Origin: a virus
IMG/VR virus record: IMGVR_UViG_3300008110_000635
Span: 1-29,970 of that record
Strand: one strand, 5' to 3'
DNA: 29,970 nt
Shown here: positions 1 to 29,970 of the stretch, piece by piece
Layout: each line of letters opens with the position of its first letter
Position numbering within the stretch: position 1 is the stretch's first letter
Made by a program: the position numbers and the translations under genes
The notes under the pieces: generated by a model
Told to the model about the DNA's origin: nothing
The model's database searches: none
Seen by the model: the letters and a program-made list of their open reading frames with translations, nothing else

Positions 1-1248
1 GGTGTTGACAATGAGTCTCGTGATTCTGGACTTGCAATCTATTTTCAATCTCCAGCGTTTAGAAATAATGTGCGAACAAAGTTGATAACACGAGATGATG
101 TTATTGAAGCATACTCCAATCATTTTCAGCATGAACAAAACCTAAACAAAGAAGCAGTTTTGTCAATAAGCGGGTCAACTGGTCGGGGTTATTATTCTGC
201 TGGGAACGGTGGTTACGAAGAAGGCCAAAAAGGGCTATGGCAGATATTCAAAGAGCGCGGTCTTAGTGATACAGCAATCAGAAGAGAATTGCTTGACATG
301 GGATATACAGAAGCGCAAATAAATGTTGCCCGCGGCCAAGCGTCAATTGATTCACTGGCGACTCCTGGTGGAGACGCCAATAATGGCGCTGGTGGCGCAG
401 GTGGGCGAGGCGGCGGAGCAGGCACGGGCGGCGGTAGGCAGGGTGCAAATAGAAACGCTGGCGGCATCGCCGACAACGGATTGTTTGAATACATACCAGG
501 AGTAGTTTCAAGCATTCAAATTCAACGAAGTCGCAACATATTTGCAGATAATGCAACATCCGACAGAATTTACAGACAGGCAGACGATGCGTCTGATTTC
601 ATGCTTGAGCCACAAATGTTTCAAATATATGCAACAAGTTCAACAACTGGAGCGACAAACTACCAGTACAACCGTTTTGTTTTTGACCAAAAACCAAACG
701 AGGTAAACTACGCTGGACTCGGTGGAGATTGGGTGAGCGTAGACAGGAATGGTGGATTCTCGTTTGTTGACTGGAAAAAATTCCAGTTATTAACACTTTC
801 ATTTTCTTTTGTTATAGCAAATGAGGATGATGGTTTGTTAACCCATGTTGAAAAGAAGATTGAGACTTTGCGAAGAATCGCGCAAACACCATACCCAGTT
901 ACTTTTTACAACTTTGATGACATGTTCACATCGCAATTCAGGTATGACACTGGGAGCACCCCTCGCGGAGTTCAATTCGTAATAACAGATTTGTCAATTA
1001 CTGCGCAGCGCAGAAACTCTTTGATGCAGATAACGCGAGCGCAGGCAAACATCACATTGCAAGAATTCCCAATGGAAAAACAAGATTTGATATCAATGCC
1101 AAGGCTTGTTCATAGGCCACCTAATGTGCCTGGAGTGCCAACAGAGAATCCCCCAGCAAGTGAAAAACTGTTTAGCGATAACCTTTCAACTGGGTTTATT
1201 GACACAGCATGGCTAAACCCGCCACCCACAGAACCAGTGACACCATAA
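1..1248 (+). CDS. Phage tail/baseplate structural protein, 5' partial
   Basis: The frame is open from base 1, so the gene begins left of the window; 415 residues are visible and the GTG at 70 is internal. The visible part has a helical N-terminal segment (motif GLWQIFKERGLSD), a linker almost entirely of Gly, Ala, Arg and Asn (bases about 363-475), and a folded C-terminal domain. That domain has a beta-rich stretch, a helix around HVEKKIETLRRIAQTP and a late segment reading TDLSITAQRRN. This architecture resembles the tube/hub-connecting proteins encoded just before the hub gene in contractile tails (XkdN/XkdP or CIS-tube style), but I cannot name the family. The position directly before a D-like hub gene supports a baseplate role. 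The family assignment is inference. Confidence 0.6.
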   Translation, partial: GVDNESRDSGLAIYFQSPAFRNNVRTKLITRDDVIEAYSNHFQHEQNLNKEAVLSISGSTGRGYYSAGNGGYEEGQKGLWQIFKERGLSDTAIRRELLDMGYTEAQINVARGQASIDSLATPGGDANNGAGGAGGRGGGAGTGGGRQGANRNAGGIADNGLFEYIPGVVSSIQIQRSRNIFADNATSDRIYRQADDASDFMLEPQMFQIYATSSTTGATNYQYNRFVFDQKPNEVNYAGLGGDWVSVDRNGGFSFVDWKKFQLLTLSFSFVIANEDDGLLTHVEKKIETLRRIAQTPYPVTFYNFDDMFTSQFRYDTGSTPRGVQFVITDLSITAQRRNSLMQITRAQANITLQEFPMEKQDLISMPRLVHRPPNVPGVPTENPPASEKLFSDNLSTGFIDTAWLNPPPTEPVTP

Positions 1249-1265
1249 AGGGATGATGTAGATTT

Positions 1266-2483
1266 ATGGTAAATATTAAAACCGACGGAAGCGGTATTTC
1301 TTCACCGTTTGCAAATACAAGTCCGTCATTTGAAGACCTTTTGGCGAATCAACAAAAATTTGAAGTACAGGGTTCCCAGAGATTAGTTCCTTTGATTTTT
1401 GTGTATCCCGAAAAATCATTTATTACAACATTGCATAACAACATATTGTCCGTAAAAGTTAGTTTTACTCTTGATTCTGCATCTGCAATCACCTTTGATG
1501 TTGTTGACCCTGGGTTTGAAATGGCTCAAAGAAATTATTTCCAAGTCGGTCAAACTGTCATATACAAAAGTCAAAACATAAGGAATATTACAAAAACATC
1601 AATAGGTTTGGCTCCAGAGTACTGGGGATATCCGTTTGAGATTGCCGATGTCACATACGAACAGTCAAATGGCGCTTCACCAATAGTCAGAGTTCAGGCA
1701 TACACCAAGGCGATTCAACAAATGAAACGAGATAGAAAGCCTGGTGTTATAAAGGGCACAAGTAGTTCATTTGTTGAAAACGCAGCAAGAAAATATGGTC
1801 TTGATTTTATCGGACAGCAAACTTCAAAAACCGCAAATATAACAACTGCATCTGGAGACAAGCAGGCCGATTCGGTGTGGGATGTCATCAAGAGGATTGC
1901 GCAAGAAAATAAATTTGTTGTTTTTGAAGCAGATGGAATTTTATTTTTTGGAAGTCAAAAATGGCTACTACATAAATGGGGACTTGAAAGTTACAGTGCC
2001 CAAAAATGGCTTCCAAAGAAAACCAGATATGTCCAAGAGACTAGGTATCACTCCTACCTGACTTACCCACAAACGATTGACAACTCAACTGGAAGACCGT
2101 ACGACACATTCAAATTGCTACAACTTCCGACCATGCATAAATCAGAAAATGACCCGCATGAAACAGACGGGTCGTGTATTGTTGAAAGAACGAATGGCGT
2201 GCGCCTTCGTCCTGGAATGACAGCATTTGTTGGAAATGTTCCATTTTTAAATGGCAATTATTTAATAACATCAGTGGAGTACGAGGAACTTAGTCCTGAC
2301 CCAGTGAGCGTGCAATTTAGGACTCCAGAACTTACAGATAAAGAAATTAAAAATATTAAACAAATTGAAGTGGGCACCATCTACCCAGGGGCGATTGAAT
2401 TCCCTTCATCGTTTAATAATTTGCAAATTTCTGGTTCATACGGAACTTCTGGTTCACGGCAGACAAATTCCACTAGGTCTTAA
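1266..2483 (+). CDS. Baseplate hub protein (gpD / XkdQ / gp27-like)
   Basis: This 405-residue protein likely forms the central baseplate hub that carries the spike and joins the tail tube. Features seen: an N-terminal beta domain (LVPLIFVYPEKSF then VSFTLDSASAITFDVVDP), a middle segment with ARKYGLDFIGQ and SVWDVIKRIAQENKFVVF typical of late-control-D/XkdQ hubs, and a closing beta domain (RLRPGMTAFVGNVPFLNG, YLITSVEYEELSPDPVSVQF). Hub proteins of P2 D and PBSX XkdQ type are known to contain such a paired-domain fold with a 'residue KxG plus whole-domain repeat' layout. It lies 17 bases after the preceding stop and just before the OB-fold spike gene, which is the standard order. The ribosome binding site is weak (AAAGGG well upstream of the ATG). 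Confidence 0.75.
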   Translation: MVNIKTDGSGISSPFANTSPSFEDLLANQQKFEVQGSQRLVPLIFVYPEKSFITTLHNNILSVKVSFTLDSASAITFDVVDPGFEMAQRNYFQVGQTVIYKSQNIRNITKTSIGLAPEYWGYPFEIADVTYEQSNGASPIVRVQAYTKAIQQMKRDRKPGVIKGTSSSFVENAARKYGLDFIGQQTSKTANITTASGDKQADSVWDVIKRIAQENKFVVFEADGILFFGSQKWLLHKWGLESYSAQKWLPKKTRYVQETRYHSYLTYPQTIDNSTGRPYDTFKLLQLPTMHKSENDPHETDGSCIVERTNGVRLRPGMTAFVGNVPFLNGNYLITSVEYEELSPDPVSVQFRTPELTDKEIKNIKQIEVGTIYPGAIEFPSSFNNLQISGSYGTSGSRQTNSTRS

Positions 2484-2494
2484 TCGGAGACAAT

Positions 2495-2821
2495 ATGCAA
2501 AACGATATTCATCTTGGCAGAGCAGTTTCTTACCCAGCGAACCTGGGTGGAGTTTTCGTTGGAACCGTTGTATCTGCATCTAGCGGTTTGCCATCAGTCA
2601 GGATTAGCGCTCTAGGCGACATTGTCTATAAAGATGTAAGTTTTGCTGGTCGCACCAACACATATGTGCTGTCTGCTGGGGATGAGGTTTTATGCACATT
2701 CGTTGATAATTCAACGGAACGAATATTCATAATAGGAGTCGTGTCAAAAAAACAAGATGTATTTGTCAGCAAAGCAGAGTTTGACGCTCTGGTGCTGAGG
2801 GTTGAAGCGCTTGAGCCATAA
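2495..2821 (+). CDS. Baseplate spike / assembly protein V-like (OB-fold)
   Basis: This small protein of 108 residues has an OB-fold style core. The key stretch reads VRISALGDIVYKDVSFAG then LSAGDEVLCTFVDNS and RIFIIGVV, which matches the pattern of gpV/gp5 OB domains: a conserved Asp-Glu-Val turn followed by a hydrophobic strand and a GVV end. The last 20 residues (KAEFDALVLRVEALEP) look like a short trimeric coiled coil. In P2/Mu-type baseplates this protein sits under the hub as the cell-puncturing spike. It is shorter than classical gpV, with no visible beta-helix needle or lysozyme domain. A GGAGA motif precedes the ATG. It is placed between the hub and the gp25-like gene, the usual neighbourhood. 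Confidence 0.7.
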   Translation: MQNDIHLGRAVSYPANLGGVFVGTVVSASSGLPSVRISALGDIVYKDVSFAGRTNTYVLSAGDEVLCTFVDNSTERIFIIGVVSKKQDVFVSKAEFDALVLRVEALEP

Positions 2822-2853
2822 TTCCGTTGTGGGATACTGTGTGAGGTGAACTT

Positions 2854-3150
2854 ATGAACATATTAAAATTTCCATTATCGTTTGACAATGATGGCAGTAT
2901 TACAAAACTGCCAGAGTATTCAGACGCATTTTTTAAGCAGTTGATAAGTTTTTGTGTTCTCACTGAACCTGCGTCACTCCCGTTAACGCCAGATTTTGGT
3001 GTTTACGACCCATCATTTTCACGAATCTCTCCAGAAAAACTTGCTTTATCCGCTTCAAAATTTATTCCAGAAGTACAAATTCAATCGCTCGGTGGAACGA
3101 TTGGTGCTGGCGACGGAGTGATTTCAATTAAATTTGTATACAATAGATAG
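2854..3150 (+). CDS. Baseplate wedge protein, gp25/W-like
   Basis: A 98-residue protein with the length and layout of the GPW/gp25 family. It has an N-terminal segment, a central TEPASLPLTPDFGVYDPSF motif (the family has a conserved 'G-E-R...P-x-F-G' type turn here, seen only in part), then a helix and a C-terminal strand pair ending in SIKFVYNR. gp25 forms part of the wedge ring that nucleates sheath polymerisation. A good Shine-Dalgarno (GAGGTGA) lies a few bases before the ATG. It is followed 8 bases later by the J-like gene, as in P2 (V-W-J). The assignment rests on size, motif and synteny. Confidence 0.65.
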   Translation: MNILKFPLSFDNDGSITKLPEYSDAFFKQLISFCVLTEPASLPLTPDFGVYDPSFSRISPEKLALSASKFIPEVQIQSLGGTIGAGDGVISIKFVYNR

Positions 3151-3158
3151 GAAAAAAA

Positions 3159-3965
3159 ATGACAATTGATTTTTCTCAGTATGTTGACCTTCGGCCTCTT
3201 GATGTTCAACCAGCGGATATTTATTTAGATTCAATTGCTATTGCACGCACCGTATTGCCTGATTTTTCGCTAAGAGTCGGAACGCCAGAAGATGCAATGT
3301 TCCAGGCAATTGCCTACATGACAGCACTAAATGTTGGCGCAATCAACAGAATCCCCAACTCATTGATGATGGGTATTACAAAGTTGCTGGGAGCACCAGT
3401 AGACGAAGGAACCCGTGCAACACTCACGGCACAAATCACTGCAATTTCAACAAGTGGAGCAACGATTCCAGCAAGCACAATTCTCGCTTATGAATTGGTT
3501 CAAAACGACCAGGTGGTTCAGTACTTGTACTATACGGACGAAATCCTTGTGATTCCAGCCGTCGGAATAAACGACCCTCTGCCAACTGGCACGGTTTCTT
3601 GCACATCGGTGACGATTGGTCTGGTGCCAGATGTAAGCGTGGACGATAATTTGGTTGTTTTGTCCTATGACCAATCAATTTATTCCGCTAAATGCAGTGG
3701 TGATTTCACTAATGGCACAAGCATGGAATCAACAAGTGACTTTTTGTCTCGTGCAACCACATACATAGAGTCGCTATCCCGTGCGCATGCAACCAAAAAT
3801 CAACTTCAAAGTTTTTTGCTTTCTGCATACCCAGACTTGATTACGCGGGCAAGGGTATACGACTTGACCGACTCTACTGGTCTGCTTGATGTTGAGGAAG
3901 CATCGGTTCCTGGGTATGTCACCATTTATGCGTATGGTCAAAATCGCTTCTTGACACAACCGTAG
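3159..3965 (+). CDS. Baseplate J/gp6-like wedge protein, 5' part (frame broken)
   Basis: The first 268 residues of a baseplate J-like wedge protein. It opens with a helical N-terminus (PEDAMFQAIAYMTALNVGAINRIPNSL, split here for length) that has the character of gp6/J proteins, then the conserved LLGAPVDEGTRATLTAQI region with pore-like beta strands, then SRAHATKNQLQSFLLSAYPDLI and VPGYVTIYAYGQNRF. It then meets a stop (TAG at 3963) where the family should continue. The missing continuation is found in the -1 frame immediately downstream (LDTTVEELAPQIIGNM), so this entry and the next are one gene. J proteins polymerise around the hub and attach fibres. The stop is not at a natural domain end. 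Confidence 0.75.
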   Translation: MTIDFSQYVDLRPLDVQPADIYLDSIAIARTVLPDFSLRVGTPEDAMFQAIAYMTALNVGAINRIPNSLMMGITKLLGAPVDEGTRATLTAQITAISTSGATIPASTILAYELVQNDQVVQYLYYTDEILVIPAVGINDPLPTGTVSCTSVTIGLVPDVSVDDNLVVLSYDQSIYSAKCSGDFTNGTSMESTSDFLSRATTYIESLSRAHATKNQLQSFLLSAYPDLITRARVYDLTDSTGLLDVEEASVPGYVTIYAYGQNRFLTQP

Positions 3966-4462
3966 AGGAATTAGCGCCTCAAATTATTGGGAACATGGTT
4001 GAAATTTTCAGTCCGTTGAATTGTCAGTACACTGAAGAAAAATTGCGCTATAACAGCGTATTAAATGCAATACAAATAAACTCTCAAGTTGTGCATGTGT
4101 CTTCACTTAGCATCGGGTTCACGAGTACAGCAACAATAACCAACGCTGTGGTTTCTGGCGCAAGTGTGACATACACGGCAAACAATAATTTTACCGTTGG
4201 TCAAACTGTCACCGTTACTGGAATAACTCCAAGCGGATTGAACATTTCCAACAAAGTGATTACGGCTAGAACTGCAACAAACTTCACTGTTGGTGCTTCT
4301 GGCGGAGCGAGTGGAACATATGGTTCTGGGGGAACGGCTACAGTAACCCTTCCTGGATGGAGCGGAGTAAGCGGAAGCGACCTTCTCTACGACAAGAAGG
4401 GGACTCTGCTGCAATTAACCGAAGAGAGTATCTCGCTTACTCTAGAGGCTTATGTGAATTAG
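3950..4462 (+). CDS. Baseplate J/gp6-like protein, 3' part in the -1 frame, with Ig-like insert
   Basis: Continuation of the J-like gene in another frame. Readable coding begins at about 3950 (LDTTVEELAPQ), with the first ATG at 3995. It has the family's late segment TEEKLRYNSVLNAIQ, then SQVVHVSSLSIGF, and finally GSDLLYDKKGTLLQLTEES, typical of the J C-terminus ending in a strand. Between these lies a foreign-looking stretch of about 70 residues rich in Thr, Val, Gly and Asn (NNFTVGQTVTVTGITPSG), which resembles Ig-like add-on modules in phage structural proteins. The part before FSPLN also seems shorter than I would expect for the family. The next gene starts 2 bases after this stop. Confidence 0.65.
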   Translation, partial: LDTTVEELAPQIIGNMVEIFSPLNCQYTEEKLRYNSVLNAIQINSQVVHVSSLSIGFTSTATITNAVVSGASVTYTANNNFTVGQTVTVTGITPSGLNISNKVITARTATNFTVGASGGASGTYGSGGTATVTLPGWSGVSGSDLLYDKKGTLLQLTEESISLTLEAYVN

Positions 4463-4463
4463 T

Positions 4464-5663
4464 ATGGCGTACCAGCAAATTACAAATAATTTAATTTCCC
4501 AAAACAACAGGCTTGAATCAAGAATCCTGTCCAACGATAACATTCTGCAAAATGTTAGCCCAACCAATTATTCACATGGGTGGACATTTACGAATGCGGT
4601 TGTTTCCGTTGTCTCTGGTGAGTACATACACCCACTGCAATATTCTTTTGAGATACTTCCAGTAGAAGAGCACCTCCCAGTTGTTATTGAGTTAAACAAT
4701 TTTACGGTCTCATCCGAAATTCTTGAAAACAATTTGGTTCAATTTCATGCACGGGTTAAGTGCGAAAGAAAAGTAATTGCTGCGACCCTGTTGACTGACG
4801 AAAATGGCTCATCATCAACTCACTCAACAGAAACCTTTCCTGGGAGTTGGTCAACCATATGGTCTAGCCAACTATCCGTTTCCAGCACTAATCCATCGGA
4901 ATTTTCAGTTTCCATAAGCGTGACTGGACATAGCGGTTCAAAAATGTATTTGACACTTCCAGTTTTGGTTAACGATGGTGGTTTTTACAATAACCCATTT
5001 GTTCAAAACGCAAGAAGAAATCTTCCATCATTTATGTGGGACATGGATAAAGAGCAGTCTTATCCGCAATACCCTTATTTCAAAATGATTCATGCGTTGA
5101 CATATTATGCTGGAATAGCAAGCCAAATGTCTTCAAATTTTTACAGGTTTTCACAAAGTGAAATATCTGCTCAATTTGGCAACTCCACGCCGTGGGCAAG
5201 CAGCATTTTGGTTGACGCAGATTATGTAAATAGCGAATATCAAACTTGGCTTGCACAATTTATTGGCGCAAAATTGGTAAAAAGCATTACATACAGCGGG
5301 AATGAACTAGTTGCAGACTCAGATGAATTTGCTCGTTGGCAACTCAATAATGCATACTTTGGACGCGAGGCTGGAACAAGAGAAGCACTAACAAATACGG
5401 TTAAGCAGATTTTGACTGGGAATAAAGTTGTTTATATATTCCCAGGAGGAACATCATTTACGGTAAATGTCTACACACTTACAGACGAAACGCCTGGGGT
5501 CACTAATCCTGGAGACACGAGTCAGGAAGTTTTGGCATTTGCGGAGTTGACAAGGCCACTCGGTTTTGCATTGAACCACGAAGTATTTACTGAATTGCCG
5601 CTAATTCTTGATAGCGAAGAATATGCGGTACTTGACTATTCCGTTCTTGGTTCTGGTGCTTAA
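4464..5663 (+). CDS. Tail protein I-like baseplate protein
   Basis: This 399-residue protein follows J directly, where P2-type tails encode gpI. The N-terminal 175 residues look like an added beta-sandwich (Ser/Thr-rich strands). From about residue 185 the protein becomes gpI-like: LPSFMWDMDKEQ, a helix YFKMIHALTYYAGIASQM, then YQTWLAQFIGAKL. Next comes GREAGTREALTNTVKQILTG, the motif that in this family precedes the paired strands before a closing AELTRPLGFALNHEVF. Known gpI proteins link the wedge to the tail fibres. The length is about twice that of P2 gpI because of the N-terminal addition. The start follows GAGG about 15 bases upstream. Assignment is from pattern and synteny. Confidence 0.6.
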   Translation: MAYQQITNNLISQNNRLESRILSNDNILQNVSPTNYSHGWTFTNAVVSVVSGEYIHPLQYSFEILPVEEHLPVVIELNNFTVSSEILENNLVQFHARVKCERKVIAATLLTDENGSSSTHSTETFPGSWSTIWSSQLSVSSTNPSEFSVSISVTGHSGSKMYLTLPVLVNDGGFYNNPFVQNARRNLPSFMWDMDKEQSYPQYPYFKMIHALTYYAGIASQMSSNFYRFSQSEISAQFGNSTPWASSILVDADYVNSEYQTWLAQFIGAKLVKSITYSGNELVADSDEFARWQLNNAYFGREAGTREALTNTVKQILTGNKVVYIFPGGTSFTVNVYTLTDETPGVTNPGDTSQEVLAFAELTRPLGFALNHEVFTELPLILDSEEYAVLDYSVLGSGA

Positions 5664-5681
5664 ACAATGGTAAAATTGTTT
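5662..5681 (+). other. Short AT-rich hairpin before the holin gene
   Basis: A 7-bp inverted repeat (AAACAAT / ATTGTTT) with a 6-base loop lies between the end of the I-like gene and the holin. It is AT-rich and thus weak, and only a short T run follows. It could be an inefficient terminator or a regulatory hairpin that includes a GTAAAATTG element. Pairing is seen directly; function is inference. Confidence 0.3.
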
Positions 5682-5700
5682 TAGAAGAAATGGAGAACTC

Positions 5701-5916
5701 ATGAGCACTAAATTCATTAAAGAGTCAATTGAGCAGGCTTTAAAAACATTCATCACCGCCTATCTAGGTGCATGGATTGCTGCTGGTTCAGATTTTGACG
5801 CTCTTGTTGACTCGGCGACCTTGAAGGTTGGAGTCGTCGCCCTGGCGGCGTCCATTGCGATGAGCATGGGCCTGAAGAAGGTTGGACCAAATAAGGATTC
5901 CTCAAGCGTCTTGTAG
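5701..5916 (+). CDS. Holin, r1t-like, two membrane helices
   Basis: A 71-residue protein with two hydrophobic segments (about residues 14-29 and 41-58) separated by a short acidic loop (SDFDALVDSATL) and a charged C-terminus. The phrase ALKTFITAYLGAWIAAG and the overall size match r1t-type holins, a family common in phages of Gram-positive hosts including actinobacteria. Holins form lesions in the inner membrane so that endolysin can reach the wall. A GGAGA Shine-Dalgarno sits 7-8 bases before the ATG. It is isolated: no endolysin is recognisable on either side within the window, so the lysis enzyme must be elsewhere. Some small two-helix membrane proteins are not holins, hence moderate confidence. 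Confidence 0.6.
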   Translation: MSTKFIKESIEQALKTFITAYLGAWIAAGSDFDALVDSATLKVGVVALAASIAMSMGLKKVGPNKDSSSVL

Positions 5917-5923
5917 TCATTCC

Positions 5924-5943
5924 TGCTGCCAGCAATGGCAGTA
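5924..5943 (+). terminator. Candidate hairpin terminator after the holin gene
   Basis: Immediately after the holin stop, TGCTGCC pairs with GGCAGTA around a 6-base loop (7-bp stem with one G-U). There is no T-run behind it, so it is a poor intrinsic terminator and may only be an RNA structure. The region to the next start (5944-5986) holds an AGGAG ribosome binding site and nothing else I recognise. Confidence 0.3.
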
Positions 5944-5986
5944 TTGGCTTACAATTGGGGCGCGGGAAATTTAGGAGCGCGCATCT

Positions 5987-6361
5987 ATGCTTGCAGGAAC
6001 TTACAACATAACTTGTCAGCAGGGGTCAACTTTTACGCGCATGATAACAATGCGCTACCCAGACCCAGAATCCCCTCCAGCAGACCCAACTTACTTGCTG
6101 TACGACTTGTCGGGATACGAGGCACGGATGCAGGTGCGGCGTACGGTTGACTCACCCTCTGCTCTTTTGGAACTCTCAACAGATGATGGAAGCATTAGTT
6201 TGGGTGGAGAAGACGGAACAATAGAATTATTTATAAGCGCCGAAGATACAGCGCTTCTTACGAGTTCTGGCGTCTACGACCTGGAAATAATTTCTGGCAC
6301 TGGAGTAGTAAGCAGGGTTCTGCAGGGTCAATGGCGCCTGTCTGCCGAGGTGACGCGATGA
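5987..6361 (+). CDS. Conserved phage structural protein, fibre-operon start (hypothetical)
   Basis: A 124-residue protein of a type often found at the head of fibre operons in tailed phages. It has an early strand (TYNITCQQGSTFTRMITMR), a Pro-rich loop, then YEARMQVRRTVDS, a beta-hairpin region with repeated acidic turns, and the characteristic ending GVYDLEIISGTGVVSRVLQGQWRLSAEVTR. The ending resembles BppU-like/baseplate upper or fibre-adaptor N-terminal domains, which are beta-sandwiches docking fibres to the baseplate. The start is fixed by AGGAG 9 bases upstream. The stop TGA overlaps the next ATG (ATGA at 6358). Function is inferred from context only. Confidence 0.55.
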   Translation: MLAGTYNITCQQGSTFTRMITMRYPDPESPPADPTYLLYDLSGYEARMQVRRTVDSPSALLELSTDDGSISLGGEDGTIELFISAEDTALLTSSGVYDLEIISGTGVVSRVLQGQWRLSAEVTR

Positions 6362-6669
6362 CAGCAGTCAACTCCGTGCCAAACCAGGTCATCGTTGAAG
6401 ACCTGGTCATTGATGTAAATGTTGACGAAGAGGTCCCAAGTCTAGTAACCATCACCGCCACTCCTAGAGCAATAATTCGCCGTCACATACATACTCAAGG
6501 AAGCGCTTCTTCAGTATGGACTATAAACCATACCCTTGGAGGATATCCATCGGTCATGGTCGTGGATTCGGGAAAAAGCGTCGTTGTTGGCGACATTTCA
6601 TATGTAAGCAACGAACAAATTGTAGTAAACTTTAGTTCTGCGTTCTCTGGATATGCCTACCTCACTTAA
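6358..6669 (+). CDS. Small tail-fibre/adhesin-type protein
   Basis: The best start is ATG 6358, inside an ATGA overlap with the previous gene and behind GAGGTGA; a GTG/ATG further upstream in the same frame (6331) would overlap more and lacks this signal. The 103-residue product has an N-terminal acidic strand region (VIVEDLVIDVNVDEEVPS). Its C-terminal half carries the motif SSVWTINHTLGGYPSVMVVDSGKS, shown here in part, followed by VVNFSSAFSGYAYLT. That 'WTINH-LG-x-P-x-V-x-V-D-S' pattern and the terminal 'SGYAYL' are recurrent in phage fibre tips and host-contact proteins. Likely part of a fibre complex with the following gene; exact role unknown. Confidence 0.6.
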   Translation: MTAVNSVPNQVIVEDLVIDVNVDEEVPSLVTITATPRAIIRRHIHTQGSASSVWTINHTLGGYPSVMVVDSGKSVVVGDISYVSNEQIVVNFSSAFSGYAYLT

Positions 6670-6678
6670 GGATTACTC

Positions 6679-8154
6679 ATGGCAATGAAATTTGTTACAA
6701 ATCTTGATATCAATCAAAATCAACTCCTCAATGTAACTTTTGAGAAGTTGGCTACCGACCCATCAAGTGGCAACTTTGAGGGTCGCCTTATCTACAACAC
6801 CACCACAGACACCGTCAAGGTGTATACAGGTAGTGCTTGGAAGTCTTTGCCGCACACCCTTTCTGCTGGTGGTTCACACACTGATGCGCTAACCATAAGC
6901 GAGTCTAATGGCACCGTAACTCTGACTCTTAATTTGGCTGATACGGATAGTGCTGGTCTTATGCCAGCCGCAATGTGGCAGATGCTCACAGATGCAACAG
7001 ATGACGCAACCGCCAGCAAACTCGTTAAAAGAGATGCAAACGGTAACGCAAAAGTTGCCGACCCAACAGATAATGCTCACATTGCCACCAAGGGTTATGT
7101 AGACGCTGCTCGTCAAGGTCTTGATGTCAAGGCATCAGTAAGAGTTGCCTCTGTTGCTCCAGTGGCAATCGCTTCGGCACTTGAAGCAGGCGACATTATT
7201 GATGGAGTCACACTTGCTGAAGGCGACCGCGTTCTTCTCAAAAACCAGAGCACGGCATCTGAAAACGGTATTTATGTAGTGGTTGCTTCTGGTGCGGGTG
7301 CGGCTTCTCGTGCACCTGACGCCGACACATCAGCAAAAGTCACCACAGGAATGTTCACCTTCGTTGCTGAAGGTACGGTAAACGGAGACAACGGTTTTGT
7401 TCTCACAACAAACGACGCAATTACTCTTGGAACAACAGGGTTAACTTTTGTTCAGTTCTCAGGTGCTGGTCAAGTTATTGCTGGCGCTGGTCTCACAAAG
7501 AGCGGAAACACGATTGATGTAGTTGGTACAGCAGACCGCATTACAGTTAATGCTGATTCTGTAGACATTGCGTCAACATATGTTGGTCAATCAACAATCA
7601 CAACACTTGGAACGGTTACTACTGGTACTTGGGACGCAACAACGGTTGCGGTGACTGCTGGTGGTACTGGAGTTGAGTCGTTTACCGACAACGGCGTTGT
7701 TTATGGTAACGGAACAAGCGCACTTGATGTAACTGCCGCTGGGACTGAGTACCAAGTACTTCAGGCTGGCTCTGGTGGAGTTCCTGCCTTCGGTGCTGTA
7801 AACCTTGCTCAATCTGCTGCCGTAACTGGACAACTGCCGATTGCAAACGGCGGTACCAACGCAAGCACAGAAGCGACTGCACGGACGAACCTTGCCGCTG
7901 GCGGAACTCAGGGTGCTGGAGTATCCACCCCATCGCTTACACGAAAAGTTACAAAAGCAGTAGGCAACGGCGTAGACACATCATTTACTCTTGTTCATGC
8001 CTTCAATACTCGCGAAGTAATGATTCAGGTTTACGATTCAAGCAACTATGACACCGTAATTGCTGACACCGTAAGGACAGATGCTAATACCGTAACGATT
8101 TCGTTCTCGGTTGCCCCATCGTCAAGTGCATATACAGTTGTTGTAATCGGTTAA
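6679..8154 (+). CDS. Tail fibre protein
   Basis: A 491-residue fibre. Residues 1-60 form a short attachment region (LIYNTTTDTVKVYTGSAWKS). Residues 136-145 hold IATKGYVDAA, a phrase typical of phage tail fibres. Residues about 150-260 form a common fibre module, recognised by EGDRVLLKNQSTASENGIYV and closing GTTGLTFVQF. A long Thr/Gly/Ala-rich beta shaft follows, with GTGVESFTDNGVVYGNG and NGGTNASTEATARTNLAAGG, and a C-terminal knob (TSFTLVHAFNTREVMIQVYDS) that resembles tip domains. The same LLKNQ module recurs in the fibre ending at 13404. It starts 9 bases after the previous gene. A host-receptor or shaft role is expected. Confidence 0.75.
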   Translation: MAMKFVTNLDINQNQLLNVTFEKLATDPSSGNFEGRLIYNTTTDTVKVYTGSAWKSLPHTLSAGGSHTDALTISESNGTVTLTLNLADTDSAGLMPAAMWQMLTDATDDATASKLVKRDANGNAKVADPTDNAHIATKGYVDAARQGLDVKASVRVASVAPVAIASALEAGDIIDGVTLAEGDRVLLKNQSTASENGIYVVVASGAGAASRAPDADTSAKVTTGMFTFVAEGTVNGDNGFVLTTNDAITLGTTGLTFVQFSGAGQVIAGAGLTKSGNTIDVVGTADRITVNADSVDIASTYVGQSTITTLGTVTTGTWDATTVAVTAGGTGVESFTDNGVVYGNGTSALDVTAAGTEYQVLQAGSGGVPAFGAVNLAQSAAVTGQLPIANGGTNASTEATARTNLAAGGTQGAGVSTPSLTRKVTKAVGNGVDTSFTLVHAFNTREVMIQVYDSSNYDTVIADTVRTDANTVTISFSVAPSSSAYTVVVIG

Positions 8155-8160
8155 AACATA

Positions 8161-8174
8161 GACCCCGAGGGGTC
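8161..8174 (+). terminator. GC-rich hairpin between fibre genes
   Basis: GACCCC...GGGGTC is a perfect inverted repeat (effective 5-bp stem with a 4-base loop) six bases after the stop of the fibre gene. The core resembles terminators of T4-like phages, but only A-rich sequence follows on this strand, so termination efficiency is doubtful. It may define an mRNA 3' end by processing. Confidence 0.4.
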
Positions 8175-8205
8175 AAATACATAAGAAACAGTTGAGGCTG
8201 TATCA

Positions 8206-8757
8206 ATGACAAGATTTGTGGGAACTCCGCTACGCGGAATAGAGTTCGCTAATGCTGGCGACGAGGCAGTGTCTGCCCGTGTTGGCACTGATGCTTACCC
8301 ACGAATCCGCATTGATGCAGGCGGAAGAATCACATGGGCTTCTGGCACGGCAACTGGCGACACAACCCTTTACCGCGACAGTGCGAATGTCCTAAAAACA
8401 GATGATGTGTTTCAGGCATTATCTGGTGTTGTCACGCTGACCACAACTGGCGCACCAACTGTTGGAATCGCTGATGGCGCACTTGCTGTGGACACGCAGA
8501 ACAACGCCTTCTACTACCGCTCTGGTGGTCAATGGATTCAAGTATCTGTAGAGATTGGGTCAATCAACGACATTTCTGATGTTGTTATCACCACGCCAAC
8601 CAGTGGGCAAGTATTGGTCTATAATGGTTCAGCGTGGGTCAATCAGGACAACGCTTCTGCTGTTTATGATATTGACGGTGGGACATCATTTACCGAGATT
8701 TTTGAAGCAGAACTTACAAATATGATTGAAGCGGTGTATGACGGAGGAACAGTGTAA
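8206..8757 (+). CDS. Fibre-associated structural protein
   Basis: A 183-residue beta-rich protein. The N-terminus (GIEFANAGDEAVSARVGTDA) is a short attachment segment. The middle has TTTGAPTVGIADGALAVDTQ and NAFYYRSGGQWIQVS, a 'value of the parameter' style strand pair common in fibre modules, then INDISDVVITTPTSGQVLVY and NGSAWVNQDNAS. The last motif (D-V-x-I-T-x-P-x-x-G-Q-x-L-x-Y-N-G-x-x-W) is the shaft repeat that reappears several times in the next gene, at 12877 and at 16834. The C-terminal acidic helix (FTEIFEAELTNMIEAVYDGG) is distinct. The stop overlaps the next start by one base (TAATG). Probably a companion or short fibre subunit. Confidence 0.6.
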   Translation: MTRFVGTPLRGIEFANAGDEAVSARVGTDAYPRIRIDAGGRITWASGTATGDTTLYRDSANVLKTDDVFQALSGVVTLTTTGAPTVGIADGALAVDTQNNAFYYRSGGQWIQVSVEIGSINDISDVVITTPTSGQVLVYNGSAWVNQDNASAVYDIDGGTSFTEIFEAELTNMIEAVYDGGTV

Positions 8758-9722
8758 TGAGCGTTAAGATTCAATTAAAGCGTTCCACTGCTGCTTCATG
8801 GACTTCTGCTAACCCAACTCTTTTTTCTGGTGAAATTGGATACGAAACAGACACTGGTAAATTCAAAATTGGTAATGGCTCTACAGCGTGGACTAGTCTC
8901 GGCTATTCAAACGCCAACCTTGGAAGCGCGTCTCTTGACGCCCTGTCAGATGTAACCATTACAAGTGCTGCAAACGGCGACTTCCTTCGCTGGAACGGTA
9001 GCGCATGGATTAACGATGCAGTAAATCTTGCTACCGACACAATTGGTTCATATGTTGAATCACTCGTTGCTGGCACTGGAGTAACCCTTACCAATAATAC
9101 TGGCGAAGGTGCAACCCCAACAATTGCCATTGGTCAGGCTGTTGGCACGGCATCCAATGTGCAGTTCAATGATGTAACAGTTGACGGCAACCTCACGGTC
9201 AACGGAACAACAACCACCCTAAACACCGAAACGCTCGCAGTTGAAGACAACATTATTGTCCTTAACTCTGGAGTTACGGGTTCCCCAAGTACGAACGCAG
9301 GGGTAGAAGTTGAGCGTGGAACATCCACAAATGTTTCTCTCCGCTGGAACGAAGCCACCGACAAGTGGGAAACCACCAATGACGGTTCAGCATATTCAGT
9401 AATTGCAACTAATGGAAATATTGCTCTTGGCACAGACACAACTGGTGATTATGTAGCATCGCTAGTCGCTGGAACTGGTATTTCTGTTACCAATAACTCT
9501 GGTGAGGGCGCAACCCCGACTGTTTCAATCAGTGCTTCATTGGACAATATTTCCGATGTAACTATCACAAGTCCTCAAGAGTTTCAATCACTTGTATATG
9601 ACGGGTCTTCTTTCGTAAACCAATACGCCTCTGTTGTTACCTATGTCCGTAACGCAGAAGCAACAACCCTTTCACTAAGACGAAGCCAACAGCACCAGAA
9701 CATCTTGTATTTGTTGGTGTAG
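8757..9722 (+). CDS. Long tail fibre, first frame segment (Mtd-like N-terminus; frame broken)
   Basis: First part of a long fibre. Residues 1-55 (KIQLKRSTAASWTSANPTL, GEIGYETDTGKFKIGNG, AWTSLGY) match the attachment domain found at the N-terminus of many phage fibres and of major tropism determinant proteins. After it comes a module of about 145 residues (TVDGNLTVNGTTTTLNTE, VEDNIIVLNSGVTGSP, VEVERGTSTNVSLRWNE) and a partial repeat. At YVRNAEATTL the frame leaves the family and reads 16 unrelated residues to TAG at 9720. The expected sequence resumes in the -1 frame, but without the central part of this domain, so a deletion plus frameshift is suspected. A GGAGG ribosome binding site lies before the ATG. 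Confidence 0.75.
   Translation: MSVKIQLKRSTAASWTSANPTLFSGEIGYETDTGKFKIGNGSTAWTSLGYSNANLGSASLDALSDVTITSAANGDFLRWNGSAWINDAVNLATDTIGSYVESLVAGTGVTLTNNTGEGATPTIAIGQAVGTASNVQFNDVTVDGNLTVNGTTTTLNTETLAVEDNIIVLNSGVTGSPSTNAGVEVERGTSTNVSLRWNEATDKWETTNDGSAYSVIATNGNIALGTDTTGDYVASLVAGTGISVTNNSGEGATPTVSISASLDNISDVTITSPQEFQSLVYDGSSFVNQYASVVTYVRNAEATTLSLRRSQQHQNILYLLV
8973..9404 (+). repeat. Fibre module, copy 1
   Basis: Protein-level repeat. This stretch encodes a module of about 144 residues: GDFLRWNGSAWIND, an AGTGVTL strand, then TVDGNLTVNGTTTTLNTE, VEDNIIVLNSGVTGSP and LRWNEATDKWETTNDGS. A second copy in the same order lies at 9818-10270. Similarity is obvious by eye at protein level and frequent at DNA level. 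Confidence 0.75.
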
Positions 9723-11875
9723 TAGTCCGTGCTACAGAAAACGGCATTGTCTATGTAGCAACGCAAAATGGATACGAATTAGACGAATTGCACGATGTTT
9801 CTATCGTTGATAAAACATCAGGTGATTTCCTCAAGTACAACGGAACGCTTTGGGTTAATGACCAAATCAACCTGGGAACTGACACAACAGGTAATTATGT
9901 TAACGACATCACTGCTGGAACTGGTGTCACCGTAACTCACACCCCATCAGAAGGCTCGTCTCCAACGATTGCTATTGGTCAAGCAGTTGCCACCACATCT
10001 GATGTATCTTTTGCAACTGTTCAAACAACTGGAAATGTGACAATTGGCGGAGACCTCACGGTTAATGGAACAACCACCACATTTAATACAAACAACATTA
10101 ACATTGAGGACAATGTTGTCGTTCTAAACTCAAATGTTACTGGAACTCCGAGTGTTTCTGCTGGAATAGAGATTGAGCGCGGAGATTCCGCGAATGTTCT
10201 CGTCCGCTGGAATGAAACAGCGGATAAATGGGACTTGACCAACGACGGAACAGTATACGGAAACATCATTACGAGTGCTGATTCTGGAACCGTCACAAGC
10301 ACAATGATTGCTGATGGAACGATTACCAACGGTGACATTAGTGCTACTGCTGGAATCGTTGACACCAAACTTGAAACCATTTCTACTGCTGGTAAAGTTT
10401 CAAACTCAGCGACTACGGCAACCAACAACAACACTGCAAGCGCAATTGTTGCGCGAGACGCTTCTGGGAACTTTACTGCTGGAACAATCACTGCGGCGTT
10501 ATCTGGGAACGCATCAACAGCGACGACTCTTGCTACGGCACGAACGATTGCTGGTCAATCATTTGACGGTTCAGCAAATATTTCAATCGCACCAACCGAC
10601 CTTACCAGCGTCACCGCGACTGCTTCTGAAATAAATATTCTTGACGGCGCAACACTTTCAACAACCGAACTCAACTATGTGGATGGCGTAACATCGGCAA
10701 TTCAAACACAGTTGAACGACAAGGCTCCACTTGCTAGTCCTGCATTAACTGGAACGCCGACAGCACCTACTGCCACGCCAGGTACAAACTCAACCCAGGT
10801 AGCAACAACCGCTTACACTGATGCCGCAATTACAGCCCTTATTGGTGATGCTGGTGCGGCACTTAACACTCTTGGAGAATTGGCTGATGCGTTAAATGAT
10901 GATGCATCATTTGCTACATCAATTGCTACTTCTTTAAGTTTCAAAGCACCACTTGCAGACGCAACTCTCACTGGCTCTCCAGCATCAACGACTCCAGCAG
11001 TTGACGATAACTCAACAAGAATTGCAACAACTGCCTATGTGGTTGGTCAAGGATATGCAAAGTTGGCAGGACCGACATTTACTGGAACTGTCTCTGGAAT
11101 TTCAAAATCAATGGTTGGTCTTGGAAATGTGGACAACACATCTGACGCGAACAAGCCAGTTTCAACTGCTGGTCAAACTGCGCTAGACCTCAAGGCAAAT
11201 CTCGCAAGTCCGACTCTGACTGGAACTCCAGCCGCTCCGACTGCTCCAGCGAATACCAATACAACACAAATTGCAACAACGGCATTTGCCCTTGGTGCCG
11301 CGAATACGGCAGAAGCAAACGCAATTGGCGCGGCGAATGCCCTCACTTATGCGTTGGCTGACCTTACTGACGGTGTCACGGCATCTGGCGCAGAAGTTAA
11401 TATTCTTGACGGAGCAACCCTAACTACAACTGAACTTAACTATGTTGACGGAGTCACTTCGTCAATTCAGACTCAGTTGAACAGCAAGGCACCACTCGCC
11501 AGCCCTGCGCTTACTGGGACACCAACTGCCCCAACTGCATTGGCTGCTGATAACTCAACAAAAATTGCAACCACCGCCTATGCGGATGCTTCGGCATCAG
11601 CAGCAGCCAACTCCGCAATTCAGTTTTTAAACAATGTCGGAGATGTCGTAATTTCATCTGTTGCTTCTGGGCAATATTTGAAGTGGGATGGTACGCAGTG
11701 GGTTAATACTGGAATAGTAGTCGGTGACATTACCTCATTGACTTCAAGTGTTACAGAACTAAACCTTTTGGATGGAGTCACTGCCACAACCGCTGAAATC
11801 AATATTCTTGATGGCGTTACCTCAACGGCAGCGGAACTGAATGTTCTTGATGGACTTCAACCACTGCTGAACTAA
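9671..11875 (+). CDS. Long tail fibre, middle frame segment
   Basis: Continuation of the fibre in the -1 frame. Meaningful coding begins at about 9671 (FTKTKPTAPEHLVFVGVVV, NGIVYVATQNGYELDELHDV); the only convenient start codon is a TTG at 9788, so it is probably not an independent gene. It carries the second copy of the fibre module, then a shaft of recurring 'ILDGATLTTTELNYVDGVTS - PLASPALTGTPTAPT - IATTAYxDA' units. The helix-breaking alanine-rich stretches (ANTAEANAIGAANALTYALA) are unusual. The frame ends at a stop (11873) inside a broken LDG repeat. The expected product if all three segments are joined is about 1,550 residues. Confidence 0.7.
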   Translation, partial: FTKTKPTAPEHLVFVGVVVRATENGIVYVATQNGYELDELHDVSIVDKTSGDFLKYNGTLWVNDQINLGTDTTGNYVNDITAGTGVTVTHTPSEGSSPTIAIGQAVATTSDVSFATVQTTGNVTIGGDLTVNGTTTTFNTNNINIEDNVVVLNSNVTGTPSVSAGIEIERGDSANVLVRWNETADKWDLTNDGTVYGNIITSADSGTVTSTMIADGTITNGDISATAGIVDTKLETISTAGKVSNSATTATNNNTASAIVARDASGNFTAGTITAALSGNASTATTLATARTIAGQSFDGSANISIAPTDLTSVTATASEINILDGATLSTTELNYVDGVTSAIQTQLNDKAPLASPALTGTPTAPTATPGTNSTQVATTAYTDAAITALIGDAGAALNTLGELADALNDDASFATSIATSLSFKAPLADATLTGSPASTTPAVDDNSTRIATTAYVVGQGYAKLAGPTFTGTVSGISKSMVGLGNVDNTSDANKPVSTAGQTALDLKANLASPTLTGTPAAPTAPANTNTTQIATTAFALGAANTAEANAIGAANALTYALADLTDGVTASGAEVNILDGATLTTTELNYVDGVTSSIQTQLNSKAPLASPALTGTPTAPTALAADNSTKIATTAYADASASAAANSAIQFLNNVGDVVISSVASGQYLKWDGTQWVNTGIVVGDITSLTSSVTELNLLDGVTATTAEINILDGVTSTAAELNVLDGLQPLLN
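9818..10270 (+). repeat. Fibre module, copy 2
   Basis: Second copy of the module at 8973-9404: GDFLKYNGTLWVND, AGTGVTVTHTPSEG, GDLTVNGTTTTFNTN, IEDNVVVLNSNVTGTP, VRWNETADKWDLTNDGT. The two copies lie either side of the first frame break. Confidence 0.75.
10622..10828 (+). repeat. Fibre shaft unit, copy 1 (LDG / ELNYVDG / TGTPTAPT)
   Basis: Encodes ASEINILDGATLSTTELNYV, then DGVTSAIQTQLNDKAPLASP and ALTGTPTAPTATPGTNSTQV ending TTAYTDAA. The same unit recurs at 11387-11595 and, with a diverged second half, at 11902-12105. Confidence 0.75.
11387..11595 (+). repeat. Fibre shaft unit, copy 2
   Basis: Encodes GAEVNILDGATLTTTELNYV, DGVTSSIQTQLNSKAPLASP and ALTGTPTAPTALAADNSTKI ending TTAYADAS. It is close to copy 1 at both protein and DNA level. 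Short extra LDG units follow at 11746-11854. Confidence 0.75.
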
Positions 11876-13404
11876 ACATTCTTGACGGCGTTCTGGCAAG
11901 TGCTTCTGAAATCAACATCCTTGATGGGGCAACACTTACGACCACTGAGTTGAATTATGTTGACGGTGTAACTTCAGCAATCCAAACACAGATTGACACC
12001 AAGGCGCCAACAGCAAACCCAACATTTACTGGTTCGGTAACACTGCCATCAGACCCAGCGCTTGCTCTACAGGCTGCCACAAAGCAGTATGTAGATAATG
12101 TTGCTGCTGGAATTACATTTGATACGGCTGTTCAGGTATCTACAACCGCAGCGCTTCCTGCTGTCACTTACAGCAACGGAAGTAGTGGGGTTGGTGCGAC
12201 ATTAACCAAATCATCAAATGGCGCAATTGGCTCAATTGACGGATATGCAGTTAGTTTGGGCGACAGAATTCTTGTAAAAAACCAAGCCTCGGCTTTGCAA
12301 AATGGTATCTACGAAGTAACAACGCTTGGAAGCGGAAGCGTGGCATTTGTTCTAACTAGACCGACAGACGCTGATACAAACACCGAAATAAAGTACGGCA
12401 AGTTCGTATTTGTTCAAAACGGATTGCTAAACGGTGGGTTTGGTTTCATTAACACCTCTCCAACCAATCCAATCGCTATTGGCACCGACGACATTACATA
12501 CACGACATTCAACGCCGCTCAGACAACCATCGCTGGCGCTGGTCTTACGAAAACGGGTAATACCGTTGATGTTGTTACTGCTGATAGCGGAAGAATTGTC
12601 GTAAACGCAGACAGCATTGACCTTGCTTCTGGAGTAGCAACAGCAGGAACATATAGGTCGGTAACTGTTGACACCTATGGTCGCGTTACCTCTGGAACGG
12701 CTCCAACCACTGTTTCTGGCTATGGAATCACAGATGCACTGACAACTTCTTCCGAACTAAATGACCTTGCAGATGTTTCAACCGCTGGTGCCACAAACGG
12801 TCAATTCCTTCAGTACGCATCTGGAACTGATAGTTGGGCACCAGCAACAATCCCATCCGTAAGCGTTCTTGACGATGTCGGCGATGTTGTTATCACATCC
12901 TCGTCAACTGGTCAGGTTCTGCAATGGAATGGCACCAACTGGGTCAACGCAACGATTAACGGTGGGGCAACGATTTCGGCTAGTGCTCCATCTTCGCCAC
13001 AGTCAGGACAGTTGTGGTTTGACTCCGATACTGCTGCAACATATGTCTATTACGACTCTTTCTGGATTGAAGTTGGTGCTTCTGGTGTAACCATATCCAC
13101 ATCAAGCACTGCACCAGCAAGCCCAGTGACTGGGCAGGTCTGGTTTAATACCACAACGAGTGTTTCGTATGTCTATTACGACGGAGCATGGGTTGAAATT
13201 GGTATTAATACAGTCCTTAACACCGTTGACGCAAAGGGCGACTTGCTTGTTGGCACGGCAGATAACACAATCTCAAAGTTGTCTGTTGGTTCCGACAATT
13301 CAGTTCTTGTTGCGGACTCGGCACAGGCGACAGGTGTAAAATGGGCATCTTCAGCACTAGTTACCGTAGATGTGGAAACTGCTATGATTATGGGTGCCTT
13401 CTAG
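11854..13404 (+). CDS. Long tail fibre, C-terminal frame segment
   Basis: The last piece of the fibre, again one frame back. Readable coding starts at about 11854 (TSTTAELNILDGVLASASEI), which continues the LDG repeats; the TTG at 11950 is a poor independent start. It has shaft unit copy 3, then a module with LGDRILVKNQASALQNGIYE (the same module as in the fibre at 6679), then ITDALTTSSELNDLADVSTA. Two tandem 'GQLWFDSDTAATYVYYDSFWIEVG' type units follow (the second, GQVWFNTTTSVSYVYYDGAW, at about 13135-13198). It ends in a trimerisation-like tail (KWASSALVTVDVETAMIMGAF). A GGAGTG site serves the next gene. The distal, receptor-proximal part of the fibre is probably here. Confidence 0.7.
   Translation, partial: TSTTAELNILDGVLASASEINILDGATLTTTELNYVDGVTSAIQTQIDTKAPTANPTFTGSVTLPSDPALALQAATKQYVDNVAAGITFDTAVQVSTTAALPAVTYSNGSSGVGATLTKSSNGAIGSIDGYAVSLGDRILVKNQASALQNGIYEVTTLGSGSVAFVLTRPTDADTNTEIKYGKFVFVQNGLLNGGFGFINTSPTNPIAIGTDDITYTTFNAAQTTIAGAGLTKTGNTVDVVTADSGRIVVNADSIDLASGVATAGTYRSVTVDTYGRVTSGTAPTTVSGYGITDALTTSSELNDLADVSTAGATNGQFLQYASGTDSWAPATIPSVSVLDDVGDVVITSSSTGQVLQWNGTNWVNATINGGATISASAPSSPQSGQLWFDSDTAATYVYYDSFWIEVGASGVTISTSSTAPASPVTGQVWFNTTTSVSYVYYDGAWVEIGINTVLNTVDAKGDLLVGTADNTISKLSVGSDNSVLVADSAQATGVKWASSALVTVDVETAMIMGAF
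11902..12105 (+). repeat. Fibre shaft unit, copy 3 (diverged second half)
   Basis: Encodes ASEINILDGATLTTTELNYV and DGVTSAIQTQIDTKAPTANP, then departs to TFTGSVTLPSDPALALQAAT and KQYVDNVA, the conventional fibre shaft ending. The first 34 residues nearly match copies 1 and 2. Confidence 0.7.
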
Positions 13405-13420
13405 GTAAATGGAGTGATTG

Positions 13421-13729
13421 ATGGCTAACACAGCAAAAAGACTTTTCAGGGGTACGGCAACGACCAACCTTGCAACCGTGCTATATACGGTTCCATCGTC
13501 AACGACTACGGTTGTCACGCATATCGTCGCAACCAATGCCTCCGACTCTGCTACCACATTTAGCATTGGTTTTGCTGGATTTGCGTACTGTTCGCAAATT
13601 GCAATTGAGGCGCGAGGAATCGTCACCTTTGACTTGAAGCAAGTTCTGACCGCCAGCAACACCATCACTGGCGGTGCTACAACCGCGTCAAGTGTCGTTT
13701 TCCACATTTCTGGCATGGAGATTGCATAA
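13421..13729 (+). CDS. Small beta-sandwich virion protein, paralogue A
   Basis: A 102-residue protein starting at ATG 13421 (GGAGTG 5-10 bases upstream); the TTG three bases earlier is less likely. It reads TTNLATVLYTVPSSTTTVV, then THIVATNASDSATTFSIGFAG, and ends SVVFHISGMEIA. This 'TVLYTVP-x-x-TTT-x-V-x-x-I-x-x-x-N' pattern and its ending are shared with the product of 16942-17304, so the two are paralogues. Such proteins occur in fibre operons of many aquatic phages and are likely beta-sandwich decoration or fibre-associated proteins. The stop overlaps the next ATG by one base (TAATG), implying translational coupling. The specific role is unknown. Confidence 0.6.
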   Translation: MANTAKRLFRGTATTNLATVLYTVPSSTTTVVTHIVATNASDSATTFSIGFAGFAYCSQIAIEARGIVTFDLKQVLTASNTITGGATTASSVVFHISGMEIA

Positions 13730-16488
13730 TGAGTATTAACAAATTACCGTTAACCGATTCTCAATTTGAGGGAACAGAAAACCTCACTGACCCAGTACAA
13801 AAATTTAGGGTTTCAACTGGTCAGGCACTGATTGACACCGACTTTGAATATGGAACGCAGATTACAAAGTGGGAGAATGTTGCCTTAACAGACAACCGAC
13901 CATTCGTGTTCAACACCCAGTCTCCAATCACAACTCTGACTGGAATGACCCAGAACACAGGCTCAAAGACTGTAACAATGACTTTCTCGTCTGCTGCTCC
14001 AGCAGTAGGAACTGCAATCTCTGTGCAGGACTGCTTTCTCCCAATTTCAAACGGAAACTTCCTTGTTGAGACAACAAACGGCTCTACTCAATCAACATTT
14101 ACATCAAATGCCGTAAACACTTCAAGTTTAACAAACATCTTTGATAGCAACAAAACCATCATTTATGTCGGAAACATTTATACTGGCGCACAAATTGGAG
14201 GTGCGCCCACCAATGTGACTTACTCAGGAACAGCGGTTACTGTTGTAACGACAGTTCCACACGGACTTTCACTTGGAAACGAAGTCGGTATTCGCGGTCT
14301 AACTGCGTCAACAAACGCACCAAACGGCTCATTCACGGTTTCAACAATTGTTTCTTCAACCTCGTTTATCTACTACGCAAACGCAGAACCAACTGGAACG
14401 ATTGGTTTTAGTTCCGCGGCGGTTTACCCACAACCACAAGGCTCGTTCCTTCATCGCCCATTTGACGGCGGTGTTATTTTCTCCAGCAACAGTCAATCAA
14501 ATCACCAGTCGGCTATTCGCCAGACACGCCGTTACTTCCGATATCAATCAGGAAAAGGTATCCAGATTAGTTCTGGAACAGTCCTAAAACCATCTCTTCA
14601 ACTGGATGCTTTGTCCTATAGTTCTGGAACTGGCATTGTCACGGTGCAAACCAAAGAGCGCCACAACCTTTTACCAGGTTCGCAAATTGATATTTACGAT
14701 GCAAATGAAGAAGGTTACAACGGAACATTCTCGGTTTACACCATTACTGGTTACAACACATTCACCTACACCCCGCTGACTACGCCTAGCGCAGCAGTGG
14801 CATCAGGTTCATACTATTGCACGGTTTCAAACTGGTATGGATGTGTCAACAGGCTCGGAATGTTTGACTCACAAAACGGTGTATTTTTTGAATTTGATGG
14901 AACAACGCTATTTGCGGTTCGCAGGTCGTCAACTTTCCAAATTGCTGGAAAAATCAGCGCAACAGAAGGTAGTTGCACGGTAACCCAGACAAGTTCTGCT
15001 TACCCAACATTCTTCGCCAAGCAATTGACAGTTGGAGAGTACATCGTAATTCGCGGAGTTTCTTACCGCGTAACGGACATCGCAAGCGATACCTCAATGA
15101 CGATTAGCCCTGCATATCGCGGAGCAAGCATTATCAACTCCCAATTGACAATGACCCATGATGAGAGAATCCCTCAAAGCGAGTGGAATATTGATAAGTT
15201 TGATGGAACTGGAAAATCTGGTTTCAATGTTGACTTGCGCAAAATGCAGATGTTCTACATTGACTACTCGTGGTACGGAGCAGGTTCTGTCCGCTGGGGA
15301 ATGCGTGCCAAAAATGGCGAGGTTCTCTATTGCCACAAAATGGTGAATAACAATGTGAACGCCGAAGCGTACATGCGCTCTGGAAACCTTCCAGGTCGCT
15401 ACGAGACGATTACAGAGCCGTTCACGACATACGCAACAGCAACAATCGGTTCAGCAGACACAACCGTAAATGTGGCAAGTACGGCTGGGTTTCCAACATC
15501 TGGAACATTAACGCTTGCGCGAGCATCAACTGGTTATGAATTTATTAACTACACTGGAATCACAGCAACATCCTTTACTGGTTGTGTAAGAGCAAAGGCT
15601 GGCGCAACTGGGGTGACACTTACTGGTGCCTCTGGAACAAATAATGTGACTGTTACATCTTCAGCCAACATGCAAGTTGGAATGAGAGTAATTTCTTCTG
15701 GTGCACCAGATGGAACATATATCTCAATCATTAATTCAGGGACATCAATCACGCTCAGTCAGGCTTTGACTTCAACAAACCCGACTGCAATCATCGCTCC
15801 GATGGGTTTGACATCTGGAACCGAATTTACCTACTCAGCCACCAACCCGATTCAGGTTAAATACGCCTACCCCACATATGCTCCAGCAATCTCTCACTGG
15901 GGTACTTCGGTAATCATGGATGGTCGTTACGATGACGATAAGTCGCTTATCTTCACCTATGGTCAGAGAACGGCTACGGTTATTACTGGTGGCTCAACCA
16001 ACGCGCTATTTTGCATTCGTGTTGCTCCATCAGTTGATAACGGACAGGTTGGCGTTTTTGGTCAGCGAGAACTTATCAACAGAATGCAGTTGATTCTCAA
16101 CGCATTGGATGTAACTACAACTACATCAAACGCAAACTTGCTTGTAACTGCCGTTCTTAACGGCGTGCCGTCGCAGAACAGAACATTTACGGCTGTAGCC
16201 TCACCAACATCAAGCCTTGCTCAAATTGCAGACTATACAACTGCTGGAGCAACGACAATTTCTGGCGGTGAAGTAACTGGAGGTTTCTTCGTAGGTACTG
16301 GAGCAAACTCCATTGACCTCAGTCAAGTGCGAGACCTAGGAAACTCGGTTCTCGGCGGTGGTGGAACAACGACACAGACTGGTTTCTACCCAGACGGTCC
16401 AGACACCCTCCACATCATGGTGACCAACCTTGGTGCCACTTCGGTTTCCGTGTTCGGACGACTCTCATGGAAAGAGGCTCAGGCTTAA
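13729..16488 (+). CDS. Large conserved virion structural protein of fibre region
   Basis: A 919-residue protein of a type I recognise from myoviruses of marine and freshwater bacteria. Residues about 1-60 form an attachment domain (LIDTDFEYGTQITKWE). Two inserted Ig-like stretches follow (about 60-125 and 175-230, e.g. TVPHGLSLGNEVGIRG). A core with FDGGVIFSSNSQSNHQSAIR and RQTRRYFRYQSGKGIQISSG then leads to the conserved IPQSEWNIDKFDGTGKSG, MQMFYIDYSWYGAGSVRWGM, HKMVNNNVNAEAYMRSGNLP segment. Further beta modules (ATIGSADTTVNVASTAGFPT) interrupt it before the C-terminal part (GVFGQRELINRMQL and HIMVTNLGATSVSVFGRLSW). The core likely builds a large baseplate or fibre assembly. The frame is intact, unlike the fibre before it. 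Confidence 0.7.
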   Translation: MSINKLPLTDSQFEGTENLTDPVQKFRVSTGQALIDTDFEYGTQITKWENVALTDNRPFVFNTQSPITTLTGMTQNTGSKTVTMTFSSAAPAVGTAISVQDCFLPISNGNFLVETTNGSTQSTFTSNAVNTSSLTNIFDSNKTIIYVGNIYTGAQIGGAPTNVTYSGTAVTVVTTVPHGLSLGNEVGIRGLTASTNAPNGSFTVSTIVSSTSFIYYANAEPTGTIGFSSAAVYPQPQGSFLHRPFDGGVIFSSNSQSNHQSAIRQTRRYFRYQSGKGIQISSGTVLKPSLQLDALSYSSGTGIVTVQTKERHNLLPGSQIDIYDANEEGYNGTFSVYTITGYNTFTYTPLTTPSAAVASGSYYCTVSNWYGCVNRLGMFDSQNGVFFEFDGTTLFAVRRSSTFQIAGKISATEGSCTVTQTSSAYPTFFAKQLTVGEYIVIRGVSYRVTDIASDTSMTISPAYRGASIINSQLTMTHDERIPQSEWNIDKFDGTGKSGFNVDLRKMQMFYIDYSWYGAGSVRWGMRAKNGEVLYCHKMVNNNVNAEAYMRSGNLPGRYETITEPFTTYATATIGSADTTVNVASTAGFPTSGTLTLARASTGYEFINYTGITATSFTGCVRAKAGATGVTLTGASGTNNVTVTSSANMQVGMRVISSGAPDGTYISIINSGTSITLSQALTSTNPTAIIAPMGLTSGTEFTYSATNPIQVKYAYPTYAPAISHWGTSVIMDGRYDDDKSLIFTYGQRTATVITGGSTNALFCIRVAPSVDNGQVGVFGQRELINRMQLILNALDVTTTTSNANLLVTAVLNGVPSQNRTFTAVASPTSSLAQIADYTTAGATTISGGEVTGGFFVGTGANSIDLSQVRDLGNSVLGGGGTTTQTGFYPDGPDTLHIMVTNLGATSVSVFGRLSWKEAQA

Positions 16489-16489
16489 T

Positions 16490-16942
16490 ATGCCAGCAAT
16501 TGATTTTCCAAACTCGCCTAGCGCTGGTACTCAGCACTCTTCTGGTGGAAGAGTCTGGGAGTACGACGGAACCGCATGGAGCCTTCTTGTTTCATATGCT
16601 CCAACAACTATCGGTACTGGGACAATCTCTGCTTCGCAGTTAGCGGCAACAGCGGCAATCAAGCCAACAATCATGAACGCTGCTGGAGACTTGATTGTTG
16701 CGACATCAAATGACACACCAGCAATTTTACCAATCGGAACAAATGGTCAGTTCCTCAAAGTAAACACTGCGGCAAACGAAAAGATGGAATGGTCATCAAC
16801 AATCGGACAACTGTCCTCCCTTACTGACATTGATGTTGCTGGCGCCGTAAGTGGAGAAGTCCTTAGTTACGACGGTGTAGATTGGGTTTCAAGCCCAGTC
16901 ATCAGGGATATGCGAGTTCTTTCTTTTATGGAGGTTTTATAA
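16490..16942 (+). CDS. Short tail-fibre protein
   Basis: The start is ATG 16490, two bases after the previous stop; an upstream in-frame start would overlap the preceding gene by 60 bases and is unlikely. The 150-residue product has an N-terminal fibre motif (DFPNSPSAGTQHSSGGRVWE) followed by YDGTAWSLLV, a 'phrase' used at the start of many fibre modules. It then has AAGDLIVATSNDTPAILPIG and NGQFLKVNTAANEKMEWSST, and the shaft repeat LSSLTDIDVAGAVSGEVLSY. The stop overlaps the next start (TAATG), behind which a GGAGG site is visible. Likely a short fibre or adaptor; partner unknown. Confidence 0.6.
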   Translation: MPAIDFPNSPSAGTQHSSGGRVWEYDGTAWSLLVSYAPTTIGTGTISASQLAATAAIKPTIMNAAGDLIVATSNDTPAILPIGTNGQFLKVNTAANEKMEWSSTIGQLSSLTDIDVAGAVSGEVLSYDGVDWVSSPVIRDMRVLSFMEVL

Positions 16943-17304
16943 TGGGTTTGTTACAAAAACGAATTGCTGGTCCATCTGCCCTTACGACCACCACCACGAC
17001 TGTTTTGTACACTGTTCCACTTGGTGTCACAACAATTGTAAAGCAAATTATGCTGTGCAATATCACCGCTGGCGCGACAACAGTTACTCTTGCGTGCAAG
17101 CCAGCGGGCGTCTCGCAGACATCTGTTCATAACTTTGTCAACCAACTTTCACTGGCTGCTAACGAAACAGTTATGATTTCAACAAACTTGGTCTTGAATA
17201 ACAACGGTGGAACGGCAAACGCCTCAAACAGTGACCAGATTATTGGCAGCGCTGGTGCAAACACCAGCATTAACATAATCATCAACGGTATTGAGGAGTC
17301 GTAA
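16942..17304 (+). CDS. Small beta-sandwich virion protein, paralogue B
   Basis: A 120-residue protein starting at ATG 16942 with GGAGG 8 bases upstream. It reads ALTTTTTTVLYTVPLGVTTI, VKQIMLCNITAGATTVTLAC and LAANETVMISTNLVLNNNGG, and ends TSINIIINGIEES. It shares the TVLYTVP core and the closing strand with the product of 13421-13729, so the operon holds two diverged copies of this small protein, each placed right after a fibre gene. The stop overlaps the following ATG by one base. The role is probably as a fibre-associated capping or decoration protein; this is inference. Confidence 0.6.
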   Translation: MGLLQKRIAGPSALTTTTTTVLYTVPLGVTTIVKQIMLCNITAGATTVTLACKPAGVSQTSVHNFVNQLSLAANETVMISTNLVLNNNGGTANASNSDQIIGSAGANTSINIIINGIEES

Positions 17305-18038
17305 TGGCATCGTTTGTTCGGATGAACAGAACGAATGTCTCAACCGCCGAAGGCACTTCGTCACTCTCTGACATCTTTACCAAATCAGTTTCTCTCCTCA
17401 ATACTCCAGACCCTATTTATGGTTCTGGTATTGACGGAGATGTGATTATTTCCACCAATACATCTCTGTCGTCTGATATGCAGTATGCAAACCTAACCAT
17501 TAATAGCGGTATAGTTTTAAACCCAAATGGCTACAGGATTTTCGTAAGAGATACTTTGACTATGCACTCTGGCTCGCGCATTGGTTACACGGCTGGCTTT
17601 TCTACTGCTGGCTCAATAGCACAGGGCGGAGCAACCAACACAAGCGTCACCCATAGTCTCGGTGGAAACTCGGCTACGCAGACAGCCACTGCCCCTGCGG
17701 CGGTGCTGGGTGGTACGGCTTACTACTATTACGCGATGCAGGCAGTCAGGGGTTGGGCTGTTTCAGCATCATCAACAACTCCGACCTTTCTTCGTGGGGG
17801 AGCAGGCGGAACTGGTGGACCTGGCGGCGGCGTGGTCATCCTCGCCGCACGGTACATAGCAGCATCGGTGTCAACATCGTTTATCTCGGCAACCACATCA
17901 GGCACTAGCGCTGGGGGTGGCGGAGGTGTTGTTATCGTCATCTCGTCTGGGAATGTGATGCAACCTGGTATAACTATAGATGTAACAGGAGCATCTGGTG
18001 CGTCAAATGGCACCTCAATTTACCTACAGGTTGGATAA
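17304..18038 (+). CDS. Glycine-rich fibre/adhesin, paralogue A
   Basis: A 244-residue protein. Residues about 39-95 (YGSGIDGDVIISTNTSLSSD, YANLTINSGIVLNPNGYRIF, VRDTLTMHSGSRIG) align well with residues 26-80 of the next gene, so the two are tandem paralogues. The C-terminal half is glycine-rich: RGGAGGTGGPGGGVVILAAR at about residues 164-185 and SAGGGGGVVIVISSG near 208. Glycine-rich motifs packed into strands of this kind are found in the receptor-binding adhesin gp38 of T-even-like phages, but I see no direct homology. GAGGAG precedes the start. It is likely a distal fibre or receptor-contact protein; it lacks the collagen-like and His-rich parts of its neighbour. Confidence 0.6.
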   Translation: MASFVRMNRTNVSTAEGTSSLSDIFTKSVSLLNTPDPIYGSGIDGDVIISTNTSLSSDMQYANLTINSGIVLNPNGYRIFVRDTLTMHSGSRIGYTAGFSTAGSIAQGGATNTSVTHSLGGNSATQTATAPAAVLGGTAYYYYAMQAVRGWAVSASSTTPTFLRGGAGGTGGPGGGVVILAARYIAASVSTSFISATTSGTSAGGGGGVVIVISSGNVMQPGITIDVTGASGASNGTSIYLQVG

Positions 18039-18040
18039 AA

Positions 18041-19432
18041 ATGGTTATCAAAAAACTATCTGGATTGCTAAATCCGACAACCGATGCTTATCAGGCAAAA
18101 CTCAATAAACTCTTCGGCTCTGGTCAAGACGGAAGCATTGTCTACTCTTCTGGAGTCACCCATCTAACAAGAGATTTTTATTTTACGAACCTCACCGTAA
18201 ACTCTGGGGCGACTCTATTTACTAATGGTTTTAAGATATTTGTAAAAGAAACGCTGATAAATAACGGAACAATCGGAATGCCGATTGGAACATCGCAAAC
18301 AACATCCGTACTTGCTGGAACGGTGCTTACAAGAAATGATGGGAACATCTCTTATAACTCAGCCAACGCAATTGGCGGAGCAATCACTGTTTCGCAAATT
18401 ACTAACTTTGACGAACTTATTTCTGGTTCACGAACTGTTGGCGCACAATTAGAACGCATCTTTGCTGGTGCCGTAGGCGCTACTGGAGCGGCAGGAAATC
18501 CTGGCTCTGCTGGAACAGCGAACCCAGGTGGAGCGGACAGTGGTGGAGGCTCAACTGCTGGAAACCCTGGAACAGCAGGAACTGGTGGAACTGGTGGAAC
18601 TGGTGGTGCAGGTGGTCAGGGCGGTGGCATGGTCCTCATCTTGGCGAAAACTGTTACTGGTTCTGGAACATTTCTCTCAGAAGGAACCACTGGAGCCGCT
18701 GGAAACCCAGGTAATCCTGGAAACCCAGGCACTGCGGGAAATGCTGGAACCACATCTCCAGGAACCACCGTACCAGGAAACCCGTTTTCTCACGCGAACC
18801 CTCCAGTGCATCACGGAGTTCATAATCCAGGAAACCCGTTTTCTCATACCAATCCTCCAACAAGTGGTCACAACCCACCTGTCGCTGGTCATGCCGTAGT
18901 AGGAAACATCGCTGCTCCGTATCCATTCCACGCACCTGGAAACCCATTCCATTATGTTTCTGGACATAACGCTGCTGCTCATAACTCTGCTCACCACGCG
19001 CCTGCAAGAAATACAGCACCGAAACAGGCTGCTGCGCATGTGGCTGCGCACCATAGACCCTCAAATGCGAACCATGCTCAAGGGCATAATGCGGCAAGAG
19101 CGCAAATCGGGCATTACACGCACAATAGCCATTACCACATTACGCCAGTTCACCATATTGGAACGCCGTTTTCGCATGCCAACCCAGATACCACTGGAGT
19201 GAACCCTGCGCATCATGGTCATGCACAGGCGCCAGGAACTCCTACGACGGGAACAAACCCAACGACCCATAACGCAACATACCCTGGTGGTGCCGCTGGA
19301 ACTGGAAATCCAGGAACTGCTGGAAACCCAGGAGCGACTGGAGACACTGGTCAAGTTGGTGCGGTTGTTGTTTTGAGTCAGTCAATAACGGAATCAGCCA
19401 ATCCATCAACGCTGCTCAAGGACATCCACTAA
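18041..19432 (+). CDS. Collagen-like, histidine-rich fibre/adhesin, paralogue B
   Basis: A 463-residue protein. Residues 26-80 are paralogous to the previous gene. Three perfect Gly-X-Y runs follow: residues 143-160 (GAVGATGAAGNPGSAG), 219-236 (with three GNP triplets in a row) and 422-440 (GNPGTAGNPGATGDTGQVG). All seven GNP triplets have Pro in the Y position. The region between the second and third runs (residues 251-410) contains 29 His. It is built around a loose repeat G-N/T-P-F-S-H-x-N-P (residues 246, 264, 374; one variant at 300). Collagen-like shafts are known in phage fibres; His-rich tips can bind metal. It is followed 18 bases later by a prolyl-hydroxylase-like gene, which may modify it. 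Function is inferred. Confidence 0.65.
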   Translation: MVIKKLSGLLNPTTDAYQAKLNKLFGSGQDGSIVYSSGVTHLTRDFYFTNLTVNSGATLFTNGFKIFVKETLINNGTIGMPIGTSQTTSVLAGTVLTRNDGNISYNSANAIGGAITVSQITNFDELISGSRTVGAQLERIFAGAVGATGAAGNPGSAGTANPGGADSGGGSTAGNPGTAGTGGTGGTGGAGGQGGGMVLILAKTVTGSGTFLSEGTTGAAGNPGNPGNPGTAGNAGTTSPGTTVPGNPFSHANPPVHHGVHNPGNPFSHTNPPTSGHNPPVAGHAVVGNIAAPYPFHAPGNPFHYVSGHNAAAHNSAHHAPARNTAPKQAAAHVAAHHRPSNANHAQGHNAARAQIGHYTHNSHYHITPVHHIGTPFSHANPDTTGVNPAHHGHAQAPGTPTTGTNPTTHNATYPGGAAGTGNPGTAGNPGATGDTGQVGAVVVLSQSITESANPSTLLKDIH

Positions 19433-19438
19433 ATAATG

Positions 19439-19453
19439 TAGGATTTGCCCATG
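19439..19453 (+). promoter_or_regulatory. Translation leader TAGGATTTGCCCATG
   Basis: AGGA sits about 7 bases before ATG 19451, which decides this start over a TTG at 19445. The same 15 bases, with one change, precede the gene at 22374. See the separate finding. Confidence 0.45.
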
Positions 19454-20056
19454 GAACTAATCACGCATCAGCAATTTATTCTTGAGTATACAAAAGCCTT
19501 CAGAAGCCCAAACTTCATCTCAATGGTTGAAGAAGAATCGCGTCAGGACTGGGGTTATCTTCAATGGACAAAAGCATCTACGGGCGGGGATAAAGAGCGC
19601 GTCATTAGTGAGCATCGGTCAAACCTCAATATGAGTCTCAATCAATTGTTTGTTCCAATTGAAGAATGCCAAGTTGAAAGAATGAAACCATTAATTCAGG
19701 AAATGGCTTCAATCAATAAAAAATTAGAAGAATGCATTTGGCACTACAGAAATGCGTTTAATATTCATGTTTCACAAAACGAAGGCTATGGTCTTTTGAA
19801 ATATGGTCGTGGAGCGGAATATAAGGGCCATGTGGACCATCATGAAGATAATGGAAGAGTTTTTAGTATTGTTGCGTTTTTAAATGATGTTGAAGATGGC
19901 GGAGAGTTGGTTTTTCCTTTTCAGGAAGTTGAAATAAAGCCAAGGGCTGGAACCGTAGTAGCGTTCCCTTCAAATTTTCCTTTCTATCACTATGCAAAAC
20001 CAACAGGTGAAAACAGTGAAGAAATCAAATACTCAATGGTCACATGGTTTAAGTGA
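19451..20056 (+). CDS. 2OG-Fe(II) oxygenase, prolyl-4-hydroxylase-like (copy A)
   Basis: 201 residues from ATG 19451. The C-terminal double-stranded beta-helix is complete: Fe ligands H127 and D129 (YKGHVDHHEDN), a strand FSIVAFLNDVEDGGELVFPF, the turn PRAGTVVAFPS, the distal ligand H180 (YHYAKP) and K193 (IKYSMVTWF), the last matching the Lys that binds 2-oxoglutarate in prolyl 4-hydroxylases. Enzymes of this family hydroxylate proline or other residues using oxygen, 2OG and Fe(II), releasing succinate and CO2. The N-terminal 110 residues are helical and have no match I know. It follows the collagen-like fibre gene by 18 bases, so that protein is a candidate substrate. The stop overlaps the halogenase start (GTGA). 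Confidence 0.75.
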   Translation: MELITHQQFILEYTKAFRSPNFISMVEEESRQDWGYLQWTKASTGGDKERVISEHRSNLNMSLNQLFVPIEECQVERMKPLIQEMASINKKLEECIWHYRNAFNIHVSQNEGYGLLKYGRGAEYKGHVDHHEDNGRVFSIVAFLNDVEDGGELVFPFQEVEIKPRAGTVVAFPSNFPFYHYAKPTGENSEEIKYSMVTWFK

Positions 20057-21528
20057 ACATGAAAAAAATAGTAGTTTGCGGTTCTGGCACGGCAGGTCTA
20101 ATAACGGCAATTTATTTGAGGAATGTATTTCCTAAATTTGACATTGTTGTAGTTTCTTCTGAAAAAATAGGAATTATTGGTGTTGGCGAAGGCTCCACAG
20201 AGCATTGGCGTCAATTCTGCGAGCAATCGGGCATGAATAAGTTGGAGATGGTCAATAGGTGTGATGCAACACACAAGTACGGCATCTATTACGAAAACTG
20301 GACAAAGCATACGCCGCGCTACTTTCACAGCATTTCACTTGAGCCAATTGCAATAAATGGTTATTACGGGAACTACTCGTATGCACTTGAAAATTCAATG
20401 CTTTTAACAAATGTAACATCACACCACCTGCACGACAATATGGTGGTGGACGGGTCAATAGAGGAAATTCATAACCATACAAATCAGTTTCACTTTGACA
20501 CATTCAAACTCAATAACTACCTAACTGATATTGCGAGCAGTAGGGGAGTCATGTTTATTGAAGGGGAAATTCTGTCCGTATCGCAAAATACAGAAACTGG
20601 TTGGGTTGAATCAATAAATTTAAACGATAACCGAACAATCACTGACACGGATTTTATTGTTGATGCAACTGGTTTTTCTCGGGCAATTATGGGCAAAGTT
20701 CTTCCAGATGATGAATTTATTAGTTACAGGAAATATTTGCCATGCGATAGGTCTGCTGTTTTCCCAACACCACGCCAAGAAGACGGTCAAATTAGACCGT
20801 ACACAAGAGCAAGAGCAATGCCAAGTGGGTGGATGTTTGAAATACCAACACAGAGCCGCCGTGGAAATGGGTACATTTACTCTTCTGATTTCTGCTCAGA
20901 TGAACAAGCGGTTAAAGAAATAAAAGAAATTCATGGGGAAGATATTGAACCAAGAATAATTAAATGGAAATCTGGATATTACAAGACACAGGTATTTAAA
21001 AATGTTGCCTGCACTGGTCTGGCTTCTTCGTTTATTGAGCCACTTGAGGCAACATCAATATCAACATCAATCATTCAAGCGCGAATGATTTCTTCGCTCA
21101 TTCCAACTTTCAATCCTGACTCTGTGGCAATGGTAAAGCAGTATGACAAAAGATTCAAGGCTCTAATGGATAACGCTCTTTCAATGATTGCGTTGCATTA
21201 CATTTCAGATAGAACGGATTCGGAAATGTGGGCATCTCAGCAGTCTGCCGAAATACCCGAGCCATTAGCCGAGTTGCTTGAACTTTGGAAAGAACGAACA
21301 CCGCATCATTTTGATATTCCAAAATTTCATGAGGGTGGATACGAATTATTTTCTAGCGCACACTTCTGGCATGTCGCTCAAGGTCAGGGCGTGCTGAATA
21401 AGGAAGCGGCAACCGCAGAACTAAATGCATATTGCTCCAGAATAGAAATGCAAAAGTCCTTTTCCGACCTGGCAGCCAGTAGGATGACGGTAAAGGTGGT
21501 CCCACATGCGTCTATTTTCAAAAAATAA
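20053..21528 (+). CDS. Flavin-dependent tryptophan halogenase-like protein
   Basis: A 491-residue protein of the tryptophan halogenase family. Visible: FAD-binding GxGxxG (GSGTAG, residues 10-15); a second FAD-pocket stretch IGIIGVGEGST at 39-49; K75 in THKYGIYYENW, which aligns with the catalytic Lys of PrnA; the halogenase motif present as W-M-F-E-I-P (260-265), where the classic form is WxWxIP; DATGFSR at 204-210; and E332 within FIEPLEATS, the position of the catalytic Glu. Halogenases use FADH2, O2 and chloride or bromide to make HOX, which travels to the Lys. The substrate is unknown; phage copies are not proven to act on tryptophan. The start may be GTG 20053 (overlapping the previous stop) or ATG 20059. 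It overlaps the next gene by 23 bases. Confidence 0.8.
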   Translation: MNMKKIVVCGSGTAGLITAIYLRNVFPKFDIVVVSSEKIGIIGVGEGSTEHWRQFCEQSGMNKLEMVNRCDATHKYGIYYENWTKHTPRYFHSISLEPIAINGYYGNYSYALENSMLLTNVTSHHLHDNMVVDGSIEEIHNHTNQFHFDTFKLNNYLTDIASSRGVMFIEGEILSVSQNTETGWVESINLNDNRTITDTDFIVDATGFSRAIMGKVLPDDEFISYRKYLPCDRSAVFPTPRQEDGQIRPYTRARAMPSGWMFEIPTQSRRGNGYIYSSDFCSDEQAVKEIKEIHGEDIEPRIIKWKSGYYKTQVFKNVACTGLASSFIEPLEATSISTSIIQARMISSLIPTFNPDSVAMVKQYDKRFKALMDNALSMIALHYISDRTDSEMWASQQSAEIPEPLAELLELWKERTPHHFDIPKFHEGGYELFSSAHFWHVAQGQGVLNKEAATAELNAYCSRIEMQKSFSDLAASRMTVKVVPHASIFKK

Positions 21529-22354
21529 ACCGTCAGTATTTAAAGGTGACATCTACGAAGATGTTCCAGTTCCAAAAGACGGAGAACTACTAGCAATACC
21601 AATAGATAACCAAATGTGGCATCCAAGTATTGCTGTTTATCAAAATAATAGGAAAAGCCCAGACTGGTACAAGAATATTCTTTCTGGAGATTTCGGTCTG
21701 CGTGGGTGCTATGGGCTAGGCGACTACATGAGGATGGGTTACACAATTCCGTTATGGGCAAATCTGGAAGTGCGCCCACCGATATCAAAACTCAACCCCC
21801 AGTGGTCTGCTAGATACACCGCAGCAGACCAAAGTCTAGAAGTATTCAAAACAGCAAAACTTGAATTCTTGGACAAACATCATGTGTTTAAGCAATCTGT
21901 TGTTGAGGGGCAACAATTTGGTAATAGCCAAACTGGAGAATGTCCTATTCGTAATGTGAAAGGACTACCTGATAGCGATTACCTAAAGTTAACAAATCCG
22001 TGGTTGTTTAGAACCGCACCAGGCTGGTCTTGCCTTTTCATACAACCTCAATGGGAACCAAAGAACGAGTATGACATTCTTTGCGGAGTTGTCAACACCG
22101 ACATGTATCATCATTGTAATGTCGTTTTAAACATTAAGACAGCATCCGCTTTTACTGTTGAGGCTGGAACACCGCTTTTACATGTAATACCTTTTAAAAG
22201 GTCTCAAATAATAAAGAAATCGCAACTTATACGAGGCGACGAAAGCCTGCATCGGGTTCTTGACGGTCTTGGTTTTGGCATGGTATACAGAGATGAACAA
22301 TGGGCTGGAAAGTACAAAAAAGAACAGCACCGAATAGACAAGGAATTAGAGTAA
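21506..22354 (+). CDS. Uncharacterised protein of the oxygenase/halogenase cassette (DUF6065-like?)
   Basis: A 282-residue protein starting inside the end of the halogenase gene. I do not recognise it with confidence. It has an early Trp/Pro-rich part (MWHPSIAVYQNNRKSPDWYK, GLRGCYGLGDYMRMGYTIPL) and a later beta-rich part (WLFRTAPGWSCLFIQPQWEP, YDILCGVVNTDMYHHCNVVL), ending FTVEAGTPLLHVIPFKRSQ and a basic helical tail. The beta part has the rhythm of DUF6065-type proteins, which I recall as sometimes sitting near halogenases and oxygenases, but this rests on memory alone. No HxD iron motif is visible. Overlap with the halogenase suggests the two act together. Confidence 0.45.
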   Translation: MRLFSKNKPSVFKGDIYEDVPVPKDGELLAIPIDNQMWHPSIAVYQNNRKSPDWYKNILSGDFGLRGCYGLGDYMRMGYTIPLWANLEVRPPISKLNPQWSARYTAADQSLEVFKTAKLEFLDKHHVFKQSVVEGQQFGNSQTGECPIRNVKGLPDSDYLKLTNPWLFRTAPGWSCLFIQPQWEPKNEYDILCGVVNTDMYHHCNVVLNIKTASAFTVEAGTPLLHVIPFKRSQIIKKSQLIRGDESLHRVLDGLGFGMVYRDEQWAGKYKKEQHRIDKELE

Positions 22355-22361
22355 TTTGAGA

Positions 22362-22376
22362 TAGGATTTTCCCATG
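22362..22376 (+). promoter_or_regulatory. Translation leader TAGGATTTTCCCATG
   Basis: This site before ATG 22374 differs by one base from the leader of the gene at 19451. AGGA is the Shine-Dalgarno core. Confidence 0.45.
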
Positions 22377-22796
22377 CTTAGATACATCTACTGCCCAGAC
22401 GAATCATTTATGGATGAAGCGTCAAAAATGGCTTCAGAGTTTTCGTTGCCAATCATGGTTGGGTATGCCGAGGTTGCAAAAGATGCAGATTTTGATAGAA
22501 CCAAAGTTGGTTTCGTACTTATACCAGAGCAACCAGTAATGGTCATCCCTCAATCCCCAATCGCCTTGAATAAGTCCTTTATTGGTCACTATAAAAATGA
22601 CACTATTGATTCTTCAAAAATAGAATTATTTGTTTTACATAAAGAAAAAGAAACAAATGTTCAAACAAACATTCAAGACCCACGGTGTGTATTTTTTTCA
22701 ATACTTGCAAAGTCGGTTGGTGATTACATAATTTCCGTGCGAGTTGATGGTGTCCAGATTGAAACCCATGAATTCAGTGTTGAGGAAGAAAAATGA
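22374..22796 (+). CDS. Hypothetical protein in the oxygenase cassette
   Basis: A 140-residue protein without recognisable domain. It begins MLRYIYCPDESFMDEASKMA, has a hydrophobic strand pair VGFVLIPEQPVMVIPQSPIA, a Lys/Asp/Glu-rich middle and a closing strand region ILAKSVGDYIISVRVDGVQI. No signal peptide, membrane segment or metal motif. The stop overlaps the next start in an ATGA (22793), so it is translationally coupled to the P4H-like gene. It could be a partner or substrate-binding protein; this cannot be decided from the sequence. Confidence 0.5.
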   Translation: MLRYIYCPDESFMDEASKMASEFSLPIMVGYAEVAKDADFDRTKVGFVLIPEQPVMVIPQSPIALNKSFIGHYKNDTIDSSKIELFVLHKEKETNVQTNIQDPRCVFFSILAKSVGDYIISVRVDGVQIETHEFSVEEEK

Positions 22797-23512
22797 ACAA
22801 TATGCATGTTTTGAAATTTCCTGCTGGCAGAGAAGGGCACATTGCCGTTGCTGAATCAATGGTGAGCAGACAGTCCTGCCAGGAACTGGTTAGCGCATGC
22901 AAGCAGTCGTATGAACAACTATTTCATGTTGGTCCGACAATGGGCGGAGTCCAGAAGCACATAAAGAACACAATGGATTTTTCTTTTTCATACGACGAAC
23001 TGCACCCATTAAATCTTCCATCGCATAATACTTTTATGAAAATATCATACGAAGTTGATGCTGCTGTAAATACTGCGATTTCTTTATACCTAGAGGAATA
23101 CCCACATCTACGAGCAGCACCAAACCCGAGGCACACGGGTTTCAGGTTGCAAAAATATCTTAAGGGTGATGGCTTTTATAGAGTCCATATTGATGGCGAT
23201 GTTTGGACACAGGATTCGGAACGGGGACGAATCTTGGGAATGGTGATGTACTTGAATGACATTGAGATAGGCGGGGAAACAATGTTCCCTGACCAAAATG
23301 TTCGTGTCAAGGGTCGTGCTGGAGATATTGCAATATTCCCTGCAGCGTGGACGCACCCTCACGCTGGTTGTGTTCCAGTTTCCGATGATAAATGGATGAT
23401 TAGTACATTCATCATCTGTGATGTTCCAGACCTACATCGCCCATATGCATTGAATAACAAGATTCACGCACACACCGCAAGTTCAATGAAGCCAACAATT
23501 GTCGGAGAATAA
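22793..23512 (+). CDS. 2OG-Fe(II) oxygenase, prolyl-4-hydroxylase-like (copy B)
   Basis: A 239-residue protein with the most P4H-like core in the window. Fe ligands H132 and D134 (FYRVHIDGD), the strand ILGMVMYLNDIEIGGETMFP, the turn KGRAGDIAIFP, the distal ligand H190 in THPHAGCVPV and K200 (DDKWMISTFI) for 2-oxoglutarate. H-A-G-C-x-P-V followed by K-W is typical of collagen-type prolyl hydroxylases. The N-terminal 110 residues are helical. It is not a close copy of the gene at 19451: only the iron core is shared, so the two may have different substrates. It starts in an ATGA overlap with the preceding gene; an ATG at 22802 is possible. Confidence 0.8.
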   Translation: MNNMHVLKFPAGREGHIAVAESMVSRQSCQELVSACKQSYEQLFHVGPTMGGVQKHIKNTMDFSFSYDELHPLNLPSHNTFMKISYEVDAAVNTAISLYLEEYPHLRAAPNPRHTGFRLQKYLKGDGFYRVHIDGDVWTQDSERGRILGMVMYLNDIEIGGETMFPDQNVRVKGRAGDIAIFPAAWTHPHAGCVPVSDDKWMISTFIICDVPDLHRPYALNNKIHAHTASSMKPTIVGE

Positions 23513-23517
23513 AGAAT

Positions 23518-24153
23518 ATGCCGATTATTGTTGAAAATGTGTTTTCTGAACTGCAAATTTCTGAATTGAAGTCTTTGATAAATACATCGGGTTTTGTGGT
23601 TGATAGAAAACTCAATAGGTCTGTCTCTGGGATAATGGCTAAAAATGGATTACGAGAAGACAAAAGGTACAGACCACTTTCATCAGAAATGAATGCGCGG
23701 TTAAAGAGCATTTGCGATGAGCATCTTTCAACAACGGCGATACCAACATATTTTCTTGCGGCGAAATATTCCCCTATTTATGGCGGAACCCCTAATCTCC
23801 CTCCTCACCTTGACGACAACGCTTGTACATATACGATTGACTATCAATTGTCCTCAAGTGTTGATTGGGGAATCATGATTAACGGTGAAGAGTATGTACT
23901 CAAGGACAATTCGGCAGTTTTATATGATGGTGAAAATGAACTGCATTGGAGAGAAGATTTTTTAAGTAAGAATCCAATGGATTTTGTGCAGATGGTTTTT
24001 TTCCATTTTGCGGAACCAGAACACTGGTTCTTTAAAATTCCCCACATTACATCAACATCTTCTCCAGAAATACACGAAAGCCGTTTAACAAGAGAAGCAA
24101 AACTCTTAATCAAGTATGGAAAACAGGAAGGGTCAGAAAACAAATATGTTTAA
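23518..24153 (+). CDS. 2OG-Fe(II) oxygenase-type protein (copy C)
   Basis: A 211-residue protein. H97 and D99 (NLPPHLDDN) supply the first two Fe ligands; the DSBH strands read YTIDYQLSSSVDWGIMINGE and YVLKDNSAVLYDGENELHWR, where H143 would be the distal ligand, and FVQMVFFHFAEPEHWFF closes the fold. No clear Arg or Lys for 2-oxoglutarate can be fixed by eye. The 'PPHxDD...YTIDYQL...HWRED' layout is one I recall in proteins of marine phages and bacteria, usually named 2OG-Fe(II) oxygenase without known substrate. It starts 5 bases after the previous stop (GGAG upstream), and its end overlaps the next gene. Confidence 0.65.
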   Translation: MPIIVENVFSELQISELKSLINTSGFVVDRKLNRSVSGIMAKNGLREDKRYRPLSSEMNARLKSICDEHLSTTAIPTYFLAAKYSPIYGGTPNLPPHLDDNACTYTIDYQLSSSVDWGIMINGEEYVLKDNSAVLYDGENELHWREDFLSKNPMDFVQMVFFHFAEPEHWFFKIPHITSTSSPEIHESRLTREAKLLIKYGKQEGSENKYV

Positions 24154-24739
24154 AGGTGTAACCTACGCCCACCCAGTGACAATGGCTTACTATGTCACGC
24201 AAATGCCGTATCATCAAGACAATAAAAAGACAATTCTTGACATGATTGCGGATGTGCCTCGCGGTTCAAAAACCCATACATCCGAAGACGATGGTTACCA
24301 GCGAATAACTAAGTATGACTATCTTTTGGTTAACACCGAAGACAATCGCCCTTGGGTTGATTTTGTAAAGCCAAAAATAAACGATGTTCTGAAAAGCATG
24401 CCAAATGAGTTATTTTGGTCAAACCCAGTAATTCAAGCGTTATGGTTTCAGCAATACGAAGTTAACGACATGCACGACTGGCACCCACATGCTGGGTCTA
24501 ATTGGGCTGGAATTTACTACTTGGAGGCTCCAGAGAAACTACACATCACAGAATTTGTGGAACCATTTACCAATGGAATCAATTCTTTTTCTGCCCAAGA
24601 GGGAGACATCGTATTATTCCCAGCGCAAATTTTTCATAGGTCTGCGCCAAATGCAACAAGTTCTAGAAAAACGGTGATTGCTTTTAATTTTGACCTCATC
24701 AATGACGACATGCTCAAAATGAACGAGCAACAAAATTAA
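24146..24739 (+). CDS. 2OG-Fe(II) oxygenase, Oxy_5/TIGR02466-like (copy D)
   Basis: 197 residues from ATG 24146 (AGGAAGGG upstream; overlaps the previous gene by 8 bases). A start at 24116 in the same frame would overlap by 38 bases and has no ribosome site. The core reads MHDWHPHAGSNWAGIYYLEA, then EGDIVLFPAQIFHRSAPN and RKTVIAFNFDL. H164 is the distal Fe ligand and R174 the 2-oxoglutarate anchor. The first ligand motif is H113-P-H115, not the standard HxD; H-x-H occurs in this subfamily as far as I recall, but it should be checked. The gene ends one base before a convergent gene, with no room for a terminator. Confidence 0.65.
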   Translation: MFKGVTYAHPVTMAYYVTQMPYHQDNKKTILDMIADVPRGSKTHTSEDDGYQRITKYDYLLVNTEDNRPWVDFVKPKINDVLKSMPNELFWSNPVIQALWFQQYEVNDMHDWHPHAGSNWAGIYYLEAPEKLHITEFVEPFTNGINSFSAQEGDIVLFPAQIFHRSAPNATSSRKTVIAFNFDLINDDMLKMNEQQN

Positions 24740-24740
24740 A

Positions 24741-25175
24741 CTAAATAGACATTGAAATGCCAGCCCTTGGGGTTAGTGCTGTTGAACGGTGTCCTATTCC
24801 AGTTCTAATAAAAACCAAATCACCAGGTTCAAGTTCCCATGTTGGGCCACAATCAATTTCCCACCTACTTTTTCCTTGAACTTGCCAATAAAATACATCA
24901 ACATGGTCGTGATGCATTCCGAATCCGCTTGCATCGGTTGCAACATTGATGTATAAATGTGCCGCAATTAGGCTCAGTCGTTCTAAAACTGGTTTTACTT
25001 TTTCAATCCTGTAGGCATCAAGTGATGCAAAAAATCCAAGCGGGAAATGAGTGAGTGGCATTTTATTCTCAACTGACCAATTGAGGTTTTCTAGTATTTC
25101 AGACCACGAAGGAACATCAGTCTCAAAGCCTTTTTTAATCCAGTAATTCTCTGTGTCTTCATTTTCCAAAAACAT
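24741..25175 (-). CDS. JmjC/cupin-type Fe(II) oxygenase-like protein (E)
   Basis: A 144-residue protein with a small cupin/JmjC-type barrel. H88 and D90 lie in GMHHDHVDVFYWQVQGKSRW, which follows the pattern of NO66/Mina53-type ribosomal oxygenases (H-x-D-x-x-x-V-F-x-x-Q-x-x-G-x-x-x-W). H129 in RTGIGHRS supplies the distal ligand after ELEPGDLVFI. The family hydroxylates protein residues, mostly His, Asn or Arg, using 2-oxoglutarate. At 144 residues it is a minimal version, lacking the C-terminal dimer and winged-helix domains of NO66. It is convergent with copy D and forms a two-gene operon with the YkgJ-type gene upstream (3-base spacing). Confidence 0.6.
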   Translation of the reverse strand: MFLENEDTENYWIKKGFETDVPSWSEILENLNWSVENKMPLTHFPLGFFASLDAYRIEKVKPVLERLSLIAAHLYINVATDASGFGMHHDHVDVFYWQVQGKSRWEIDCGPTWELEPGDLVFIRTGIGHRSTALTPRAGISMSI

Positions 25176-25178
25176 TAT

Positions 25179-25661
25179 CTACCGATTTCCACCTTCTGCA
25201 TAATAAGCCTTTAAAAACTCATCAGAACCAATTGCGCTAACCCCACCATCATATGACCAAGTAAAATTAAACTTGTTCAATGACATGTATGATACGGCCC
25301 ATGACAGTGTTGCTGTTTCTAAAACTCCGCCTGCTTCTATTAGAGAAAAATATTGATGCTCTCCGATACTGTAGTTAACGAATATTGCATTAACTAGATT
25401 CGGTTTTACCCATTCTGGAAAGTTTGGGTCGGCAAGCCATTGGCACCTGAATGATTTACATGGATGCTCTGGCCTGTCTTCATAAATAGAGCATCCAGAA
25501 TCCATGTCTACAAAATGACACGGTTTTCCTGGGAACATTGGAATCCCATGAACCTCTCCGCTCAGATAGCCGTCACAACACTTTGTGCAGGTTCCGCAAC
25601 TACGCTCCCTGATTCTCAACTGGACACTAGTTTCTTGCTTCACTCCGTAAATCCTACACAT
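25179..25661 (-). CDS. YkgJ-type cysteine-cluster protein
   Basis: A 160-residue protein with the YkgJ/FliB-like zinc- or iron-cluster motif: C22-x2-C25-x2-C28-C29 (SCGTCTKCCDG), then C48 (GKPCHF), C57 (GCSIYEDRPEHPC), C68 and C73 (KSFRCQW). Members are predicted to bind an Fe-S or Zn cluster; some are linked to protein methylation or oxidation, but most are uncharacterised. The second half (NAIFVNYSIGEHQYFSLIEA) is unassigned. It is the first gene of a minus-strand pair with the JmjC-like gene, so the two probably work together, possibly in iron supply or as a maturation factor. The ATG lacks a clear Shine-Dalgarno; the divergent gene begins close by. Confidence 0.65.
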   Translation of the reverse strand: MCRIYGVKQETSVQLRIRERSCGTCTKCCDGYLSGEVHGIPMFPGKPCHFVDMDSGCSIYEDRPEHPCKSFRCQWLADPNFPEWVKPNLVNAIFVNYSIGEHQYFSLIEAGGVLETATLSWAVSYMSLNKFNFTWSYDGGVSAIGSDEFLKAYYAEGGNR

Positions 25662-25689
25662 GATGAAGCGATTATGCTACGGTAAAAAG

Positions 25690-25974
25690 ATGCTTAAGCC
25701 ATCTGAGATTATTGAAGTAACCCGTCGCTGGGGTAATAGGGACTACTGGACAAAGGTGAATGTCATTGAGGCTTGGGCTTTTATGACCAAGATTTCAATC
25801 ATCTTCCCAGGGCTAATTTTCGGCAAGCAGTGGTGGTGGCTCTATATTTTTGCCATTGCGTCAAGCCTCGCGTTGATTGTCACATCAACAATAAAGACAA
25901 TGCCGACGATTATCTGGTTCAATATTTGCTGGGTGATTTTAGCGAGTGTTGCAATTGTTAAGCACTTTGCTTGA
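25690..25974 (+). CDS. Small membrane protein, unknown function
   Basis: 94 residues from ATG 25690. Two to three hydrophobic segments: AFMTKISIIFPGLIFG (about 32-47), WWWLYIFAIASSLALIVTS and TIIWFNICWVILASVAIVKH. The short N-terminus (KPSEIIEVTRRWGNRDYWTK) is charged. It is the only plus-strand gene between two minus-strand blocks. An ATG at 25660 in the same frame would start within the divergent gene and is less likely, but neither start has a clear ribosome binding site. No family recognised; a second holin or superinfection protein is possible but unsupported. Confidence 0.5.
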   Translation: MLKPSEIIEVTRRWGNRDYWTKVNVIEAWAFMTKISIIFPGLIFGKQWWWLYIFAIASSLALIVTSTIKTMPTIIWFNICWVILASVAIVKHFA

Positions 25975-25989
25975 AACTTGTCGTGATTG

Positions 25990-26217
25990 CTACCACTTGC
26001 CTAGCGGACACTCTGCGTTTTTAAGTTTGGTCTTTAATTTCATAAAGCAACCACACTCTTTGCATTGATGCGTCGCCCTTAAGAGACTTGGGCAAGTTTC
26101 ACAGATTGACATGCGCTTATGAGATGTTTCGCCATCCGTATAGTTTCTCGGGTCAGCAGCGTCCCATGGGCGTGTTGTTCCAAGTTTCTTTTTATATTCC
26201 TGCCACGGTGTAGTCAT
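25990..26217 (-). CDS. Small zinc-ribbon protein (DUF6171-like)
   Basis: A 75-residue protein with paired cysteine motifs: C39-x2-C42 (ICETCPS), C52-x2-C55-x-C57 (QCKECGCFM) and C70 in the closing CPLGKW. The 'C-x-x-C ... C-x-x-C-G-C-F-M ... C-P-L-G-K-W' sequence is widely found in small proteins of aquatic phages, probably Zn-binding, with no known function. The start is ATG 26217 with AGGGTGA upstream; it follows the preceding gene of its operon by 9 bases. Confidence 0.65.
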   Translation of the reverse strand: MTTPWQEYKKKLGTTRPWDAADPRNYTDGETSHKRMSICETCPSLLRATHQCKECGCFMKLKTKLKNAECPLGKW

Positions 26218-26226
26218 GGTTGAAAA

Positions 26227-26457
26227 TCACCCTGCTGGATTCGTGAAATCAGTTCCGTCGTATACCCATTCTGGTCGCACATAAGCAATTTGCTCTGCCG
26301 TCAATGGAACAACTACAAATGGAGATTGAAGCATTGAATTCAATCTGTCATTTCCTTTATGTGCTTGGAAAATCATTCCAACTTCATTTTCTACAACAAA
26401 AGCATAGAAGTTCATTTGTTCGGTATTTGGTGTGAATTCTGGTTGTATATCGCTCAT
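26227..26457 (-). CDS. Small hypothetical phage protein
   Basis: The frame extends upstream inside the FN3 gene, but the best start is ATG 26457, 16 bases after that gene's stop and behind ATAGGATTG. This gives 76 residues: MSDIQPEFTPNTEQMNFYAF, VVENEVGMIFQAHKGNDRLN, FVVVPLTAEQIAYVRPEWVY. The pattern 'N-x-x-A-F-V-V-E-N-E-V-x-x-x-F' resembles small proteins between fibre genes in marine phages, with no known role. No membrane segment or metal motif. The longer form (to 26634) would overlap FN3 coding by 161 bases and is rejected. Confidence 0.55.
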   Translation of the reverse strand: MSDIQPEFTPNTEQMNFYAFVVENEVGMIFQAHKGNDRLNSMLQSPFVVVPLTAEQIAYVRPEWVYDGTDFTNPAG

Positions 26458-26473
26458 GTCTACAATCCTATCA

Positions 26474-27307
26474 TCAACAACCGAATATGCAGAATACCTC
26501 GCAAGGTGCATAGTAATTTCCGCATGAACATCCAGCAATTGATGGAACTCCAACGAATATTCCTCCGAGAGTTCCTTCTGGGCATGCAGGGTTAAGTTCA
26601 ATGAAGTCCCCTTGAGAGCAAGTGTTCCCCGCACATGGGTCTGGCGGCGGCGGTGGTGGAGTCGTATTCGTTGTTTCTGCGATAAATATGGCGTCAGAAT
26701 CCGCCCAGCCTGGTCTGGTTAGTTTTAGATATGTGCTTCTGTATACATTCTCTCCAAGACCAGTCCAACCGTGGCATGAGCCGTTTGTGTCGTTTGGCTC
26801 AGCAACATTGTAATCAAAGTAGACATAGTAATAAAGTCCGCCTTCTTTGACTTGCGTGTATGTTGCGTAATCTGGATAGCACCAAGGAATGCTGCTCGTA
26901 GTTTCTGCAATATCGCCAATAGTTGGAGTCGGAATCTTCCCAGCAAGTGGTGTTACTGAGTTTGAGTTTGTTGAGTACGGTCCAGTCGCTACAAGGTTTA
27001 CAGCCGCAACCCTGAACACATAGGCGGTTCCGTTGGTCAGACCAGTGACCGTTACCGATGTTCCAGTTGAAACAGTGTCGGAAAATGTCGTCCAAGTTGA
27101 ACCGCTATCACCTGAATACTGAATTACATAATCATGGAATGCAGGACTTCCCAAAATCACTGGAGCCGTCCAACTAACTAAAGCAGTTGTGTTGCCGTAT
27201 GTGGATGGAAGGCTTGCTGTTACGGCAGTGGGGGCACCTGGACCGAAACCCATGCGGAACCCAAACTTGCTAGTTGACCCGCTTCCAATACGATTCAGGA
27301 AAGGCAT
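26474..27307 (-). CDS. FN3-domain fibre/adhesin protein with Cys-rich tail
   Basis: 277 residues. The N-terminus (RIGSGSTSKFGFRMGFGPG) is an attachment-type peptide. A fibronectin type III domain follows (about 23-120: TALVSWTAPVILGSPAFHDY, GTSVTVTGLTNGTAYVFRVA), common on phage surfaces for weak carbohydrate binding. Then comes a beta part with WCYPDYATYTQVKEGGLYYY and GWTGLGENVYRSTYLKLTRP, a Pro run (TTPPPPPPDP) and a C-terminal 55 residues with eight cysteines (CAGNTC, CSCGNYYAPCEVFCIFGC), likely disulfide- or metal-stabilised. It is the second gene of a minus-strand operon behind a fibre gene (6-base gap). Confidence 0.6.
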   Translation of the reverse strand: MPFLNRIGSGSTSKFGFRMGFGPGAPTAVTASLPSTYGNTTALVSWTAPVILGSPAFHDYVIQYSGDSGSTWTTFSDTVSTGTSVTVTGLTNGTAYVFRVAAVNLVATGPYSTNSNSVTPLAGKIPTPTIGDIAETTSSIPWCYPDYATYTQVKEGGLYYYVYFDYNVAEPNDTNGSCHGWTGLGENVYRSTYLKLTRPGWADSDAIFIAETTNTTPPPPPPDPCAGNTCSQGDFIELNPACPEGTLGGIFVGVPSIAGCSCGNYYAPCEVFCIFGC

Positions 27308-27313
27308 ATGTGG

Positions 27314-28306
27314 TTATGCGAATCTTGTCTGACTCGCAAGCATTGTGAACGCAGCATTGCCAGTCTTGATAATCGCCAATGTGTAGGCATCAATTGAACT
27401 TGCGTTCCCAGTTGTTGGAGCGGTTCCACCCATCCACTTGGGGGTTACTGCAGAACCGTCAACCTGGAATACCGTTGGCCTTCTCTGTGTTGTCCCAATA
27501 GTTGCAAGAAATGTCACTGTGGCAATCTGCCCAGTTGAAAGCGTGTTATTGAGTGTCACGCTTGATGTTCCTCGGACATTTAAAGTCCAGTTTGCAGTGG
27601 CGTCCGATGTGTAATAAACCGTTGGGTTGGTGCTGAAGTCAATGTTGATTGTTCCAGTTGAAGCGGAGGCTACAATGCTTGCAGTTTCAACAACAGTGTT
27701 TACATCAACTGTTGCCAATGTCGCCTTGCCAGCAGCGAAATTCCCAGAAGAGTCGCGGGCGACAATTGCGAAGTTTGTATTTGCTGATGTAGCGGTAGTC
27801 GCAGAATTATCTACTTTTCCAGCAGTTGCAATAGTTGCAAGTTTTGTATCCGCAATCGCGGCTGAAGCATTCACATCTGCATCAATAATCACTCCAGAAG
27901 CAATTGCAGTAACTCCGCCAGATGTAATAGTCACATCTCCAGTGACTGTCGTAGCAGTTGGAACACCAGATGAGTTATGAACCACCAACTGTCCAGCAGT
28001 TCCTGATGCCAACTTGGACAAGGCGATTCCAGCAGTGGCAGAAACCTCTGTGTCCGTTACTTCTCCAGCCTCAATTTGAGCGCCAACCTCTTCCCATGCA
28101 CTTCCTGTATAAAAGTACAGTTTGTTGGTTGAGTCAAGATAACTAAACATCCCCTCTGCGAGTGTCACGCCAGCAGCAGAGTATGCACTTGAACGGTCGC
28201 CTATGGTGCTGAACCTGTGAATCGTTTGGTCCATTAGGTATTCGTTCACTTGTGCAGCGCTTAATACTGCTCCAGTAGCAAAAAGTCTTATTCCAGCGCC
28301 AGCCAT
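27314..28306 (-). CDS. Tail fibre protein (minus strand)
   Basis: 330 residues with an N-terminal attachment region (GIRLFATGAVLSAAQVNEYL, DQTIHRFSTIGDRSSAYSAA), then AEGMFSYLDSTNKLYFYTGS, the 'parameter' strand pair also seen in the plus-strand fibres. The shaft (SATAGIALSKLASGTAGQLV, AAIADTKLATIATAGKVDNS) shares phrases with the long fibre at 10321-10416. The tip has TINIDFSTNPTVYYTSDATA, GTSSVTLNNTLSTGQIATVT and FLATIGTTQRRPTVFQVDGS, and a closing beta part resembling C-terminal fibre domains. GGAG sits 8 bases before the ATG. Encoded away from the main fibre block and on the other strand, it may be an alternative fibre. Confidence 0.7.
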   Translation of the reverse strand: MAGAGIRLFATGAVLSAAQVNEYLMDQTIHRFSTIGDRSSAYSAAGVTLAEGMFSYLDSTNKLYFYTGSAWEEVGAQIEAGEVTDTEVSATAGIALSKLASGTAGQLVVHNSSGVPTATTVTGDVTITSGGVTAIASGVIIDADVNASAAIADTKLATIATAGKVDNSATTATSANTNFAIVARDSSGNFAAGKATLATVDVNTVVETASIVASASTGTINIDFSTNPTVYYTSDATANWTLNVRGTSSVTLNNTLSTGQIATVTFLATIGTTQRRPTVFQVDGSAVTPKWMGGTAPTTGNASSIDAYTLAIIKTGNAAFTMLASQTRFA

Positions 28307-28413
28307 TTAAACTCCGTTTTGTAAGTGTGGTTACAACAATAATACATCACTTGATTATCTAGAGAAAGAGTTGCCGTGTAGTAAAATTGAATGTCTTTTT
28401 CACTGGGGGTTAC
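28307..28413. other. Divergent intergenic region
   Basis: This 107-base gap separates the minus-strand fibre operon from the right-edge gene and must contain start signals for both. I see the GGAG of the fibre gene, a GTAAAATTG element at 28381-28389 (also present before the holin gene) and GGGGG before ATG 28414. No convincing sigma70 -35/-10 pair at proper spacing was found. Confidence 0.4.
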
Positions 28414-29970
28414 ATGCGTTATAGGTTGAGCACCCGAATTATTCGTTTCCAACTTGCTGCACTATTGCCGATTTCTTTGCTGTCAATGTTTATGGCAATT
28501 CCTACCGCACGGGCCGCTTCATTCCCCAATGCTGGATTTGAGGACGGAACCTTTGCTGGCTGGGAAAAAGGCACTCAGTCAGGAAGTCTTGGTGCATCAA
28601 TCACGGGCAACGGAACTGGCGTAACCATCTTTACTGGTTCTCGGACATTTACTCACGGTTCGCATCCAGCAGTGGGAAACAACCCATCCAGCCCATATTA
28701 TGCTCCAGCCGTTGCTGCTGGAAGTTGGACATTTGGACCAAACAATGCAGCAAAAGCAGTCGCCCTACAACCAGTAAACCCAGTCACATTCTCCGACGCA
28801 ATGGCTGCGCTCGGACTGTCTGGCTCTCCACAAACGGCTATACAGAACCAATTGACAGCGGACAGGAATGCATCTGGATTTGGTAGCGGCAACCCAACCA
28901 ATGCGGCATGGATTACTAGAGAAGTGCAACTAACTGCTGGCGAAACCTACACAATGTCTTGGAACTATCTAGGAACGGATTATGTTCCTTATAACGACGG
29001 TTCCGTAACAGCGCTTGTGCCAGTAACTGTTACTGGAACCCCAGTTATCAGAGTGAACAACTATGTACAGTCATATGCCCTTCTTGGATTCACCAACCCA
29101 GGAACTGGCGACTATTCAACAAATTCGTATGGTGCTACTGGTTGGCAAACATCTACATACAGGGTAGACATAACTGGAACATACAAACTTGGATTTGCGG
29201 TTTTCAACCTTGGAGACACATCACTCTCTCCAGTGCTCATGGTTGACAGTGAGGCTGGTTCAACAGAGCGTTGCGTGTCTGGGACCTGCACAACCTTCGG
29301 CGGAGTTGAGCCAAACAATGAAACTGCTCCAACTGTTGCTCCGACTACTACAGCAGAGACCACTACAACCTCTACTACCAGCACGACTACGACCACCTTG
29401 CCTCCTGCTCCAACATCTTTGGTCGTAACGAGCCTTGATGACACAACTGCAAACGGAACACTGCGTTGGGCTATTACTCAAGCGAATACGAACACTGGCG
29501 GAATCTACGACTCAATTACTTTTGATACAAACGGAACTATAAACCTTACTTCATCACTTCCAGCGATTGTTGGAACACTGACGATTGCTGGAAACGGCAG
29601 AACAAACACAATAATTGACGGAAATAATGCTTACAGACCTTTTTATGTTGGTCAGGGCAATTCATTGACTATCTCAGACATGACCCTAAAGCAGGGGTCT
29701 AATGGAGACGGCGGGCTTATCTTCAATACCAAAGGAACAGTTTCTGCAAACAATGTCCGATTTACTGGAATGTCTGGTGGAACTGCAGTATTCAATAAAG
29801 AGGGTGGAACCGTTGCCACTTATGCAAACTCTACTTTTGATTACCTAAATGTTGGCATTTCAGCAGACCATGGCTCAACACCTTCTCTTGCTGCTGGAGT
29901 AACCACATGGGAAGGTCAGCAGGATTCTTTGTCCTCAAACCGAACCTATGTCAATAACTGCGTGTTTAAT
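28414..29970 (+). CDS. Secreted beta-helix protein with signal peptide and Thr-rich linker, 3' partial
   Basis: The frame is open from ATG 28414 to the right edge (519 residues, no stop). It begins with a classic Sec signal peptide: a basic N-terminus (MRYRLSTRIIRF), a hydrophobic core (LAALLPISLLSMFMAIP) and an AxA cleavage site (TARA-A). A domain of about 270 residues follows (FPNAGFEDGTFAGWEKG, WITREVQLTAGETYTMSWNY), similar in style to carbohydrate-binding modules that open with an 'N-G-F-E' strand. It continues to a Thr-rich linker (TTTTTSTTSTT type, ending LPPAP) and then a right-handed beta-helix (LDDTTANGTLRWAITQANTN; NSLTISDMTLKQGS). This layout is familiar from secreted actinobacterial proteins and unusual for a phage structural gene. 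Confidence 0.65.
   Translation, partial: MRYRLSTRIIRFQLAALLPISLLSMFMAIPTARAASFPNAGFEDGTFAGWEKGTQSGSLGASITGNGTGVTIFTGSRTFTHGSHPAVGNNPSSPYYAPAVAAGSWTFGPNNAAKAVALQPVNPVTFSDAMAALGLSGSPQTAIQNQLTADRNASGFGSGNPTNAAWITREVQLTAGETYTMSWNYLGTDYVPYNDGSVTALVPVTVTGTPVIRVNNYVQSYALLGFTNPGTGDYSTNSYGATGWQTSTYRVDITGTYKLGFAVFNLGDTSLSPVLMVDSEAGSTERCVSGTCTTFGGVEPNNETAPTVAPTTTAETTTTSTTSTTTTTLPPAPTSLVVTSLDDTTANGTLRWAITQANTNTGGIYDSITFDTNGTINLTSSLPAIVGTLTIAGNGRTNTIIDGNNAYRPFYVGQGNSLTISDMTLKQGSNGDGGLIFNTKGTVSANNVRFTGMSGGTAVFNKEGGTVATYANSTFDYLNVGISADHGSTPSLAAGVTTWEGQQDSLSSNRTYVNNCVFN

Follow-up and report, generated by a model that had tools for sequence, protein, structure and literature searches.

A phage fibre with a long low-complexity insert, and the linked cassette of an oxygenase, a halogenase and a DUF6065 protein that probably tailors its tip

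The window, by which we mean the whole 29,970-nucleotide stretch of water-borne phage DNA that was analysed, carries two adjoining fibre genes followed by a run of enzyme genes. The features are as follows.

17304-18038, + strand: companion fibre protein, 244 aa, without insert; fibre-type N-terminal beta-strand domain (profile match)
18041-19432, + strand: adhesin-like fibre, 463 aa; beta-strand N-terminal domain, Gly-rich tracts and long low-complexity insert
18467-18520, + strand: first Gly-X-Y run, residues 143-160; high pLDDT
18560-18631, + strand: Gly-X-Y/poly-Gly run, residues 174-197; Gly at every third position, partly poly-Gly
18683-18754, + strand: Gly-X-Y run with GNPGNPGNP, residues 215-238
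18776-19285, + strand: His/Asn/Pro-rich insert of 170 residues, approximately residues 246-415; predicted to be disordered
19304-19366, + strand: Gly-X-Y run, residues 422-442
19451-20056, + strand: oxygenase 1, PF13640 (prolyl-4-hydroxylase-like), E = 6.5e-15; H127/D129/H180 and K193
20053-21528, + strand: flavin-dependent halogenase, PF04820 (Trp_halogenase), E = 4.8e-95; GSGTAG, K75, WMFEIP and E329
21506-22354, + strand: DUF6065-family protein; dUTPase-like beta-clip fold suggested
22374-22796, + strand: small cassette protein, 140 aa; often directly 3' of the fibre in other loci
22793-23512, + strand: oxygenase 2, PF13640 (family match); found in only part of the loci
23518-24153, + strand: 211-aa protein, phrog_2954; weak relative also in Tyr-type and Phe-type cassettes
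24116-24739, + strand: 2OG-FeII_Oxy_5 (PF13759) oxygenase (family match)
24741-25175, - strand: JmjC_2 (PF08007) protein (family match), convergent

The layout given in the original prediction was confirmed for the oxygenases. The ATG of oxygenase 1 at 19451 follows the fibre stop codon after a gap of 18 bases, the ligands H127/D129/H180 are complete and accompanied by K193, and a second PF13640 gene begins at 22793. The three Gly-X-Y runs described for the fibre are likewise present, but a fourth, at residues 174-197, had been overlooked. The prediction also made no mention of the His/Asn/Pro-rich insert, the halogenase, DUF6065, the PF13759 oxygenase or the JmjC_2 protein.

An AlphaFold model of the fibre as a monomer, based on a 19-sequence alignment, gave block pLDDT values of mostly 78-96 for the Gly-rich tracts and the strand domain, and mostly below 50 for the insert. 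The Gly tracts were assigned neither helix nor strand by DSSP, at high pLDDT. This model is better accounted for by a Gly-rich scaffold carrying a disordered tip than by a triple helix, although a monomer leaves room for trimers. S16/T2-type gp38 adhesins with a polyglycine-II sandwich (PDB 6F45, PMC6851490) are similar in having a beta-strand domain, Gly-rich tracts and variable host-contact loops, whereas the window fibre has one very long low-complexity insert in place of short loops and found no match in a PDB fold search. The matches of the fibre in a viral structure library had low TM-scores and were for the most part collagen-like or uncharacterised proteins, and tblastn among isolate phages returned no relatives of the fibre. 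Since psbA (PF00124) had no match in 12 larger contigs, the phages are not clearly cyanophages.

The nearest solved relatives of oxygenase 1 are prolyl 4-hydroxylases (BaP4H, E = 1.2e-9; Cr-P4H, E = 0.006), matched over the core region only. It has in common with the enzymes of B. anthracis (3ITQ/5HV0), Chlamydomonas and PBCV-1 the PF13640-type double-stranded beta-helix with HxD..H and Lys, and differs from them in its linkage to a halogenase/DUF6065 cassette. Among 78 halogenase-linked oxygenase homologues, HxD..H is intact in every one and K193 is kept in 75, with R in the other 3. The halogenase has the GxGxxG motif, the catalytic Lys and the WxWxIP motif, the last as the variant WMFEIP, and VirX1 is among its PDB relatives. 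Of 79 inserts, 31 have no Trp, and the entire window fibre has none either, which rules out fibre Trp as the halogenase target in the window.

The best Foldseek match of the DUF6065 model (E = 7.5e-4, TMq 0.28) is a weak resemblance to a dUTPase-like beta-clip, and 4 of 12 DUF6065 members had a Pfam dUTPase match. In haloviruses, genes for thymidylate synthase and DNA polymerase are found close to DUF6065 relatives; in the haloarchaeal tailed viruses HSTV-2 (L269, 6941-7810) and HCTV-6 (L270, 6947-7810), the DUF6065-like gene adjoins thymidylate synthase and is a few genes away from adhesin/tail-fibre genes. No family match was found for the small cassette protein. Many His-type loci have an additional gene of 230-360 aa between oxygenase and halogenase (L028:10954-11673, L038:10634-11680), for which no Pfam family was found in the two tested. 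At 25179-25661 of the window (- strand), a conserved Cys-rich protein with no Pfam match, whose relatives have the sequence SCGTCTKCCEGYL, occurs near the cassette in several related loci.

The cassette of small protein, oxygenase, VirX1-type flavin halogenase and DUF6065 protein is conserved beside this fibre family. Most often, the fibre gene is followed by the small protein, then the oxygenase, the halogenase and DUF6065, and the companion fibre precedes the insert-bearing one at nearly every locus. Linkage was counted in scans initiated from the fibre N-terminal domain and in pooled sets that were partly found via the enzymes, and a His insert was called at a cut-off of 3%. In the pooled scans, a halogenase lay within 6 kb of 70/70 dereplicated fibres with His-rich inserts and an oxygenase within 6 kb of 66/70, while all five insert-less fibres lacked both. 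In the dereplicated fibre-initiated set, halogenase and oxygenase were both present within 6.5 kb of 39/39 insert fibres and of 0/6 insert-less fibres. The fibre-oxygenase pair thus co-occurs across related genomes, as the original prediction required, although not as a system of two genes: the oxygenase is one part of a cassette that includes the halogenase. A scan aimed at divergent homologues yielded 32 insert-less fibres after dereplication, and no cassette gene accompanied any of them, where a contig fragment without the cassette does not equal absence of the cassette. Reverse scans from the halogenase and from DUF6065 led to the same fibre family. Of 57 well-flanked halogenase clusters, 54 had an insert fibre and DUF6065, and 51 had these together with an oxygenase; the remainder comprised two that lack the oxygenase only, three without a fibre, and L046, in which the His insert falls just below the cut-off.

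The linkage is kept after rearrangement, with the cassette found upstream of the fibre (L042, L251), inverted (L189) or reordered (L243). One fibre (L051, contig G012) is flanked by two oxygenase-halogenase-DUF6065 sets. Two loci were reassessed. L061, one of the six insert-less loci in the fibre-initiated count, had been read as having lost both insert and cassette independently; it was set aside because its contig starts ~540 bases before the fibre, with the edge on the side where its relative L042 has the cassette. L331 had seemed an insert-less fibre with an oxygenase, but a halogenase lies on the same contig and the fibre is truncated within a His-rich insert.

The second enzyme of the cassette changes with the composition of the insert. 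In a sister clade of fibres, the inserts are of a Tyr type, made up of PGNNYSY, GYSY and NPTNYG repeats. Oxygenase(s) and DUF6065 are retained beside each of its 17 dereplicated members, none of which has a halogenase; the position of the halogenase is taken in all 17 by an FkbM-type methyltransferase (of four tested, two scored above the PF05050 cut-off). Within the Tyr/Asn repeats of these inserts (L319, L333, L350, L352, L357-L397) are conserved HTHYHWH and YHYHYAHSH segments, the alternating His of which is reminiscent of metal-binding HxH sites. A Phe-rich fibre with FFQPGNPFSF repeats (L353) is accompanied by two oxygenases, DUF6065 and a GlcNAc-transferase-family gene (PF11397, E = 9.4e-11). 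This swap of enzymes indicates that oxygenase and DUF6065 go with low-complexity inserts in general and the halogenase with His. Tyr is therefore unlikely as a general halogenase target, because Tyr-rich inserts occur without the halogenase. The GlcNAc-transferase that acts on Skp1 belongs to PF11397. The L353 cassette alone, in combining a P4H-type enzyme with a PF11397 GlcNAc-transferase, resembles the Skp1 prolyl hydroxylation/GlcNAc pathway (PMC3515798); it differs in sitting in a phage fibre neighbourhood and in its activity being predicted, and the PF11397 gene had no sequence match to solved structures.

On the fibre tree, five parsimony changes of insert type were counted among 168 sequences. 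With the insert types close to monophyletic, the counts draw on a small number of independent events, and the Fisher p-values come out too strong. Such a distribution would also suit a His-rich insert that serves as a metal-binding tip, with the enzymes linked to it through inherited hitch-hiking and without functional relation. His makes up 18.7% of the inserts against 0.6% elsewhere, and HxH is found in 75/79 inserts; the tip of T4 gp37 has HxH iron sites. Hitch-hiking, however, sits poorly with a cassette that stays near the fibre even when moved or inverted and is absent beside insert-less homologues, and a metal-binding tip leaves the enzyme swap of the Tyr-type loci unexplained. We consider this explanation improbable.

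Proline placement bears on the suggestion that the oxygenase acts on collagen-like triplets. GNP occurs ten times in the window fibre and is followed by Gly in seven cases; the earlier statement that these seven have Pro in the Y position is correct, but it is true by definition and so uninformative. Counted over all 29 Gly-X-Y triplets, the fibre has 0 X-position and 7 Y-position Pro, more than expected by chance. Cassette-linked fibres as a whole show an X-Pro:Y-Pro ratio of 25:237, against 1509:78 in other collagen-like ORFs of related contigs. Phage collagen normally leans the other way, and published phage and viral collagens likewise favour Pro in X and show no Y-Pro preference (PMC3368898). 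Along with the P4H relatives of the oxygenase, the Y-Pro lean of the cassette-linked fibres is what would be expected of a collagen prolyl 4-hydroxylase that hydroxylates Y-position Pro and stabilises a triple helix. Yet insert-less homologues lean towards Y as well (5:1, small n), and across the pooled loci Y-position Pro in Gly-X-Y did not predict the presence of the oxygenase (OR 0.97, p = 1), with 15 oxygenase-bearing fibres having none at all. Tyr-type fibres are nearly devoid of Gly-X-Y (35 triplets in 18 fibres) and still keep the oxygenase. The runs of the window fibre span only 6-8 triplets each, with none of the long tracts or X-position Pro of phage collagens, and the Gly tracts are modelled confidently in a single chain, with the insert disordered. 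Judged by co-occurrence only, Y-position Pro of Gly-X-Y does not behave as the oxygenase substrate. Collagen stabilisation was rejected as the main function on the basis of the Y-Pro/oxygenase comparison and the Tyr-type fibres, and a collagen hydroxylase of this kind is, in our estimate, very unlikely. What stands of the proposal that the phage hydroxylates its own fibre is the broader part, that the phage modifies the fibre, which is the best reading of the co-occurrence, the P4H relatives and the unusual Y-Pro bias.

A different proline context marks the cassette-linked fibres. The window fibre contains 20 Asn-Pro among its 37 Pro, whereas 20,000 composition shuffles averaged 3.3 and never exceeded 11. 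Asn-Pro is enriched 2.9-fold in His-type inserts, 2.9-fold in the remainder of those fibres and 2.5-fold in Tyr-type fibres, compared with 0.73-fold in insert-less homologues, 1.25-fold in the companion fibre and 0.77-fold in other Gly-rich ORFs. The dipeptide is common to the His-, Tyr- and Phe-type inserts and to the GNP triplets. Its enrichment may be due only to turn-making.

The closest characterised locus is that of VirX1 (PF04820, PDB 6QGM). The halogenase ORF of cyanophage Syn10 (L107:10514-12106) has 531 codons (530 aa and a stop) and fits VirX1, given as 531 residues in the passages of a review that deal with it (PMC8407142), in source and size; the VirX1 structure is, by construction, the top PDB match of a profile that includes the Syn10 protein. 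Upstream of the Syn10 halogenase lie genes for Gly-rich fibre-tip proteins that contain His; downstream come a DUF6065 homologue (E = 3.5e-16) and genes of the 2OG-FeII_Oxy_5, JmjC_2 and DUF6445 families. This neighbourhood parallels the window in its halogenase family, the adjoining DUF6065 homologue, the 2OG/JmjC_2 oxygenases and the upstream Gly-rich tips. It is unlike the window in that the Syn10 fibre tip belongs to the Gly_rich_2 family and has no NP-rich insert of the window type, and the two halogenases are distant, at 22% identity in the alignment. P-TIM40 resembles Syn10 in its fibre tips, halogenases and DUF6065.

Halogenases are found away from such fibres in the isolate phages P-SSM2, S-PM2, HTVC008M, S-H38 and Syn1, and therefore the fibre link is not universal and the enzyme family has other roles. 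They lend some weight to the idea that the cassette acts elsewhere, on the host surface, a small molecule or 2OG/halogen metabolism, and that the fibre is a co-selected neighbour which, for example, recognises the product. Cyanophage 2OG oxygenases have been tied to 2OG levels or DNA repair (PMC3037559), and VirX1 is described, in the part of the review that concerns it, as accepting many free aromatic substrates (PMC8407142). Against this, the residue type of the insert covaries with the enzyme type, the linkage survives rearrangements, and the Asn-Pro enrichment is confined to cassette-linked fibres. We regard action elsewhere as unlikely, though less so than either a collagen hydroxylase or hitch-hiking.

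We propose, as the probable reading, that 18041-24739 forms a module for tailoring the fibre tip, in which the oxygenase is the core and the second enzyme can be exchanged. That the enzymes act on the fibre is suggested by the linkage, the intact catalytic residues, the covariation of insert and enzyme, and the Asn-Pro enrichment. The fibre would be a Gly-rich adhesin whose long disordered insert touches the host. Late in infection, the co-encoded enzymes would modify side chains of the insert. The PF13640 oxygenase, forming a constant core with DUF6065, would carry out hydroxylation, with the Pro or the Asn of Asn-Pro as its most likely target, and the swappable second enzyme would add a group according to insert type: the halogenase for His-rich, the FkbM methyltransferase for Tyr-rich and the GlcNAc-transferase-family enzyme for Phe-rich tips. 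The residue assigned to each enzyme is the least certain element of this scheme. More tentatively, phages may diversify their receptor-binding tips by means of an exchangeable, residue-matched enzyme cassette around a hydroxylase core, and the adhesin, probably through its His, could be the native substrate of VirX1-like halogenases; we consider this possible but somewhat doubtful.

Virus-encoded modification of the virion exists elsewhere, as Mimivirus L230 is a collagen hydroxylase/glycosyltransferase. L230 is comparable in that a virus encodes the modification of its own fibres, here predicted; it differs in its enzymes and residues and in having no halogenase or methyltransferase swap. No report of hydroxylated phage tail fibres was found in the literature searched. 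The review passages on VirX1 give no native substrate (PMC8407142). By another account, what the many 2OG oxygenases of cyanophages do has not been the subject of specific study (PMC9602691). As both enzyme types are tightly linked to one fibre segment, that segment offers a concrete, testable substrate. If the tailoring hypothesis is correct, the fibre gene alone does not specify the whole host-binding surface in some phages, which bears on host-range prediction and on the heterologous expression of such fibres. It would also be a novel route by which viruses construct the parts that bind the host, and would point to a role for viral halogenases.

PF13640 genes can be numerous on a single phage contig, with twelve matches on G014 (L037) and nine on G001 (L042). 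In Synechococcus phage S-SCSM2R (L109), several 2OG oxygenases share a stretch of ~8 kb with a run of glycosyltransferases and a radical SAM maturase-like gene.
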